Origin: Rhodospirillales bacterium
GTDB lineage: Bacteria; Pseudomonadota; Alphaproteobacteria; Rhodospirillales; Magnetovibrionaceae
Length of the DNA: 64,000 nucleotides
Direction: 5' to 3'
NCBI GenBank assembly: GCA_024653965.1
Contig: JANLGW010000026.1
Coordinates: 1 to 64,000, forward strand
Shown here: piece after piece, positions 1-64,000 of the stretch
How positions within the stretch are numbered: the stretch's first letter is position 1
Layout: every line of letters starts with the position of its first letter
Notes under the pieces: model-generated
Databases searched by the model: none
What the model saw: the letters and a program-made list of their open reading frames with translations, nothing else
What the model was told of the DNA's origin: nothing
Translations under genes and position numbers: made by a program

Positions 1-57
1 CTTGACGGCGCGAACACCCTTTTCTTTTAAGCGTGCGGGGGCTAAACCCAAGATACC

Positions 58-1881
58 ATGGAAATAACCGCGCCCTTCGTTTTGTTCGACGATGCCCACT
101 CGGAAAACGGCTCAGACCCGCAAGGCTTGGCCGAAACCCGCATGCGCCTTTATGCGTCGCCGCTTGAAGTGCTTGAATGCCGCCATGCCGCAGACGTCCC
201 GGACACACTCGCAAAAATCGACCACGCGCTCGCGAGCGGCCATCACGTCGCGGGTTATCTGGCCTATGAACTGGGTTATCTGTTGGAGCCCAAACTGGCC
301 AGCCTGTTGCCGGACAATTTGGACGGCCCGCTGATTTGGATGGGCGTTTTTGCGACGGCGCAGCTATTGGATGCAGACGAAAGCGCCGCCTTGCTGAACG
401 ATTGGGCACAAGAAGATCACCATGTCGGCCCGCTCACCACGGCCATGATCCGCGAACGCTATATGGCCAACGTCGAAACCGTGCGCGATCACATCCGCGC
501 CGGCGATATTTATCAGATCAACTACACCTTCAAACAACGCTTTGCATACTCCGGCAGCGCGCTGTCGCTGTATGCCGCATTGCGCGACCGGCAACGTGCG
601 TCGTTCGGCGCGCTCATCGCCACCGGCACACGCCACATTCTTTCGCTATCGCCGGAATTGTTCGTCGAGGTGCAGGGCGGCATAGCCCGCACCCGGCCCA
701 TGAAAGGCACCGCCGCACGCGCCGCCAGCACACCCGCCGATGCGGCGCGGCGGCACTGGCTTCGCGATGATGAAAAATCCAAGGCCGAAAACCTGATGAT
801 CGTTGATCTGTTGCGCAACGATCTGGGCCGCGTCGCCCAGGTGGGTAGCGTCACCGTCACCGATTTGTTCAGCGTCGAAACTTATCCGACCCTGCACCAG
901 ATGACCTCCGGCATCGAAGCCAGGCTGCGCGCCGATGTTTCATTTTCCCAACTGATCGGCGCGCTGTTTCCGTGCGGCTCCGTCACCGGCGCGCCCAAGG
1001 TCAAAGCGATGGAAATCATCCGCACCCTGGAAGACGCGCCCCGTGGCGTATACACCGGGGCAATCGGTTATGCCTCAGCGACTGACGGCATCCGCTTCAA
1101 CGTCGCCATCCGCACGCTGGATCTAGACAATGCAGGCCACGGTGAAATGGGTATCGGCAGCGGCATCGTCTATGATTCCGATGCCGGCGAAGAATGGGAT
1201 GAATGCCACTTGAAGGCTCGTTTTTTAACCGATGCGGATCAGCCTGCGTTCGCGCTTTTGGAAACGCTGAAATGGGATAACGAGGCAGGCTTTGCGCTAC
1301 TGGATCGGCACCTGGACAGGCTGGCCGAAAGTGCGGCCTATTTCTGTTTCCCCTATCACAAACACGCGGTGATGGAGGCCCTCAACGCCGCCGTCTTAGG
1401 GCACAAGGATCCGTTGCGCCTGCGCCTGACGCTCGATGCTCACGGTGCGGCGACGGTCGAGACAAAACCGCTTAAGCCCTTAGGCGCCGATGGCGTTTTG
1501 TACTTCGCCGTATCCGACAAAATCGTCGATACCGACAGCCCGTTCACCCATCACAAAACCACCCGGCGCGCCTTTTACGACGACGAACGTGCGCGGGCGC
1601 AAAGCGACGAGGTTTTGTTCCTCAACGCTCAAGGCGAACTGACCGAAGGTTCCTTTACCAATGTGTTCGTTGAACTCGCCGAAGATATGGGCGGAGTTTT
1701 GCGGACTCCGCCGACATCGTGCGGATTGCTTGCCGGAACCTTGCGTCAAGAATTGCTCGATAGCGGCCGCGCCATCGAAGCCATTCTAACCCTATCCGAC
1801 CTCAAAGCTCCCAACCGGGTGTTTCTCGGCAATTCGGTGCGCGGATTGATGCCGGCAAAAGCAGTGCCGCTTAAAATCTGA
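58..1881 (+). CDS. pabB: Fused aminodeoxychorismate synthase component I / aminodeoxychorismate lyase
   Basis: A 607-residue bifunctional enzyme of p-aminobenzoate (folate) synthesis in the cytosol. Residues about 1-385 are the chorismate-binding PabB domain: RPMKGTAAR at about 213 carries the lysine typical of PabB (TrpE has alanine there), followed by DDEKSKAENLMIVDLLRND and GSVTGAPKVKAMEII. Residues about 395-607 are a PLP-dependent PabC-type lyase, with probable PLP lysine K500 in HHKTTRR and the family motif LTEGSFTN. Such fusions are common in proteobacteria. The amidotransferase subunit (PabA) is not in the window. The ATG at 58 is the first in-frame start; a weak TTGACG -35-like element lies at 2-7. 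Confidence 0.93.
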   Translation: MEITAPFVLFDDAHSENGSDPQGLAETRMRLYASPLEVLECRHAADVPDTLAKIDHALASGHHVAGYLAYELGYLLEPKLASLLPDNLDGPLIWMGVFATAQLLDADESAALLNDWAQEDHHVGPLTTAMIRERYMANVETVRDHIRAGDIYQINYTFKQRFAYSGSALSLYAALRDRQRASFGALIATGTRHILSLSPELFVEVQGGIARTRPMKGTAARAASTPADAARRHWLRDDEKSKAENLMIVDLLRNDLGRVAQVGSVTVTDLFSVETYPTLHQMTSGIEARLRADVSFSQLIGALFPCGSVTGAPKVKAMEIIRTLEDAPRGVYTGAIGYASATDGIRFNVAIRTLDLDNAGHGEMGIGSGIVYDSDAGEEWDECHLKARFLTDADQPAFALLETLKWDNEAGFALLDRHLDRLAESAAYFCFPYHKHAVMEALNAAVLGHKDPLRLRLTLDAHGAATVETKPLKPLGADGVLYFAVSDKIVDTDSPFTHHKTTRRAFYDDERARAQSDEVLFLNAQGELTEGSFTNVFVELAEDMGGVLRTPPTSCGLLAGTLRQELLDSGRAIEAILTLSDLKAPNRVFLGNSVRGLMPAKAVPLKI

Positions 1882-1901
1882 CGGCCCCCGGTTATCCCCT
1901 G

Positions 1902-1958
1902 TTGACGTTGCGCCGCCAATCGCTTTAAGTGATCTCAACCATTGAGGTAAATGATCAC
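1902..1958 (+). promoter_or_regulatory. Predicted sigma70 promoter with nested inverted repeat at the start site
   Basis: TTGACG (1902-1907), a 17-nt spacer and TTAAGT (1925-1930) form a plausible promoter 50 nt before the lipoprotein gene at 1982. A nested inverted repeat follows: outer arms GTGATC (1929-1934) and GATCAC (1953-1958), inner arms CTCAA (1934-1938) and TTGAG (1942-1946). It covers the expected transcription start, so it could be an operator or a 5' hairpin. This is pattern-based only. Confidence 0.4.
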
Positions 1959-1981
1959 GCCAATATCGCGGCAGAGGAAAC

Positions 1982-2668
1982 ATGCACTGGATCATACGAA
2001 CGATCGCGCTTTGTTTTGTTGCCTTCGCTGCGGCAGGTTGCGCCGCCCCCAATCACCTTGAATTCACATGGAAAGACGATCAGCGGCGGGTATTGCTGAT
2101 GCCCACCGATATCCAACTGTCCGAACTCAATGCCGGCGGCATAGAAATGCCCAATGCCGAATGGACAGCGAACGCCGAGAAGCATTTTCTTCAGTCCATG
2201 CGGCGCAAACTGGCCGAGGCCAACTCGCACATCATCGAAGCCCAAGGCGGCTTTGATCAGCCCGCTGAACAAATCAGCTTGATCAAATTGCACGAAGCGG
2301 TGGGCAAATCCGTGCAAAATCACCGTCCGGGGGCAATCTTATCCTTGCCCACCAAGGCCAAAGCGGAACCGTGGACCTTGGGCCCCTCGGTCAACAAACT
2401 CAAACAGCGTTACAACGCCGATTACGCCTTGTTCGTCAACATCCGCGATTCCTACGCCAACAGCGAACGGGTAACCGCCATCGTCATCGGCGCCATGTTC
2501 GGCGTACAGATGCAAGCCGGCGTGCAAAGAGGCTTTGCCTCGCTGGTCGATCTCAATAGCGGCGAGGTCGTGTGGTACGGCTTTTTGGCGCGGGGGAATG
2601 GCGACATGCGCACGTTCGAAGGCGCTCAAGAAACAACCGACGCCTTGTTAAAAGGATTTCCCGGATGA
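1982..2668 (+). CDS. Putative outer-membrane lipoprotein
   Basis: A 228-residue protein with an N-terminal hydrophobic stretch ending in a lipobox (AAGC, Cys at about 20), so probably a lipoprotein exported by Sec. The rest is soluble-looking, with one moderately hydrophobic Ala/Gly-rich stretch around residue 165 (IVIGAMFGVQMQAG). No family is recognised with certainty. Its stop codon overlaps the start of the M48 protease gene (ATGA), and the next gene also overlaps, so three exported proteins are likely cotranscribed. A joint role in envelope maintenance is an inference from this arrangement only. Confidence 0.75.
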   Translation: MHWIIRTIALCFVAFAAAGCAAPNHLEFTWKDDQRRVLLMPTDIQLSELNAGGIEMPNAEWTANAEKHFLQSMRRKLAEANSHIIEAQGGFDQPAEQISLIKLHEAVGKSVQNHRPGAILSLPTKAKAEPWTLGPSVNKLKQRYNADYALFVNIRDSYANSERVTAIVIGAMFGVQMQAGVQRGFASLVDLNSGEVVWYGFLARGNGDMRTFEGAQETTDALLKGFPG

Positions 2669-3930
2669 CGCCCCGCTCTCACGGCCCGCGTATGTTCATC
2701 CTTGCGACAGCCCTGCTGGTGGGCGCGTGCCAAACCACCGGCACAAGCGGGACCTCCGCCAAAGCTTTTTTTCAAAATGTAAAAAACGATCCGCCCGCCG
2801 TCAGCGAAACGCCAAAGAATGCCATCAACAGCTATCACCTAGTCGACTTGAAACCCGGCGAACGCCCACCGCTCAGCAGCGACGAGGCCGGAATATGGAT
2901 GATGGTGGACAAGGCGGAAATGGGCATCGCGACCTCTGGCCAACGGGTGATGGACGCGAAACTCAATGCTTATGTCAACGACATCGTTTGCCGAGTGGCG
3001 GGCGACTATTGCAAGGATTTTCGCGTTTACATCGTGCGTGTGCCCAACTTCAACGCCTCCATGTCCCCCAACGGCACCATGATCATTCATACGGGATTCT
3101 TGCTGCGCGCCCGCAACGAGGCCCAACTAGCCGCCGTCGTCGGCCACGAAATCTCGCATTATCTGCGCCGCCACTCGGCTCAACGCGCCAAAGACATGAT
3201 CGACAAAACCAATGCGCTTTTGTTCGTGCAGTTCGCCAACGCCATTGCAGGCATCGCGCCGGTCAGCGACTTGGCCGCGCTGGCCACGGTGGGCAGCATT
3301 CGAGCGTTCAGTCGCGAGCACGAACGTGAGGCCGACGGTTACGGGCTGGCGCTGATGGTGCGCGCGGGCTACGACCCCAAAGAAGCCGCAACCATCTGGC
3401 AACGCGTCATGCGTGAACAGCGCGCCGTCGCCGACAAAATAACCTACGACCCTTTTCTCGCCACCCACCCGCCAAGCGAGGAACGCAACGACACCTTAAA
3501 CGCATTGGCCAAGACCGTTGAAAACAACAACGAACTGCGCACCGGAGAGACCGCCCACCAAAACGCCATCAAACCGCTGCGCGCGGAATTTTTGCGCGAC
3601 GAATTGGCCCAGCGCCAATATTCCGCCACCCTAAAGCTGTTGGACATGCTGCTCGAGGACAACCACCAACCCGCCGAAGTGCATTATTTCCAAGGCGAGC
3701 TGTACCGCCTGCGCGGCAAAGATAGCGATCGCGAAAAAGCTTTGAGCGCCTACCGCAAAGCCCTGTCCGAAGATGGCGCTCCCGCCGAGGTCTATCGCTC
3801 TTACGGTCTGTTGCTGCATCGTATCGGCAAAAAAGACGAGGCCAAAAGTGCGCTCGAAAGCTACCTGGAAAAAGCGGGCGATGCGCCGGATCGGGAAATG
3901 ATCCGCGCCATGATCGAAGGGGAAAGTTGA
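2665..3930 (+). CDS. M48-family metalloprotease lipoprotein with C-terminal TPRs (BepA-like)
   Basis: Start chosen at ATG 2665, which overlaps the upstream stop as ATGA and begins right before a signal sequence with lipobox VGAC. The longer frame from 2572 would lie inside the previous gene. The 421-residue product has the zinc motif HEISH at 161-165 and the third ligand glutamate in EREAD (about 222), typical of M48 peptidases. The C-terminal third (about 335-415) has TPR-like helices (ALSAYRKAL, VYRSYGLLLHRIGKKDEA). This domain order matches periplasmic BepA/YfgC-type proteases and chaperones that act on outer-membrane protein assembly. Substrates cannot be told from the sequence. Confidence 0.88.
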   Translation: MTPRSHGPRMFILATALLVGACQTTGTSGTSAKAFFQNVKNDPPAVSETPKNAINSYHLVDLKPGERPPLSSDEAGIWMMVDKAEMGIATSGQRVMDAKLNAYVNDIVCRVAGDYCKDFRVYIVRVPNFNASMSPNGTMIIHTGFLLRARNEAQLAAVVGHEISHYLRRHSAQRAKDMIDKTNALLFVQFANAIAGIAPVSDLAALATVGSIRAFSREHEREADGYGLALMVRAGYDPKEAATIWQRVMREQRAVADKITYDPFLATHPPSEERNDTLNALAKTVENNNELRTGETAHQNAIKPLRAEFLRDELAQRQYSATLKLLDMLLEDNHQPAEVHYFQGELYRLRGKDSDREKALSAYRKALSEDGAPAEVYRSYGLLLHRIGKKDEAKSALESYLEKAGDAPDREMIRAMIEGES

Positions 3931-4532
3931 TGGCGACGAAACTCCGCATGACCCTCTTGGCGGCAGTGCTGGCGATAAGCGCCTGCCAGCCTTACACCCT
4001 GGCGCAAACGGGCAAGCCGGTATTGGTCGCCGACAGCCTCACGGTCACGCCCAGCATCGATTGGAGCCACTCCGCCATCGGCAATGCCGAAATCTGGACC
4101 GTCGACGGCCCCTTGCTGGAAGACTTGACGTTTTTCACCAACGTCGACAAAGGCGACCCCTTGGCGCCCACATCATTTTGGATACGGATCGGGATGCCAT
4201 ATCAAAAAGAAGGCAAGATGCCCACCTTCGACCCCGCCATGAGCGCCCTGGAAATCGCCGATCTGGTGCGCGAAACGTACACCCGCAATGGCCAGCTAAA
4301 CTTCACCTATACCGATCTGGCGCCCCAACCCTTTGGCGGCAACAAAGGATTTCGCTTTGATTTTACCTTCACCACGGTGGAAGGACTAAACAAACAGGGC
4401 ATGGCCGTCGGCGCGCTGGTGAATGAAAAACTGCACATCGCGATCTATACCGGCGCCCGGGAACATTATTTTGAAAAATATAAAAGCGCCGTGGAGACTC
4501 TATTGAATTCATTGAAAATTCAGCGGGGCTGA
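3930..4532 (+). CDS. Putative lipoprotein
   Basis: A 200-residue exported protein. ATG 3930 overlaps the protease stop (TGATG); a TTG three bases earlier is less likely. The signal peptide ends in lipobox ISAC (Cys about 17). The mature part is polar with no recognised domain and resembles uncharacterised alphaproteobacterial lipoproteins. It is the third gene of the lipoprotein/M48 operon and may support the protease, but this is inferred only from overlap. Confidence 0.75.
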   Translation: MATKLRMTLLAAVLAISACQPYTLAQTGKPVLVADSLTVTPSIDWSHSAIGNAEIWTVDGPLLEDLTFFTNVDKGDPLAPTSFWIRIGMPYQKEGKMPTFDPAMSALEIADLVRETYTRNGQLNFTYTDLAPQPFGGNKGFRFDFTFTTVEGLNKQGMAVGALVNEKLHIAIYTGAREHYFEKYKSAVETLLNSLKIQRG

Positions 4533-4562
4533 ACCTCCCTCCCCGGCATATACTCCCGCCCC

Positions 4563-4578
4563 TGTGACGCTCCGCACA
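4563..4578. promoter_or_regulatory. Imperfect Crp-type box
   Basis: TGTGA-CGCTCC-GCACA matches the Crp consensus TGTGA-N6-TCACA at nine of ten positions. It lies 62 bp upstream of the membrane-protein gene at 4640. Three better matches occur elsewhere in the window. Confidence 0.35.
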
Positions 4579-4639
4579 GCGCGCCAACGCTTGTAGGCAT
4601 AGAATCGTTTCATGACCTCAAGGAATTTGGAGTGCTGAG

Positions 4640-5317
4640 ATGTCTACGTCAGCCCACTATTTAGCTCACCGCATGCCCCCCCGCCCTCGCCGCATCAGGC
4701 GTGTTGAGCAACCTGAACGCAGCATGCGCGGCGATATTATCGCGCTGCTGTCCATGTGTGCATTTGCGTTTTTGGTGCTCGGCGCATTCATCGCCGTCAA
4801 GATGATTCCCGAAACCGAACTTAAGATCGGCACGCTCTTCAATTCCTATTTCGATGTGCGCAACGAAACCTCATTCACCTTGGGCGCGGTCAAACTTGGC
4901 ACCACCATCGATCAAGTCCGCAATCACCACGAAAAAGCGCTAAAAGGCATCACCGCCGATGGCTCCATCACGCTGGCGTTTAGCGACAATGCGGATCGTT
5001 ACATCGTCTGGTATGGCGAAAACGGCCCACAACACATCGCCTATAAGGTCCGTCAGGTTCGCGAACTTAGCAATGTGACGGAAGACGAATTCATCGGCGC
5101 CATCGCCGAACGGTACGGCGCACCATCACTTTCAACCTGTTCACGCCGCATCGTCGATGGTGTGCGGGACTGTCAGTTCAGTTGGTGGATTCCCGGTGAG
5201 GTGCGCTTGGATATCAACAGCCGCCAAGACCCGAAGGCCGCCAAACCGGTGCTGAAGATCACCCAGCAAATCACCGACACCCGTCAGGAAGGCCGCCTGC
5301 ACCGCGCCGCCCAATAG
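4640..5317 (+). CDS. Single-pass membrane protein of unknown function
   Basis: A 225-residue protein with a basic, proline/arginine-rich N-terminus (about 1-30) followed by one transmembrane helix (about 34-55, IIALLSMCAFAFLVLGAFIAV), then a soluble C-terminal domain that by the positive-inside rule should be periplasmic. Two cysteines near 165 and 177 (CSRRIVDGVRDC) could form a disulfide. No known domain is recognised. Monocistronic, with 107 nt upstream containing an imperfect Crp-like box. Confidence 0.7.
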   Translation: MSTSAHYLAHRMPPRPRRIRRVEQPERSMRGDIIALLSMCAFAFLVLGAFIAVKMIPETELKIGTLFNSYFDVRNETSFTLGAVKLGTTIDQVRNHHEKALKGITADGSITLAFSDNADRYIVWYGENGPQHIAYKVRQVRELSNVTEDEFIGAIAERYGAPSLSTCSRRIVDGVRDCQFSWWIPGEVRLDINSRQDPKAAKPVLKITQQITDTRQEGRLHRAAQ

Positions 5318-5435
5318 GCCAACCTTTCCGGCACGAACCGTTTGGATCGCCGCGACCAAACGCGATATCTTTTAGACAGGACGTCCGCAACCTGATACCT
5401 CTGAAGCCTCAGATGGATCAGCTTAGGTGTTCCCC

Positions 5436-6689
5436 ATGACCTCCCCCGTTTCTGGCCCCGTTTCTGGCCCCGTTTCTGGCCCCATTTCTGGCCCCGCTTC
5501 CGGCCCTGTTTCCAGGCCGCACTTTCATTGGCAAGACCCGTTTTTGCTCGACGCGCAACTCAGCGAAGACGAACGACTGGTTCGCGATACCGCCTTTGCC
5601 TACGCTCAAGATAAATTGATGAGCCGCATCGTGCAGGCCAACCGCGATGAAGTCTTTCACCGTGAAATCCTGACCGAAATGGGCGAATTGGGCCTGCTTG
5701 GCTGCACCCTGCCCGAAACCGTCGGCTGCGCGGGCGTCAGCCACGTCGCCTACGGTCTGGTAGCGCGAGAGATCGAGCGCGCCGATAGCGGCTATCGTTC
5801 CGCCATGAGCGTGCAGTCGTCGCTGGTCATGCATCCGATCTACACTTATGGCACCGAGGCCATGCGCGCCAAATATCTACCCGGTCTGGCCTCGGGCGAA
5901 CGGGTCGGTTGTTTCGGCCTGACCGAACCCGATGCGGGCTCCGACCCGGCTTCGATGAAATCGCGCGCCGAGCGGGTGGCGGGCGGCTTCAAGCTTTCGG
6001 GCAGCAAAATGTGGATCACCAATTCACCCATCGCCGATGTGTTCGTGGTGTGGGCGAAACTCGACGGCGACATTCGCGGTTTCGTGCTGGAAAAAGGCAT
6101 GAAGGGTTTGAGCGCGCCGAAGATCGAAGGCAAATTCTCCTTGCGCGCCTCGATCACCGGCGAAATCGTCATGGATGGCATCGTGGTGCCGGAAGAAAAT
6201 ATGTTCCCCGACGTGCGCGGCCTGGCCGGGCCGTTCGGCTGTTTGAACAAGGCCCGTTTTGGCATCGCCTGGGGGGCTTTAGGTGCGGCAGAATTTTGCT
6301 GGCTGGCGGCGCGTCAATACACGCTGGATCGCATCCAATTCGGCCGCCCGCTGGCCGCGACGCAACTGGTGCAAAAGAAACTCGCCGACATGCAGACGGA
6401 AATTGCGCTCGGCTTGCAAGCCTGCCTGCGTCTGGGCCGCATGATCGACGAAGGCACCGGTGCGCCGGAACTGATTTCCATGCTCAAACGCAATTCGTGC
6501 GGCAAGGCGCTGGATATCGCCCGCATGTCGCGCGACATGCACGGCGGCAACGGCATCGCCGACGAGTTCCACATCATCCGCCACGTGATGAACTTGGAAG
6601 CGGTAAACACCTACGAAGGCACCCACGATGTGCACGCCCTGATTTTGGGCCGCGCACAGACAGGGATTCAGGCGTTTTCGGGGGAATGA
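5436..6689 (+). CDS. gcdH: Acyl-CoA dehydrogenase, glutaryl-CoA dehydrogenase type
   Basis: FAD enzyme of about 417 residues, closest in character to glutaryl-CoA dehydrogenase (oxidative decarboxylation of glutaryl-CoA to crotonyl-CoA in lysine and tryptophan breakdown). [20 protein letters not shown] is the usual N-terminus of that family. [32 protein letters not shown] and the catalytic-region [16 protein letters not shown] support the call. ATG 5436 is preferred because AGG lies 8 nt upstream; GTG 5427 is possible. Between the start and the conserved domain is a tandem (VSGP)n segment encoded by 12-bp repeats, absent from typical family members. Substrate assignment is by family resemblance. 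Confidence 0.88.
5448..5519 (+). repeat. 12-bp in-frame minisatellite in the gcdH N-terminus
   Basis: Six consecutive 12-bp units: three identical copies of GTTTCTGGCCCC, then ATTTCTGGCCCC, GCTTCCGGCCCT and GTTTCCAGGCCG, drifting toward the 3' end. Each unit encodes four residues (VSGP-like), so copy-number change keeps the frame. Confidence 0.93.
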
Positions 6690-6734
6690 GCCGTTTTCCG
6701 CCCCCCCTTTCATAGGGGCGAGGGACGCGCTAGA

Positions 6735-7790
6735 ATGAAAAAAATCAACCCCCTGACCCGTGACCCAAGACCCATGAGCAACACCGTGATCTTACCCGCC
6801 GCCGGGGCCAAAACCCTGGCCGATATCGACCCCACACTCGACTTAAGCGCCGAGATTGATCGCCTGCGCAAAGAAAAAAACGCCATCATCTTGGCGCACT
6901 ATTACCAAGACGGCGAAATTCAAGACTTGGCGGACTATGTCGGCGACAGCCTGGATCTATCGCGCAAGGCCGCCGCCACCGATGCCGACATGATCGTCTT
7001 TTCCGGCGTGCGCTTCATGGCCGAGGTGGCGAAGATTTTGAGCCCGCAAAAGACCGTCGTTATTCCCGACGCCGAGGCGGGATGCTCGCTCGAAGATTCC
7101 TGTCAGCCCGGCCCCTTCAAAGCATGGCGCGACGCGCACCCGGGTCACATCTCGCTCACCTACATCAATTGCTCGGCGGAAGTAAAAGCGTTGAGCGACA
7201 TCATCGTCACCTCAAGCAGCGCCGAACACATCGTCAACCAATTGCCCAAGGACCAGCCGATCTTGTTCGCGCCGGACCGGCACTTGGGCGCCTACATCAA
7301 ACGCAAAACCGGGCGCGAGGACATGGTGCTGTGGCCGGGCACGTGTATCGTCCACGAACAGTTCAGCGCCCGCGAAATCACGCGGCTGAAAAGCCAACAC
7401 CCGGGCGCTTTGGTGGCTGCGCACCCCGAATGCCCGGAAGGCATTTTGCAGGTTGCCGACCACATCGGCTCGACCAGCCAGATTTTGAAGTTCGTACACG
7501 ACAGCCCGGCCCGCGAATTCATCGTCGCTACCGAGCAGCACATCATCCACCAAATGCAAAAAGACGCACCGGGCAAAATCTTTCTGGCGGCACCGGGGGC
7601 GGACGGCGGATGCAATTGCGCCAGCTGCCCGTTCATGGCGCTCAACACGTTGGAAAAGATGTATCTGGCCATGATCAACGAAGCGCCGCGCATCGAGATG
7701 CCCGAAGAGTTGCGCCTGCGCGCCTTAAAGCCGCTGGAACGCATGTTGGAACTCGCCCCCATCAAAAAGCCCGAACAGAATGCGGCCTGA
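6735..7790 (+). CDS. nadA: Quinolinate synthase A
   Basis: Condenses iminoaspartate with dihydroxyacetone phosphate to quinolinate in de novo NAD synthesis. The 351-residue length is normal. Cysteines expected for the [4Fe-4S] cluster appear in GCSLEDSC, GTCIVHEQF and CNCASCPFM, and the N-terminal substrate motif is AIILAHYYQDGEIQDLADYV. ATG 6735 is the first start; ATG 6774 (MSNTVIL) is a plausible alternative. It overlaps nadC by 11 nt, so the two are translationally coupled. The third enzyme of the set, NadB, is separated from them by the copper cassette. Confidence 0.95.
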   Translation: MKKINPLTRDPRPMSNTVILPAAGAKTLADIDPTLDLSAEIDRLRKEKNAIILAHYYQDGEIQDLADYVGDSLDLSRKAAATDADMIVFSGVRFMAEVAKILSPQKTVVIPDAEAGCSLEDSCQPGPFKAWRDAHPGHISLTYINCSAEVKALSDIIVTSSSAEHIVNQLPKDQPILFAPDRHLGAYIKRKTGREDMVLWPGTCIVHEQFSAREITRLKSQHPGALVAAHPECPEGILQVADHIGSTSQILKFVHDSPAREFIVATEQHIIHQMQKDAPGKIFLAAPGADGGCNCASCPFMALNTLEKMYLAMINEAPRIEMPEELRLRALKPLERMLELAPIKKPEQNAA

Positions 7791-8643
7791 CATTCCCCAC
7801 GGCGTCGATCGCGCCGCCACCCTCACCCTCATCCAAATGGCGCTGGCCGAAGATTTAGGTCTAGGCGGCGACATCACCTCGGCTTCGACCATTCCTGAGG
7901 GCGTGCAGTTCACCGCCAACTTGGTCGCCCGCCACGACATGGTGGTGGCGGGGCTGGGGCTGGCGGGGCTGGTGTTCAAAACCGTGGACGAAACCACCGA
8001 TTGGCAAAGCACCGTCGAAGACGGTGCAAGCGTCAAAACCGGAACCATCCTCGCCACCGTGTCCGGCCCGGCGCGCAACCTGCTCACGGCGGAGCGCACG
8101 GCGCTCAATTTACTGCAACACTTATCGGGCATCGCCACGTTGACACGTCAGTATGTGGATGCGGTGGCGGGCACCGGGGCCGCCATCTTGGACACCCGCA
8201 AAACGCTTCCGGCGTACCGCGAACTGGCCAAGTACGCCGCGCGTATGGGCGGGGCCACCAACCACCGCATGCGTCTAGACGACATGGTGTTGATCAAAGA
8301 CAACCACATCGCCGTTGCGGGCGGCATGGCGCAGGCAATCCAAGGGGCCAAAAACGCAGGGCACCGCCCCATCGAAGTCGAGTGCGACACCTTAGCCCAA
8401 GTGCGCGAAGCCTTGGCCGAAGGCGTGGACGCGATCTTGCTCGACAACATGAACTTAGACCAGTTGCACGAAGCGGTGGCGCTGATCGGCGATCAGGCCC
8501 GTACCGAGGCATCGGGCGGGGTGACGCTTAAAACCGTGCGCGCCATCGCCTCTACCGGGGTGAAGACCATTTCCGTTGGCCGCATCACCCAATCGGCTCC
8601 GGCGGTCGATATCGGTCTCGACTGGAACCCGGAAAAGCGCTAG
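7780..8643 (+). CDS. nadC: Nicotinate-nucleotide pyrophosphorylase (quinolinate phosphoribosyltransferase)
   Basis: Converts quinolinate and PRPP to nicotinate mononucleotide, CO2 and pyrophosphate. The 287-residue product has the family signatures LDTRKTLPAYRELAKYA, GGATNHRMRLDDMVLIKDNH and VEVECDTLAQ-type strands ending with SVGRITQSAPAVDIGLDW. Its ATG lies inside the end of nadA (11-nt overlap), indicating one transcript. Confidence 0.95.
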   Translation: MRPDIPHGVDRAATLTLIQMALAEDLGLGGDITSASTIPEGVQFTANLVARHDMVVAGLGLAGLVFKTVDETTDWQSTVEDGASVKTGTILATVSGPARNLLTAERTALNLLQHLSGIATLTRQYVDAVAGTGAAILDTRKTLPAYRELAKYAARMGGATNHRMRLDDMVLIKDNHIAVAGGMAQAIQGAKNAGHRPIEVECDTLAQVREALAEGVDAILLDNMNLDQLHEAVALIGDQARTEASGGVTLKTVRAIASTGVKTISVGRITQSAPAVDIGLDWNPEKR

Positions 8644-8699
8644 ATTCAAAGGGCTATCTTGCTTTTTACGCACACACGACGGGCGCTCAAGTCACTTAA

Positions 8700-8730
8700 T
8701 TGACCTTCCCGTCGCGAGAAGCCCTAAACT
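8700..8730 (+). promoter_or_regulatory. CueR/MerR-type copper promoter
   Basis: TTGACC (8700-8705) and TAAACT (8725-8730) are separated by 19 bp, the over-long spacer diagnostic of MerR-family activated promoters. The spacer holds a dyad, CTTCCC-N5-GAGAAG (8705-8721). The left half, TTGACCTTCCC, matches the textbook CueR-controlled copA promoter. It is followed by the MerR-like ORF remnant and the Cu(I) ATPase gene, so copper-responsive control is the likely function. Confidence 0.75.
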
Positions 8731-8739
8731 GACTCAATA

Positions 8740-8865
8740 ATGAAAATCGGCGAAGTCTCTGCCTCGCCGCACGTACCGGCCAAAACGGGCCGATTTACGC
8801 TTTCTGTTCCCGTGAATACCGGGAAATATTTAAGGGAAGTATCCTGGCAAATATTTGATCGATAG
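8740..8865 (+). pseudogene. Remnant of a MerR/CueR-type regulator gene
   Basis: A 41-codon ORF begins MKIGEVSAS and continues HVPAKTGRF. This resembles the start of MerR-family regulators, which read roughly MxIGExAxxxGVxxKTIRxYE. The helix-turn-helix alignment breaks after about residue 19 and the frame stops at 8863-8865, so no DNA-binding domain is complete. It starts 10 nt after the -10 of the CueR-type promoter, where a cueR leading a copper operon would be expected. It may be a decayed or deleted regulator; a leader peptide resembling MerR by chance is the alternative. Confidence 0.5.
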
Positions 8866-8915
8866 ACCACCCAGAGTACAGCGCCATTATCATAGATGGG
8901 TAAAAAGGGTTGGAG

Positions 8916-11240
8916 ATGTCAGTTCAAGACCCGGTTTGCAAAATGACCGTACTGTTGGATGCAGGCAAGCCGACATATGAGCACGGCGGCGAGACCTATC
9001 ATTTCTGTTCGCTTAAATGCCACGACAAATTCGCCGCCAATCCCGATCAATATACTTCCGGCGCGCACGAACATCATCATGCAACCCAGCCCACTACCCA
9101 GCCCACTACCCAGCCCAGGGGCGGCAAATACACCTGCCCGATGCATCCGGAGATCATCCAAGATGGGCCGGGACAATGCCCCAAGTGCGGCATGGCGCTT
9201 GAGCCGATGGGCGTTCTTGCAACAGATGAAGGGCCGAACCCCGAATTTGTCGAGTTCAAGCGGCGGTTTTGGATTGGCGCCATCCTCACCGTTCCGCTGC
9301 TTGTGCTGACCATGGGTCCCCTTATCGGTCTCGGTTTTGTCCGCGACAGCTTGGGCGAGCGCGCGGCGCAGTGGGCTGAACTCATCCTTGCCACACCCGT
9401 TATTTTATGGGCCGGCTGGCCGTTCTTCGTGCGTGGCGTCAGGTCCGTGATAAACCGCAGCCTAAATATGTTCACGCTCATCGGCATGGGCATCGGGGCG
9501 GCATATTTGTTCAGTGTGGTCGCAGTGCTGGCGCCGGATATCTTTCCTGAAGGATTTCGCGATACGAACGGCAACGTCGGGGTTTATTTCGAAGCCGGCG
9601 CGGTGATCGTCGTATTGGTCCTACTCGGTCAGGTGATGGAACTCGGCGCGCGCGAACGCACGGGATCGGCGATCCGAGCGCTCCTCGATCTTGCCCCCAA
9701 AACCGCCCGGTTGATTAGTGCAGACGGGCAAGAGAAAGATATCCCGCTTGAACATGTCAAGGTCGGAGACCGCTTGCGCGTGCGCCCTGGCGACAAGGTA
9801 CCCGTCGATGGCGTGGTGGCGGAGGGGCGATCATCGATCGATGAATCGATGATTTCCGGAGAGCCCCTGCCCATAGAGAAAGTCAAGGGCGACAAGGTAA
9901 CCGGCGCAACGATCAATGGCACCGGCAGTCTGATCATCGAGGCACAGCGTGTCGGAGCAGACACCATGCTCAGCCAGATCGTCGAGATGGTCGCTAATGC
10001 CCAGCGCAGCCGCGCGCCGATCCAAAAGCTTGCCGATGCGGTAGCGGGAATGTTTGTCCCGGCGGTGATCGGCATCGCGATCTTCTCCTTTATCGGCTGG
10101 TCGATCTGGGGACCACCCCCAGCCTTCGCTTACGCGCTGATATCTGCCGTTTCCGTCTTGATCATCGCCTGCCCCTGTGCGTTGGGTTTGGCGACTCCCA
10201 TGTCGATTATGACGGCAACGGGGCGAGGCGCACAGGCGGGGGTATTGATCAAAAATGCCGAAGCACTCGAACGCTTTGCTGATGTCGACACACTGATTAT
10301 CGACAAAACGGGGACGCTCACCGTCGGCAAACCAAAGCTCGTCGCAGTGCTGCCGGAGGCTGGGCATAACGAAACCGAAGTGCTTCGTTTGGCGGCGAGT
10401 CTGGAGCGCGGTTCGGAACACCCGCTGGCCGAGGCGATCGTCACCGGCGCCGAAGAGCGCGGCATCGCCATTGCCAAGGCGGAAGCGTTCGAAGCCATCA
10501 CCGGCAAAGGTGTAAAGGGTGTCGTCGATGGCCAGGCGGTGGCGCTCGGCAATGCCAAACTGCTGGCCGATATGAACCTCGATGACGGTAAACATATCGA
10601 TATCGCCAATGCCCGGAGAGACGCAGGGGAAACGGTAATGTTTGTCATCGTCGGCTCCCAGATCGCGGGGCTTGTTGCGGTTGCCGATCCGGTAAAGAAA
10701 ACCACGCCCGATGCGTTGAAAGCGCTGCACGAACAAGGTCTTAACATTGTCATGGCGACCGGTGACAATGAACGAACGGCAAAAGCAGTGGCCGCGATGC
10801 TGGGGATAGATGAAATTCGCGCCGACGTTCTGCCCGCAGACAAGGCGCGCATCATCAAGGAATTTCAAGCGAAAGGCCATAAGGTCGCCATGGCTGGAGA
10901 TGGCGTCAACGACGCCCCGGCGCTTGCCCAGGCTGATGTCGGCATTGCCATGGGCACCGGGGCCGACGTCGCGATCGAAAGCGCGGGATTTACCCTGGTC
11001 AAAGGCGACCTAGGCGGTGTCGTCCGCGCCCGCCATCTATCGCGCGCAACCATGCGCAACATCAAGCAGAACCTGTTTTTCGCGCTGATCTATAACGCCT
11101 TAGGCGTTCCGATTGCGGCGGGTCTCCTCTATCCATTTTTTGGCATTTTGATTTCACCGATCTTCGCCGCCGCCGCCATGAGCCTGTCTTCCGTTTCCGT
11201 CATCGGCAATGCCCTCAGATTGCGTTCGGTCAAAATATAG
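8916..11240 (+). CDS. copA: Copper-translocating P1B-type ATPase with N-terminal YHS domain
   Basis: Inner-membrane Cu(I) efflux pump of about 774 residues. In order: YHS domain (DPVCKM...[15 protein letters not shown], about 4-45), a His/Gln-Pro linker, a heavy-metal-binding motif YTCPMHPEI...CPKCGM (about 70-96), transmembrane helices, the CPC ion site ([12 protein letters not shown]), phosphorylation motif DKTGTLT and hinge [13 protein letters not shown] and MSLSS in the last helices are the Cu(I) class (P1B-1) signatures. Classical HMA domains are absent, as in other YHS-type pumps. ATG 8916 follows AAAGGG and GGAG; the TTG at 8910 is unlikely. Expression is probably driven from the CueR-type promoter about 190 bp upstream. 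Confidence 0.93.
9084..9116 (+). repeat. 12-bp tandem repeat in the copA linker
   Basis: Two full copies and a 9-bp partial copy of ACCCAGCCCACT encode the [10 protein letters not shown] linker between the YHS and heavy-metal-binding motifs of the ATPase. In-frame and flexible, just after a short His-rich run (EHHHA). Confidence 0.9.
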
Positions 11241-11295
11241 TGGGAAGCTGCAACGCCAACAGGCTTTATCTTTCTCCGTTGTAAGGAAGTGCATC

Positions 11296-12405
11296 ATGAA
11301 CTCACAACCTTCATCCAATACCGTCGTCGACCCTGTCTGTGGCATGTCCCTGGATCGCGCGCACGCCGCCGCGACGGTAGAGGCCAAGGGAGAGACCGTG
11401 TTCTTTTGCTCGCTCGGATGCCGCGATCGATTTCAGGCGGACCCGGATCGCTATCCCTTCGTTCATCAAGCAGATACACCGGATGCCGATCATGCGTGTT
11501 GCGCGCACGAGCATGAGCATGAGCACGAGCATGTCGATACGGCAGCTAAGTTCGGCATACCTCTGGGGGCCGGGCTAACGGCGACTTTCGCGCTGCTGGT
11601 GATCTATTTCGGCCTGCTGACCTTGGTGTCCGGGTGGGTCTTCACCGTCCAGCAGTTCGAACAGTTTTGGCCCTTCATCACCGCACTGGCCATCGGCTTC
11701 GGCATTCAAGTGGGGCTGTTTCTATTCCTGCACCGCGCCGTTCACGCGGCGGGCCAGACCGGAAAAGTGGTGGCCGTCACCGGTACCACATCGGGCATCG
11801 CCATGGTGTCGTGCTGCACCCATTATCTGGTCAACTTTTTGCCCATTCTTGGCGCTACGGGTCTAGTTACCCTGGCCGGGCAATATCAAGTGGAACTGTT
11901 CTGGTTCGGACTGACCGCCAACGTGGCCGGTATCGCCTATATGGCCAATCGGATCATGGCTTATTCCCATGAAAAAGGTCATGGCGGACATGGCGGCAAA
12001 GCCGCAGTGATCGTGTTCTTGACCGGGTTGCTCGGTCTTGCTGTTTGGGGCGAACCCGCAGTCGCTGAAACCGCATTGCAAGCGCAAGTGAATAGCGAAG
12101 GTGGGGTCACCGTGACGGTGACGCCTCAAGATTTAGCCCCAGATCAACCCTGGCGGTTTTTGGTTGACCTCAGCACCCATTCGCTCACCCTCGACCAAGA
12201 CGTCGCCGCAAGCGCCGTACTTTTGACCGACGATAGGCAGGAGGTGCTGGCGGAGCAATGGATTGGCGACCCTCCCGGGGGACACCACCGTAAAGGAACC
12301 TTGGTTTTCAGCCCACCCTCTCCCCTCCCCCAAACCGTCACCTTGAAAATCCGGGATATCGGCGCTGCCGAGCGCGTGTTCATTTGGCAGCGCTCAGGAT
12401 CGTAA
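11296..12405 (+). CDS. YHS-domain polytopic membrane protein of the copper cassette
   Basis: A 369-residue protein. ATG 11296 is chosen because AAGGAAG lies 6 nt upstream; the longer frame runs back into copA. Residues about 10-50 form a YHS domain (DPVCGMSLDRAHA...FFCSLGCRDRF) very like that of the ATPase, followed by a CCAHEHEHEHEHVD metal-binding-like stretch, about five or six membrane helices (about 85-270) including a CC-containing one (VSCCTHYLVNFLP), and an extracytoplasmic beta-rich tail. Likely cotranscribed with copA (55-nt gap). A role in copper handling is inferred from domain and neighbour; the transport direction is unknown. Confidence 0.8.
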   Translation: MNSQPSSNTVVDPVCGMSLDRAHAAATVEAKGETVFFCSLGCRDRFQADPDRYPFVHQADTPDADHACCAHEHEHEHEHVDTAAKFGIPLGAGLTATFALLVIYFGLLTLVSGWVFTVQQFEQFWPFITALAIGFGIQVGLFLFLHRAVHAAGQTGKVVAVTGTTSGIAMVSCCTHYLVNFLPILGATGLVTLAGQYQVELFWFGLTANVAGIAYMANRIMAYSHEKGHGGHGGKAAVIVFLTGLLGLAVWGEPAVAETALQAQVNSEGGVTVTVTPQDLAPDQPWRFLVDLSTHSLTLDQDVAASAVLLTDDRQEVLAEQWIGDPPGGHHRKGTLVFSPPSPLPQTVTLKIRDIGAAERVFIWQRSGS

Positions 12406-12432
12406 GCGGACTAAGACTAGAACTCAAAAGCG

Positions 12433-12452
12433 TTAGGGCTTATAAACCCTAA
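12433..12452. promoter_or_regulatory. 20-bp palindromic operator candidate upstream of nadB
   Basis: TTAGGGCTTATAAACCCTAA is palindromic except for one mismatched pair, and its core TTATAA could double as a -10 element. It lies 24 bp before the nadB start and after the end of the copper cassette. It is a likely repressor site for independent control of nadB. The regulator is not identifiable here. Confidence 0.55.
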
Positions 12453-12476
12453 TCCGTCTTTCATTGGGGAACCCGC

Positions 12477-14108
12477 GTGCCTGCAAACCATCCTGAATTT
12501 GACGTGCTGATCGTCGGCAGCGGCGCTGCGGGCCTGAATCTGGCTCTGGAGCTGGCCGAATTCGCGCGGGTGGCGGTCATCACCAAAAGCGAATTGAAAG
12601 AATCCAATACCTATTACGCCCAGGGCGGCATCGCCGCGGTGCTGGACGAACACGACAGCGTCGAATCCCACATCCAAGACACCCTGATCGCGGGCGCAGG
12701 CCTATGCGATGAAGATACGGTGCGTTTTGTCGTCGAACACGGGCGCGAAGCCATCGAAAAACTGGTGGCTTATGGCGTCCAATTCACCCAGCAAACCACC
12801 TCCGAAGGCGCTCCGGAATATCACCTCACCCGCGAAGGCGGGCATAGCCACCGCCGCGTGGTCCATGCCGCCGACGCCACCGGACAGGCCATCGAGACCA
12901 CGCTGGAACAGCGTGTGCGCGAACATGCCTCCATCACCCTGTTCGAACACCACAACGCCGTCGATCTGTGGTGCGATCGCGATACAGGCGGAAAGTCCAG
13001 CCGCATCACCGGACTCTATGCGCTCGACATCAAAGCCGACCGGGTCAAAGCCTTCACCGCGCCGTTCGTGGTGTTGGCCACCGGCGGGGTGAGCAAAGTG
13101 TACCGCTACACCTCGAACCCCGACATCTGCACCGGCGACGGCATCGCCATGGCGTGGCGCGCGGGCTGTCGCGTCGCCAACATGGAATTCACCCAGTTTC
13201 ACCCCACCTGCCTGTATCACTCCAAAGCCAAATCGTTTCTGATTTCCGAAGCGGTGCGCGGCGAAGGCGGCCTGCTGCTCGGCCCCGACGGCAAGCGTTT
13301 CATGGATCGTTTCGATCCGCGCGGCGAACTTGCCCCGCGCGACGTGGTGGCGCGCGCCATCGACTTCGAAATGAAGCGCTTGGGCGCCGAGTGCATGTAT
13401 TTGGATATTTCGCACAAGGGGCAGGCGTTCATCGAAGAACACTTCCCGATGATTTATGAAAACACCAAAAAATTCGGCTTCGACATGACCAAAGAACCGC
13501 TGCCCGTGGTACCTGCCGCGCATTACACCTGCGGCGGCGTAATGGTCGACCGCCAGGGCCGCAGCGATGTCGATGGGCTGTACGCCATCGGCGAAGTGAC
13601 CTACACCGGATTGCACGGCGCGAACCGCATGGCCAGCAACTCATTGCTAGAGTGCTTGGTTTATTCCACTTCCGCCGCCGCCGACATCCGCGAACGACTG
13701 GCCCACGGCGTGGACCGCCCCGCCCCGCCGCCGCAGTGGGACGAAAGCCGGGTGACGGATTCCGACGAAGACGTGGTCATCGTGCACAACTGGGGCGAAC
13801 TGCGCCGTTTCATGTGGGACTATGTAGGCATCGTGCGCACCGACAAACGCCTAGCGCGCGCACAAAGCCGCATCGACTTGCTGCAATCCGAAATCAACGA
13901 ATACTACGGCAATTTCCGCGTTTCCTCCGATCTGTTGGAACTGCGCAACTTGGCGGTCTGCGCGGAGCTGATCATTCGTTCCGCATCGGCGCGCAAGGAA
14001 AGCCGCGGCCTACATTACACCTTGAATTACCCCAACACCGACGACGCCCGCCAACTGCACCCCACCCGGCTGACGCCCAAGCGCTGCCCGATCAACGAGA
14101 CGCCGTGA
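12477..14108 (+). CDS. nadB: L-aspartate oxidase
   Basis: FAD enzyme that oxidises L-aspartate to iminoaspartate, the first step of de novo NAD synthesis, feeding NadA. The 543-residue protein has the dinucleotide fold [17 protein letters not shown], the family motif [31 protein letters not shown] and the C-terminal flavoprotein helical domain. GTG 12477 is the only sensible start (TGGGG 12 nt upstream). It is detached from nadA-nadC by the copper cassette and overlaps the next gene (TGATG). Confidence 0.95.
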
Positions 14109-14761
14109 TGGACGCCCCCCTGCACGGCAAGACCGCCTTGGTGACCGGCGCTTCGGGCGGTGTCGGCTTGCTGGCCGCGCGCGCCCTGGCGCAGACCGGC
14201 GCGGACCTTTACCTAACCGGCCTCAACCCCGCCAGCTTGAACGGCGTGGCCGAAGAAATCCGCAAGGATTTTGCCGCCGCCATCGACGTACACACGGGAA
14301 ACCCCGCCAACGACACCGACGCCGAGGCCATCGCCATGGCATGCGGCGATGCGGCAATTTTCTTCAACTGCAGCGGCAATCTCCCCTCAGGCACGATCGA
14401 CGACATCGGCGACGGCCAATGGCGCAAAAGCTGGGAGGCGGCGGTGTTCGCACCCCTCAACTTGTGCCGGGAAATGCTGGGCCATATGAGCGACGCAGGG
14501 CAAGGCCTAGTGGTGCTGGTCATCGACAGCCCCGCCGCTCCGGATGCCGGCGACATCTGCGCCACCGTTGCGGGCGGCGCATTGAAAGCCTTAGTCAAGG
14601 CGCTGGGAAAATCGACGCCTCAGGGCGTGAAGATGCTGGGCCTGATGACCAACCGAACAATAGACGCCGCATCCTTTTCCATGGCGGTGTCGCGGCTGGC
14701 CTGTGAACCTGAACGCTTCGCCACCGGATCGCTCATCACCGTAAAAGACGTAAACGCTTGA
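14108..14761 (+). CDS. Short-chain dehydrogenase/reductase family protein
   Basis: A 217-residue protein that starts at ATG 14108, overlapping the nadB stop. N-terminal TALVTGASGGVGLLAARAL is the NAD(P)-binding Rossmann motif of SDRs. The usual YxxxK catalytic motif is not apparent: the corresponding region reads TVAGGALKALVKALGK. It may therefore be a non-catalytic or divergent SDR. Coupling to nadB suggests, without proving, a role near NAD metabolism. Confidence 0.75.
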   Translation: MDAPLHGKTALVTGASGGVGLLAARALAQTGADLYLTGLNPASLNGVAEEIRKDFAAAIDVHTGNPANDTDAEAIAMACGDAAIFFNCSGNLPSGTIDDIGDGQWRKSWEAAVFAPLNLCREMLGHMSDAGQGLVVLVIDSPAAPDAGDICATVAGGALKALVKALGKSTPQGVKMLGLMTNRTIDAASFSMAVSRLACEPERFATGSLITVKDVNA

Positions 14762-14768
14762 AACAACG

Positions 14769-15446
14769 ATGACCCATTTCCCCGAACCCGCTCAATTTCC
14801 GCAAGGCGCTCGTTTCACCGATGGCGTATGGACACAAACGCTCAGCCCGCTGGCCGATAGCCAAGGTCGCGCGGCGCTGTTTTTGGATCGTGACGGCGTG
14901 CTGGTCGAAGAAGCGCACTATCTGCACAAAGTCGATGACGTGCAATTGACGCCGAACGCCGCCAGCATCGTAAAAACGGCCAACGAACAGGACGTGCCGG
15001 TCATTTTGGTTACCAATCAAGCGGGCATCGGTTACGGCTATTTCGGCTGGGATGCTTTCATCGCCGTGCAATCGCGCATCTTGAACGACCTCAAGTCCGG
15101 CGGCGCGCGGGTGGATGGCGTATTCGCCTGCCCGTTTCACGCCAAGGCTCAAGGCGTTTACGCCCACGACAACCACCCGGCGCGCAAACCCAATCCGGGC
15201 ATGTTGTGGCTGGCACGCGATCTGATGGGCATCGATCTCAAGCGTTCGTGGATCGTCGGCGATCGCGCCCTGGATTTACTGGCGGGTAAAAACGCAGGCT
15301 GCCAAGGCGGCGTGCACGTGTGGACCGGCTACGGCGCCAAAGACGGCGAACGCGCCACAGCATTGGCCGTGGCGGACAAAGCCTTTATCGTCAAACCCGC
15401 CGCCAACCTATTTGAAGCCCGCGCGCTGATCCCCCTGCTGAGCTAA
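14769..15446 (+). CDS. HAD-IIIA family phosphatase (GmhB / histidinol-phosphatase type)
   Basis: A 225-residue HAD hydrolase. LFLDRDGVLVEE supplies the two catalytic aspartates of motif I, ILVTNQAGIGYGYF is the motif II region of the GmhB/HisB-N subgroup, and RKPNPGMLWLARDL plus SWIVGDRALDLLAG are motifs III and IV. CPFHAKAQGVYAHDNHP is in the place of the GmhB zinc loop but has a different Cys/His pattern. Substrate could be heptose bisphosphate or another phosphorylated sugar. It starts 7 nt after the SDR gene. Confidence 0.75.
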   Translation: MTHFPEPAQFPQGARFTDGVWTQTLSPLADSQGRAALFLDRDGVLVEEAHYLHKVDDVQLTPNAASIVKTANEQDVPVILVTNQAGIGYGYFGWDAFIAVQSRILNDLKSGGARVDGVFACPFHAKAQGVYAHDNHPARKPNPGMLWLARDLMGIDLKRSWIVGDRALDLLAGKNAGCQGGVHVWTGYGAKDGERATALAVADKAFIVKPAANLFEARALIPLLS

Positions 15447-15465
15447 GCCACAACCCTTGTATGCC

Positions 15466-17154
15466 CTACTCCGCGCGGACCACCAGATTACGTCCGAGAT
15501 GTTTGGCGGTATAGAGCGCCTTATCGGATGCATCCGATAGTGCGTTGATGGAATCGTAATCGGGAAACTGAGCCAGACCGCAGCTGATGGTTACCGAAAA
15601 ACTGGCTTCTTCGGTGTGAAACACAATTTCGGAAAAACCGACGCGGATTTGGTCGAACAGCGCCATGGCTTCATCGATGCCCGTATCGGGCAAAATGGCG
15701 GCGAACTCCTCGCCGCCCATACGGCCAATGATGTCCACTCCGCGCAGGCGTTGGCGCAACAGCCGCGCAAGCGTCTTGATAACCCGATCGCCCACCGCAT
15801 GGCCGTAGGTGTCGTTGACATTCTTGAAGTGATCGATATCCAACGACGCCAGGGTCATCTTGTGATTACTGCGCTGGGCACGGGCAATTTCCGTTTCCAT
15901 CAGCTGCTTGGTGGTGGTGTGATTGAAAAGCCCGGTCATGGAATCTCGCGCCATGTATGAACGCAGTTCGCGAAATCGACCCAACCGGATTCGCACCGAT
16001 GAAATCAGATGCGACGGACGAATGGGTTTGGTCAGAAAATCATCGCCACCCAACTCCATTGCAGAAAGTTGTTTGTCCTTATCCGTTTCACCCGACAAAA
16101 ATACGATGGGAATGCCTGCATATTCCTGACGCTGGCGAATGACGGATGCGATTTCCGAACCGCTGCATTTGGGCATATACAGATCGAGCAAAATCAATTC
16201 CGGCGAAAAATCGTCCAAGGCATCAAGCACATCAAAGGGATTGGTCAAAGCCAAGGTCTGCATGCCCGCGCCCTGCAAGACCAATTCGGTATGGCGCACC
16301 AAACTTTCATCATCATCGATGATCAATACGCGAAAGGGCTCGCGCAAAGTAAACTCCGTGACGTCATCCAGTGCGTGCACCAAATCCGCCATATCCATGG
16401 GCTTAACCAAGTAGGCATTGGCGCCGATGCGCGCCGCGCCTAAACGCTCATCCATCCCGTCTTGAGACGTGTACACAACCAACGGCGCGCCGATGCCACC
16501 CTTTTTGCGAAGTTCGCCCAGCACTTTAATCGCAGCGGTCTTGTTACCGCAAAATTTAAGACCGCTCACCAATACGTCGATCGGCCCTTTGGCCAGTTCT
16601 TCTTCCAATTTTTCGGGGTGATTGATCACCCGCACATCGAAACCGAAACGCTCCATTTCACGTTTGATCTGCTCGCCTTCTGCGGCATCCGCATCCAATA
16701 CGAGCAAGGCCTTTTGCCGTACGTCAGCCTTCAAGTTACGCCCAGATGCCGACGCAATCTCTTGTGTTTCTTCAACCACGCTGCCAATGGGAGTATTGGC
16801 AGCTTCACGCAGACGCCCGCACAATTCGTACAGTCGGTCGAAAAAAGCGGAGCCATAATCAGACGTACCATGCAAAACGTCTTTACATGCCGCCTCCATA
16901 TCCTTCGCAATATCCGATATGGCAGGAAAGCCAAACGTCGCGCCCGACCCCGCCAGCTTATGCGTTGCGTTTCGCACCTGCTCCAAAGCGGCTATACGCG
17001 CGGCATCATCGCCACGAGCTTGGGACATCGCCGTAAGGTATGCAGAAATATTATCGATGCGCTCGGCCAGCTTTTCAGCATAATCCACACGCAACACCTG
17101 AAGTTTCCGCTCCATGGTGGAAGAGTCATGCGCCATGGCAAGCATTCCCAACAT
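15466..17154 (-). CDS. Hpt-REC-REC-GGDEF diguanylate cyclase
   Basis: A 562-residue signalling protein. An Hpt-like module comes first (HKLAGSGATFGF, His about 65). Receiver 1 (about 145-270) has serine where the phospho-aspartate should be (VLVSGLKF). Receiver 2 (about 275-395) is complete (LIIDDDES, LILLDLYMPKCSG). The C-terminal GGDEF domain has an active GGEEF and an RGVD inhibitory I-site five residues before it. Such proteins make cyclic di-GMP in response to phosphorelay input. Several N-terminal ATGs exist (17154, 17145, 17136). It is convergent with the HAD gene. Confidence 0.9.
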   Translation of the reverse strand: MLGMLAMAHDSSTMERKLQVLRVDYAEKLAERIDNISAYLTAMSQARGDDAARIAALEQVRNATHKLAGSGATFGFPAISDIAKDMEAACKDVLHGTSDYGSAFFDRLYELCGRLREAANTPIGSVVEETQEIASASGRNLKADVRQKALLVLDADAAEGEQIKREMERFGFDVRVINHPEKLEEELAKGPIDVLVSGLKFCGNKTAAIKVLGELRKKGGIGAPLVVYTSQDGMDERLGAARIGANAYLVKPMDMADLVHALDDVTEFTLREPFRVLIIDDDESLVRHTELVLQGAGMQTLALTNPFDVLDALDDFSPELILLDLYMPKCSGSEIASVIRQRQEYAGIPIVFLSGETDKDKQLSAMELGGDDFLTKPIRPSHLISSVRIRLGRFRELRSYMARDSMTGLFNHTTTKQLMETEIARAQRSNHKMTLASLDIDHFKNVNDTYGHAVGDRVIKTLARLLRQRLRGVDIIGRMGGEEFAAILPDTGIDEAMALFDQIRVGFSEIVFHTEEASFSVTISCGLAQFPDYDSINALSDASDKALYTAKHLGRNLVVRAE

Positions 17155-17224
17155 TCTCGACCCGCGCAGTCATAAATGACCCTGCAAAAACCCCGCGTCG
17201 GCAGCCCGCTACATTAGCAGTCCA

Positions 17225-17239
17225 TCACATTAATTGTGA
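17225..17239. promoter_or_regulatory. Palindromic operator candidate upstream of the GGDEF gene
   Basis: TCACATTAATTGTGA is a palindrome (TCACA-N5-TGTGA) 71 bp upstream of the diguanylate cyclase start and downstream of the MarR-type gene. The half-sites point outward relative to a Crp box, so it is probably for a different regulator. Confidence 0.35.
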
Positions 17240-17322
17240 GCCGCTCCGCTCAACAAAACAATAGACACGATGATTATTTTGCAAGGAATAACATCGCCCT
17301 ACCGCGCGCTTATTTTCAGGGA

Positions 17323-17790
17323 TCAGCCGCCGTAACGGATATGCCCGGCCCACATCTGCTCGATCCGGCGCAACGTTTCAGTTGCGGTCTCTAAATCAGG
17401 CGCACGAATGCCGCTGGATTCGATATTAACCGCGTTGGCGTCTTCAATCTCATGCACCCGCTTGACGACATCCATGGCCTTAGGCGTCAACCGTACAATC
17501 ACGGAACGGCGGTCATGCTGGGAGCGCTCTTGCTTCAAATAGCCCATGTCGGTCAGCTTTTTAATGTTGTACGACACGTTGGAGCCTTGATAATAACCAC
17601 GCTCCACCAAATCACGAATGGCGATTTCCTCGGCCCCAATATTGCTCAGCAGCAAAGCCTGGACGGCATTCAACTCTTTGATGCCCATACGCCCCAGTTC
17701 CATGCGCAAAACATCCAAAAAACGCCGGTGCAGGCGTTCGATCAGCCGAGTTAGTTCAAGATATTCCCTCTTCACGCGGGCGGTCCCCAT
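17323..17790 (-). CDS. MarR-family transcriptional regulator, LdtR-like
   Basis: A 155-residue winged-helix regulator. LNAVQALLLSNIG, RDLVERGYYQGSNVSYNIKKL and MGYLKQERSQHDRRSVIVRLT are close in pattern to LdtR of alphaproteobacteria, which controls an L,D-transpeptidase and stress tolerance. The GYYQGSNVSYN segment is the recognition region. A perfect TGCATTAATGCA palindrome lies 20 bp upstream of its start codon, suggesting autoregulation. No L,D-transpeptidase gene is adjacent. Confidence 0.88.
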   Translation of the reverse strand: MGTARVKREYLELTRLIERLHRRFLDVLRMELGRMGIKELNAVQALLLSNIGAEEIAIRDLVERGYYQGSNVSYNIKKLTDMGYLKQERSQHDRRSVIVRLTPKAMDVVKRVHEIEDANAVNIESSGIRAPDLETATETLRRIEQMWAGHIRYGG

Positions 17791-17809
17791 TTACCAATAA
17801 ATCCAATTT

Positions 17810-17821
17810 TGCATTAATGCA
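17810..17821. promoter_or_regulatory. Palindromic operator of the LdtR-like regulator
   Basis: TGCATTAATGCA is a perfect 12-bp palindrome centred 25 bp upstream of the MarR-type start codon (17790, minus strand). MarR proteins usually bind such sites over their own promoters. The assignment is inferred from position. Confidence 0.5.
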
Positions 17822-17844
17822 TGGGACCGGCCCCTTAGACTGTG

Positions 17845-17872
17845 ATCTTCATCATTTGCAACCGTCAAAAAT
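17845..17872 (+). repeat. Direct repeat, left copy, flanking the FecR gene
   Basis: This 28-bp segment matches 18961-18988 at 25 of 28 positions, with core CAACCGTCAAAAAT identical. The pair brackets the FecR gene with about 1.1 kb between copies, in the same orientation. Confidence 0.8.
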
Positions 17873-18008
17873 AATGACTTCGGCGGACTGTTTCACCGTA
17901 GCGCTCACCGAATGGATGCAAAAAAGGCACGGGGCGCACGCCACATTCCGCGGCTGCGTCAACCCGCCCGACCGCGAGAGCCCGAAACGAACCCGCGCGG
18001 GATGGGTG

Positions 18009-18797
18009 TCATTGGCTGGAGCCAGAACTGGAGCTGGAACCGCCGTCGCCTTCCGCCGCGCGGCCTGCCGCTACGCGGTCCAAGGTGCCGTTCTTCTTCA
18101 CATTTTCGTAGTCCTTGGCGTAATCCGGCGCGTTGGCCGCCGCATCGCTCTCAGGCCCAGGTGTTCGCACGCCCGTGCCGATGGCCGAAAAGTCGGAAGT
18201 TCCGATGAGCGAAACGTTCTGCCCCTCATTCACCGTCACGGCGGGAATGTCGGCGCGTTCGCGCGAGGTCACAGTGAAGCTGCCCTGAAGCACGTTGACA
18301 TAGGTAGCGCCCGCGAGCGTGACGAAGATGATGGCGTCCGAACCACGCACGCCGATGTTGACGTTCGGCGTGCGGATAGAGATTTCGGTTTCCTCCATCT
18401 CGCCGGACACGAAACGCAGCGTACCGACGGTGAATTCATAGACCGCGCGGCCCCGATGGGTAGCGGAATCGTAGACGAAATCGTCGACGATCAAACTCGC
18501 GCGTTCGCCGAGATAGAGTTCGGAGCGGTCGTCCAGGCGGATACGAACCGCGCTGTCGCCGGACGTCTCGATCAGTTCACCGAACGTCACGTCGCCACGC
18601 GGAAATTTGCGCTCCCGTTCGCCGTCGGGTGGGGTGCCATAGACGTCCGCGCGCTTTTTCAGCACGGTGCCAATGCTTTCCGCACCCAACGCGCTAGTTG
18701 ACGTCAGCGCCTCGATGACGAACGCCAGCGCCAAGAGGCCCACAGAGAACCCCCGCCAGCCCTTGCCGATACCAAACCCATGAAATGACTCATCCAT
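18009..18797 (-). CDS. Exported FecR-domain protein
   Basis: A 262-residue protein. ATG 18797 is chosen because GGGGAG lies 9 nt upstream; the longer frame to 18911 lacks a ribosome site. An N-terminal hydrophobic segment (WRGFSVGLLALAFVIEALTS) is a signal peptide or anchor. Residues about 65-180 form a FecR domain (GDVTFGELIETSGDSAVRIR, RSELYLGERASLIVDDFVYD, GVRGSDAIIFV). The C-terminus is low-complexity and Gly/Ser-rich (GDGGSSSSSGSSQ). Stand-alone periplasmic FecR-domain proteins without a sigma factor are common in this group; function is unknown. Flanking direct repeats suggest the segment may have been inserted or duplicated. Confidence 0.82.
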   Translation of the reverse strand: MDESFHGFGIGKGWRGFSVGLLALAFVIEALTSTSALGAESIGTVLKKRADVYGTPPDGERERKFPRGDVTFGELIETSGDSAVRIRLDDRSELYLGERASLIVDDFVYDSATHRGRAVYEFTVGTLRFVSGEMEETEISIRTPNVNIGVRGSDAIIFVTLAGATYVNVLQGSFTVTSRERADIPAVTVNEGQNVSLIGTSDFSAIGTGVRTPGPESDAAANAPDYAKDYENVKKNGTLDRVAAGRAAEGDGGSSSSSGSSQ

Positions 18798-18960
18798 AGC
18801 GCGACTCCCCTGCCCAAGCAGACGGCTTCTCCGCCACAATCCAGACCTTAAATAACCTGCAGCGGATGATAGCACAAAAGCCTTGGAAAATCCATTAAAC
18901 TCAAGATGCATCGTTTGAGATAGAACGATGACCGAAGCGGCGAGACAGATCGCTCAGGTA

Positions 18961-18988
18961 ATCTTCGTCATTCTCAACCGTCAAAAAT
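18961..18988 (+). repeat. Direct repeat, right copy, flanking the FecR gene
   Basis: Same orientation as 17845-17872, 25/28 identity. It ends 17 bp before the start chosen for the membrane protein at 19006. Confidence 0.8.
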
Positions 18989-19005
18989 TGCGTCATGCTG
19001 CGCAT

Positions 19006-20874
19006 ATGACGAATCCCTCTCAAAATCCCCCGACCCACCAGATCGGCGCGCTGATTTTAGGAGTGGCCGTTTTAATCGCGTTGGGCATCGATATCATCCC
19101 CACCTTTTTCATCCCCCGCGCACAACTGGCGAGCGGAGATTGGTTTGTCGGCGGGGACACCTACATGCGCATCGTTCGGGTGCGCGAATGGCTCGACAGT
19201 GGAGCGTGGTACGCTAATTTCTCCCCACGCTCCAACGCGCCCTTTGGTGAAACGCTGCACTGGACACGCCCGATGGACTTAGTCCTCGTGGCGCTGGCGG
19301 CGCCGTTCATGCCCTTCGTCGGCCTAGACAAAGCACTTTATTTCTCGGGTTTTATGGTCAGCCCACTCATGTTTGGGTTGACGTTATGGGCCTTACTGTG
19401 GGGCACACGGCGTTTTTTGGATATCCGCGGACAAGTCATCTTGGTGGTGCTGTTCACCTTCCAACCCGTCACCCATGATTACTTTGTCGCCGCCCGGCCC
19501 GATCACCATTCAATGATTTTACTGGGCTTCGCCGCAGCACTATCCTTGCTCGCCCGCCACGCGATAGACCCCGAAGCGGAAAAACGCACCATCACCTGGG
19601 CGGGTGTAATCGTAGCACTCGGCACGTGGGTCAGTGTGGAATCGCTTACCATCGAATTGTTCGCCCTGCTGGCATTGGGCATGTCGTGGATCGTCACCGG
19701 ACGGGCCGTGTGGCTAGACGCGTTACGCCGGTTTACCTTAGCCGGCGCGGCGACGTTGGCCTTGGCCTTAATGATCGAGCGGCCACCCGCCGAATGGTTG
19801 GCGTCCGAAACCTATGACAGCCTGTCCACCGTGCAGGTATTGTTGTTTATCCTGATTGCGCTGGGGATCGAAGCCATTCGGCGCGGCCATGCGCAATTCA
19901 AAAACAGTTTTCAAGTCCGCCTGACCGCCGCAACGCTTGCCGCCGCCGTGGCGACGGCAGTCATGCTGGCGATATTCCCAGATTTCTTTAAAGGCCCCTT
20001 CGGGGCCGCCATGGACCCGCGCTTGAAGGCGCTGTGGCTCGACCACGTCAACGAATTCCGTCCCCTTTTCGGCACCGAACGAAGCACCGCCGTGGAAATC
20101 ACCTTCCTGTTCGGCCCCATGCTATGGGCGGCAATTTGGGCCTATGCGGCATGGCGAACCCCCATCCGCGCCCCTTACATCCCCGCTCTGATTTGGGTCT
20201 TGGGACTGTCCATTGCGGTGTTTGCACCGCTGACGCTCATGCAGATTCGGTGGGGAGCCTATATGGGCGTGGTGGTGGTCATCCCCTGGGCGTTACTGTT
20301 AATTCATGTGTTGGATTGGCGAGGCGGCCCCGTAATTGGCCCTGCACCCGGCACACCGATGCTGCGCACCCCGTTGTTTTTGGCAATCGCGCTCGGACAC
20401 ATTGTGCTCGGCGGCACTTATCTGGCGATGTCTGAAAATGGAAAAACCACCACCCCTCAAGAATGCCACTGGCGCAACATCGCGCCTTATCTAAACAGCG
20501 CCGCATTTGCCCATGGCGAACCGCAAACTTTATTGAACTTCATCCATACCGGCCCGGAAATCCTATACCGCACCCGCCACCGCGTGATCGGCACACCATA
20601 CCACCGCAATGCCCAAGGCATTTTAGACACCCTAACCGTGCTGACCGGCAGCGATTTCGACGAATCGAGGGCCATTTTGCAGACCCGCAAGGTGGATTTT
20701 GTGGTGTTGTGCGTCGATTCGGTGGAAGAAAGGCTGCTGCTGGAAAGTCCCGGCGACACCTTGATGCGGCGCTTGATCGAAGGCGCCCCCCCCGCCTGGC
20801 TGACGCCAGCCCCCTTACCGGATGGCCTGGAAGCCTATTTTCGCTTTTATCGCTTCACCCCGGACATACCCTAA
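19006..20874 (+). CDS. Polytopic membrane protein, GT-C glycosyltransferase-like
   Basis: About 622 residues with roughly eleven to thirteen hydrophobic helices and a soluble C-terminal domain (about 480-622). ATG 19006 is preferred because a helix starts soon after it; an in-frame upstream ATG at 18928 would run across the direct repeat. The segment RPDHHSMILLGF recalls the DHH motif of STT3/AglB-type oligosaccharyltransferases, and early acidic residues (GGDTYMRIVRVREW) fit the first loop of GT-C enzymes. Substrate and role in envelope glycan synthesis are inferred, not shown. Confidence 0.7.
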   Translation: MTNPSQNPPTHQIGALILGVAVLIALGIDIIPTFFIPRAQLASGDWFVGGDTYMRIVRVREWLDSGAWYANFSPRSNAPFGETLHWTRPMDLVLVALAAPFMPFVGLDKALYFSGFMVSPLMFGLTLWALLWGTRRFLDIRGQVILVVLFTFQPVTHDYFVAARPDHHSMILLGFAAALSLLARHAIDPEAEKRTITWAGVIVALGTWVSVESLTIELFALLALGMSWIVTGRAVWLDALRRFTLAGAATLALALMIERPPAEWLASETYDSLSTVQVLLFILIALGIEAIRRGHAQFKNSFQVRLTAATLAAAVATAVMLAIFPDFFKGPFGAAMDPRLKALWLDHVNEFRPLFGTERSTAVEITFLFGPMLWAAIWAYAAWRTPIRAPYIPALIWVLGLSIAVFAPLTLMQIRWGAYMGVVVVIPWALLLIHVLDWRGGPVIGPAPGTPMLRTPLFLAIALGHIVLGGTYLAMSENGKTTTPQECHWRNIAPYLNSAAFAHGEPQTLLNFIHTGPEILYRTRHRVIGTPYHRNAQGILDTLTVLTGSDFDESRAILQTRKVDFVVLCVDSVEERLLLESPGDTLMRRLIEGAPPAWLTPAPLPDGLEAYFRFYRFTPDIP

Positions 20875-20892
20875 AAACGATCCGCGCACCGC

Positions 20893-21051
20893 TCAATACA
20901 CGATGTACTTCGATGCCGAGCGCAGCGATTTTATAACCATCACCAACAAGACTACCAGCACAAACGCGGCCACATACGGATCACCGTTGGGTATCCAGCG
21001 AAACAAAGACGCCCAGGAGTTCCAAAAAATCATAAACAGGGTCATCGCCAT
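20893..21051 (-). CDS. 52-residue single-pass membrane protein
   Basis: Short ORF starting MAMTLFMIFWNSW, with one strong transmembrane helix (about 27-40, VAAFVLVVLLVMVI) and a basic tail (KSLRSASKYIVY). GAAGAG precedes the ATG by 7 nt. The hydrophobic and basic pattern and the clean start-stop frame support a real gene. A Crp-type box lies 100 bp upstream. Function unknown. Confidence 0.6.
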   Translation of the reverse strand: MAMTLFMIFWNSWASLFRWIPNGDPYVAAFVLVVLLVMVIKSLRSASKYIVY

Positions 21052-21150
21052 CACTCACTCTTCAAATCATCCGGAAAAAACATCTGGAAAAAACATCCGA
21101 ATTGCTCCCGAACTGTTGCTTTAACCTTAGCCCCAAAAGCGGCGATAATC

Positions 21151-21166
21151 AGTGACGCCCGTCACA
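21151..21166. promoter_or_regulatory. Crp-type box
   Basis: AGTGA-CGCCCG-TCACA matches TGTGA-N6-TCACA at nine of ten positions. It is 100 bp upstream of the small membrane-protein gene (minus strand) and 50 bp past the end of the DUF6166 gene. Confidence 0.55.
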
Positions 21167-21215
21167 AGAGGCAACACAGGGTTAATGCAACAATTAATTG
21201 ATTTAAAAAGATTAT

Positions 21216-21563
21216 TTACGACGATACGCCGCGAACTTTATTCAACAGCTGTTCTAAAGTCATGTCGACTTCGACCACGCCTTGCAACGACATCTCGATC
21301 TGGTCGCCTTCCAAGACCCAATGATCTTGCTTCAAGCGCGCGATGCTGACTTCGCAAAACGAACGGTAGTTACCCAATGCACGCTCTTCACCCAATTCAT
21401 GGGCCAAAATGGCCAGCGCCAGTTGATAGGGGCCGGAACCGACATAGCCCCATTCAAAGCCATCCTCGCTCAACGCGCGCAGGTCCAAGCGAGGCGCCAA
21501 CGGCACGCCGTCAACAGTGACGGAGGTCACTTCGCCCTGGCGGATTCCCATGTAAGTTGACAC
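21216..21563 (-). CDS. DUF6166-type protein
   Basis: A 115-residue cytoplasmic protein. The pattern TVDGVPLAPRLDLR...FEWGYVGSGPYQLALAILAHELG followed by YRSFCEVSIARLKQDHWVLEG is that of DUF6166 proteins, which occur sporadically in bacteria, phages and plasmids. Function is unknown. It lies just upstream of, and divergent from, the pilus operon. Confidence 0.75.
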   Translation of the reverse strand: MSTYMGIRQGEVTSVTVDGVPLAPRLDLRALSEDGFEWGYVGSGPYQLALAILAHELGEERALGNYRSFCEVSIARLKQDHWVLEGDQIEMSLQGVVEVDMTLEQLLNKVRGVSS

Positions 21564-21906
21564 TCAATTCGCTCCGCTTTTGAGGATTTATTGAACATTA
21601 TCATTAAATATAGGTATGCGGGGATCAAGACACGGTCGACAGGCGTTGTATTGAAAATCATGTGCCTAAATTAAGCTTATATTAGTAAGACAAAACGAAG
21701 TTGCGGTTGTATAGGGGATAAGCGGTGTTATACTCTGAAAGCAAAAGAGTTTTTCTCTTTGGCGGACAAAATTCAAGGGGGCAAGGCCACCCGGAGAAAA
21801 ACCCGGAGGGTTGTTGTCGCGTCCGCGCTGAAGTTGTTTTGAATACCGTTGTGGCCGTTGTCGGCGATACGACAAACATTGCCGTCGAGGGGAGCTGTAA
21901 AACGTC
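21564..21906. other. 343-bp intergenic region between DUF6166 and cpaB
   Basis: No credible gene. It holds the candidate pilus promoter at 21707-21734, a short AAAGAG-TTTTT-CTCTTT hairpin in the leader just after it, and a leader of roughly 165 nt with a CCGGAG direct repeat. A 61-codon frame across it starts with GTG before the promoter and has no ribosome site, so it is not called. Confidence 0.6.
21707..21734 (+). promoter_or_regulatory. Predicted promoter of the cpa/tad operon
   Basis: TTGTAT (21707-21712), a 16-nt spacer and TATACT (21729-21734) give a sigma70-like promoter about 170 nt upstream of cpaB. Confidence 0.45.
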
Positions 21907-22854
21907 ATGAGAGTCGTCATTATCGGCCTGGTCTTTGTCGCCATCGTCCTTGCTGGTGGTACAGCCTATCTTCTGCGTGACTATATCTCCACGCAACAAG
22001 CCGAAATCGCCGCGCAAAAACCCAAACCCCCGACGGTCAAAGTTTTGGTCGCCGCTTCCGACATGCCCGTCGGTACGGTGGTAAACGCAAACAACACGGC
22101 ATGGATTGATTGGCCCGAAGGCCTGGTGCCGGAAGGATTCCTCGCACGGGTCGGCGACATCGACCCCCTCGCAGAAATCGGCAAAGAAAAGCACCTCGCG
22201 CGGCGTGGCTTCACCAAAGGTGAGCCTATCACCATGGAACGCCTCTATAAGGCCGACACACCGGGCTTCTTGCGCGGTTCCCTGGAACCCGGCATGCGCG
22301 CGGTGGCCGTGCGTACGTCGGTGGAAGTCGGCGCCAGCGGCTTCATTCTTCCCGGCGATCGGGTTGACCTAGTGCTAACGCACAGCATGATCCAAGAAGC
22401 CACTAAAACTCAGGAAGGCGCCCAAGGTGGCGGAGCCCAAGACGTAACCGCCCTGCAACACACCAGCGAAACCATTTTAGAAAATCTGCACGTTCTGGCC
22501 GTCGATCAAAAAACCAGCGAATTTGAAGCCGGCGCCGCAATCGCGAAAACAATTTTGTTGGAAGTCACAGCTAAACAAGCCGAAATCATCAATACGGCCA
22601 AGGCCATGGGCTCCCTATCCCTTTCCCTGCGCTCCGCCGAAGAAGGCGATCCACGATCCGACCGGCCCTATACCACCGATATAGAGGTAAGCCCCATGCT
22701 CACCAACCTTACCGGCGGCGGTGATGGTGGGGTGAGCGATAACCAAAACGACCCCACAATGGACCCTTCCCCCATGCCCGTTTACTCGGCACCTGCGCCA
22801 TCCAAGCCGGGAATAACGGTTTACCGCGGCGCTCAGCCTGGAGCAGCGCAATGA
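21907..22854 (+). CDS. cpaB: Flp pilus assembly protein CpaB/RcpC
   Basis: A 315-residue periplasmic protein anchored by an N-terminal helix (VVIIGLVFVAIVLAGGTAYLL). An SAF domain follows (VKVLVAASDMPVGTVV...GFLARV), then the RcpC-type domain (GMRAVAVRTSVEVGASGFILPGDRVDLVL split over about 130-160). It is a periplasmic part of the Tad secretion machine, thought to help the secretin. First gene of the forward tad operon and overlaps cpaC (ATGA). Confidence 0.93.
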   Translation: MRVVIIGLVFVAIVLAGGTAYLLRDYISTQQAEIAAQKPKPPTVKVLVAASDMPVGTVVNANNTAWIDWPEGLVPEGFLARVGDIDPLAEIGKEKHLARRGFTKGEPITMERLYKADTPGFLRGSLEPGMRAVAVRTSVEVGASGFILPGDRVDLVLTHSMIQEATKTQEGAQGGGAQDVTALQHTSETILENLHVLAVDQKTSEFEAGAAIAKTILLEVTAKQAEIINTAKAMGSLSLSLRSAEEGDPRSDRPYTTDIEVSPMLTNLTGGGDGGVSDNQNDPTMDPSPMPVYSAPAPSKPGITVYRGAQPGAAQ

Positions 22855-24311
22855 AGGCTAATATGAATAAACTCATCCTCGCCACCATCGGCGCAATCGC
22901 GATCCTGACCAGCCAGTTTATCGGCGGGGCCGAAGCCCAACAGGTTCCCGGCCGCCCGTCGGCCGCACTCGCTCCCCTTCCCATAGATGCCGTCTCTGCA
23001 ACACAAAAGGCCGCAGAATGGGTACTCACCCCGGATCAAGATTTGGTGCGCGTGCCGCTCAACAAAGTGGTATCCGTGCGCCTGCCCGGACCGGTTCGCA
23101 ATGTGGTGGTCGCCAACCCCGACATCGCCGACGTGATCTTGCCGCAAGATGGCGAACGCGCCCATGTCTACGTCCTGGCGCGCCAAGTCGGTTCGACCAC
23201 CATCGTATTCGAAGGCTCCAACGGCGAAATCCTGTTCCAAGGCGATATCCAGGTAGACGTGGACGTTGCAGGCATTCAGGCCGCGATAGCGGAAATGCTG
23301 CCGGACGAAAAAATTACCGTCGTGTCGCACCGCAACAGCGTCTTCATCAAGGGCTTCGTGCGCTCCTCCGTAGCCTCGAACACCGCCGTCAACGTGGCGC
23401 GCAAATTCGTCGCCGACCCTATCGAGGTGATCAACAATCTTGAGGTCCTGGGCAGCCAACAGGTCATCATGAAAGTCACCGTGGCCGAAGTTAAACGCAC
23501 TGCGGTCAAGCAACTCGGACTGAATCTGACCTTCACCAACGGCTTGGCCCTGGCCACAGCCTCATCCGCATCCGTCCTCCAGCCCGCCACCCCGACCTTT
23601 GCCACGGCGACAGTCACCACAGCGTTCGGTGAGCTTAGCCCATTAACGATCAAGGCGTTGGAAAGTGAAAATTTGGCCAAAACGCTCGCTGAGCCGACGC
23701 TGACTGCGCTATCCGGCGAGACGGCTTCTTTCCTGGCGGGCGGATCGTTCCCCATGCCTTCTGCATATGACGCAGCCACTGGCACGACGACATACGTCCA
23801 GACCAAATTTGGCATCGGGCTTAATTTCTCACCCGTGGTTCTCGACAAGGGCCGCATCAGCATGCATATAAAAACCACCGTCAGTGACCGCGACACAACG
23901 GTTGCGGTAACGATCGGCGGCGCCTCCGTCCCAGGCCTCACTGAAAAAACTACAGAGACGACCGTGGAACTGCCCAGCGGCGGCACCTTATACCTCGCCG
24001 GTTTATTGCAAAATAATTTAACCAATTATGTTGAAGGCATCCCCGGACTTAAGAATCTGCCCATTCTCGGCGCGTTGTTCCGCAGTGAAAGATTCCAGAA
24101 CGCAGAAACCGAACTGGTGGTCAGCATGACAGCCTATCTGGCTGCGCCGACCAACAATAGCCAGCCGCTGGCTATGCCGAGTGATGGATTTGCACCATCG
24201 GGCGATCTCGATTTTTACCTTCTGGGCCGACTGCACAAACTGTATGCCCACGAAACGCTGCCGCCCTACGCCACGCCGTTAACCGGCCCCTATGGCTACA
24301 TCATGGAGTAA
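22851..24311 (+). CDS. cpaC: Flp pilus outer-membrane secretin CpaC/RcpA
   Basis: A 486-residue secretin forming the outer-membrane pore of the Tad pilus. Signal peptide to about residue 31 (ending GGAEAQQ), then the pilus-secretin N-terminal domain (LVRVPLNKVVSVRLPGPVRN), a BON-like region, and the C-terminal secretin core (ETASFLAGGSFPMP, VELPSGGTLYLAGLLQN, GLKNLPILGALFRSERF). ATG 22851 couples to cpaB; ATG 22863 is an alternative start. Six nt before cpaD. Confidence 0.95.
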   Translation: MKANMNKLILATIGAIAILTSQFIGGAEAQQVPGRPSAALAPLPIDAVSATQKAAEWVLTPDQDLVRVPLNKVVSVRLPGPVRNVVVANPDIADVILPQDGERAHVYVLARQVGSTTIVFEGSNGEILFQGDIQVDVDVAGIQAAIAEMLPDEKITVVSHRNSVFIKGFVRSSVASNTAVNVARKFVADPIEVINNLEVLGSQQVIMKVTVAEVKRTAVKQLGLNLTFTNGLALATASSASVLQPATPTFATATVTTAFGELSPLTIKALESENLAKTLAEPTLTALSGETASFLAGGSFPMPSAYDAATGTTTYVQTKFGIGLNFSPVVLDKGRISMHIKTTVSDRDTTVAVTIGGASVPGLTEKTTETTVELPSGGTLYLAGLLQNNLTNYVEGIPGLKNLPILGALFRSERFQNAETELVVSMTAYLAAPTNNSQPLAMPSDGFAPSGDLDFYLLGRLHKLYAHETLPPYATPLTGPYGYIME

Positions 24312-24317
24312 TGGATC

Positions 24318-24983
24318 ATGAAGACCTTTAAATTCATGCATTCACCGTTTGTCAAAGTCGCTCTGTTGGTGTGCGCAACGAGCGCCGTGGCTGGTTGTGG
24401 TTCCACGTTGACCGATGATCCCAAACGTCACGATCCGCGTCTGCAACACCCCATTCAAGTGGCGCGCGAACAGGTTTCCGTCACCATCGACCTGCCTGCC
24501 GAAGGCGTGGCGCTTTCGCCCGAAGACAGTCGGCGCCTGCAAACGTTCATCCGCGACTTCGCAGAACGTGGGCGCACCGCCGTTACGGTCGAAAGCCAGA
24601 TGGCCGACCGGGCGCGTCAAGTCCTCGAAGCGCAAGGACTGCGCGCGAACGAAATCGTATTGATGCCCGACACGACGCTAAACGCGCCAAGCGCCATGAT
24701 GACGTTCACCGCCAATGTCGCCCAAGTCCCCACCTGCGGCGACTGGAGCGAAAACTATGCTTTCAACCCCACCAACAATCCGACAGCCGATTTTGGTTGT
24801 TCAACCCGCCGCAATTTAGGCCTGACCGTCGCCGACCCCGGCGACCTGATCGACGCGCAGCCGATGTCCGGTCGCGGTGCGGCTCGCCAAGATACGGTGC
24901 TCGATTCCTACAATGCCGGCACCCCCATTGGCCCGCAAGCCGCGCCGATCAATACGCAATCCGTTTCGGGTGTTGCAAAGTGA
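24318..24983 (+). CDS. cpaD: Flp pilus assembly lipoprotein CpaD
   Basis: A 221-residue lipoprotein (lipobox VAGC at about 26). The C-terminal signature CGDWSENYAFNPTNNP...FGCSTRRNLGL with a conserved cysteine pair is typical of CpaD, an alphaproteobacterial pilotin-like partner of the CpaC secretin. It lies between the secretin gene and cpaE in the normal order. Confidence 0.92.
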   Translation: MKTFKFMHSPFVKVALLVCATSAVAGCGSTLTDDPKRHDPRLQHPIQVAREQVSVTIDLPAEGVALSPEDSRRLQTFIRDFAERGRTAVTVESQMADRARQVLEAQGLRANEIVLMPDTTLNAPSAMMTFTANVAQVPTCGDWSENYAFNPTNNPTADFGCSTRRNLGLTVADPGDLIDAQPMSGRGAARQDTVLDSYNAGTPIGPQAAPINTQSVSGVAK

Positions 24984-25038
24984 ACCCCGTTGAATACATA
25001 ACCCGGCCTGACTACAGGTTGGGAACAAGGAGGCACTC

Positions 25039-26235
25039 TTGATTCTCAGGATCAACATTGGCGCATATGTTCTGACGGATGCGGTTCGCGATGCGGTGAA
25101 CTCACTCAGCAGCGACCGACTGTTCTTGCGCTCCACGGTTTCGGTGTGGGATGGCGGCATGACCGGTGCGTTGGAGTATTTATCCACCCGCTCCGCCCCC
25201 GAGCTTCTGATCGTTGAAACCCAATCCCACGGCGAAGCCCTGTTTGAAGAACTCAACGGCTTGGCCGACGTATGCCAACCGGGCACCCGGGTGATCATCA
25301 TCGGCGCAGAAAATGACATCAACCTGTTTAAAAGCCTGATCGAACAGGGCATCAGCCAATACTTCGTCGATACCGTCTCTAGCGCCGAACTGAAAGCCGC
25401 CATCGCCGATGCCTTCACCGACAAAAGTGCTGTGGCAAAAAGTCGCACCATCGCTTTTGCCGGACTGCGCGGCGGCGTCGGCAGTTCCGTGCTGGCGCAC
25501 AACGTCGCCTTTGAGCTGGCGAACCTCTATGACGAAGATGTGATCCTCGTCGATTTGGATATTCCCTTCGGCACCGCCGCGCTCAGCTACAATATCCAGC
25601 CCCAACAAACCATCGCCGAGGCTCTGTCTCAGGCCGGCAGCATCGACGAGCCGCTGCTCATGCGTTATCTGGAAACCGGCGGCAAGAACGTGTCGTTGCT
25701 GTGCGCGCCCGGACACTTAAACAGCGGTGTCGAGGTTTCCGCCAATTCCTTGGAATTGGTGCTCAATGTCGTCAAACAGATGGCCAGCTACGTTATTTTG
25801 GACGTTCCGCACATGTGGAACGCCTGGACCCAGGACATTTTAGTCGATGCGGACGAAACTGTCGTGGTCGGCGTACCGGATCTGTATAATCTGCGTGATG
25901 GCAAAAACATGATCGAATTTTTGTCGCCCAACCGCGGGGTAGAAGTGCCGACGCGCCTGATCCTCAACAAAGTTGGCGAGGCCAAAAAAGGCGAACTGTC
26001 CGACAAAGAATTCAAGGAAGTTCTGGGCATGGCCCCGACGCTCAATATTCCATTCGACGCCGACTCTTTTGCCTTGGCCATGAACAACGGCGAAATGCTG
26101 CGCAAGGTAGCTGGAAAATCCAAAGTGGCGCAAGCCGTTGAAAGTCTCGCACAGGTGGTTAGCGGCAAGGAATCACTGTCTCGGATTAAAGAACGAAAAT
26201 CGAGTGGCCTGTTAGGCTCGCTCTTCAGAAAATAA
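25039..26235 (+). CDS. cpaE: Pilus localisation ATPase CpaE/TadZ
   Basis: A 398-residue protein with an N-terminal receiver-like domain (about 1-125, without a clear phospho-site) and a MinD/ParA-like ATPase domain. The Walker A segment reads LRGGVGSSVLAHN, lacking both lysines of the usual KGGxGK, as often seen in CpaE/TadZ. TTG 25039 is the start: AAGGAGG lies 5 nt upstream. It positions the Tad machine in the cell. The spacing of 55 nt on either side keeps it in the operon. Confidence 0.9.
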   Translation: MILRINIGAYVLTDAVRDAVNSLSSDRLFLRSTVSVWDGGMTGALEYLSTRSAPELLIVETQSHGEALFEELNGLADVCQPGTRVIIIGAENDINLFKSLIEQGISQYFVDTVSSAELKAAIADAFTDKSAVAKSRTIAFAGLRGGVGSSVLAHNVAFELANLYDEDVILVDLDIPFGTAALSYNIQPQQTIAEALSQAGSIDEPLLMRYLETGGKNVSLLCAPGHLNSGVEVSANSLELVLNVVKQMASYVILDVPHMWNAWTQDILVDADETVVVGVPDLYNLRDGKNMIEFLSPNRGVEVPTRLILNKVGEAKKGELSDKEFKEVLGMAPTLNIPFDADSFALAMNNGEMLRKVAGKSKVAQAVESLAQVVSGKESLSRIKERKSSGLLGSLFRK

Positions 26236-26288
26236 CACACTTGGCCGTAAACTAGGCTTAACGCTCTTCAGGATCGAAACAACGCATC

Positions 26289-27770
26289 ATGTTTGGACGA
26301 CGCGGAACAGCTGGACCCGGAACCCCGCCACCGAAACCTTTCGGCAGCGAGGACAAACCTGCGCCCGCAGCCAAGAGCGAACCCAGTGGCACGCCCGCGA
26401 AACCGAAAGCGGATGCCGCCCCTGCGCCCAAAACCGATGCCAAGGCAAAAGCGCCCCAACCAAGTTCTGGCAAAGGCGACAAGACGATCTCCGCCGAGGT
26501 GAAAGAAAAACTCGACGCCATCAAAATCAACGTCTTCAACGATTTGATGGAAGCGGTCGACTTGTCCGAACTCGGCTCGCTGTCGGCCGATCAGGTACGC
26601 GAAGAAATCACCGACATGGTGAGTGAAATCATCTCCATGCGCGGCGTGGTTTTGAGCATCCAAGAACAACAAATCGTCATTCAAGACATCTGCAACGACA
26701 TTCTAGGGCTCGGCCCCCTAGAACCGCTGCTGATGCGCGACGACATCGCCGACTTGATGGTCAACGGTCCCAACGTCACCTACATCGAAGTCAACGGCAA
26801 GATGGAACGCACGGAAGTCCGCTTTCGCGATCAAGCGCAGCTGATGAACATCTGCCAGCGCATCGTGTCCGCCGTGGGTCGCCGCGTCGACGAAGCCAGC
26901 CCCATTTGCGACGCCCGCTTAGCCGACGGTTCACGCGTCAACGTCATTGCTCCGCCACTGGCCATCGACGGCACCGCGCTGACCATTCGTAAATTCAAAA
27001 AAGACAAACTGACGCTGAACGATCTGTTGAAATTCGGATCCATCACGCCGGAACTGAAAACGGTTTTGGAAGTGATCTCGGCAATCCGCTTAAACACCTT
27101 AATTTCCGGCGGTACCGGTTCAGGCAAGACCACCTTGCTCAACTGCATGACCGGCCACATCGATCCTGCTGAACGCATCATCACCTGCGAAGACTCCGCC
27201 GAATTGCAATTGCAGCAGCCCCATGTGGTGCGCCTGGAAACCCGCCCGCCCAACCTTGAAGGCAAGGGCGAAATTTCCATGCGCGATCTGGTTAAAAACT
27301 GCCTGCGCATGCGCCCCGAACGCATCATCGTCGGCGAAGTCCGCGGCCCCGAAGCATTTGACTTGCTGCAGGCCATGAACACCGGTCACGACGGTTCGAT
27401 GGGTACGGTTCACGCCAACAACCCCCGTGAATCCATTTCACGTATCGAAAACATGATCATGATGGGCGGCTACAACCTGCCATCCCGGGCCATGCGCGAA
27501 CAGATTTCCGGCGCGATCAACGTCATCGTCCAGGCGGCGCGTCTGCGTGACGGTTCGCGCAAGATCACTCACTTAACCGAAGTGATCGGTATGGAAGGCG
27601 ACGTGATCACGCTGCAAGACATCTGCGTATATGAAATTGAAGGGGAGGACGCCAACGGCAAACTGGTCGGGCGTCACAAATTCACCGGCATGCGCCCCTC
27701 GTTCTGGGACAAAGCCAAATATTATGGGCTTGAGCGAAAACTCGCCGAGGCCATGCAGTTCGGAGTCTAG
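26289..27770 (+). CDS. cpaF: Tad secretion ATPase CpaF/TadA
   Basis: A 493-residue hexameric ATPase that powers pilus assembly. A low-complexity Pro/Ala/Lys N-terminus (about 1-75) precedes the VirB11/GspE-like domain with Walker A GGTGSGKTTLLN, the Asp box DSAELQL, Walker B-type RPERIIVGEVRGPEAFDLL and a His box (GHDGSMGTVHANNP). Start at ATG 26289. It is followed by tadB after 9 nt. Confidence 0.95.
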   Translation: MFGRRGTAGPGTPPPKPFGSEDKPAPAAKSEPSGTPAKPKADAAPAPKTDAKAKAPQPSSGKGDKTISAEVKEKLDAIKINVFNDLMEAVDLSELGSLSADQVREEITDMVSEIISMRGVVLSIQEQQIVIQDICNDILGLGPLEPLLMRDDIADLMVNGPNVTYIEVNGKMERTEVRFRDQAQLMNICQRIVSAVGRRVDEASPICDARLADGSRVNVIAPPLAIDGTALTIRKFKKDKLTLNDLLKFGSITPELKTVLEVISAIRLNTLISGGTGSGKTTLLNCMTGHIDPAERIITCEDSAELQLQQPHVVRLETRPPNLEGKGEISMRDLVKNCLRMRPERIIVGEVRGPEAFDLLQAMNTGHDGSMGTVHANNPRESISRIENMIMMGGYNLPSRAMREQISGAINVIVQAARLRDGSRKITHLTEVIGMEGDVITLQDICVYEIEGEDANGKLVGRHKFTGMRPSFWDKAKYYGLERKLAEAMQFGV

Positions 27771-27779
27771 TGGTTTCAC

Positions 27780-28760
27780 ATGAACGCTGATTTCGCCATT
27801 ATCGTCGCCATCACCGCCGTCGGCGGCATCATCTTGCTGCTGGTGGGTGGCGTTATGGTGACCATCGCCATGCGTCCAAAAATGCGGTTGAAAAAACGCA
27901 TGGAATCCATCGGCACGATCGCCAATTCTGGAACCGTCAGCGCCAAAGCCGAAAGCCGCCGTCAAAAACGCATCCAAGAAAAACTGAAGGGCGTTGGTGC
28001 GAAGGACAAAAAGGAAGGCATTGCCGACAAGATTGCCATCGCCCTTCTGCAGGCGGGCATCCAAATGGATCCAAACATTTTCTTGATGGGCTGCATCGGC
28101 GCCGGTGTCCTCGGCGCGGTAGTGCCCCTGGTTATGGGCATGGACCTGATCACCATCCCCATTGGCGCCATACTCTTGGGCGCAGGCATTCCAAAATTTA
28201 TTTTAGGCACGATCGCAAAACGCCGCCAAGCCGCCTTTACCCTGCACTTTGCCGAAGCCATCGACGTCATTACCCGTGGTATCCGGTCGGGCCTGCCGGT
28301 GGGCGAATGCCTGAACGTCATTTCACGCGAATTCGAAGGCCCGGTAGGCGAGGAGTTCACCATGATCGTGGAGGGGCAGCGCCTCGGCATGACCTTAGAG
28401 GACATCCTGTCACGCGCTTTAAAACGTATCCCTACCGCAGAATTCAAATTCTTCGCCATCGTCTTGCAGATCCAGAAAAAAACCGGCGGCAATCTTGCCG
28501 ACACCCTGGAGAACCTGACCGAAGTGTTGCGCGACCGCAAACGCATGAAAGACAAAATTCAAGCGCTTAGCTCTGAGGCCAAGTCTTCGGCGGGAATCAT
28601 CGCCAGTCTGCCGTTTGCCGTTTTGGGGCTGTTATCCGTGGTAAACCCCGATTATGTGGCCGTCTTGTTCGGCGAAGGCATCCATCTGGTTTACATCGGT
28701 CTCGGCACCATGGCGACTGGTGTGATGGTCATGCGCCAGATGATCAACTTTGATATCTAG
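27780..28760 (+). CDS. tadB: Tad inner-membrane platform protein TadB
   Basis: A 326-residue GspF-type platform protein with membrane helices at about 5-28, 95-120, 125-145, 265-285 and 300-320. The T2SSF domain reads FAEAIDVITRGIRSGLPVGECL and KTGGNLADTLENL. It partners TadC and receives force from CpaF. Spacing is 9 nt after cpaF and 11 nt before tadC. Confidence 0.93.
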   Translation: MNADFAIIVAITAVGGIILLLVGGVMVTIAMRPKMRLKKRMESIGTIANSGTVSAKAESRRQKRIQEKLKGVGAKDKKEGIADKIAIALLQAGIQMDPNIFLMGCIGAGVLGAVVPLVMGMDLITIPIGAILLGAGIPKFILGTIAKRRQAAFTLHFAEAIDVITRGIRSGLPVGECLNVISREFEGPVGEEFTMIVEGQRLGMTLEDILSRALKRIPTAEFKFFAIVLQIQKKTGGNLADTLENLTEVLRDRKRMKDKIQALSSEAKSSAGIIASLPFAVLGLLSVVNPDYVAVLFGEGIHLVYIGLGTMATGVMVMRQMINFDI

Positions 28761-28771
28761 GGAACGGTAAA

Positions 28772-29737
28772 ATGTTTGGTATTGAAACTCCGACTCTGAT
28801 CGTATGGATGGCGACACTGGCTTCCGTGATCACGGTGGTGGCCATCGCATTGCCGTTTTTGCAGGGCAATGCCAACGCGGAACGCATCAAAACGCTAACC
28901 CGCCAACGCAAAGAACTCTCGCGCCAACAAATGGATCAGCTCACGGCCAAGGGGGGATCTTCCATCCGTCAGCGCAAGGGACAGTCCCGCGCAGATCTGA
29001 TGAAAAAAATCCTTCATGCCTTAAAGCTGGATGAAGCTCTGACATCCAAAGAGCTAAAAGAAAGTTTAGCGCAGGCTGGCTACCGCAGCCAAAATGCACT
29101 CGTCATGTTCACCTTCATGCGCTTCTCTCTGGCAGTGGGCCTGTTCGTCTTAGCTATACTGGTCATTTCCATGTGGAAAGAATTCCCCTACCCGCTGCCC
29201 GTTAAAGCGTTGATTTTGGCAGTCGCAGCCATCATCGGATTTTATCTGCCCAAAACCTTCGTCACCAATTCCGCACAAAAACGCCAAACCGAACTCAATA
29301 AAGGTTTTGCCGATGCGTTGGATCTGATGGTGATTTGCGTAGAAGGCGGGCTTAGTGTGGAAGGCGCATTTGATCGTGTAACCGCAGAAATCGGCGAACA
29401 ATCGCCTACCCTGGCTCAGGAATTCGGCATTACCTCCGCCGAACTGGCATATCTGGGCGACCGCCATAAAGCGTATTCCAATTTTGCCGATCGCACCGGC
29501 TTACCCGCCATCAAATCGCTGTCCACCACCTTGGTGCAATCTGAAAAATACGGTACCCCCGTGGGACAAGCGCTAAAGGTGCTGGGCCAAGAACGCCGTC
29601 AAGCCCGCATGGCGATGGCGGAAAAGAAAGGGGCTTCCCTGCCCGCCAAACTGACGGTGCCGATGATTCTGTTTTTCCTGCCGCCATTGTTCATGGTGGT
29701 CATTGGTCCGGCTGCACTCAAGATGATGAACCAATAA
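28772..29737 (+). CDS. tadC: Tad inner-membrane platform protein TadC
   Basis: A 321-residue second GspF-type platform protein. Helices lie at about 6-28, 115-135, 142-162 and 295-317. The domain signature is FADALDLMVICVEGGLSVEGAF with SLSTTLVQSEKYGTPVGQAL. Last gene of the forward cpaB-tadC run; it converges on cpaA. Confidence 0.93.
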   Translation: MFGIETPTLIVWMATLASVITVVAIALPFLQGNANAERIKTLTRQRKELSRQQMDQLTAKGGSSIRQRKGQSRADLMKKILHALKLDEALTSKELKESLAQAGYRSQNALVMFTFMRFSLAVGLFVLAILVISMWKEFPYPLPVKALILAVAAIIGFYLPKTFVTNSAQKRQTELNKGFADALDLMVICVEGGLSVEGAFDRVTAEIGEQSPTLAQEFGITSAELAYLGDRHKAYSNFADRTGLPAIKSLSTTLVQSEKYGTPVGQALKVLGQERRQARMAMAEKKGASLPAKLTVPMILFFLPPLFMVVIGPAALKMMNQ

Positions 29738-29773
29738 TGATTGCCACACTAGGGTCGGATCGCTTTTAAGTGG

Positions 29774-29785
29774 GATCGCACTCTA
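29774..29785 (+). repeat. 12-bp inverted repeat, left copy, flanking cpaA
   Basis: GATCGCACTCTA here is the exact reverse complement of 30392-30403 (TAGAGTGCGATC). The left copy covers the cpaA stop codon; the pair encloses the gene. Confidence 0.5.
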
Positions 29786-30316
29786 TCCTAAAATAAACCG
29801 GGCTAAGAAATTCCAGCTTTCCGGCAACACATCCATACGCGGCACAGTGAACATAGCGCCGACCGCAATGGCGACGCCATAGGGCACGGCCTTGTTGGGC
29901 GTAAACAAGCCCTCAGCGCTTCTCACCAACCAATCCGGCCATAACCCTAAACCTTTGCGCAGCAGCACCACCAACACCGACAATACCCCCCCGGTCAGCA
30001 CCACGGCAAAAATGAAAAACAGCACCTGATTCCACCCCACCCATAGTGCCGCCGCCGCCATTAACTTAGCATCACCACCGCCGAATAAGCCAAAGGCGAA
30101 TAGCACAAAACCAATCACTAAAACCACCACCCCTACGCCCAAGTGCCAGGCAGCGGCTTCAAGGCCAATTCCCGCCACCAGCGCCATCGGAATAAATGCC
30201 ACCAACAACGCCAGCGACACAGAATTGGGAATACGCAAAGTTCGCGCATCACTCCACGCGCCATAACACACTAGGGCAATGTAGGTTGCCATCAGCGCGG
30301 ATTGCACAAAGGCCAC
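29783..30316 (-). CDS. cpaA: Prepilin peptidase CpaA/TadV
   Basis: A 177-residue polytopic aspartic peptidase (type IV prepilin peptidase family, short form without methylase domain) that processes Flp prepilins and the TadE/F pseudopilins. The catalytic aspartates are in YGAWSDARTLRIPN and FGGGDAKLMAAA (GxGD-type motif). About six membrane helices. It sits downstream of flp on the minus strand but a strong terminator lies between them, so it may have its own promoter. Confidence 0.93.
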   Translation of the reverse strand: MAFVQSALMATYIALVCYGAWSDARTLRIPNSVSLALLVAFIPMALVAGIGLEAAAWHLGVGVVVLVIGFVLFAFGLFGGGDAKLMAAAALWVGWNQVLFFIFAVVLTGGVLSVLVVLLRKGLGLWPDWLVRSAEGLFTPNKAVPYGVAIAVGAMFTVPRMDVLPESWNFLARFILG

Positions 30317-30391
30317 GGCAAACGTCTCCTCACATCAAATCAACAAATCAATAGGAGCCATACTAAAGACCATTTCCAAGTGCCGCCATCC

Positions 30392-30403
30392 TAGAGTGCG
30401 ATC
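30392..30403 (-). repeat. 12-bp inverted repeat, right copy, flanking cpaA
   Basis: TAGAGTGCGATC, reverse complement of 29774-29785. It lies 75 bp upstream of the cpaA start. Confidence 0.5.
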
Positions 30404-30493
30404 GGATCAGATTGGAGCATTCACGCTTCAACTTATTGCGTGAATCACCCCTTAACACATGGATAGGGTCGAATTAGGTTAGGGACGAATAGA

Positions 30494-30534
30494 CAAAAAA
30501 ATCCGCCTCCGGCTTGTGAGCCAAAGGCGGATTT
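30494..30534 (-). terminator. Rho-independent terminator of flp
   Basis: Ten-bp perfect stem (AAATCCGCCT 30499-30508 with AGGCGGATTT 30525-30534), 16-nt loop, followed on the minus strand by a run of T. It ends the flp pilin transcript before cpaA. Confidence 0.9.
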
Positions 30535-30582
30535 ATGAGCTTGCGCTCTGAAACGACTTACAAACTTAAACCGTTATTCGTA

Positions 30583-30759
30583 TTACTGGTTCAAGCCGCT
30601 ATTAACCGCTTCGAACTTCGTCGTCAGGCTGTCACCCATCGCGGTCAAAGCCCCGATAATCACAACCGCGATCAACGCGGCAATGAGGCCATACTCGATG
30701 GCGGTAGCGCCAGACTCGTCTTTTTGAAAACGGGTCACAAGCTTCGAAAACTTAGCCAT
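30583..30759 (-). CDS. flp: Flp/Fap major pilin
   Basis: A 58-residue type IVb prepilin. The leader MAKFSKLVTRFQKDESG is cut by CpaA after Gly17, leaving ATAIEYGLIAALIAVVIIG, the signature hydrophobic helix with the invariant Glu-Tyr pair. This is the structural subunit of the Tad pilus. It has its own terminator and a complex upstream region with a 17-bp inverted repeat and a pair of 11-bp direct repeats. Confidence 0.95.
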   Translation of the reverse strand: MAKFSKLVTRFQKDESGATAIEYGLIAALIAVVIIGALTAMGDSLTTKFEAVNSGLNQ

Positions 30760-30850
30760 TGCTTCAACTCCTACTTCATTACTTGCTCAAGGCCAGATAT
30801 ACACGACCGGACACACTAAACTTATGGGCATAGAGTGGCCGAACCTTCAT

Positions 30851-30960
30851 GGGAAGTCAAGCTTCCCTGTCAAAAACGTCATATAAACCAAGCCACTAAT
30901 ATATGCACTGCAGCACAGATTGTCCCTTAACTGTAACAATGCAATTTTAACTGCAGCACA
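30851..30960 (-). promoter_or_regulatory. flp upstream control region
   Basis: Upstream of flp lie a perfect inverted repeat GGGAAG-N5-CTTCCC (30851-30867), a TTGACA hexamer on the minus strand (30869-30874) and two identical direct repeats ACTGCAGCACA (30907-30917 and 30950-30960) 43 bp apart, about four helical turns. These look like operator sites for activation or repression of the pilin. No clear -10 could be fixed. Confidence 0.5.
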
Positions 30961-31018
30961 TGCCTCATTTCATCTTCGCTAGAGTACTCCGGGTCGATAT
31001 CCGCAACTATGATAGCCG

Positions 31019-31726
31019 TCACAGGTTCACCAACATCTGCAAACGGCCATGATCTTTGATAACCAACGACTTATGCTTGCGCCCTACGATCCCCTCGCGT
31101 GCCAAATGACCAATGGCCATCGCCACATCTTCGCGTGAAGTACCGCTCCAACTGGCGATTTCTTCGTGTTTTGGCAAAAAATGAATCAGCCACGACCCAT
31201 CGCCCTGCGGATTGGGTTCGGACATGCGCAGCAATTCATAATAAACGCGCTGATGAGGGCTAAGCGTACTGAGCGAAGTCACGCGGTTGTTCAGCGTCCT
31301 GATCAGCCCCGCAAAGCGTTTCAGCAGCATAATCGCAATGCCCGGGCAATCCATCAGCAACCGACGGAATTCCTTGCTCGGCAACGCCGCCAAGGTCGTC
31401 GGCTCCAACGCGGAAACACGCGCGGATCGGCGCGAAAAATCGATTGCCGACAACTCGCCGAAGCTGGTTCCCGCGCCCAATTCAGCCAACGCGATTTCCT
31501 GATCGTTGGAGAGAAAGTCCATGACCTTCACCCGGCCATGCGTAATGAAAAATACCTCGGTGGACTCATCATTGCGATCAACGATGATCTGATTGGCGTC
31601 ACAGACGAACCACCGACAACTCTCCTCCACACGACGAACAACCTCCGGTGGCGCCTCGCTCAACAGCTCGATGCCATCCAACGTGTGGTTTTTAGGTGAT
31701 ATCGCGTCGTCTTCCTGCTCGCTCAT
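31019..31726 (-). CDS. Crp/Fnr-family transcriptional regulator
   Basis: A 235-residue regulator with an N-terminal cyclic-nucleotide-binding barrel (about 20-135) and a C-terminal winged helix. The pocket sequence FGELSAIDFSRRSARVSA keeps the Glu and Arg that hold cAMP in Crp, and there is no Fnr-type cysteine cluster. The recognition helix contains SGTSREDVAMAI, with the Arg-Glu pair that reads GTGA in Crp. Matching GTGA-N6-TCAC sites occur in this window, including the tadD/tadE divergent promoter. It is probably the local regulator of the pilus locus. Confidence 0.85.
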   Translation of the reverse strand: MSEQEDDAISPKNHTLDGIELLSEAPPEVVRRVEESCRWFVCDANQIIVDRNDESTEVFFITHGRVKVMDFLSNDQEIALAELGAGTSFGELSAIDFSRRSARVSALEPTTLAALPSKEFRRLLMDCPGIAIMLLKRFAGLIRTLNNRVTSLSTLSPHQRVYYELLRMSEPNPQGDGSWLIHFLPKHEEIASWSGTSREDVAMAIGHLAREGIVGRKHKSLVIKDHGRLQMLVNL

Positions 31727-31840
31727 AAACTCACCGTATAATAGGCCCGCGTATTATAGACCTGAAGGCCAAACGAATCATCTTGGCAAACAAACTCAAT
31801 AGATTCAATGGTTTTAGAGCGTGTCCAAAGGAGATCGGGT

Positions 31841-32302
31841 TCATCCGTTTTCGCCCGTTTCAGGCTCGCCGGCTTCTTGTTGCGAATTTTGCTCATTCGC
31901 CAACCGCCAACGGGTTGGCATCAAACGCTTAATCACCACACGTCGGCGTAATTCCGGGTCAATAAAGCGCAGGCCTAAGGTAAATTCGTTCGGTTTTGCC
32001 CACGCCACCACGGTATTGAGCGCCTTATAATCCGAAAGGCGCTCAAAAATCAGTTGTACCTCTCCAGATTGAGCTATACGAGAAAAATCCTGAGTATCTT
32101 TAAACCGCACCTTCGCACCGCCCAACGATACGTCGGAAATAATGCAGGCGTAAGCCTTGCCGTACTGGCACATCCGTCCACCGAAGACCGTCGTCAGGCG
32201 CACGGCGGCACGGCGCGTACCGCCCTCTAGCTTCGCTCCATTGCCGCCGACGTCTGCTGATGTACCGGTCAGCGCATCGGCTGGCGCGTCAACCTCGCTC
32301 AT
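31841..32302 (-). CDS. PilZ-domain protein
   Basis: A 153-residue protein with a PilZ domain: RRAAVRL at about 31 (RxxxR motif region) and ISDVSLGGAKVRF (D/NxSxxG motif) bind cyclic di-GMP in this family. The remainder (ELRRRVVIKRLMP) is basic. Its start overlaps the tadD stop (ATGA), so it is cotranscribed with tadD, suggesting cyclic di-GMP input to pilus assembly. Confidence 0.88.
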   Translation of the reverse strand: MSEVDAPADALTGTSADVGGNGAKLEGGTRRAAVRLTTVFGGRMCQYGKAYACIISDVSLGGAKVRFKDTQDFSRIAQSGEVQLIFERLSDYKALNTVVAWAKPNEFTLGLRFIDPELRRRVVIKRLMPTRWRLANEQNSQQEAGEPETGENG

Positions 32303-33099
32303 GGCGTGCCTCCGCCGCCGAAACGGCGATAAAAGGAAAGGTTGGTTTCCAGATCGCCCGCATTCAAATCCATGGCGGCCAGCGCGCGCGCCTTGTCGCT
32401 TTCGCCATTGGCAGCGTAAAGAAGCGCTAAATTCTGACGAATATGAGTATTGGTGCGATTGATGGCCGCCGCATCCTCCAGGGTTTGGATCGCCGCCTGC
32501 AACCGCCCTGCCATCGCCTGGGATATGGCCAGATTATTCATCACAATTGCGCTATTGGGTGAATATTTCAACGCCAACTGATACGCAACAATAGCATCGT
32601 CGAACTGATCGATCGAATCATACGCAATACCGATGGCGTTATGCACCTGCCAATTTTCAGGCATCTGCGCAGCAACCGCACGCAACGTGTTTAGCGCCTC
32701 CATCTTACGTCCAGCGTCCAATTGAGCCTTGGCGAACTCAAAATTAACCTGTGGGTCGACCAGCAGGGGCTTCGCCTTTTGCTCCACATAATTCACCGCA
32801 TCGCCAGCTCGTCCACCGTACCGCAAATTGCGCAACAGAGCCGCAAGAACCGTGACATCCCCGGGACGCCGCTCATAAAGATTGCCGAACGCATTAATGG
32901 CATTCTCGTAATTGTGCGCATTTTCAGCCTCCACGCCCGAAGCCAACAAGGCGCGCTCCGCCGACTCAAATTCCGCATCTCCAGAATTGGCCGCGCTTAC
33001 ACCCTGCCCCGTACTCACGCATGCGCCGAGCATCAAGGCAGCCCCCAGGGCGCAGCCATGCACAGTCCACACAGGCGTTTTGCTTCTTTCCACCGTCAT
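32299..33099 (-). CDS. tadD: TadD-like TPR lipoprotein
   Basis: A 266-residue protein with a signal sequence and lipobox LGAC followed by about five TPR units (residues 40-250: AINAFGNLYERRPGDVTVLAAL, YDSIDQFDDAIVAYQLAL, ALLYAANGESDKARALA). TadD is the periplasmic pilotin-like part of Tad systems. ATG 33099 is chosen just before the signal sequence; ATGs at 33117 and 33171 are alternatives. First gene of the tadD-pilZ operon and divergent from tadE. Confidence 0.85.
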   Translation of the reverse strand: MTVERSKTPVWTVHGCALGAALMLGACVSTGQGVSAANSGDAEFESAERALLASGVEAENAHNYENAINAFGNLYERRPGDVTVLAALLRNLRYGGRAGDAVNYVEQKAKPLLVDPQVNFEFAKAQLDAGRKMEALNTLRAVAAQMPENWQVHNAIGIAYDSIDQFDDAIVAYQLALKYSPNSAIVMNNLAISQAMAGRLQAAIQTLEDAAAINRTNTHIRQNLALLYAANGESDKARALAAMDLNAGDLETNLSFYRRFGGGGTP

Positions 33100-33227
33100 A
33101 TAACCGCCCAACCCCATCGCCGTGAATCGCCCTACCGGTCTGAGTTTACAGCAAAACAGACCTGCGTACATATCTCAACGCAGCTCTTTTTTACCCCCCT
33201 AACTTATGCCGTTCCCCGTCATCCGCC

Positions 33228-33243
33228 CGTGATGGGCGTCACT
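33228..33243. promoter_or_regulatory. Crp-type box in the tadD/tadE divergent promoter
   Basis: CGTGA-TGGGCG-TCACT keeps the GTGA-N6-TCAC core of the Crp consensus. It lies 130 bp upstream of tadD (minus) and 70 bp upstream of tadE (plus), in position to control both arms of the second half of the pilus locus. Confidence 0.6.
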
Positions 33244-33312
33244 TCGTCAGCATACTCTTTCCGGTAAGCTGTTTTATGACCACTTGATAACTTTATACGA
33301 AAAGCCTCCCCC

Positions 33313-33846
33313 ATGATCCGCGCGACAACATTGCAGAAATTCAATCAATCGCAAGACGGCGCAACCGCTGTCGAATTCGCTCTGGTAGCGCCACTGCTGA
33401 TTTTTATCTTCATGGCGATTATTGAAGTGTCGTTGATGTTTTTCGTTTCCGTAAATATGGATGGCGCCGCCATAGAAGCGGCAAGGCGCATCCGCACCGG
33501 CCAAACCCAGGTAAGCGGCGATCCGGAAACCGACTTTACCTCCGCCCTGTGCGCCAAGCTAGACAGCATCATCAACTGCGGCCTAGTACGCTACGACGCA
33601 CGCACCATGACCAGCTATTCCGCAATTTCACTGACCACCGAATACGACCCCGATACGGGTGAGCCCATTACCTACGGCTTCAACGCCGGCGGCAGCGGAG
33701 ACATCATCGTTGTACGAGTCATGTATGCATGGACCATCAACACCCCCGCCATTTCTACATTTTTTGAAACGTTCCCCGGCACCAACAACCGGATGCTGTC
33801 GTCCACGGTGGTGTTTAAAAACGAACCTTACGAGCCAACACTATGA
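33313..33846 (+). CDS. tadE: TadE-family pilus assembly protein
   Basis: A 177-residue pseudopilin-like protein. After a short basic leader comes QDGATAVEFALVAPLLIFIFMAIIE (split over about 16-40), the TadE signature with the conserved Glu and a membrane helix. The rest is extracytoplasmic with a cysteine pair (CAKLDSIINC). It overlaps the next gene by 4 nt. Confidence 0.88.
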   Translation: MIRATTLQKFNQSQDGATAVEFALVAPLLIFIFMAIIEVSLMFFVSVNMDGAAIEAARRIRTGQTQVSGDPETDFTSALCAKLDSIINCGLVRYDARTMTSYSAISLTTEYDPDTGEPITYGFNAGGSGDIIVVRVMYAWTINTPAISTFFETFPGTNNRMLSSTVVFKNEPYEPTL

Positions 33847-34400
33847 CTTTTAACATTCTACCCCGGCAAAAAAATTTCACCGCCGCGCTCAAATGCATGC
33901 TTCACCATGATGACGGCATCGCGGCGACGGAATTCGCATTGATTTTACCGATATTACTATTGGTCTTGATGGGCACCATCGAATTGACCAACGCCCTTGC
34001 AGCAAAACGCAAACTGCTGAATGCAACACAAACCGCAGCAGACCTGATCGGACAAGAAACCGACGTCACGTCAGCGGACCTCAGCACCATTTACCTTGCG
34101 GCACGGCTGACCATGTCGCCCGTCACCACGACCAACATGACCGTTGGCGTGGCCAGCGTACGTTTTGACGATACCACTGGCGATCCGACCCTGGACTGGT
34201 CTGACGGTTACGGCGGCGGCACCGTCACCGACCCGCTGACCAAGGCTACCGGCCATGGTGAAGCCGGGGCCAGCATCATCATCGTAAGCGCGACGAATGT
34301 CTATTCTCCGCTGATTACGCTGATTATTCCCACCAGCTTCATCATGCACGAAACGACCTACGTTCGCCCCCGAACCGTCAGCTATGTAATGAAAAATTAA
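33843..34400 (+). CDS. TadE/TadF-like pilus assembly protein
   Basis: A 185-residue protein of the TadE/F/G pseudopilin group: DGIAATEFALILPILLLVLMG at about 24-44 is a leader-plus-helix with the conserved Glu. The remaining sequence is extracytoplasmic and without cysteines. Translation is coupled to the preceding tadE (ATGA). Possibly the functional counterpart of TadF. Confidence 0.82.
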   Translation: MTFNILPRQKNFTAALKCMLHHDDGIAATEFALILPILLLVLMGTIELTNALAAKRKLLNATQTAADLIGQETDVTSADLSTIYLAARLTMSPVTTTNMTVGVASVRFDDTTGDPTLDWSDGYGGGTVTDPLTKATGHGEAGASIIIVSATNVYSPLITLIIPTSFIMHETTYVRPRTVSYVMKN

Positions 34401-34413
34401 ACCGAGGTGCATC

Positions 34414-35733
34414 ATGCGTTCTCCAAAAAAAAACAACCTGGATAAAGCAACCTCATTTTTACATCTGACGCAGCATTTTAGCGCCAACCAGCGCGGCGCG
34501 GTCGCGGTACTGTTTGCGCTGTCCGTAATCCCCCTGATGGTCATGGCCGGTATGGCTGTGGACCTGTCGAGAGCATATTTGGTTAAAACCCGGTTGAGCC
34601 ATGCCCTCGATAGCGCAGGCTTGGCCGTAGGCTCCATGCGCACCACCTCCACGAACTCGACCTACTTAGAATCGCAATTCACCAATTTTGTCACCGCAAA
34701 CTATCCCGACGCCCAAGAAGGAACCGTCCACAATCTGACCTTCGTGGATAATGGTGGCATCATTTCGGTAACAGGCAAGGCCACGGTTGAAACGGTATTC
34801 ATGGGGCTGATCGGCGTGAATTCCATCACCGTATCAGCAAACGCCGAAGTCGTCGTCGAAACCAGCGGCCTGGAATTGGTCATGGTGCTGGACAACACCG
34901 GCTCCATGAGCAGCAACAACAAGATGTCCGACATGAAGGCGGCGTCCCTGGAACTGATCGATATTTTGTTCGGCAATGAAACCGCGCCAGACCTGCTCAA
35001 GGTCGCTTTGGTGCCGTTCGACAACACCGTCAACATCGGCACCGCTAGTTCAGCGTATGTTACCAATCCATCCGCTTACGACTGGGGCAGTTCGTCCTGG
35101 GGGGGGTGTGTCATGGCCCGCGCCTATCCCGCCGACGTACAAGATACCGACATCGCCACCGATGGCCAGTGGGTGCCGTTTTGGAACACCAAAAGCAGCA
35201 ACCGCAACAGGTACTGCCCGCGCCCCATCACCCCGCTCACCAATAATCGCACAACCCTGGAGACGGAAATCAACGCCATGTCACCGTTGGGCAGCACCCA
35301 CATCAACTTGGGCGCCATCTGGGGGTGGCGGGCACTTTCGCCGACTGCGCCGTTTACCGAGGGTGCTGCGTATAATGATCCGGATTGGAACAAAGCGGCG
35401 ATCATTCTTACCGACGGCGACAATACGATGATTGATTCGTATTACTCTGCCTTCGGGCTGCTGTCGGAGCAAAATTTGGGTACCTCCAACGCCAACGCGG
35501 CGGCAGATGAATTGGACAGCCGCCTGCTTGAAGTCTGCACTGGCATGAAAAACGAAGGCATCATCGTCTACACCATCGCGTTTGGCACCTCCATCGCCTC
35601 GTCTACGGCCAATCTGCTGACCTCCTGCGCGTCAAGCGCCGATAAATATTACGAGTCCCCGGATTCCGCCACTCTGTCCCTGGCCTTCCGCGCCATCGGG
35701 GCGGAACTGAAAAACCTACATCTCAGTCAATAA
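34414..35733 (+). CDS. tadG: TadG-like protein with von Willebrand A domain
   Basis: A 439-residue envelope protein. The N-terminal helix is GAVAVLFALSVIPLMVMAGMA (split over about 29-49). A vWA domain follows from about residue 150 with the MIDAS-type motif VLDNTGSMS and later ILTDGDN. Such TadG proteins anchor or scaffold the Tad pilus. Cysteines at CVMARAYP and near the C-terminus (CTGMKNEG, LLTSCASS) may form disulfides. It lies 13 nt after the TadF-like gene. Confidence 0.87.
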   Translation: MRSPKKNNLDKATSFLHLTQHFSANQRGAVAVLFALSVIPLMVMAGMAVDLSRAYLVKTRLSHALDSAGLAVGSMRTTSTNSTYLESQFTNFVTANYPDAQEGTVHNLTFVDNGGIISVTGKATVETVFMGLIGVNSITVSANAEVVVETSGLELVMVLDNTGSMSSNNKMSDMKAASLELIDILFGNETAPDLLKVALVPFDNTVNIGTASSAYVTNPSAYDWGSSSWGGCVMARAYPADVQDTDIATDGQWVPFWNTKSSNRNRYCPRPITPLTNNRTTLETEINAMSPLGSTHINLGAIWGWRALSPTAPFTEGAAYNDPDWNKAAIILTDGDNTMIDSYYSAFGLLSEQNLGTSNANAAADELDSRLLEVCTGMKNEGIIVYTIAFGTSIASSTANLLTSCASSADKYYESPDSATLSLAFRAIGAELKNLHLSQ

Positions 35734-35854
35734 CGCACACGACAACGACGAATAGCCCTAGAAAACAGGATATAAAAACTAGCATCGAATATCCATGTCA
35801 TCCTATACTATATTCATATGATCCATGGCCCAGATCAGACATTGGTAGTTCCAT

Positions 35855-37216
35855 ATGAACTTTGCTTCGCACCTCAAAACACTCCTTGCACGCGCAACCA
35901 ACGGCGCGCGGTCGATGGTCGCGGTTAGCGGGTTTGTCCACAATCGACGTGGATCCGTTGCGTTGATGTTCGCGTTAATGCTGCCGATTATTTTCGGCAT
36001 CATCGGACTCGGCGTTGAGGTCGGCATGTGGTTCAAAGACCGTCGCGAACTGCAAACCATCGCCGATGCCGCCGCCGTTTCCGCCGCCATCGAAAATGCC
36101 TATGGCGCAACCCAAGCGGAAATAGAAGCCGCCGCCCAGATGGAAGCCACCACAAACGGATTTGACGCCACCACGGATGACATCACCTATATCGGCGTAC
36201 CCACCCAAGGCGCCTTTAATGGACAGGCTGGCTATATCGAGGTCATCATAAGCCGCCAACTGGAAACCATCCTGAGCCAAGTATTTTCTTCACTTGATCC
36301 CACCACAACGGTGCGCGCCGTTGCCAGTACCGGCAACGCCTCCTCGGGCGAAGCCTGCGTGCTAGCGCTGGACACCACGGGCGCGGCGGTCACCGTCAGC
36401 GGCAATGGAGCCGTCACACTGACCAACTGCCAAGTCGCTTCCAACTCAACGGCAGACGATGCTTTAAGCGTGTCGGGCAGCGGCGGATTGGACGTCGATT
36501 GTTACTCTGTCGTCGGAAACGTCGATGTATCGGCAGGCCTGACCACGGCGGCGGGCTGCGCCGGGGCTACCGGCGCGACAGCCATTGCCGATCCCTATGC
36601 GGATTTGGAAGATCCGGACGACGGCAATTGTGACGAACCCGGAAACTTCGAGTGGAATAGCGTCGGATCAACCACCATCGGCAACGGATCGTGGAATGAC
36701 CCTTATGTCATTTGCGGAGATTTCTGGGCCAAAAAAGGCACCGTCACCTTCAACGGCTTGGTCGTCATCAAGGGCGACTTCAAGGCCAACGCTACCGCGA
36801 CCATCGATAGCGCAGCGAACGGCACGACGGTCGTGCTCAAAGACGGCGGGCAGATCAACAATATCAACGGCGGCGCGGACGTAACCCTTACGGCCCCGAG
36901 CAGCGAAGCGATCGCCGACGAGTGGCAAGGCATCTTGTTTTACCAAGATCGCGATACATCGCCAGCTTGCACGGGCAATAACTGCAACACGCTGAACGGC
37001 AATGGCTCCACGATGTTCGAGGGTGTCGTTTATTTTCCCAATCAAGAACTGGATACCCTCGGCGGCAACTCATCAACCTCAGCATGTCTGCAAATCGTCG
37101 CGTTGCGCGTCGGTTTCAGCGGCAACGGCGCAATGAACGCGGACAACGACTGTCTGGATGCAGGCGTAGACCCGATCGAGGTGCCGGGGCCGTACACCTC
37201 GCTTCTTGTGGAATGA
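35855..37216 (+). CDS. TadG-like pilus protein without vWA domain
   Basis: A 453-residue protein with the TadG-type N-terminal segment (RRGSVALMFALMLPIIFGII, then GVEVGMWFKDRRELQTIADA) and a long Gly/Asn/Ser-rich beta-prone extracytoplasmic region (NGAVTLTNCQVASNSTADD and similar). No vWA motif is seen. A 121-nt gap separates it from the vWA gene, so it may head a second transcription unit. It overlaps the following tadE by 4 nt. Confidence 0.82.
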   Translation: MNFASHLKTLLARATNGARSMVAVSGFVHNRRGSVALMFALMLPIIFGIIGLGVEVGMWFKDRRELQTIADAAAVSAAIENAYGATQAEIEAAAQMEATTNGFDATTDDITYIGVPTQGAFNGQAGYIEVIISRQLETILSQVFSSLDPTTTVRAVASTGNASSGEACVLALDTTGAAVTVSGNGAVTLTNCQVASNSTADDALSVSGSGGLDVDCYSVVGNVDVSAGLTTAAGCAGATGATAIADPYADLEDPDDGNCDEPGNFEWNSVGSTTIGNGSWNDPYVICGDFWAKKGTVTFNGLVVIKGDFKANATATIDSAANGTTVVLKDGGQINNINGGADVTLTAPSSEAIADEWQGILFYQDRDTSPACTGNNCNTLNGNGSTMFEGVVYFPNQELDTLGGNSSTSACLQIVALRVGFSGNGAMNADNDCLDAGVDPIEVPGPYTSLLVE

Positions 37217-37683
37217 ATATGAACAGATCCTTCCCCCGCCTCAGATCATACGCACAACGCTTTTGCCATGACGCCTCGGGCGCCAGCGCGATCGAATTCG
37301 CAATGATCGGTGCGTTTTTATCCATCGTTTTGCTGAACATCATCGATATCGGTCTGTTCTATTACAATAAAATGGAGATCACCAGCGCCGTGCGTGCAGG
37401 GGCGCAGTATGCTCTGGTCAATGAAGACGCCACCGGCGCGACAATCACTACGGTCGTGGAAAACGCCACCAACATGACCGGCATCAATGTGGCCGTCAAT
37501 ACGACGCTGTGCGGCTGTTCGGATGGAACGACCTTCACCTGCGGCGATTCAACCTGCGACTCCGCTACCACCACGGGCAGAATTCAGTATTACACTTCCA
37601 TCGATGCAGATTACACACACACCTGGATTTTTTATCCAGGAACCATATCCATCACCGCTGCCACCACCATTCGCACACAATAG
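37213..37683 (+). CDS. TadE-family pilus assembly protein (second set)
   Basis: A 156-residue TadE-like protein. ATG 37213 overlaps the stop of the previous gene (ATGA), which fixes the start. ASGASAIEFAMIGAFLSIVL at about 23-42 is the TadE signature. Four cysteines cluster near residues 97-117 (LCGCSDGTTFTCGDSTCDS), unusual for this family and likely disulfide-bonded. Confidence 0.85.
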   Translation: MNMNRSFPRLRSYAQRFCHDASGASAIEFAMIGAFLSIVLLNIIDIGLFYYNKMEITSAVRAGAQYALVNEDATGATITTVVENATNMTGINVAVNTTLCGCSDGTTFTCGDSTCDSATTTGRIQYYTSIDADYTHTWIFYPGTISITAATTIRTQ

Positions 37684-37695
37684 GCAAAACACACG

Positions 37696-38118
37696 ATGAA
37701 ATTCATTGGCGGTCACATTAAACGGTTTATGCAAAAACAGGGGTGCAGCGGATCACGCGGCGCCACGGCCGTAGAATTCGCCCTGGTCGCCCCGATATTT
37801 TTATTGTTCGTCTTAGGGATCATTGATCTCGGCCGTCTGTTTTTCGTAAAAAATTTGATGCAGTATGCAACCGAACAGACCGCGCGTTACGCCATGGTCA
37901 ATCCCACGGCGACGAATGTCCAACTGGAAACCTACGCCGATGACGAAATTGCCAGCTTATTTACCGGCATCACGTTCACTGCCGACACGGAAACCATAGA
38001 CGATGTGGAGTTCATCACCATTACGGCGAGCTACACGTTCAACTACATGATGCCGTTCGTTACCTTAGGCGACGTGCCGCTTTCCGCAAAGTCTCGAACC
38101 CCCGTCAATGAAGAGTGA
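37696..38118 (+). CDS. TadE-family pilus assembly protein (third copy)
   Basis: A 140-residue TadE-like protein with RGATAVEFALVAPIFLLFVL at about 22-41. It follows the second TadE after 12 nt and is the last gene of the pilus locus. A GC-rich hairpin lies just downstream. Confidence 0.87.
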   Translation: MKFIGGHIKRFMQKQGCSGSRGATAVEFALVAPIFLLFVLGIIDLGRLFFVKNLMQYATEQTARYAMVNPTATNVQLETYADDEIASLFTGITFTADTETIDDVEFITITASYTFNYMMPFVTLGDVPLSAKSRTPVNEE

Positions 38119-38126
38119 ACGCCGCA

Positions 38127-38151
38127 CCCCTGGACAGAGGCACGTCCGGGG
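38127..38151 (+). terminator. Hairpin at the end of the tad locus
   Basis: CCCC-GGAC pairs with GTCC-GGGG around an 8-nt loop, with one bulged T. No T-run follows, so it could be a weak terminator or a transcript-protecting hairpin. Confidence 0.35.
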
Positions 38152-38201
38152 CTTAGGTTAAGGGCAACTTCCCACAAAACCGCTTTACGAACCGAGCCCT
38201 T

Positions 38202-39563
38202 ATGACCAGCGATTTGATCAACAAGTACGATTTACGCGTTCCGCGCTACACCAGCTACCCCACCGCGCCGCACTTCAATGAAACCGTTGACGGCGCCGTA
38301 TACAAACGCTGGCTGTCCGAATTGGACCCCAAATCGGAACTGTCGCTTTATTTCCATATCCCGTTTTGCGACGAAATGTGCTGGTTTTGCGGCTGTTACA
38401 CTAAAATCGTCAAACGCTACGAGCCGGTGAAGGAATACTTAGGCGCATTATTGGCCGAGGTCGATCTGGTGGCCGACGCCCTGCCTACAGGCAAAGCCGG
38501 GCGCATGACCGCCAAACACCTGCACTGGGGCGGCGGCTCGCCAACCATGCTCAAGGGCGAAGACTGGATGGCGATCATGGACAAGCTGCGTTCGCGTTTT
38601 GACGTCGCCGCCGATGCCGAAATCGCGGTCGAGCTGGACCCGCGCACCGCCACCGAAGACTACATCGCCGAGTTGGAACGCGCCGGCGTCAACCGCGCCT
38701 CCATCGGCGTGCAGTCGTATGAACCCAAGGTGCAAGAAGCCATTCACCGCATTCAGCCTTATGAAACCACCAAACAGGTGATCGGGTGGCTGCGCGCGCA
38801 CAACATCACACGCATCAACATGGATTTGATGTACGGGCTACCGTTGCAAGATACCGGCGAGATCGAAACCATGATCGACCTGACGGTAGAACTGCAACCC
38901 AACCGCATCGCCCTATTTGGTTACGCCCATGTGCCGTGGATGAAATCGCACCAAAAGATGATCCACGAAGAAGACCTGCCCGACGCCAACGAACGCTGGA
39001 AGCAATTCACCTTGGCCGTCGAACGGTTGAAGGAACGCGGTTATGTGCAGGTGGGGTTTGATCACTTTGCCCACCCCGACGATTCCATGGCGCGCGCCAT
39101 CGACACCGGCGATCTGCACCGCAATTTCCAGGGTTATACCACCGACAGCGCTCCCGCCATGCTGGGCTTCGGCGCATCGGCCATCGGGTATCTGCCGCAG
39201 GGCTACGTGCAAAACGAACAGCCGCTGAAGGCCTATAGCCAGGCCATCTATTCCGGCGTGCTGCCCATCGCACGGGGCATCGGCTTGAACCAGACCGACA
39301 AACTGCGCCGCGCCATTATCGAAGACATCATGTGCAACCTGACCGTCGATTTGGCCTTACGCGCAAAAGAATACGGCGCGGATATGGCGTCGCTGGATGC
39401 GGATTTGCAAAAACTCCAGCCCTTGACGGAAGACGCCATCTGCACCGTCCACGGCCACATCGTCACCGTCACCGAAACCGGTCGCCCGTTCGTACGCTTG
39501 GTCGCCAGCGCATTCGACGAATATCTAAGTTCCGGGATGGGACGGCATTCGAAGGCGGTATAG
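38202..39563 (+). CDS. hemN: Oxygen-independent coproporphyrinogen III oxidase
   Basis: Radical-SAM enzyme of anaerobic heme and porphyrin synthesis, 453 residues. YFHIPFCDEMCWFCGC holds the CxxxCxxC cluster motif plus the extra Cys typical of true HemN. TSYPTAPHF, LHWGGGSPTML, ELDPRT and MDLMYGLPLQ are further signatures. Together with hemA in the window it indicates heme synthesis under low oxygen. Monocistronic, 83 nt after the pilus locus. Confidence 0.95.
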   Translation: MTSDLINKYDLRVPRYTSYPTAPHFNETVDGAVYKRWLSELDPKSELSLYFHIPFCDEMCWFCGCYTKIVKRYEPVKEYLGALLAEVDLVADALPTGKAGRMTAKHLHWGGGSPTMLKGEDWMAIMDKLRSRFDVAADAEIAVELDPRTATEDYIAELERAGVNRASIGVQSYEPKVQEAIHRIQPYETTKQVIGWLRAHNITRINMDLMYGLPLQDTGEIETMIDLTVELQPNRIALFGYAHVPWMKSHQKMIHEEDLPDANERWKQFTLAVERLKERGYVQVGFDHFAHPDDSMARAIDTGDLHRNFQGYTTDSAPAMLGFGASAIGYLPQGYVQNEQPLKAYSQAIYSGVLPIARGIGLNQTDKLRRAIIEDIMCNLTVDLALRAKEYGADMASLDADLQKLQPLTEDAICTVHGHIVTVTETGRPFVRLVASAFDEYLSSGMGRHSKAV

Positions 39564-39567
39564 GAAA

Positions 39568-40554
39568 TTACAGCCCCAGCCTTCTCTTGATCTCTTGCGC
39601 GATGGCGTTTGCCGCGTTGAGCGGTTCGTGGTCCCACTCGGTCAGCGCCTCGGCGTCTTCCAACGGTTTAGCGTACCCCAGCCTGTACAAATCCTGATGC
39701 AGCTTGGCGTGTTTATGCGCGGTCATTTTTTTAGGCGCAAAGATATAAACCGGCCTGCCCGTAGCGCACGCTTCCGAACACATCGACACGCTGTCGCCCG
39801 TCACGATCACATGATCGGCAAAGGCCAAATACGCCATGTACGGATTGTCGCCGGTGTCGCCCCATTTGAACACGTGAGCCGGGGTGTCGCCGATGGCATC
39901 CAGCAGCGCCTCAGTCGCTTCCGGGGTAGAGCGGCGCGAAGTGGTGATGAGCAACGATCCACCCGCCCCCTTTGTCAAGGCCGCCGCCCGCTCGCCCAGT
40001 TCACGCGCCATTTGCGGCGTGAATTTTTTGCGCTTGGTATCCCCGCCGACGATCAGCGCCACATGCGGTTTGGGCAAATGATCGAACCGCCCCTTCCAAT
40101 GGATGCGCGCTTCGGCCAAGGCCTCAGCGGTGACGCAATGCGGCGCGCCGATCATTTCAAACCGGTTCTCGGCGGGTGGAACTTCGTCGTGTTTGGGAAT
40201 GGCGATCAGCGAAAAATCGTCTTCGCCGCTGGAACCCGGATACATGATCTGCGCCAAAAACGTCTTGCCTTTGGAAAGCTCCTTGATGCGCCTCGCCACC
40301 GGCGCGGTGCGCCGCCCGGCAGCGATAACGATATCCGGCCACGGCGCCATCAGGTTCACCCGCGCCCCTTGGGTCAGCATGGAAAACGAAGCCATCAACA
40401 TGTAGTTGGGCAATTCGGCGGCAATGGTATAGCGAATGTCCTTGATCTCGAACTTCAGGCCCAGCGCACGCGCCACCCCCAGCACTTGGGATTTATTGCC
40501 CGCCCGGTCATCGATCAACAGCCATACGCGGGTTTGGTCCGCTTGCAAGGTCAT
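39568..40554 (-). CDS. ELM1/GtrOC1-family protein (putative nucleoside-diphosphate-sugar related)
   Basis: A 328-residue protein of the alphaproteobacterial ELM1-like family, homologous to the plant mitochondrial fission factor and related in fold to GT-B enzymes. Seen motifs: VWLLIDDRAGNKSQVLGVARALG, MAPWPDIVIAAGRRTAPVARRIK and the nucleotide-sugar-like FADHVIVTGDSVSMCSEACATGRPVYIF (all spread over the domain). The biochemical role is unproven; a glycosyltransferase function in the envelope is possible. Convergent with hemN, 4-nt gap. Confidence 0.82.
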   Translation of the reverse strand: MTLQADQTRVWLLIDDRAGNKSQVLGVARALGLKFEIKDIRYTIAAELPNYMLMASFSMLTQGARVNLMAPWPDIVIAAGRRTAPVARRIKELSKGKTFLAQIMYPGSSGEDDFSLIAIPKHDEVPPAENRFEMIGAPHCVTAEALAEARIHWKGRFDHLPKPHVALIVGGDTKRKKFTPQMARELGERAAALTKGAGGSLLITTSRRSTPEATEALLDAIGDTPAHVFKWGDTGDNPYMAYLAFADHVIVTGDSVSMCSEACATGRPVYIFAPKKMTAHKHAKLHQDLYRLGYAKPLEDAEALTEWDHEPLNAANAIAQEIKRRLGL

Positions 40555-40728
40555 CCATTCAACTCTTTTCGCCCGCCGATTCGTTCGTCAAATGCGCCTG
40601 TCATTTGTCTTTCCGGGCCTACAGTGGCATGAAAATGGTAAGATCGGAACCCTGCCTGTTGACCGACGCGCCAATCTGCGGGAAGCTTAATCGCAATGAA
40701 AAGCTCGATGCAAGCGGAGGTCTCGCCC

Positions 40729-41079
40729 ATGTCCAAATACACGGCGACGGATACGGCTAAATGCCACGCCAAATATAACGTGGGGCAAGTCATCCACCAC
40801 ACCCTGTTCGACTATCGCGGCGTCATCGTCGATGTGGATTCGCAGTTTCGCGTCGGCGCGGAACTAAAGGCGCAGGAACGGCGCCCGCAGGGCAATCACA
40901 CCGATGCCCGCCCCTGGTATCACGTTTTGGTGGACGGCACGGCAGATCGCACCTACGTCTCCGAACAGAATTTGGAGCCCGACTCGTTGGGTGCGCCGGT
41001 CGACCACCCGGATTTGATCGATTATTTTGAAAAAAGAACCGACGCCGGTTATGTGCGCCGCGCGCACAAGATCAATTAA
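40729..41079 (+). CDS. hspQ: Heat shock protein HspQ (YccV-like hemimethylated-DNA-binding fold)
   Basis: A 116-residue protein. ATG 40729 is the start because GGAGG lies 8 nt upstream; the upstream in-frame ATG at 40696 is less likely. KYNVGQVIHHTLFDYRGVI, RPWYHVLVDG and TYVSEQNLEPD are the YccV/HspQ signatures. In enterobacteria HspQ is a Lon substrate and specificity enhancer that binds DnaA. No regulator is visible here. Confidence 0.93.
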   Translation: MSKYTATDTAKCHAKYNVGQVIHHTLFDYRGVIVDVDSQFRVGAELKAQERRPQGNHTDARPWYHVLVDGTADRTYVSEQNLEPDSLGAPVDHPDLIDYFEKRTDAGYVRRAHKIN

Positions 41080-41170
41080 CTCCCCTTTTAAGACATAACT
41101 CTGGACAACATTTCCGGGTCCGGCCATAACCCACTCATTCCTTTAAGACCCAAATTTTGGAGATCCATCC

Positions 41171-41848
41171 GTGAGCGTCAAACGCAACTCAGCCGGCCTG
41201 GAAGCGGCCAAGATCCTTCTCGACATCGAAGCCGTGAACTTCCGCCCCGAAGAACCCTACGTTCTGACCGCTGGCTGGGCGAGCCCGGTTTACATCGATT
41301 GCCGCAAGCTGATTTCGTTTCCCGCCGAGCGCACCCGCATGATGGAACTGGCGGTCGAAACCTTGAAACGCGACGCCAACTTTGCCGCCATTGACGCAGT
41401 GGCCGGGGGCGAAACGGCGGGCATTCCCTATTCGGCATGGATCGCGCACGCCCTGAACAAACCTATGTTGTATGTGCGCAAAAAACCCAAAGGCTTTGGC
41501 CGCAACGCGCAGATCGAAGGCTATATGCCCGAAGGCAGCCACGTTTTACTGGTCGAAGACTTGGCCACCGATGGCGGCTCGAAAATCAACTTCGTCAACG
41601 CCCTGCGCACCGCCGGGGCCACGGTCTCGGATGTGTTCGTGGTGTTTTTCTATGGCGCATTTCCGGGCGCGCTCGACACCTTGGAACAAGCGGGCGTGAA
41701 GATGCACTACCTCGCCATCTGGCAAGATGTGCTGGAAGTCGCCGAACAACGCAAAGCGTTTTCTCCCGAAGCCATTCAAGGCGTGAAGGATTTTCTGGCC
41801 GACCCCATCGGCTGGTCCGCCGCGCATGGTGGCAAGGGCGCGGATTGA
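41171..41848 (+). CDS. pyrE: Orotate phosphoribosyltransferase
   Basis: Converts orotate and PRPP to OMP in pyrimidine synthesis; 225 residues. The PRPP loop is VLLVEDLATDGGSKINFVNA, with upstream ETAGIPYSAWIAHALNKPML and KKPKGFGRNAQIEGYMPEG. GTG 41171 follows GGAG. The C-terminus GGKGAD-stop is repeated 36 bp later in frame, implying an earlier, longer end. Confidence 0.94.
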   Translation: MSVKRNSAGLEAAKILLDIEAVNFRPEEPYVLTAGWASPVYIDCRKLISFPAERTRMMELAVETLKRDANFAAIDAVAGGETAGIPYSAWIAHALNKPMLYVRKKPKGFGRNAQIEGYMPEGSHVLLVEDLATDGGSKINFVNALRTAGATVSDVFVVFFYGAFPGALDTLEQAGVKMHYLAIWQDVLEVAEQRKAFSPEAIQGVKDFLADPIGWSAAHGGKGAD

Positions 41849-41884
41849 TCCCAATCCGCTACGGGCGGCAAAGGCGCGGATTGA
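41831..41884 (+). repeat. In-frame duplication of the pyrE 3' end
   Basis: GGCAAGGGCGCGGATTGA (41831-41848, the last codons and stop of pyrE) recurs as GGCAAAGGCGCGGATTGA at 41867-41884. The offset is 36 bp, a multiple of three, and the intervening codons are open. Confidence 0.85.
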
Positions 41885-41887
41885 GGG

Positions 41888-43261
41888 CTATTGCCCACGC
41901 GGCAAAGTCACGCGCGCGTCCAGCCCACCACCTTCTCGATTGAACAATTCCACGCGCCCGCCATGGGCCTGGGCGATGGTTTTAACCGCCGCCAGCCCTA
42001 AGCCAACGCCACCGGTATCGCGCGAACGCGATCCTTCGACCCGCACAAACGGATCGAACACCCGATCCAGCATATCGTCGGGAATACCGGGACCGTTGTC
42101 GCGCACGCTCAACACGATGCTGTCCTGATCAGAAGAAAGCTCCACCTCGACCGTATCGGCAAAACGTTGCGCGTTGCCCAACAGATTATTCACCAAACGC
42201 TTCAGCCCCAGCCTGCGCCCCGTGAACATCAATTTGTCGGGCAGAACGCAGCGCACGGGGTCACGCCCATTTTCCGGCCCGACGCAATCGCGCACCAAAG
42301 CCGCCAAGTCCAGCGTTTCAGCAGGTTCGCCCATCACGTCGTCACGCGCGAACTGCAACGTAGCGGCGATCATCGCTTCCATTTCATCTAAGTCAGCAAG
42401 CATTTTTTCGCGCTGCTCGTCATCATCAACGAATTCCGCACGCAGCTTCAGTCGTGTGATCGGCGTGCGCAAGTCGTGGGAAATAGCCGCCAGCATATGG
42501 GTGCGGTTTTGCACAAACGTCTGCAAGCGGTACTGCATCAAATTGAACGCCTTAGCCGCACGCTGAACTTCCCGCGGCCCTTTCTCGGCCATCGGTTGGG
42601 CGTTGAAATCCATACCCAAACGCTCCGCCGCCTGGGCGAACAGATCCAACGGCTGAGTCGCGCGGCGCACCGCCCAAATGCTCACCCCGATCACGATCAA
42701 CAGCCCCAACGCGCCCAACCCGGAAAACCGCGACCCCAAAAGCGTCGGATGCGGCGCGGGTGGCGTAGCAAAATTCAACCATGATCCATCCGTCAAGCGC
42801 AGCGAGATCACCATGGCATTTTGCTTGGAAAACTCTTCACCATGCATCATGCGCCTCATCCCCTCTAACGATGCTCCGGGATGGGGCAAGACCAACATAC
42901 CCTCACCGATACGCACACCTTCGGGTTCAAGGGGGCCGAGCTGGCTTTCCAAGGCGTCTTGGATTAAACGCCCCTGCCACTTCAAAGTCCGTTCGCGCAA
43001 CGGGCTTTCTTCGGTCCAGGTCACACGAAAGCCCGCCCCCTGATAGGCATCAAGTGCGTCCGTTCGGGCATGGGAAGGCGTTTCCTCCATGACACGCACC
43101 ACGCCCACAATGCGCGTCACCACATGCCAACCGCCGATGCCGGTCAGCAAGGCTTGGCGATCCCAATACAATTGAGCGAATAAGATGCCCGCGACCAAGG
43201 CAATGCCCGCCAACATGACGGCCAAGGTACGCCCTAGGATGGTGGTGGGGATAAACTTCAT
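41888..43261 (-). CDS. Sensor histidine kinase (EnvZ-type)
   Basis: A 457-residue membrane kinase. TM1 is at about 10-29, then a periplasmic sensor loop of about 150 residues, TM2 at about 182-200, HAMP (about 200-255), HisKA with AAISHDLRTPITRLKLRAEF, and HATPase with NLLGNAQRFA, RDNGPGIPDD and GVGLGLAAVKTIA. It overlaps the response regulator stop by 4 nt. The proposed operator pairs upstream of the regulator suggest the pair autoregulates. Confidence 0.92.
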   Translation of the reverse strand: MKFIPTTILGRTLAVMLAGIALVAGILFAQLYWDRQALLTGIGGWHVVTRIVGVVRVMEETPSHARTDALDAYQGAGFRVTWTEESPLRERTLKWQGRLIQDALESQLGPLEPEGVRIGEGMLVLPHPGASLEGMRRMMHGEEFSKQNAMVISLRLTDGSWLNFATPPAPHPTLLGSRFSGLGALGLLIVIGVSIWAVRRATQPLDLFAQAAERLGMDFNAQPMAEKGPREVQRAAKAFNLMQYRLQTFVQNRTHMLAAISHDLRTPITRLKLRAEFVDDDEQREKMLADLDEMEAMIAATLQFARDDVMGEPAETLDLAALVRDCVGPENGRDPVRCVLPDKLMFTGRRLGLKRLVNNLLGNAQRFADTVEVELSSDQDSIVLSVRDNGPGIPDDMLDRVFDPFVRVEGSRSRDTGGVGLGLAAVKTIAQAHGGRVELFNREGGGLDARVTLPRGQ

Positions 43262-44010
43262 GATTGCCCCCCTGCCACACCCCTGCCCGCAACGACCTTC
43301 GGCGTGAACATATACCCGCCGCCACGCACGGTCTTGATCAACGTCGGCGTTTTGGCATCGGGTTCAATTTTCTTGCGCAGGCGGCTCACCTGCACGTCGA
43401 TGGCGCGATCAAACGGTTGAGCATTTCGCCCACGCGCAATATCCAGCAATTGATCGCGGCTCAACACCCGCCCGGGATGCGTGACGAAGGCGTGCAACAG
43501 TTCGTATTCGCCGCCGCTCAACACCACCGCCGCACCGCCAGGGGCGATGAGTTCGCGGGCGGCCATCTCAAAGGTCCACCCCGCAAAGCTCACCACGTCC
43601 GCATCGGCTACGGGACCGTCGGCAACTGCGCCGCCCTCCGCAAAGCGCCGCAGCACCGCTTTGATGCGCGCCAGCAATTCGCGTGGATTGAACGGCTTGG
43701 GCATGTAATCGTCGGCGCCCATTTCCAAGCCGATGATGCGGTCCGTATCCTCACCCATGGCGGTCAGCATGATAATCGGTATGCGGTTTTTACCCGCGCG
43801 CAGATTGCGTGTCAGCGTCAGGCCATCCTCGCCCGGCATCATCACGTCCATGACGATCAGGTCGATCGCATTGCCTTGCAGCAACGCCTGCATCTCCCGC
43901 CCGTCTGCGGCGGCGCTAACCCGCAGCCCGTGCTTGACCAAAAACCGCCCCAGCAAATCGCGGATTTCGCGATCATCATCAACGACGAGAATGTGTGGTG
44001 TCCGTTCCAT
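43258..44010 (-). CDS. OmpR-family response regulator
   Basis: A 250-residue regulator with a receiver domain (LVVDDDREIRDLLGRF, LIVMDVMMPGEDGL, KPFNPRELLARI) and a winged-helix output domain (LSGGEYELLHAFVTHPGRVLSRDQLL, DRAIDVQVSRLRKKIE). Partner of the adjacent histidine kinase (overlapping genes). Divergent from the Met-rich exported protein, with GTAAC direct repeats between. Confidence 0.94.
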   Translation of the reverse strand: MERTPHILVVDDDREIRDLLGRFLVKHGLRVSAAADGREMQALLQGNAIDLIVMDVMMPGEDGLTLTRNLRAGKNRIPIIMLTAMGEDTDRIIGLEMGADDYMPKPFNPRELLARIKAVLRRFAEGGAVADGPVADADVVSFAGWTFEMAARELIAPGGAAVVLSGGEYELLHAFVTHPGRVLSRDQLLDIARGRNAQPFDRAIDVQVSRLRKKIEPDAKTPTLIKTVRGGGYMFTPKVVAGRGVAGGQS

Positions 44011-44054
44011 AGAGACACTATAGCGCCTTGTTTCCCAGACGTTTAGCGGAACTT

Positions 44055-44099
44055 GGTAACTGAATGTAACGGCCCCGGCAGGTGTTACAAACGGTTACA
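44055..44099. promoter_or_regulatory. Paired 10-bp-phased operators for the OmpR-type regulator
   Basis: Two direct-repeat pairs face each other: GGTAAC-TGAA-TGTAAC (44055-44070) and, inverted, GTTACA-AACG-GTTACA (44084-44099). Each half-site pair repeats every 10 bp, the typical geometry for OmpR/PhoB-family dimers. One pair lies 45 bp from the regulator start and the other about 110 bp from the Met-rich gene start. Confidence 0.65.
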
Positions 44100-44208
44100 C
44101 TTCAGCCCTTTTGCAGAAACGCGCCAGCAACACAGGGGGTGTTAAATGAAAGCATCAGAACTGGGAAAACACCCAGGCGTCAATTCAACCCCGAATGGGA
44201 GACCGATC

Positions 44209-44625
44209 ATGAAACGCAGAACCTTTATCATCACCGCCGCCACGTTGGGCCTCGGCACCTTAGTCGCCGCTGGCGCCGCGCTGGCAAACGGCCCAGGCTA
44301 CATGCAAGGCCAGATGGGCAACATGCAAGGCCAGGGCTTTATGCACGGTCAAGGCGGGGGCTTCATGCAAGGCAACGGTTATGGCCCGGGCGCATACGGC
44401 GACTGCCCCAACAACCAAGCCTTGGACAAACCGCTCACCGTTGACGACGTGCGCACGAACCTGGAACAGAACCTTGAACGGAGCGGCAACGACCGCCTTA
44501 AAGTCGGCAAAGTCGAAGACAAAGACGACAAGACCATCACCGCGGAAATCGTAACCGTAGATGACAGCTTGGTCCGCCGCATCGAAATCGACAAGGCAAC
44601 CGGTCGTCACACCCCGATCAAATAG
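44209..44625 (+). CDS. Exported Met/Gln/Gly-rich protein, PepSY-like C-terminus
   Basis: A 138-residue secreted protein. ATG 44209 is chosen because GGGAGA lies 6 nt upstream; an ATG at 44146 lacks one. A signal peptide (RRTFIITAATLGLGTLVAAGAALA) leads to MQGQMGNMQGQGFMHGQGGG repeats (six MxG-type turns), then a small domain with DDVRTNLEQNLERSG and IEIDKATGRHTPIK, like PepSY modules. Met/His-rich repeats often bind copper. Function unknown; likely a target of the divergent two-component system. Confidence 0.75.
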   Translation: MKRRTFIITAATLGLGTLVAAGAALANGPGYMQGQMGNMQGQGFMHGQGGGFMQGNGYGPGAYGDCPNNQALDKPLTVDDVRTNLEQNLERSGNDRLKVGKVEDKDDKTITAEIVTVDDSLVRRIEIDKATGRHTPIK

Positions 44626-44667
44626 GCACCCGTTCAGGCCTCCCCCTCCCTGGCCTGAATGCAAAAG

Positions 44668-44698
44668 CGGCTCCGCACGAATTTCGCGGAGCCGTTTT
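44668..44698 (+). terminator. Rho-independent terminator
   Basis: CGGCTCCGC (44668-44676) pairs with GCGGAGCCG (44686-44694), followed by TTTT. It ends the Met-rich protein transcript; the A-run on the other side may let it act for the opposite strand as well. Confidence 0.88.
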
Positions 44699-44709
44699 CT
44701 GTTGCACGC

Positions 44710-45531
44710 TTAGTGCGACATCAACACCGGGAGCGTCATATGGCTCAACATATGCTCGGTCACGCCACCGAACACCAATTCGCGCCACCGCGCATGACCA
44801 TATGCCCCCATAACCAACATGTCCGATCCGAAATCCGCCGCCGACGAAAGCAACTTTTCGCCCACTTTCACATCATCCGTCTGCAAATGGCGCACTTCCA
44901 CCTGAATGTCATGCCGCGCCAGATGGGTGGCGATATCCACCCCGACCATGGCGGACCGATCTTCATTGGGACTCAGCGACAGCACATTTACTGCCCGAGC
45001 CATCTGCAACAGGGGAATAGCATCCCCCAAGGCCCGCGCCGCTGCGCGTGAACCGTCCCAGGCGACCAAAATGTTCTGGCCCACATTTTCAAACTTGCCC
45101 TGATAGGGTATGGCCAAAACCGGTCGACCCAAGGACAGCGCCACCCGTCCGGCGATGCCTAAATTGATGGCGGCGGTCGTTTCCGGATTTGTTTGACCGA
45201 TGACCACCAAATCAGCGTGACGGCCATGCAGCTTCAGCGCTTCGATCGCATCGCCCTGAACCGCACGCCACTCGGTACTGACGGAAGCGCCCTTTATGGC
45301 TTTGTCGAATGCAGCCTGCGCATTGTCGCGATCTTGCCGGGCATAGCCTTCTTGGGCTTTCAGCATTTCACTGGTGAGCTGAGCCTCAACATAAGCAGGA
45401 ACGTCAGGCGGCTGCGTCACGTGCAGTCCGACAAGGTGCGCGCCGTGGTCCTCGGCCAGCTTGACCGCCACGCGAGCGCGCTCGTCAATCGAGACGCCCC
45501 CCATATGCACGATGATGTCCTTGTAAGCCAT
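44710..45531 (-). CDS. Universal stress protein, tandem Usp domains
   Basis: A 273-residue protein with two UspA folds. Domain 1 (about 1-140) contains DIIVHMGGVSIDERARVAVKLAE and DLVVIGQTNPE; domain 2 (about 145-273) contains NILVAWDGSRAAARALGDAIPLL and MLVMGAYGHARWRELVFGGVTEHML, including the GxGxxxR-like ATP loop (MGAYGHARWRE). Cytoplasmic stress protein of unknown partner. Convergent with the Met-rich gene. Confidence 0.92.
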   Translation of the reverse strand: MAYKDIIVHMGGVSIDERARVAVKLAEDHGAHLVGLHVTQPPDVPAYVEAQLTSEMLKAQEGYARQDRDNAQAAFDKAIKGASVSTEWRAVQGDAIEALKLHGRHADLVVIGQTNPETTAAINLGIAGRVALSLGRPVLAIPYQGKFENVGQNILVAWDGSRAAARALGDAIPLLQMARAVNVLSLSPNEDRSAMVGVDIATHLARHDIQVEVRHLQTDDVKVGEKLLSSAADFGSDMLVMGAYGHARWRELVFGGVTEHMLSHMTLPVLMSH

Positions 45532-45689
45532 GTTCCTTCTCCCAATTCAAAGGTTCAACGAACGCCGTCGGCCCATTATAAACGCCAACCGATAGCCCTT
45601 GTCCATGCCAGTCAATATTGTTCAAAAAGAACGTTGCCCAGAACGGGCGGATAGAGCACTGTAAACGCCTCCCCAGGCGATAACGAAAG

Positions 45690-47081
45690 ATGCCCACCAT
45701 GACCGATCCACGCCCCAATTCCACCGCCCAGCGCGACAAGGAAACCCTGATCCACCCCTACACCAATCTCAGGGCGCACCTGGAAACGGGGCCGTTGGTG
45801 ATCACGCGCGGCGAAGGCGTGCATGTCTATGGCGAAGACGGAACCCCATACATCGAAGGCATGGCCGGATTGTGGTGTACCGCGCTGGGCTGGAGCGAGC
45901 CGCGCCTGATCGAAGCCGCCAAGGCGGCGATGGAGCGCCTGCCGTTTTATCATTCCTTCACCCACAAGGTGCCCGACGTCACCGTGGATTTGGCGGAAAA
46001 ATTGCTGGCGATGGCACCCGTTCCAATGGGCAAGGTGTTCTTCGCCAATTCCGGTTCCGAAGCCATCGATACGGCGCTGAAATTGGTGTGGTACATCAAC
46101 AACGTGCGCGGCAAACCGATGAAGAAAAAAGTCATCGCGCGCGAAAAAGCCTATCACGGCACCACCGTCGCTTCGGCCAGCCTCACCGGCCTTCCGGCCA
46201 ACCACGGCGGTTTTGATTTACCGATTGCAGGCGTTCTACGCGTCAGCTGTCCGCACCACTACCGCTTCGCCAAAACAGGCGAAACGGATGAAGCCTTCGC
46301 CACCCGCCTGGCCGATGAATTGGACGCCATGATCTTAGCCGAAGGCCCCGACACGGTGGCGGCGTTTTTTGCCGAACCGGTGATGGGCGCAGGCGGCGTG
46401 CTGATCCCGCCCGCGACATATTTCGAAAAAATCCAGGCGGTGCTGAAGCGTCACGACGTGTTGCTGATCGCCGACGAAGTGATCTGCGGCTTTGGGCGTA
46501 CCGGCAACATGTGGGGCAGTCAGACCTATGGCTTAAAACCCGACATGATAGCCATGGCCAAGGCCCTGTCGTCGGCCTACATCCCCATTTCCGCGCTGAT
46601 GGTGTCGGAAGAAATTTTCCAAGACATGGTCAAGGCGTCGGACAGCTATCCCGTGTTCGGTCACGGCTTCACCTATGGCGGACACCCGGTGGCCTGCGCG
46701 GTGGCGCTGGAAACGCTCAGGATTTACGAAGAACGCAACATCGTCGGCCACGTGCGCAATATGGCACCAACGCTGCAAAATGGCCTTCGTGCGTTGCTGG
46801 ACCACCCCTTGGTCGGTGAAGCGCGCGGCATCGGCCTGATTGGCGCGCTAGAACTGGTGGCGAACAAAGAAACCCATGCCAGCTTCGAGCCTAAACGCGG
46901 CGTCGGCGCGTATGCCATCAAACGCATGCAGGCCAACGGCGTGATCGGGCGCGCCATGGGTGACACCCTGGCGTTTTCTCCGCCACTGATCATCACTCAA
47001 GCGGAAATTGAAGACATGCTGACGCGCACCCATAAAGCGCTCGATGAGGTTCAGGCTTGGTTAAACGGCAAAACAACCTAA
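45690..47081 (+). CDS. Class III PLP-dependent aminotransferase
   Basis: A 463-residue omega-aminotransferase-type enzyme. [53 protein letters not shown], the PLP aspartate in [15 protein letters not shown] and the PLP lysine in [14 protein letters not shown] are all present. Likely transfers an amino group from a non-alpha amino acid or polyamine to pyruvate; the exact donor cannot be told. ATG 45690 or 45699 (MTDPRP) may be the start. Confidence 0.9.
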
Positions 47082-47223
47082 AAATGCCATAAAGCTCAAG
47101 GATTCTTGCGCCAGTTCAATCGATTCGGTTAAGATGGTCCAAATCGATAAAACACACAGGCTTCGGACGCGGATAAAATCAAGAAAACCGCGAAAGTCCG
47201 GGGTGGCCCTTGCGGAGGACTGG

Positions 47224-48444
47224 ATGAACTACGAGCAATTCTTTGCCGACAAAATCGCTGAACTTAAAGCAGAAGGCCGCTATCGCGTTTTCGCCGATAT
47301 CGAACGGCAAGCAGGCAAATTCCCGCGCGCGCTGGTCCACGCGGATGGCCGCGATGACGTCGTCAAGGAGATCGCGGTGTGGTGCTCCAACGATTATATG
47401 GGCATGGGGCAAAACCCCGCCGCCATCGAAGCCATGCGCACCACGGCGGAAAGTTATGGCGTCGGCGCAGGCGGCACGCGCAACATTTCCGGCACCATGC
47501 ACGAACACATCTTGCTGGAACGCGAACTGGCCGATCTGCACCACACCGAAAGCTCTTTACTGTTTCAGTCGGGCTGGATCGCCAACTTAACGACATTGTC
47601 CACGGTGGGATCCATGTTGCCGGGCTGCGTCATCGTTTCCGACAGCAAAAACCACAACTCCATGATCGAAGGCATTCGTCACAGCAAGGCGGAAAAACAC
47701 ATCTTCCGTCACAATGACTTGGCCGATCTGGAAAACGTTCTGAAATCTATCGATCCGGCGCTGCCCAAGCTGGTCGCCTTTGAAAGCGTCTATTCCATGG
47801 AAGGCGACATCGCGCCGATGAAAGGCATCTGCGATTTGGCCGACAAATACGGCGCCATGACGTTCTTGGACGAAGTCCATGCGGTGGGCATGTATGGCCA
47901 GCGCGGCGCCGGTGTCGCCGAGCGCGACGGCGTGATGGACCGCATCACCATCATTCAAGGCACCCTGGCCAAAGCCTTCGGCGTCATCGGCGGATACATC
48001 GCGGGCAGTCAGGCCATGTGCGACTTCGTACGCTCGTATGGCGCGGGTTTCATCTTTTCCAGCTCCATGCCGCCTGCTGTCGCCGCCGCCGCGCGCGCCA
48101 ACGTGAACTACCTAAAAAACCACAATGAACTGCGCATCCGCCACCAAGAGCGCGCCGCCACCTTAAAACAGCGCTTCCGCGAAGCGGGCATCCCGGTGAT
48201 GGATAGCGTCAGCCACATCGTGCCCGTAATGGTAGGCGACGCGGTGCTGTGCAAACAGGCCGCCGACGAACTGATGGCCAAGCACAACATTTATGTGCAG
48301 CCCATCAACTACCCCACCGTGGAACGCGGCACGGAACGCCTGCGCTTCACCCCCACCCCGCACCACGACGACCAATTGATGGACGAACTGGTCGAAGCGG
48401 TGAAGGAAGTGTGGGGGCGTTTAGGCCTGAAAGCCGCCGCTTAA
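47224..48444 (+). CDS. hemA: 5-aminolevulinate synthase
   Basis: PLP enzyme that condenses glycine with succinyl-CoA to 5-aminolevulinate, the C4 route typical of alphaproteobacteria. ATG 47224 gives 406 residues, the family length, and GGAGG lies 7 nt upstream. Signatures: [37 protein letters not shown]-type [20 protein letters not shown] and the PLP lysine in [17 protein letters not shown]. Followed by a strong terminator. Confidence 0.96.
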
Positions 48445-48474
48445 ATCGGCCTCGCTTCACCCGAACAAACAATG

Positions 48475-48501
48475 CGGCGGCCCCACAACGGTCGCCGTTT
48501 T
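48475..48501 (+). terminator. Rho-independent terminator of hemA
   Basis: CGGCGGCC (48475-48482) pairs with GGTCGCCG (48490-48497) with one G-T wobble, then TTTT. Confidence 0.85.
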
Positions 48502-48540
48502 GCTTGCAATGAAGAACTATATCTAAAATCTTTTTTTGAT

Positions 48541-48600
48541 GGGATTATCAATTCAACGCAGTTGACCACTCCGCTACGCGTCTACTGCAGCTAGACGTGT
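48541..48600. other. Structured AT-rich island boundary
   Basis: ACGCGTCTA (48576-48584) pairs with TAGACGTGT (48592-48600) around a 7-nt loop. On the minus strand, 48541-48575 can be folded into a D-arm (GCGG/CTGC) but no anticodon stem pairs, so it is not a working tRNA. It marks the left edge of the AT-rich segment. Confidence 0.35.
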
Positions 48601-48685
48601 TGCAACTAAAGGAAATATACGCTACGTGAAATGCTCCCAAGAGTATTGGCGTGCATTCTGTTCCCCCCTCTATTAGGCATAAGTT

Positions 48686-49363
48686 TTGTCAGAAACAATT
48701 GCCCGAGTGATTAAGAGCATGAGAATAAAGCGTAAATTATTGCCAATACCTCCTTGGGCTGAAAATTCCCTTCAAGGAATTACCTATTGGATTGGACATC
48801 GACGCTGCCTTTATAAAAATTACCCATTATCTGAAGGCGCTTTGGTCGCCGAAGTATGTAACCTTATTCACGCAAACTTATCCGATAATTTTACGTTGCA
48901 TTGCGAAGAACAATACTCATCACTTATCAAAGACGATAACAGACTGGCTAAACGTGCAAGAGCTGATCTTGTGATTACAAAAAAGGTAACGGGAAATAGC
49001 GAGAAACCTACGCCTAAATTTGTCATTGAAGTTAAAAGGGCGAGTGCTCCAAAAAAGAAAATTGATGAAGACCTTGCTCGACTATCCGTAGTTCGCGAGC
49101 ACCTTACCAATGTTCGCGCATTTTTGTTCGTAATCGCTGAGGCACATCGCCCCTCTCGCTTCGTAAATGAAGACGGAACTTCCATTCTAGGCAAGCACCA
49201 AATTCCATACTCAACGGGATATTTTCGAGTTAGGCGCACTTGGAAAGCCGCTCATGCATATACCAAGCGTGATCGTGCTCAATACGCGTGTCTCCTCGAA
49301 GTTTATCCCCCAACGACCAATGTCCGTCGTCGAATTAAGCCACTTACTAAACGATCCAACTGA
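48686..49363 (+). CDS. Putative PD-(D/E)XK nuclease-like protein
   Basis: A 225-residue protein of distinctly AT-rich composition. The central RARADLVITKK...PKFVIEVKRAS has the D-x(n)-E-x-K order of PD-(D/E)XK nucleases, preceded by an acidic helix (EGALVAEVCNLI). The C-terminus is very basic (RRRIKPLTKRSN). TTG 48686 is the first start; ATG 48719 is an alternative. No methylase or partner gene is adjacent, so it could be an orphan restriction-type or mobile-element protein. Composition suggests recent transfer. Confidence 0.6.
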   Translation: MSETIARVIKSMRIKRKLLPIPPWAENSLQGITYWIGHRRCLYKNYPLSEGALVAEVCNLIHANLSDNFTLHCEEQYSSLIKDDNRLAKRARADLVITKKVTGNSEKPTPKFVIEVKRASAPKKKIDEDLARLSVVREHLTNVRAFLFVIAEAHRPSRFVNEDGTSILGKHQIPYSTGYFRVRRTWKAAHAYTKRDRAQYACLLEVYPPTTNVRRRIKPLTKRSN

Positions 49364-49505
49364 CCCGAGCCCATCAACAACATATCCCACGATATCGTGA
49401 TGGCAAGACCGAACATCCCACCCGATTACCCCACACGTCACGTTCAGCGACGGGTAACATTTTTTGTGTTAACATGCCCCGCGTATTGAGGAGTCGCTTT
49501 AAGCC

Positions 49506-50060
49506 GTGTTTGCCGACAACACCCTAACGCCGAAAGAGGCCATCCGGCTGTGCGCCCTGGGCACCCTTGCCCAGGCGGACGCCCCCATGCGCTATTCGGC
49601 GTTGGCGAACGCCATCCGTCACTTTACCAGCCGCATCACCGGGCCATCGCTCGATATCATGGGCACGTCGATCGAACTGCTGAAATACGAAGGCTTGGTC
49701 ACCCCCATCGGCGGCGACGGCATGGAAGATGACGCCCCTTTGGCCTTAACCGCCCTTGGCCGTGCCGAGCTGGTCACCCTGATGACCTCGCGCATCCGTT
49801 CCCAAGGCGGCGAGGTCAACAAGCTGATCGCCACGCTGAAACTACGTTTTTTGCATCTCATTGAATCCGTTGAGCAAATTCGCCAAATCGATTTGATGAT
49901 CGAAGCAACGGACACGGAAATCGCGCGCCTTGACGATCTGCGGGCCACTCATGCAGATACGCCTGGATACCTGGGCGATTGGCTAGACCATGATATCCAC
50001 CAGTTGGAAAACCATCTCCACTGGCTGGAGGGCCTACGCGAAAAATTGTGTTTGGCCTAA
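49506..50060 (+). CDS. Hypothetical protein, winged-helix and coiled-coil character
   Basis: A 184-residue cytoplasmic protein. Residues about 10-95 look like a winged helix (MRYSALANAIRHFTSR, SIELLKYEGLVTPIG, LALTALGRAELVTLM), and 100-184 form long helices (EVNKLIATLKLRFLHLIESVEQI, LENHLHWLEGLREKLCLA), an arrangement recalling PadR regulators. GTG 49506 is the start. No close family is recognised. Confidence 0.65.
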   Translation: MFADNTLTPKEAIRLCALGTLAQADAPMRYSALANAIRHFTSRITGPSLDIMGTSIELLKYEGLVTPIGGDGMEDDAPLALTALGRAELVTLMTSRIRSQGGEVNKLIATLKLRFLHLIESVEQIRQIDLMIEATDTEIARLDDLRATHADTPGYLGDWLDHDIHQLENHLHWLEGLREKLCLA

Positions 50061-50209
50061 TGCCTTGTAATCCCTACCGATATTCCAGAGCATAGTCCAC
50101 TTGGCGGATGACCCTAGTGACTCCGGCGCATGGTTGTGTTTTGCTTGCGCGCCTAAACTCAACATAGAGTGCGAATAGCCGCCGCTTATACGACAAAGAA
50201 GTGGGTGTC

Positions 50210-50500
50210 ATGGGTCCGTATAACCGAAAAATACTTGATAAAATCCTGGCTTTTATTCACGACGACGCATGTGAATTGGCGGTCCAGGCTTGGGCGGAAT
50301 ATCGCCAACGCGTTTCGGACACATGCAACAACTGCCATTACCCGGACGGTAAACAAACACACAGTTGCGCCATGTGCCTAGAAAGCAAGCTACGCACCCT
50401 TAGCCTTTATCATCACAGCGATGATTATTTTGAAAACCAGCTTGTCCACGCGGCGCGGAAATTGAACCAATTCAAACCACAACCAAGTAACGTCACTTAA
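50210..50500 (+). CDS. Small Cys-rich protein, possible zinc ribbon
   Basis: A 96-residue protein. CNNCHYPDGKQTHSCAMC has two CxxC-type pairs (C-x2-C, 11 residues, C-x2-C), a likely zinc knuckle. The flanks are helical. ATG 50210 is chosen over GTG 50201. Function unknown. A bidirectional terminator follows. Confidence 0.6.
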   Translation: MGPYNRKILDKILAFIHDDACELAVQAWAEYRQRVSDTCNNCHYPDGKQTHSCAMCLESKLRTLSLYHHSDDYFENQLVHAARKLNQFKPQPSNVT

Positions 50501-50534
50501 ATTCCCGCCCACAGCTATCCCCTATGCCCAATAA

Positions 50535-50563
50535 AAAGCCCGCCAGTTCGATCGGCGGGCTTT
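50535..50563. terminator. Bidirectional rho-independent terminator
   Basis: AAAGCCCGCC (50535-50544) pairs perfectly with GGCGGGCTTT (50554-50563) around a 9-nt loop. A- and T-rich flanks allow it to end both the zinc-ribbon gene and the Hpt gene. Confidence 0.9.
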
Positions 50564-50587
50564 ATGTATAAATAGATGGTGATGCGA

Positions 50588-51085
50588 CTATTTTGCCTTT
50601 TCGCCCACCAACGAGAGGCCCATCAGCAGTTGGCGGCCTTCATTACCGCCGTCGCCCTTCAATTCCTTGGTGATGACCACACGCATGGCGTCGATGTGCA
50701 CGCGGATCATGCCCTGCTCACGCGGGCCGGCTTTATCTAGGGTTTCCAAAAGGCGGCACAGATGATCGCCGATTGCGGTCATCAGATCATAACCAAAACT
50801 GCCCCCCTGGCCCTTCATATCGTGAGAAATCTGGAACAGAGCTTCAAGATTTTCCTTATCGCTGCCCTCGCCCGCCTTCATTTTCGCAAAAGCGGCCTCT
50901 AGACGAACGAAATCATCCCGAACCCATTTCAGGTAATCGTCCGCCAGACTGGCGATAACTTCCTCGGCCCTAGCCAAGGCATCCAAATCAACGGCGCCGG
51001 GCCCGCCCTTTTCCACCTTGGACTGAAGGGTCTGCGGCGGCCTAATGATCTGCGAGCTTGCAGCAGGTTTTTGTTGGTCTGACAT
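50588..51085 (-). CDS. Stand-alone Hpt phosphotransfer protein
   Basis: A 165-residue protein. After a disordered N-terminus (about 1-30) comes a four-helix Hpt module with FQISHDMKGQGGSFGYDL; His88 is the phospho-acceptor. It lies 93 nt downstream of, and in the same direction as, the receiver protein with the FliM-like tail, so the two probably form a phosphorelay pair. No hybrid kinase is in the window. Confidence 0.85.
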   Translation of the reverse strand: MSDQQKPAASSQIIRPPQTLQSKVEKGGPGAVDLDALARAEEVIASLADDYLKWVRDDFVRLEAAFAKMKAGEGSDKENLEALFQISHDMKGQGGSFGYDLMTAIGDHLCRLLETLDKAGPREQGMIRVHIDAMRVVITKELKGDGGNEGRQLLMGLSLVGEKAK

Positions 51086-51178
51086 CCCGTGAGCACCCTA
51101 TTTTTCGATTGGCCTTAAAGGCTGCGTTAGTTTTATGTGTGCTAAAAAAACGATAGTTCCAGCAATTTTTAATGGCCC

Positions 51179-51760
51179 TTATCCGTTCAGCAAGGCATTG
51201 ATTTCGTCTTGCGACAGTTCACCCGCAGATCCACCGCCGCCACCACCGCCACCGCCACCAGCAGAAGCATCCTCGGACTTACGCCGTTCCGCCCCATTGT
51301 AGTTGGGATTGTTTTTGCGCCGACGATCCGGCCCAAAATACATGCCGGCACGCACAAACGGTCGGGGGTTTTCGATAATGGAGCGGATGCGGGAATACAG
51401 CTTCTTGGCCGAAATGGGTTTGGCCAAAAACTCGTGGACACCGCTGTCGCGGGCCTCCATCACCCGGTTCATTTCGGTATGCCCGGTCAGCATGATGATC
51501 GGCACGAACGGATTGGGACTGTCGGAACCGGTACGCACCATCCGCACGAAATCCAGACCGTCAAGCGGCGACATGTTCCAGTCGCAAACAATCACATCAG
51601 CCGGGAAGTGGCGCAATTCCTTAAATGCGTCGGCGCCATCACCCGCTTCCAGTACACTTTTAACCCCAAGCGCGTGCAGAATGCTTTTAACCAAAGCCCG
51701 CATATGCCTGTTGTCATCGACAATCAAAAAGTTGAGCCGCGACAGGTTGTAATCAGTCAT
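51179..51760 (-). CDS. Receiver-domain protein with poly-Gly linker and FliM-like CheY-binding peptide
   Basis: A 193-residue protein. Residues about 10-130 are a complete receiver (LIVDDNRHMRALVKSIL, VIVCDWNMSPLDG with phospho-Asp60, IIMLTGHTEM, FLAKPIS). Then a basic stretch (GPDRRRKNNPNYNGAERR), a run of about ten glycines, and the C-terminal end LSQDEINALLNG. That last peptide is almost identical to the N-terminal segment of FliM/FliY that binds phospho-CheY (LSQxEIDALLNG). The family with this tail is not one I know to be characterised; see findings. Confidence 0.85.
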   Translation of the reverse strand: MTDYNLSRLNFLIVDDNRHMRALVKSILHALGVKSVLEAGDGADAFKELRHFPADVIVCDWNMSPLDGLDFVRMVRTGSDSPNPFVPIIMLTGHTEMNRVMEARDSGVHEFLAKPISAKKLYSRIRSIIENPRPFVRAGMYFGPDRRRKNNPNYNGAERRKSEDASAGGGGGGGGGGSAGELSQDEINALLNG

Positions 51761-52036
51761 AAAACTCGCTAGTCCCCAAGGCTGCCCGAATGAATCCCTT
51801 CGGCGCCATCATCCCCCCATTTTCGGTTAAGCAAAACCTCGCCTCCCCCATACCGAAGCATTCTCACCGTTTGAGGTCTGTAAATCCAGTGCTTTTTACA
51901 AATTCCCCGGTTAGAGGCCCACTTTAAGCAAACGCTGGCCTTTACGCGCGGAGCACAGAGCGCTACACCTTGATTTTCCGCCCATTGCCCCCCGAAAGGC
52001 CCCGAAGGGGCCGTCAAGAACAAACGAACCAAACCC

Positions 52037-54871
52037 ATGAAAAACGTCATTCACGTCAGCGGCGCGCGCGAACACAACTTAAAGAACGTCGAAGTCAAAA
52101 TCCCTCGCGACAAATTGGTCGTGATTACCGGACTTTCGGGCTCTGGAAAGTCTTCGTTGGCGTTCGATACCATCTACGCCGAAGGGCAACGACGCTACGT
52201 CGAAAGCCTGTCGGCCTATGCGCGTCAGTTTTTGGAACTGATGTCCAAACCCGACGTGGACCTGATCGAAGGCTTAAGCCCGGCCATATCCATCGAACAG
52301 AAAACCACCAGCCGCAACCCGCGTTCTACCGTGGGCACGGTAACGGAAATTTACGACTACATGCGCCTTTTATGGGCGCGCGTAGGCGTTCCCCATTCGC
52401 CTGCGACCGGACTGCCCATCGAAAGCCAGACGGTAAGCCAGATGGTCGACCGCGTCTTGAGTATGCCCCAGGGCACTAAACTGCTGCTGCTCGCCCCCAT
52501 CGTGCGCGGCCGCAAGGGTGAATATAAAAAAGAACTGCAAGAACTCGCCAAAAAGGGCTTTCAACGCGTCAAGGTCGATGGCGAGATGTTCGAAATCGAC
52601 GCCGTGCCGACGCTCAACAAAAAGGTCAAACACGACATCGAAGTGGTGGTAGACCGCGTGGTGGTCAAGGACGGTATCGCGGCGCGCCTTGCCGACAGCT
52701 TCGAAACGGCGCTCGGTCTTGCCGATGGGCTGGCGTTTGCCGAAAATGCCACCTCGGGCGAACGCACCACGTTTTCCGCCAAGTTCGCCTGCCCGGTATC
52801 GGGCTTCACCATCGACGAGATCGAACCGCGCCTATTTTCTTTCAACAACCCCTTCGGCGCATGTCCGTCATGCGACGGTCTGGGGACCGAGATGTACTTC
52901 GACCCCGAATTGGTGATCCCCGACGACCGCCTGACCTTGGCGCAGGGCGCGATCGCGCCGTGGGCGGGTTCTTCATCGCCCTATTACACCCAAACGCTCG
53001 ACAGCCTGGGTGCGCACTTCAAGTTTAGTCTGAAAACCCCATTTGCCGAGTTGGGCGATACCGTGCGCAACATGCTGCTGTACGGCACCGACGGCGAAGC
53101 GATCACCATGCACTACGACGATGGGCGCAAAAGCTATCAAGTCACCAAGCCGTTTGAAGGCGTTGTGCCGAATATGGAGCGGCGCTGGCTGGAAACAGAT
53201 TCAAACTGGGTACGCGACGAATTATCGAAGTACCAGACCATCACCAGCTGCGAAGCGTGCGGCGGACAGCGCTTAAAACCCGAAGCGTTGGCGGTGAAAA
53301 TCGCCGGACTGAACATTTCCGAGGTCACCGCCTTTTCCATCAACGAAGCGGCCCAATGGTTCTTGGGCGTCGAAAAAACACTAAGCCATCAGTCCCAGGA
53401 AATCGCCAAGCGCATCTTGCGCGAAATCAACGAACGCTTAGGGTTCTTGGTCAACGTCGGCCTGGAATACCTGACGCTCAGCCGCGCCTCGGGCACGCTT
53501 TCGGGTGGCGAAAGCCAGCGCATCCGTCTGGCGTCGCAGATCGGCTCAGGGCTGACGGGCGTACTGTATGTGTTGGACGAACCTTCCATCGGTTTACACC
53601 AACGCGACAATGACCGCTTGCTGGAAACGCTCAAACACCTGCGCGATCTCGGCAACACCGTGATCGTGGTCGAACACGACGAAGACGCCATCCGCACCGC
53701 CGACTACCTGATCGACATGGGCCCCGGCGCGGGCATCCACGGCGGTGAAATCATCGCCGAAGGCACGCCCGATAAGGTCATGAAGAACCCCAAAAGCATC
53801 ACCGGCCAGTACCTGACCGGCATCAAGCAAGTTCCCTTGCCCGACAAACGCCGCGTCGGTCACAAGGGCCAGAAAATAACCATCAAGGGTGCCAGGGCGA
53901 ACAATCTGGCCAACGTAACGGTGGATTTCCCGCTGGGCACATTCACCTGCGTTACCGGGGTATCGGGCGGTGGCAAATCCAGCTTGGTGATCGAAACTTT
54001 GTACAAGGCATTGGCGCGCCGCCTGCACGGTGCGCGCCTGCACGCGGGCGAACACGATGCAATCGAAGGCGTCGAATTGATCGACAAGATCGTCGACATC
54101 GACCAATCGCCCATCGGCCGCACGCCGCGTTCCAACCCTGCCACCTATACCGGCGCGTTCACGCCTATCCGCGAATGGTTCGCGGGCCTGCCCGAAGCGC
54201 TACGGCGCGGGTACAAAGCGGGGCGGTTTTCATTCAACGTCAAAGGTGGGCGCTGCGAAGCATGCCAGGGCGACGGCCTGATCAAGATCGAAATGCACTT
54301 CCTGCCCGACGTTTATGTCGAGTGCGACACCTGTCACGGCAAACGCTATAACCGCGAAACGCTGGAAATCGAATTTCGCGGCAAATCCATCGCCGACATC
54401 TTGGACATGACGGTGGAAGAAGCGTTGGAGTTCTTCAAAGCGGTGCCTGCGGTGCGCGACAAGATGGCGACCTTGAACCAAGTGGGGCTGAGTTACATCC
54501 ACTTAGGACAACAGGCCACCACGTTATCGGGCGGCGAGGCGCAGCGCGTCAAACTGGCCAAGGAACTGAGCCGCCGCGCCACCGGCAAAACCCTCTATAT
54601 CCTCGACGAACCCACCACGGGCCTGCACTTCGACGACGTCAACAAGTTGTTGGAAGTGCTGCACACCTTAGTCGAGCAAGGCAATACCATGGTCGTGATC
54701 GAGCATAACCTTGAGGTCATCAAGACCGCCGACTGGATCATCGATCTCGGCCCCGAAGGCGGCGCCAAAGGCGGAAAGATCGTCGCCCAAGGAACGCCCG
54801 AGGCAGTGGCCAAGGTAAAGGGTAGTTATACGGGCCATTACCTAGCGCCGTATTTAAAGAAGAAAAAGTAA
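52037..54871 (+). CDS. uvrA: Excinuclease ABC subunit A
   Basis: DNA-damage sensor of nucleotide excision repair, 944 residues with two ABC ATPase units. Walker A motifs are [16 protein letters not shown] and [15 protein letters not shown]; signatures [12 protein letters not shown] and [12 protein letters not shown]; zinc-module cysteines at [14 protein letters not shown] and [15 protein letters not shown]. Monocistronic. Confidence 0.97.
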
Positions 54872-54882
54872 GGACCCCTGCC

Positions 54883-56454
54883 TCACCAAAATACCTTCGC
54901 CTTGGTGAAGGCATTCCAGGCTTTGCGCAGATTGGCTTCGCGTTTTTTATGGGCGGCGGCGTACCAGCCTTCCACAATTTCCGCAGCGCGGGCCAGTTCT
55001 TTGGCTTTGCTTCCACGCGACGACTTGATCAATTCCGCCATCATGCTTTGAGCGCTGGTGAGATCATTCAAATGGCCTAAATTATCCTGCAACGCCCGCA
55101 GGGCGCGAATGTACGGGGCGGTCATTTTGCTCGAAAAAAGCGACTGAAAAAACTCCGACGCATAACGCACCTTCTTCACCGCGATACGCAGTTGATGGCG
55201 CTGCTCGGCGGACAAACCCGCCAATCCCGTTCCAGCCTTGATCAAGCGCGCATGACGTCGCGCCAAAATATCGGCGCCGACCACCTTTGCCGGGTCATAA
55301 ATTCGATTTTCAGGACCGCGCCATGCGCGGCTACTCGTCCAATGAAGCACCTCGGTCAACAGACGCGCATAATCTTGCGATGCGATCAGTTGATCGGCGC
55401 GCTTATAGCCATCTTGACGGCGCAACTCCGCACGGTCTCGCAAGGTTGCCAATTCCGGCGCACCCGTGAACTCTGCTTCGACCGGAATCAACAATTCATC
55501 CAAAAAAACATCCCAATCGCGCGCCGGACCCAATTCGTTTGCGGCAGCGTTAAGGCCTTCGGAAAGCTGCTCAAAGGAACCTTTCGCCAACAATTTTTTA
55601 TACGTGGAGATCAACGAGCGCATGCGCCGCATGGCCACCCGCATTTGATGAACGCCTTCTGTGCTGGAGCGCGCAACCACGCAGTCTTCATTTTGGATCA
55701 GATGCCTCAACCCTTGCATCATGGCAGAAAGCAAAACGTCTTCGGCGCTATAACTGTCCTTCAAGGCCAGCGGCTCGGCCCGCTTCCAAGCGTGACCTTG
55801 ACCCAAGAACAGCGTAAATCCCCGATACGCTTTGGTTCGCATGGACAGGCGGGCGGGAACGATATCGCTAACCATGCGCGCCAGCAACAGCAACTCACCG
55901 ACGTCGCCGGACATCAACTCCAATTCCAATTCAACGATTGGGATTTCTTGCTCCTCCGAAAAGATGCGGCCTTGGTCGATGTCGCATTTGATGCGCGCGC
56001 CGCCGGGCGTCACCAGCATGCGGGTCTGGCGGCGAATATCGGTGGAAAAAACCGGATGTAGCTTGCTGACGTTAACGCCCTTGAACACCGCCTTCAACGC
56101 TTTGCCGGATTTAAGCGTATCCAAATCCAGCGCAGCACTTCGAACGGGCCACTCCCATTCACTGCGGGTAAACCCACCCGTCGCGTGCAGATCCGTATCT
56201 GCGCCCAGGTCGCTTTTCACGCATTGCACATAACGACGATTTTCCTGACGCACGCGCAGGCTCACGCCGCGCTTGGAAAGTTTCAAGTCGGGCGTATCAA
56301 AATAAATGGCGCGCAAAGTCTGACGTGTGAGCGGCTCGCCCTGCATGGCTTTAATGGCGGGAAAAGCAATTAACTTGCGCACATCGCGCATGCTGAGTTC
56401 GAACTTGAGTTCCAACTCCAGATTGCCTTTCGGGTTAACTTCAAGACCCACCAT
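54883..56454 (-). CDS. CYTH and CHAD domain protein
   Basis: A 523-residue protein. ATG 56454 is chosen because GGAGAAG lies 4 nt upstream; the longer frame to 56565 reads across the hemerythrin promoter region. An N-terminal CYTH domain (ELELKFEL, the ExExK triphosphate-binding motif) precedes a CHAD domain (VHQMRVAMRRMRSLIST, RHQLRIAVKKVRYASEF with conserved His/Arg). Such proteins bind or process inorganic polyphosphate or other triphosphates. Divergent from the bacteriohemerythrin. Confidence 0.9.
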   Translation of the reverse strand: MVGLEVNPKGNLELELKFELSMRDVRKLIAFPAIKAMQGEPLTRQTLRAIYFDTPDLKLSKRGVSLRVRQENRRYVQCVKSDLGADTDLHATGGFTRSEWEWPVRSAALDLDTLKSGKALKAVFKGVNVSKLHPVFSTDIRRQTRMLVTPGGARIKCDIDQGRIFSEEQEIPIVELELELMSGDVGELLLLARMVSDIVPARLSMRTKAYRGFTLFLGQGHAWKRAEPLALKDSYSAEDVLLSAMMQGLRHLIQNEDCVVARSSTEGVHQMRVAMRRMRSLISTYKKLLAKGSFEQLSEGLNAAANELGPARDWDVFLDELLIPVEAEFTGAPELATLRDRAELRRQDGYKRADQLIASQDYARLLTEVLHWTSSRAWRGPENRIYDPAKVVGADILARRHARLIKAGTGLAGLSAEQRHQLRIAVKKVRYASEFFQSLFSSKMTAPYIRALRALQDNLGHLNDLTSAQSMMAELIKSSRGSKAKELARAAEIVEGWYAAAHKKREANLRKAWNAFTKAKVFW

Positions 56455-56556
56455 TGTTCTTCTCCACCGGCCCCGGAGCATATCACCGACACCTGCAAAG
56501 GGAAGCCGAAAAAGGCCAAATACCAACCAAAACACTCTACTTTTCAATAAGTTATT

Positions 56557-56585
56557 TTGGCGCATTAAGCTGACGGGCGTATAAT
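56557..56585 (+). promoter_or_regulatory. sigma70 promoter of the bacteriohemerythrin gene
   Basis: TTGGCG (56557-56562), 17-nt spacer and a consensus TATAAT (56580-56585). The start site is expected near 56592, leaving a leader of about 71 nt. Confidence 0.75.
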
Positions 56586-56590
56586 TAAGG

Positions 56591-56652
56591 CGAGGAGTTT
56601 AAACCCCTCGGACACGCAGGGTTAGTCGCGTGTTCCTCTGGCGACCAGGAGG
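56591..56652 (+). promoter_or_regulatory. Three-hairpin leader sequestering the ribosome site
   Basis: Successive structures: a palindrome CGAGGAGTTTAAACCCCTCG (56591-56610, one mismatch pair), a 6-bp stem ACACGC/GCGTGT (56612-56633) and a hairpin CCTCTGG/CCAGGAGG with a 3-nt loop (56635-56652) that buries the AGGAGG ribosome site. The arrangement could regulate translation. It does not match a riboswitch class I can name. Confidence 0.5.
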
Positions 56653-56662
56653 GAGACTTCAA

Positions 56663-57085
56663 ATGAACGATAAAAGCCTCGAGTGGTCGGATAAGTTTTC
56701 CACGGACATTGTTTCCCTTGATAGCCAGCACCAGGAATTGCTGTTTTTATCGCAAAATCTGCTCTCCGTTTTAAGCGATATGAACGTTTCGCTGGCCGAC
56801 AAACAGGCCGCTTTCCAAGATTTGGTAGAACACACGGTCGCACATTTCGCTTACGAAGAACGCATCATGCGCAACATCGGTTATCCCGCCTTGATACGCC
56901 ATACCAAGGAACACGACGATCTGCGTGAGGAAATGTCCAGCATGACCGAAAGCGTCATGCGGGGCGAAGGAATAGAGGACTGGAAAGGCCTCGTCAGCTT
57001 GGTTCAGGTTTGGGTGCTGCGCCATATCGTGGCGTCGGACACCCAATTTCGCGAATACATTCAGCGTGAAGATGACGAGAGCTGA
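56663..57085 (+). CDS. Bacteriohemerythrin
   Basis: A 140-residue di-iron, O2-binding protein. Metal ligands are visible in DSQHQELL, VEHTVAHFAYEERIM (HxxxE) and HTKEHDDL, with the C-terminal HIVASDTQF supplying the last His and Asp. ATG 56663 follows GGAGGGAG by 8 nt. Likely an oxygen store or sensor; it lies beside a chemoreceptor-rich region and a Crp-box-controlled Cys-rich gene. Its leader is strongly structured. Confidence 0.93.
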   Translation: MNDKSLEWSDKFSTDIVSLDSQHQELLFLSQNLLSVLSDMNVSLADKQAAFQDLVEHTVAHFAYEERIMRNIGYPALIRHTKEHDDLREEMSSMTESVMRGEGIEDWKGLVSLVQVWVLRHIVASDTQFREYIQREDDES

Positions 57086-57136
57086 ACAGATTAACCCATT
57101 ATAATTTAACGGTTTTCATCTAGTCCAGATGGCGGA

Positions 57137-57152
57137 TGTGACGTCCGTCACA
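57137..57152. promoter_or_regulatory. Perfect Crp-type box
   Basis: TGTGA-CGTCCG-TCACA is an exact match to the Crp consensus TGTGA-N6-TCACA, 90-105 bp upstream of the Cys-rich small gene. Confidence 0.7.
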
Positions 57153-57193
57153 GCCGAACGTCCCGAAATTGAATAAAAATTGTAACGAAAGCA

Positions 57194-57217
57194 CCGCAAA
57201 TTTGTAGCCATTTGCGG
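57194..57217 (+). promoter_or_regulatory. Hairpin just upstream of the Cys-rich gene
   Basis: CCGCAAAT pairs perfectly with ATTTGCGG around an 8-nt loop, ending about 10 nt before the GGGA ribosome site. No T-run follows, so it is more likely a leader structure than a terminator. Confidence 0.45.
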
Positions 57218-57240
57218 GCATAATTTGGGACATGACGAAA

Positions 57241-57465
57241 ATGATGTGCGACCGTAGCGACTGTTTTTATTGCGCCAATAACAAATGCGTAAACATGAGC
57301 GTATTATCAGCAGAAAAGTGCGTTTGCTTCCTGCACAAAATGCTTGCGCGCACCCGCGCCAAGCCCCATCCCGTCAATCTGGCCATCTTGCGTAAAAAAC
57401 TTGACGCCCACGCGCCCGCCATCGGCGGCACGCACCGCCTTACGCAGCGACAGGTTTTTATTTAA
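57241..57465 (+). CDS. Small Cys-rich protein
   Basis: A 74-residue protein with MMCDRSDCFYCANNKCVN and AEKCVCFLHK: six cysteines in the first 35 residues (C-x4-C-x2-C-x4-C, then C-x-C), a likely metal- or cluster-binding knot, then a basic helical tail. ATG 57241 is preferred because GGGA is 10 nt upstream; ATG 57232 has almost no spacing. Preceded by a perfect Crp box. Function unknown. Confidence 0.65.
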   Translation: MMCDRSDCFYCANNKCVNMSVLSAEKCVCFLHKMLARTRAKPHPVNLAILRKKLDAHAPAIGGTHRLTQRQVFI

Positions 57466-57475
57466 CTCCGCGACC

Positions 57476-57919
57476 TTAAGCCTTATCGACCGGATATTCC
57501 GCCCGGTTCCACGCCATCATGCCGCCTTCGATGATCGACAGCTTCTTAAAGCCGTTTTGAAACAAAATACGGGCGGCTTTGGGCGAACGGTTATGGGTCC
57601 GGCACGTGATCAAGATGGGCTGGTCCTTATAAGGCTCCAGGGCATCACCCAACTGACCCAGTTTTTCTTGCAGTTTTTGGGAATCCAGGTTCAAGGCCCC
57701 CTGAATGTGCCCCAAATCGCCGGTGAATTCACCGGGCGTGCGCACGTCCAACACCAACACTTCACCAGCCCCATCAATCATGCGTTTGGCGGTTTCGGCA
57801 TTGATGAAGGGCACACCCATCATTTTGGCCTGAATCCGCGGCAAATAGCGCAAAATCATCATGAGAACAAAGCCAATGGCCATCGCGATGAGAATGTCGG
57901 ACTTAAACTGCGGATCCAC
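57476..57919 (-). CDS. Membrane-anchored rhodanese
   Basis: A 147-residue protein with one N-terminal helix (ILIAMAIGFVLMMILRYL) and a rhodanese domain: VLDVRTPGEFTGDLGHIQGA and the active-site loop ITCRTHNRSPKAARIL with the catalytic Cys. GTG 57919 is the start (GGAG 9 nt upstream); no ATG precedes the helix. Probably handles sulfane sulfur at the membrane. Divergent from trmFO. Confidence 0.88.
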   Translation of the reverse strand: MDPQFKSDILIAMAIGFVLMMILRYLPRIQAKMMGVPFINAETAKRMIDGAGEVLVLDVRTPGEFTGDLGHIQGALNLDSQKLQEKLGQLGDALEPYKDQPILITCRTHNRSPKAARILFQNGFKKLSIIEGGMMAWNRAEYPVDKA

Positions 57920-58024
57920 GGCAAAAACTCCTGCAAACGTTAAGATGGCGGAGAGGTAGCGCTCGCCCCCTGCTCTGTCAAGGTGTTGCGCGGATCGCAG
58001 TTGCCACGCAAGCACCTTGGGATT

Positions 58025-59422
58025 ATGACTTCGATCATGGACAACATTTCCCCAGAACCCATTCATGTCATCGGCGGCGGGCTTGCCGGTTCGGAAGCCG
58101 CGTGGCAACTGGCCAACGCTTCCATCCCCGTAGTGCTGCACGAAATGCGCCCCACCCGATCCACTCCCGCACACCAGACCGGCGGCTTGGCGGAGTTGGT
58201 ATGCTCCAACTCGTTTCGCGCCGATGACCATACCGCCAATGCGGTAGGGCTGTTGCACGAAGAATTGCGGCGCCTAGGCTCCCTGATCATGACGGCGGCA
58301 ACACAGAACCGCGTTCCCGCTGGCGGCGCGCTGGCGGTCGATCGCGACGGCTTTTCCGCATCGGTGGAAAAGGCGCTGACGGGTCATCCCCTAATTTTGA
58401 TCAAACGCGAAGAAATCACCGACCTCAGAACCCTCGACGGCAATGCCGTCATCGTCGCCACCGGACCGTTGACATCGGATGCGCTAAGCCAATCGATCCG
58501 CAGTTTAACGGGGGCCGATCAAATGGCGTTCTTCGATGCCATCGCGCCCATCGTCTACAAAGACAGCATCGATTTTTCCAAGGCTTGGTACCAATCGCGT
58601 TACGACAAAGGCGATGGCAAGGACTACATCAACTGCGCCATGGACGAGGCGCAATATCACGCCTTCATCGAAGCACTGCTGGCTGCCGAAAAAACCACCT
58701 TCAAGGAATGGGAAATCGACACTCCCTATTTCGAAGGTTGCCTGCCCATCGAGGTGATGGCCGAACGCGGGGCCGAAACGCTGACCTTCGGGCCGATGAA
58801 GCCGGTGGGCCTCACCAACCCCAATGCACCGGAAAAACGCGCCTACGCCATCGTGCAGTTACGCCAAGACAATAAACTGGGCACGCTGTGGAACATGGTG
58901 GGATTTCAAACCAAACTCGCATACGGCGAACAAACGCGCATCTTCCGCACCATTCCGGGGCTGGAAAACGCCGAGTTCGCGCGCCTTGGCGGACTGCACC
59001 GCAACACCTTCATCAAAAGCCCCGAGCTGCTGGATCAAACCCTACAGCTCAAATCCCGTCCGGGCTTACGCTTCGCGGGACAGATCACGGGCTGCGAAGG
59101 TTATGTCGAAAGCACTGCCATCGGCCTACTGGCCGGGCGCTTCGCCGCACGCGAACGGCTGGGCCAAGACACGACCCCGCCCCCCGTCACCACCGCATTG
59201 GGCGCACTGCTGGGCCACGTCACCGGTGGAGCCGAGGCCGAAACCTTCCAGCCCATGAACATCAACTTCGGCCTATTTCCGCTGGCCGACATTGATGATC
59301 GCCCGCCCGAATTGCGCGGCAAACGCTTAAAGCGTGGCGATCGCAAAAAAGCCCGCAAGGCCGCCGTGTGCGCCCGCGCGTTGAAGGATTTGGAACAGTG
59401 GATAAAGGACACCGGAGCATGA
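58025..59422 (+). CDS. trmFO: tRNA (uracil-54-C5)-methyltransferase, folate-dependent
   Basis: FAD enzyme that methylates U54 of tRNA using methylene-tetrahydrofolate; 465 residues from ATG 58025 (ATG 58037 is also possible). [18 protein letters not shown] is the FAD motif; [29 protein letters not shown] and [20 protein letters not shown] are family signatures. Its stop overlaps the GST start (ATGA). Confidence 0.95.
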
Positions 59423-60036
59423 TCAAGCTGTTCGCCCACCCCAGCCAAAGCGTGCTCAAGGTGCAAATCGCGCTGGCGGAAATGGATCTCGCCTACGTCC
59501 AAGTCAACGACCACACATTGATTGAAGGCACCGCCGACTATGAGCAGTTCTACAGGGCCAGCCCGACGGGTCAGGTGCCAGCCCTTTTTGATTCAGATAC
59601 CGACGCGGCGCTGTTTGAATCTTCGGCGATCATGGTTTATTTGGCGGAAAAAACAGGCCGCTTCCTACCGCCGCCCAACCAGCCTGGCAAGCGTGCGGAA
59701 GTGATCAAGTGGCTGATGTTCGAAGCCGCCAGCCTGACGCCTGCAATGCTCGAAATCTATCATTACACTTTACAGGTCGAAGATGCTCACCCTTACGCCG
59801 CCGGACATGCCCGCGCCAATGTACGACGCGCGCTTGGGGCATTACAGGGCGCGCTTGGACTTTCCGGACGCGATTATCTTGCCGGCGAATATTCCATCGC
59901 CGACATGATTGTCTATCCGTGGCTGCCGATCTTGGAAGAATTCACCGGCATTCCCCCCAACGATTACCCCAGGCTGCAAGCCTGGGCCGAACGTGTCGGC
60001 GCGCGCGAAGCGGTGAAACGCGCCGAGAACAAATAG
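59419..60036 (+). CDS. Glutathione S-transferase family protein
   Basis: A 205-residue protein with a thioredoxin-fold N-domain ([21 protein letters not shown], the glutathione-binding [19 protein letters not shown]) and an all-helical C-domain ([20 protein letters not shown]). ATG 59419 overlaps trmFO. Substrate unknown. Confidence 0.9.
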
Positions 60037-60044
60037 CCTGCGCA

Positions 60045-60073
60045 CCCAAAAGTAGACATCGCCCCAAAAGTAG
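60045..60073 (+). repeat. Short tandem repeat, possible transposon-end remnant
   Basis: CCCAAAAGTAG occurs at 60045-60055 and again at 60063-60073, an 18-bp period. The pattern recalls the repeated ends of IS21-like elements, but no transposase is nearby. Confidence 0.4.
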
Positions 60074-60231
60074 GTACTAATAATGTCGGGGAATAACTGC
60101 GGCGGGGGAAACGCGTGGCGGTTATGCAAATTATATAACGAATACCCATAATATGCACACGGTCTTTCAATCATGAAAAGGCAGGGTGTTCGTTTGCTAT
60201 CCCTTCCTTTAACAAAAGGTCGGATGATAAA

Positions 60232-62409
60232 ATGAAAAACTTGAAAATCAGAACGAGTATTGCTCTTTCACTATTGTTACCCATTGTTGGCCTCATTGCC
60301 TTTGCAGGCACCTTGGTATGGGACAAACAACAAACTGCCGCAGAAATGGAAGGTCTGAACGACCTTGCGCGGCTGGCGCCCGTCATCAGCGGCATGATTC
60401 ACGAGCTGCAGGTGGAACGCGGAACCGCCGCCATTTTCATCGGCACCAAGGGAAAAGAATTCGCCAAAGAACTGCCCGAGCAATTCCCCATCACCAACGC
60501 CAAAAGTGAAGCACTGATCGCCGCGCTGCACGGCTATGATGCCAGCGTATTCAACACCGCTAAAATTGAGGCCGATACCGCCACCGACCCGGCACCTGCT
60601 CCGGAAGCGTCAAAAACTGCCCCAGAAGCACCAGACGCGCCCGCATCAGAAGCTCTGTTGAAACTAGAGCCAGGCGTCAGCAACCTGCTGGTTGAAAGAA
60701 TGAACGTCGCCATCGAGGCCCTGAGCGAGATTCAAACCATTCGGGACAAGACCTTAAAAAAGCGCGCGACGGTGCTTAATATGTCGAAATATTACACCGA
60801 CACCATTGCCAGCCTATTGTCCATCGTCGAAGAAATGACGGTTCTAAGTTCAGATGCCAAAGTCACCACCGCCATTGAGGCTTATACCAGCTTTTTGCAG
60901 AGCAAAGAACTCGCTGCACGTGAACGTGATTTAGGTAGTGCGGGATTTAACTCTAACAAATTTGTGTTTCTCGTTCTCAAAAATTTCACTGAACTTGTCG
61001 CGCAACAAGAAACGCTGCTGAAAACTTTTGCGATCAATGCAACCGACAAACAAAAGGAATTCCTAGAAAACACCCTGGTCGGCAATGCAGTTGATGAAAT
61101 CGCCCGCATGCGCGTCGTCGCCATCGCCAGCTCACAGGCGGAATTCGATCTGCAGGGCATTACCTCAAAACAATGGACCGACACCGCAACCGCCCGGATC
61201 AAACTTCTCAAAGTCGTAGAAGACAAACTTTCAGAAGACTTGGTGAGCTTGGTTTCCAACATCCAAAGTGCCGCCGAAGCGGCTTTTACGACGATATTGA
61301 TCGTATCCCTGTCTCTTTTGGCCATCACGTTGGTTTTCGTGATGTTCATCGTACGCGGCATTACTCGGCCGGTTGCCTTGATGACCGGCGCCATGAGCCA
61401 ATTGGCGAACGGTGATCTGCAGATCGAAGTTCCAGCACTCGGGCGAAAAAATGAAGTCGGCGAAATGGCCGAAGCGGTGCAGATGTTTAAAAACAACGCC
61501 ATTCGCACTAAAGAAATCGAAGCCGATGCCGAACGCCACAAGCACAAGGCGGAAGAAGAAAAACGCCAAATGATGCTGAAAATGGCCGACGACTTCGAGA
61601 CCCGTATTGGTGGCGTGGTCAATTCAGTATCCAGCGCTTCGACCGAAATGCAGTGTTCGGCAGAAGCGGTAACGGAAACAGCAACCCTAACCTCCGAACA
61701 ATCCGCAGCGGCGGCAGCCGCGGCGGAAGAAGCCTCGACCAATGTGCAAACCGTAGCCAGTGCAGCAGAGGAACTCTCCAGCTCGATTTCCGAAATATCC
61801 CGTCAAGTGGCCCAGTCCACGCGGATCGCGGGCGCTGCAGTTGCCGAAGTTGATGGTGCCAACCATAAAGTTCAGGGCCTAGCCACAGCGGCGCAAAAAA
61901 TCGGCGAAGTGGTGGCCTTGATTACCGACATCGCCGACCAGACCAACCTGCTGGCGCTCAACGCTACCATCGAAGCGGCGCGCGCCGGCGACGCCGGCAA
62001 AGGCTTCGCCGTTGTGGCGTCGGAAGTGAAAAATCTGGCCAACCAAACCGCGCGCGCAACCGAAGAAATTTCGGCGCAGATCGGCGGCATTCAAAATGCA
62101 ACTCAGGACGCGGTGCAAGCGATCGGCTCCATTGGCGGCACCATCGGCCAAATGAACGAGATCGCCTCCGCCATCGCCGCGGCGGTCGAGGAGCAAGGTG
62201 CCGCGACCCAGGAAATTGCCCGCAACGTCGAACAAGCCGCAACAGGAACTCACGAGGTAACGGCGAATATTTCGAACGTCAACCAGGGTGCTGCGGAAAC
62301 GGGCCAATCAGCCCATCAGATGTTGTCCGCCGCCAGCGAACTGAGCCAACAGTCCGAAATCCTGCGTGGCGAAGTCGACAAGTTCCTGGCTGGCATTCGA
62401 AACAACTAA
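60232..62409 (+). CDS. Methyl-accepting chemotaxis protein with NIT sensor
   Basis: A 725-residue chemoreceptor. TM1 at about 8-28; a NIT-type (nitrate/nitrite-sensing) helical periplasmic domain about 40-345, interrupted by an acidic Pro/Ala insert near 119-140; TM2 at about 353-378; HAMP (about 380-430); signalling domain with the hairpin tip DQTNLLALNATIEAARAGDAGKGFAVVASEV (split over about 565-600). No CheR-docking pentapeptide at the C-terminus. Nitrate sensing is a family-based inference. Confidence 0.93.
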   Translation: MKNLKIRTSIALSLLLPIVGLIAFAGTLVWDKQQTAAEMEGLNDLARLAPVISGMIHELQVERGTAAIFIGTKGKEFAKELPEQFPITNAKSEALIAALHGYDASVFNTAKIEADTATDPAPAPEASKTAPEAPDAPASEALLKLEPGVSNLLVERMNVAIEALSEIQTIRDKTLKKRATVLNMSKYYTDTIASLLSIVEEMTVLSSDAKVTTAIEAYTSFLQSKELAARERDLGSAGFNSNKFVFLVLKNFTELVAQQETLLKTFAINATDKQKEFLENTLVGNAVDEIARMRVVAIASSQAEFDLQGITSKQWTDTATARIKLLKVVEDKLSEDLVSLVSNIQSAAEAAFTTILIVSLSLLAITLVFVMFIVRGITRPVALMTGAMSQLANGDLQIEVPALGRKNEVGEMAEAVQMFKNNAIRTKEIEADAERHKHKAEEEKRQMMLKMADDFETRIGGVVNSVSSASTEMQCSAEAVTETATLTSEQSAAAAAAAEEASTNVQTVASAAEELSSSISEISRQVAQSTRIAGAAVAEVDGANHKVQGLATAAQKIGEVVALITDIADQTNLLALNATIEAARAGDAGKGFAVVASEVKNLANQTARATEEISAQIGGIQNATQDAVQAIGSIGGTIGQMNEIASAIAAAVEEQGAATQEIARNVEQAATGTHEVTANISNVNQGAAETGQSAHQMLSAASELSQQSEILRGEVDKFLAGIRNN

Positions 62410-62439
62410 GGAACTCAACCGTTTAACCAAGCTCAGAGC

Positions 62440-63345
62440 CTACTGTGCGATAAATGCCTCGATTGCGTCGGCCACATCCTCGGCGAACAAGTCGCGGAAA
62501 AAGTGGTCGGCGCCGTCGATCACCACAAGTTCAACGGTGCCCGCTTCAGCCAAGGGTTTGGTCGCGTCGATCAACCCTTCGACCACGGTGTCCTCGGTAC
62601 CCGCAATCACCAGCGTGGGTTTGCCGATCGTGCCCATCAGGTTCGGCGTGTGCATCCGTTCGTCCACCTGGTAGTAACTGACAAAACTTGCCGCCGTTAC
62701 GTCCGCACCGGGACAGTACAACACCCCCATGCCCTTCAGCACCGTATCGCCCTTGCCTGCATCAACCAACGCCTTAGCCTCGGCCATGGCGTCCTTAAGG
62801 GCGCGTTTGTGATTTTTCTCAAAGCCCCGAGATTCTTTGGCTGCATCGTAGGTGGCAGGGGCAATGAGCACCACCTTGGACACGGCCGCATCCGGTTCGC
62901 GCGCGGCAAACCAAGCGGTCTGATTGCCACCCCGCGAATGTCCGGCCAGTACGATATTCGCAGCACCCTTTTCCTTCGCCCAGTTCAGCCACTCGCCAAT
63001 CTCAACAAATGCATCCGAATGTTTGTGGGTGCTGGGCACAGCGCAATCATACATCCCCTTGCGATCGCTCACGCCTAAACTCAACGTCGGCGCCAGCGAA
63101 CTGATGCCGCGTTGTTTGAGCGCATCCTGCAGCGCCACGATAATTTCCATTTTATTGTGCGCCAACGTGCCATGGGTCAACAACACCACGCCATCGGCCA
63201 TGGTTTTGCCGTCGGCCAGTTCCAAATTGGCATGCAGCGCCAAACCGCTTGAAGCTTTAATAGCGACATCTTCCGCATGGACAAAAACTATGCTGGCCAT
63301 CAGAAAAGTTGTGGAAACTACAGTCGTTTTCAGGATGTTGAACAT
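62440..63345 (-). CDS. Exported alpha/beta hydrolase
   Basis: A 301-residue protein with a signal peptide (KTTVVSTTFLMASIVFVHAE). Catalytic Ser in LAGHSRGGNQT, acidic residue near VIAGTEDTVVEG and His in DGADHFFRD. ATG 63345 is chosen because GGGAGAG lies about 8 nt upstream. Substrate unknown; convergent with the chemoreceptor gene. Confidence 0.88.
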   Translation of the reverse strand: MFNILKTTVVSTTFLMASIVFVHAEDVAIKASSGLALHANLELADGKTMADGVVLLTHGTLAHNKMEIIVALQDALKQRGISSLAPTLSLGVSDRKGMYDCAVPSTHKHSDAFVEIGEWLNWAKEKGAANIVLAGHSRGGNQTAWFAAREPDAAVSKVVLIAPATYDAAKESRGFEKNHKRALKDAMAEAKALVDAGKGDTVLKGMGVLYCPGADVTAASFVSYYQVDERMHTPNLMGTIGKPTLVIAGTEDTVVEGLIDATKPLAEAGTVELVVIDGADHFFRDLFAEDVADAIEAFIAQ

Positions 63346-63477
63346 GTTAGAAGCTCTCCCGCCTTGCCCCATTTTGGTGCTATTTATGTGTTAGGCATGG
63401 TATAGCAGATTACGCGATTCCGACATAGGATTTATGCGCATGTGCTAATGTATGAATTTGGACGATAATCGGGACAA

Positions 63478-64000
63478 ATGCCCCGCAAAAGATACGCCTT
63501 TAAGACCACAATCCCCCGCCAGCGTCTGATAACCGCGCTGTGCGCGGGTGTACTGCTGTCTGCATCCCCCTTTTCGCTGTCTCCTCTTTCTTTTTCGGCA
63601 TTTTCCATTTTAGGGCACCCGACATGGATTGCCGTCGCCCATGCACAACAGCTTGACCGCGCCACTCAGGTTTTGTTTTTGGCTGTAGAAAAAAACGATC
63701 TGCCCGGCGTACAGGCTGCCGTCAATGGCGGTGCGGACATCACGGCGCGCCAAATTAACGGCATGCAGGCTGTTGATCTGGCAATCGAGCGCGGCTATTT
63801 CGACATCGCACATTACCTGATTTCGGTACGCAACCAGATTGATGCCCAGGGGAAACCCGCCAAACCCGCGCCATCGCTCCAACAACTAGCTCAGGACCAA
63901 CGCGCCAAGCAGGGAGTTTCACCCGCGCCGCAGTCTCCCGCCGCCGCTGTCCCACCGGCTCCTGAAATTCCCGCTGGCACGCCCAATCCTTTCGACGCCC
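63478..64000 (+). CDS. Exported ankyrin-repeat protein, 5' part
   Basis: The frame is open from ATG 63478 to the window end (174 residues seen). A long signal sequence with a polar N-terminus ends near WIAVAHAQQ. Residues about 70-120 are two ankyrin repeats (LFLAVEKNDLPGVQAAVNGGAD, QAVDLAIERGYFDIAHYLIS). The rest is Pro/Ala/Gln-rich. Function unknown; truncated by the window edge. Confidence 0.8.
   Translation, partial: MPRKRYAFKTTIPRQRLITALCAGVLLSASPFSLSPLSFSAFSILGHPTWIAVAHAQQLDRATQVLFLAVEKNDLPGVQAAVNGGADITARQINGMQAVDLAIERGYFDIAHYLISVRNQIDAQGKPAKPAPSLQQLAQDQRAKQGVSPAPQSPAAAVPPAPEIPAGTPNPFDA

Follow-up and report, generated by a model that had tools for sequence, protein, structure and literature searches.

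CheY offers one binding face to both CheZ and FliM (PMC3774744). In Caulobacter, the Cle proteins recognise FliM by its LSQxEIDxLL motif, and their arginine-rich region (ARR), a tandem repeat of the form [YF]xGP[DE][RK]R, binds c-di-GMP even when it is grafted on E. coli CheY (PMC5677366). The C-terminal regions of the Cle proteins vary in length and sequence, and a docking peptide of the FliM or CheZ type is not reported there (PMC5677366). It is an open question by what means c-di-GMP affects the flagellar motor of Alphaproteobacteria; the Cle proteins are one known answer, from Caulobacter. Another Caulobacter protein relevant here is HmrX, an Hpt protein that affects motility and holdfast (PMC11481889).

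The present study concerns a receiver gene and the Hpt gene next to it in the window, that is, the whole stretch of 64,000 nucleotides analysed from a Rhodospirillales bacterium of the Magnetovibrionaceae (assembly GCA_024653965.1, contig JANLGW010000026.1). The receiver protein is a REC-ARR protein of the Cle type, since its residues 137-164 are the arginine-rich c-di-GMP motif of Caulobacter Cle. As in Cle (PMC5677366), a single CheY-like receiver is followed by the tandem arginine-rich segment, with an arginine upstream of it and another in alpha4, and each genome has several paralogues; the genome of the window encodes seven further close REC-ARR-like proteins. Unlike Cle, the protein has a docking-type peptide at its extreme C-terminus and an adjoining Hpt gene (Table 1). 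The initial annotation had recognised the receiver and Hpt reading frames, the ten-glycine linker and the C-terminal sequence, all of which were confirmed. It had also rightly called the product a receiver protein but had missed the arginine-rich motif.

Table 1. Features of the receiver/Hpt locus (window positions) and related genes at other loci.
Feature	Location	Strand	Basis
REC-ARR-linker-tail protein, 193 aa	51179..51760	-	ORF; Response_reg PF00072, 3.4e-25
Receiver (REC) domain, about residues 8-130	51371..51739	-	Pfam; phosphorylation-site residues intact
Arginine-rich region (ARR), residues 137-164, RAGMYFGPDRRRKNNPNYNGAERRKSED, predicted c-di-GMP site	51269..51352	-	Tandem [YF]xGP[DE][RK]R
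Flexible linker with ten glycines, residues 165-181	51218..51268	-	Low conservation, low pLDDT
C-terminal docking-type peptide LSQDEINALLNG, residues 182-193	51182..51217	-	Conservation, codons, helix prediction
Hpt protein, 165 aa, phospho-acceptor H88 in HDMKGQGGSFGY	50588..51085	-	PF01627, 1.7e-6
Four CheZ-like proteins	G000:C81 (L211 5055-5996); G000:C97 (L212 194-892, 15449-15988); G000:C140 (L129 1-171)		
Loci with a tail-less REC-ARR gene upstream	L062, L064, L065, L070, L071, L073, L074, L078, L080, L083, L084, L086, L095, L101, L102		

The two ARR copies that follow the receiver read YFGPDRR and YNGAERR. In the second copy GA replaces GP in the window species, and GP is found in most close orthologues. 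Among the proteins that carry the C-terminal peptide (called tailed proteins below) R146, R147 and R160 of the ARR are near-invariant, and R137, the arginine preceding the ARR, is arginine or lysine in 66 of 69. The form of the motif is identical to the c-di-GMP site of Cle, so that the protein may be expected, judging from its sequence, to bind c-di-GMP. The best matches of the receiver among solved structures are CheY. Its phosphorylation residues D15, D16, D60, T92 and K114 are all intact and so is R104 of alpha4; in the 69 tailed proteins D16, D60 and K114 are invariant, position 92 is threonine or serine and R104 is kept in 68. The Hpt gene lies downstream on the same strand at an intergenic distance of 93 bp. 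No terminator-like site was found between the two genes on their strand, with the overall count of such sites not exceeding that expected by chance. The pair is flanked by uvrA (by sequence) on one side and by a gene for an AphA-like regulator on the other, and the relation of either to the pair is not obvious. The AphA-like gene is adjoined by a 99-aa ORF (50201-50500, plus strand) with CNNC...CAMC cysteine pairs, for which no Pfam match was obtained.

At the C-terminus of the receiver protein ten glycines (168-177) and the residues SAGE lead into LSQDEINALLNG. Closely similar peptides are present in the chemotaxis proteins of the same genome. FliM carries VLNQDEIDSLLGF near its N-terminus (given also as LNQDEIDSLLGF and RVLNQDEIDSLLGF), and the four CheZ-like proteins end in KSQAEIDDLFANFD, ISQDDIDSLFD, VSQADIDALFD and ISQDEIDALFD. 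The first of these belongs to the cheZ of a cluster at G000:C81 that reads, by sequence, fliL-fliM-cheY-cheZ-motB, in which a canonical CheY gene, at L211 4654-5043, stands beside cheZ and fliM; the protein encoded between fliM and cheY (L211 3536-4414) contains a docking-like stretch, LTQSEIDLLQKL. The last is a 56-aa piece at a contig end, which gave no Pfam match and is CheZ-like by its likeness to full-length relatives at L136 and L145. Up to five PF04344 matches occur per genome in the family, and those that were read have the same C-terminal docking peptide. By its position and tether the receiver tail is of the CheZ C-terminal kind, and by its sequence it belongs to the motif common to the FliM N-terminus and the CheZ C-terminus. 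The tail had been compared at first with FliM; it is indeed of that type, conserved and under selection, but the nearest peptides in the genome are those of the CheZ-like proteins (ISQDEIDALFD, ISQDDIDSLFD) and not of FliM alone. With the CheZ peptide it shares the extreme C-terminal position, the variable tether and the SQx[ED]ID.L[LF] core. It differs in its carrier, a receiver with a c-di-GMP motif in place of the CheZ phosphatase helices (in the Pfam search of the window protein Response_reg alone was found and PF04344 was absent), and in having mostly EIN or EVE where the CheZ peptide has EID. With the N-terminal segment of FliM or FliY (LSQxEIDxLL) it has the peptide core in common, whereas its own peptide is C-terminal and its carrier is not a motor protein, SpoA and FliM domains being absent by Pfam. 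Moreover, the invariant aspartate of the EID of FliM is mostly glutamate or asparagine in the receiver tail (EVE, EIN), and therefore the partner of the tail may differ from CheY.

An IUPAC pattern of the tail peptide gave only three matches in the 3.0-Mb genome, namely the receiver tail, a CheZ-like C-terminus and a zinc-ribbon/DUF3426 protein (L127 816-1871, G000:C91), and the reversed control pattern gave none. A whole-genome pattern scan likewise found no LSQ tail on the other receivers. The zinc-ribbon protein has LSQDELDNLFGG within a proline-rich linker, and the motif therefore also occurs outside the known CheY binders. This observation bears on the proposal that the tail is a tag for localisation or recruitment which is read by a partner other than a receiver (a polar hub, the C-ring or another protein), its likeness to FliM and CheZ being that of a shared short linear motif recognised by something else. 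In keeping with such a tag, some REC-ARR paralogues (L202, L207) have variants of the motif away from the extreme C-terminus. But CheY-type receivers, in FliM and CheZ, are the only established readers of the peptide, and FliM and all four CheZ-like proteins of this genome carry it; a tag of this sort thus appears rather improbable. The motif variants in REC-ARR paralogues, found also at L031, L036 and L197, are MTQDEINVLINP, MTQDQINDYFNAM and MGQDEVDIIFNP.

The initial annotation would have been contradicted by a tail that is not kept in orthologues, and the tail was found to be widely kept. In the family sample of 18 genomes, 14 had a full orthologue and all 14 of these ended in [LM]SQD[ED][IV]NALL[NDE][GM]. 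The scan of Rhodospirillales, with one genome per species, used the receiver-only patterns VDDNKHM and DGADAFKE, which are blind to the tail; it gave 73 loci, at 55 of which LSQxE[IV]xAL[LF] or a close variant forms the C-terminal end. Tailed proteins occur in Magnetovibrio blakemorei MV-1, Novispirillum, Insolitispirillum, Caenispirillum, Rhodospira, Roseospira and Telmatospirillum, and the tail is absent from the Kiloniellaceae and Hyphomonadaceae relatives. Order- and class-wide searches recovered the tail or its variants in several more alphaproteobacterial families, in a ranking that leans to tailed proteins because the search profile includes the tail. In a tree of 139 REC-ARR proteins from which linker and tail had been left out, the tailed proteins cluster, 13 changes of tail state being required as compared to 46.7 in shuffles; the tree is a quick one in which many branches are weak, and it gives no firm count of how often the tail was gained or lost. 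In many Rhodospirillales the tailed gene is preceded upstream, at a distance of about 600-900 bp, by a second REC-ARR gene without a tail, and both forms stand side by side.

Within the protein, conservation is concentrated on both sides of the linker. In 53 aligned tailed proteins the information per column was 3.84 bits for the receiver, 3.12 for the ARR and 3.53 for the tail, against 1.05 for the linker (residues 163-180 in this calculation), and the linker varies from 7 to 44 aa in length among orthologues. Pairwise comparison of the tail codons of the 14 family orthologues gave 497 synonymous differences and 167 nonsynonymous ones, a pattern that points to purifying selection. The tail is short and follows a polyglycine linker, as a functionless chance or low-complexity end might, but its breadth, its information content relative to the linker and the synonymous excess rule out such an origin, whose probability we regard as negligible. 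A C-terminal degron was also considered but is improbable, since the SQxE[IV]xAL core is fixed and free variation is seen in the final one or two residues (NG, GG, D, RGM, KGG, DM).

Structure predictions with AlphaFold2 (orthologue alignment) gave a well-ordered receiver in the window protein, a linker of pLDDT 34-39 and a helix at residues 184-192 of pLDDT about 66. In an orthologue whose linker has about 40 aa, the values were 36-42 for the linker and 67-76 for the helix. These single-chain models support a helical tail of the docking type and leave the docking surface unspecified. The fold search returned almost exclusively CheY structures, including the complex of CheY with the FliM peptide (1f4v), and is uninformative on the tail; a sequence search of the tail peptide against solved structures gave only EF-hand look-alikes.

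The main rival to binding in trans is a clamp in cis, in which the tail would fold onto the alpha4-beta5-alpha5 face of its own receiver as a pseudo-ligand against FliM, and c-di-GMP at the ARR or phosphorylation of D60 would open or lock it. Cle-type receivers bind the LSQxEIDxLL of FliM, and the window protein has both halves of such an interaction in one chain. F111 and R124, the counterparts of Y106 and K119 of CheY, are near-invariant in tailed proteins, the confidence of the helix recovers behind short and long linkers alike, and the replacement of EID by EVE or EIN could reflect a matching of the tail to R124. However, F111 and R124 are largely kept in tail-less REC-ARR proteins as well, and linkers of 7-44 aa give no sign of a geometric constraint. 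In addition, if activation raises the affinity for the peptide, a tethered peptide would outcompete FliM permanently. We consider a clamp in cis to be possible but on the whole unlikely. Binding in trans is preferred because the genome has this peptide also in its FliM and in its CheZ-like proteins, whose known relatives use it in this manner, and because linker length is free.

It was suggested earlier that the Hpt protein and the receiver form a candidate phosphorelay that tunes motility. The neighbourhood itself holds, as Hpt adjoins the receiver gene at 42 of the 55 tailed loci, the rest (about a quarter) having no Hpt gene in the fetched flank; in the majority of orthologues it is the next gene downstream. 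The active sites of both partners are intact, with H88 in HDMKG on the side of Hpt, and the histidine is kept in 71 of 78 distinct Hpt homologues with an aligned motif; transfer of phosphate from Hpt to the receiver is thus conceivable from sequence. But a relay is not a fixed design of these loci. Kiloniellaceae and several other families also have Hpt genes beside REC-ARR genes that lack the tail, which makes the REC-ARR/Hpt pair independent of the tail. Tail and Hpt as a single module were therefore rejected, each being found without the other; the pairing is old and uncoupled from the tail. Furthermore, the phospho-histidine is replaced by leucine or tryptophan in the Hpt proteins beside the REC-ARR genes at L216, L217, L219, L223, L230 and L237, and hence the pair cannot always be a phosphorelay. 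In these proteins a downstream KGQG stretch is mostly retained, and they could possibly be pseudo-Hpt binders.

A phosphorelay of Hpt and receiver could also feed into development or attachment and have no part in flagellar function, in which case the tail would act in dimerisation or stability. The persistence of the Hpt neighbour across the class, also beside tail-less proteins, agrees with it, as does the effect of Caulobacter HmrX on motility and holdfast (PMC11481889). The window Hpt has a Caulobacter homologue (L243, 32%), itself not proven to be HmrX, and HmrX is at most a possible orthologue of the window Hpt. The two are alike in that HmrX is a small stand-alone Hpt protein tied to the choice between swimming and attachment; they differ in that HmrX is placed with the hybrid kinase HmrA and not with a REC-ARR protein (PMC11481889). 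Considering the lost phospho-histidines and the tailed loci with no Hpt gene in the fetched flank, a non-flagellar relay seems quite improbable, a long shot among the explanations.

Taken together, the explanation that we favour, tentatively and at slightly less than even confidence, is that the protein is a c-di-GMP-responsive CheY-like adaptor or competitor whose tail docks on a receiver, most likely in trans, and tunes motor switching. A Cle-type CheY-like regulator would have acquired a short helical peptide of the FliM N-terminal and CheZ C-terminal kind on a disordered tether. As in FliM and CheZ, this peptide would most likely dock on the alpha4-beta5-alpha5 face of a receiver, the probable partner in trans being the flagellar phospho-CheY or another Cle-type receiver of the genome. 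Binding of c-di-GMP to the ARR could modulate docking, as could perhaps phosphorylation, possibly from Hpt. The protein would then keep CheY-like molecules from FliM and CheZ, or deliver them there, which in turn would tune motor switching. The co-occurrence with FliM is uninformative on a role at the motor because FliM is present in 137 of 148 good genomes of the order, and for the same reason absence of FliM was set aside as a test against it. It should be noted here that in one tailed genome (G022, about 98% complete) FliG is present and FliM was not found; this could be an assembly gap, and it counts against a reading in terms of CheY and the motor.

The initial annotation knew of no description of this architecture. 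The REC-ARR part has been described (PMC5677366), and what appears undescribed is the tail, along with its occurrence in one system with ARR and Hpt. In the open literature (subscription papers being outside the scope, so that absence is not proven) we found no description of this tail on REC-ARR proteins and none that combines FliM, a receiver domain, a C-terminal extension, c-di-GMP and CheZ; motif strings of the LSQxEIDxLL type were met in PMC5677366 only, as those of FliM.

One genome thus reuses a short motif in FliM, in several CheZ-like proteins and in a receiver. The tailed proteins could constitute a third and widespread class of CheY-docking proteins beside FliM and CheZ, in which the tail of a c-di-GMP-gated receiver is a competitor for phospho-CheY or associates in trans with receivers of the Cle type; we regard this wider proposal as possible but doubtful. 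If it is true, the level of c-di-GMP would be tied directly to the pool of free CheY-P, with the motor itself untouched. The prediction is that the tail peptide binds activated CheY or Cle receivers and that c-di-GMP modulates this binding, for which Magnetovibrio blakemorei MV-1, Novispirillum itersonii, Insolitispirillum peregrinum and Caenispirillum are cultivable hosts. A large conserved subclass of Cle-type proteins with the CheY-docking peptide of the motor points to a possible convergence of c-di-GMP and CheY signalling on the messenger, ahead of the motor.
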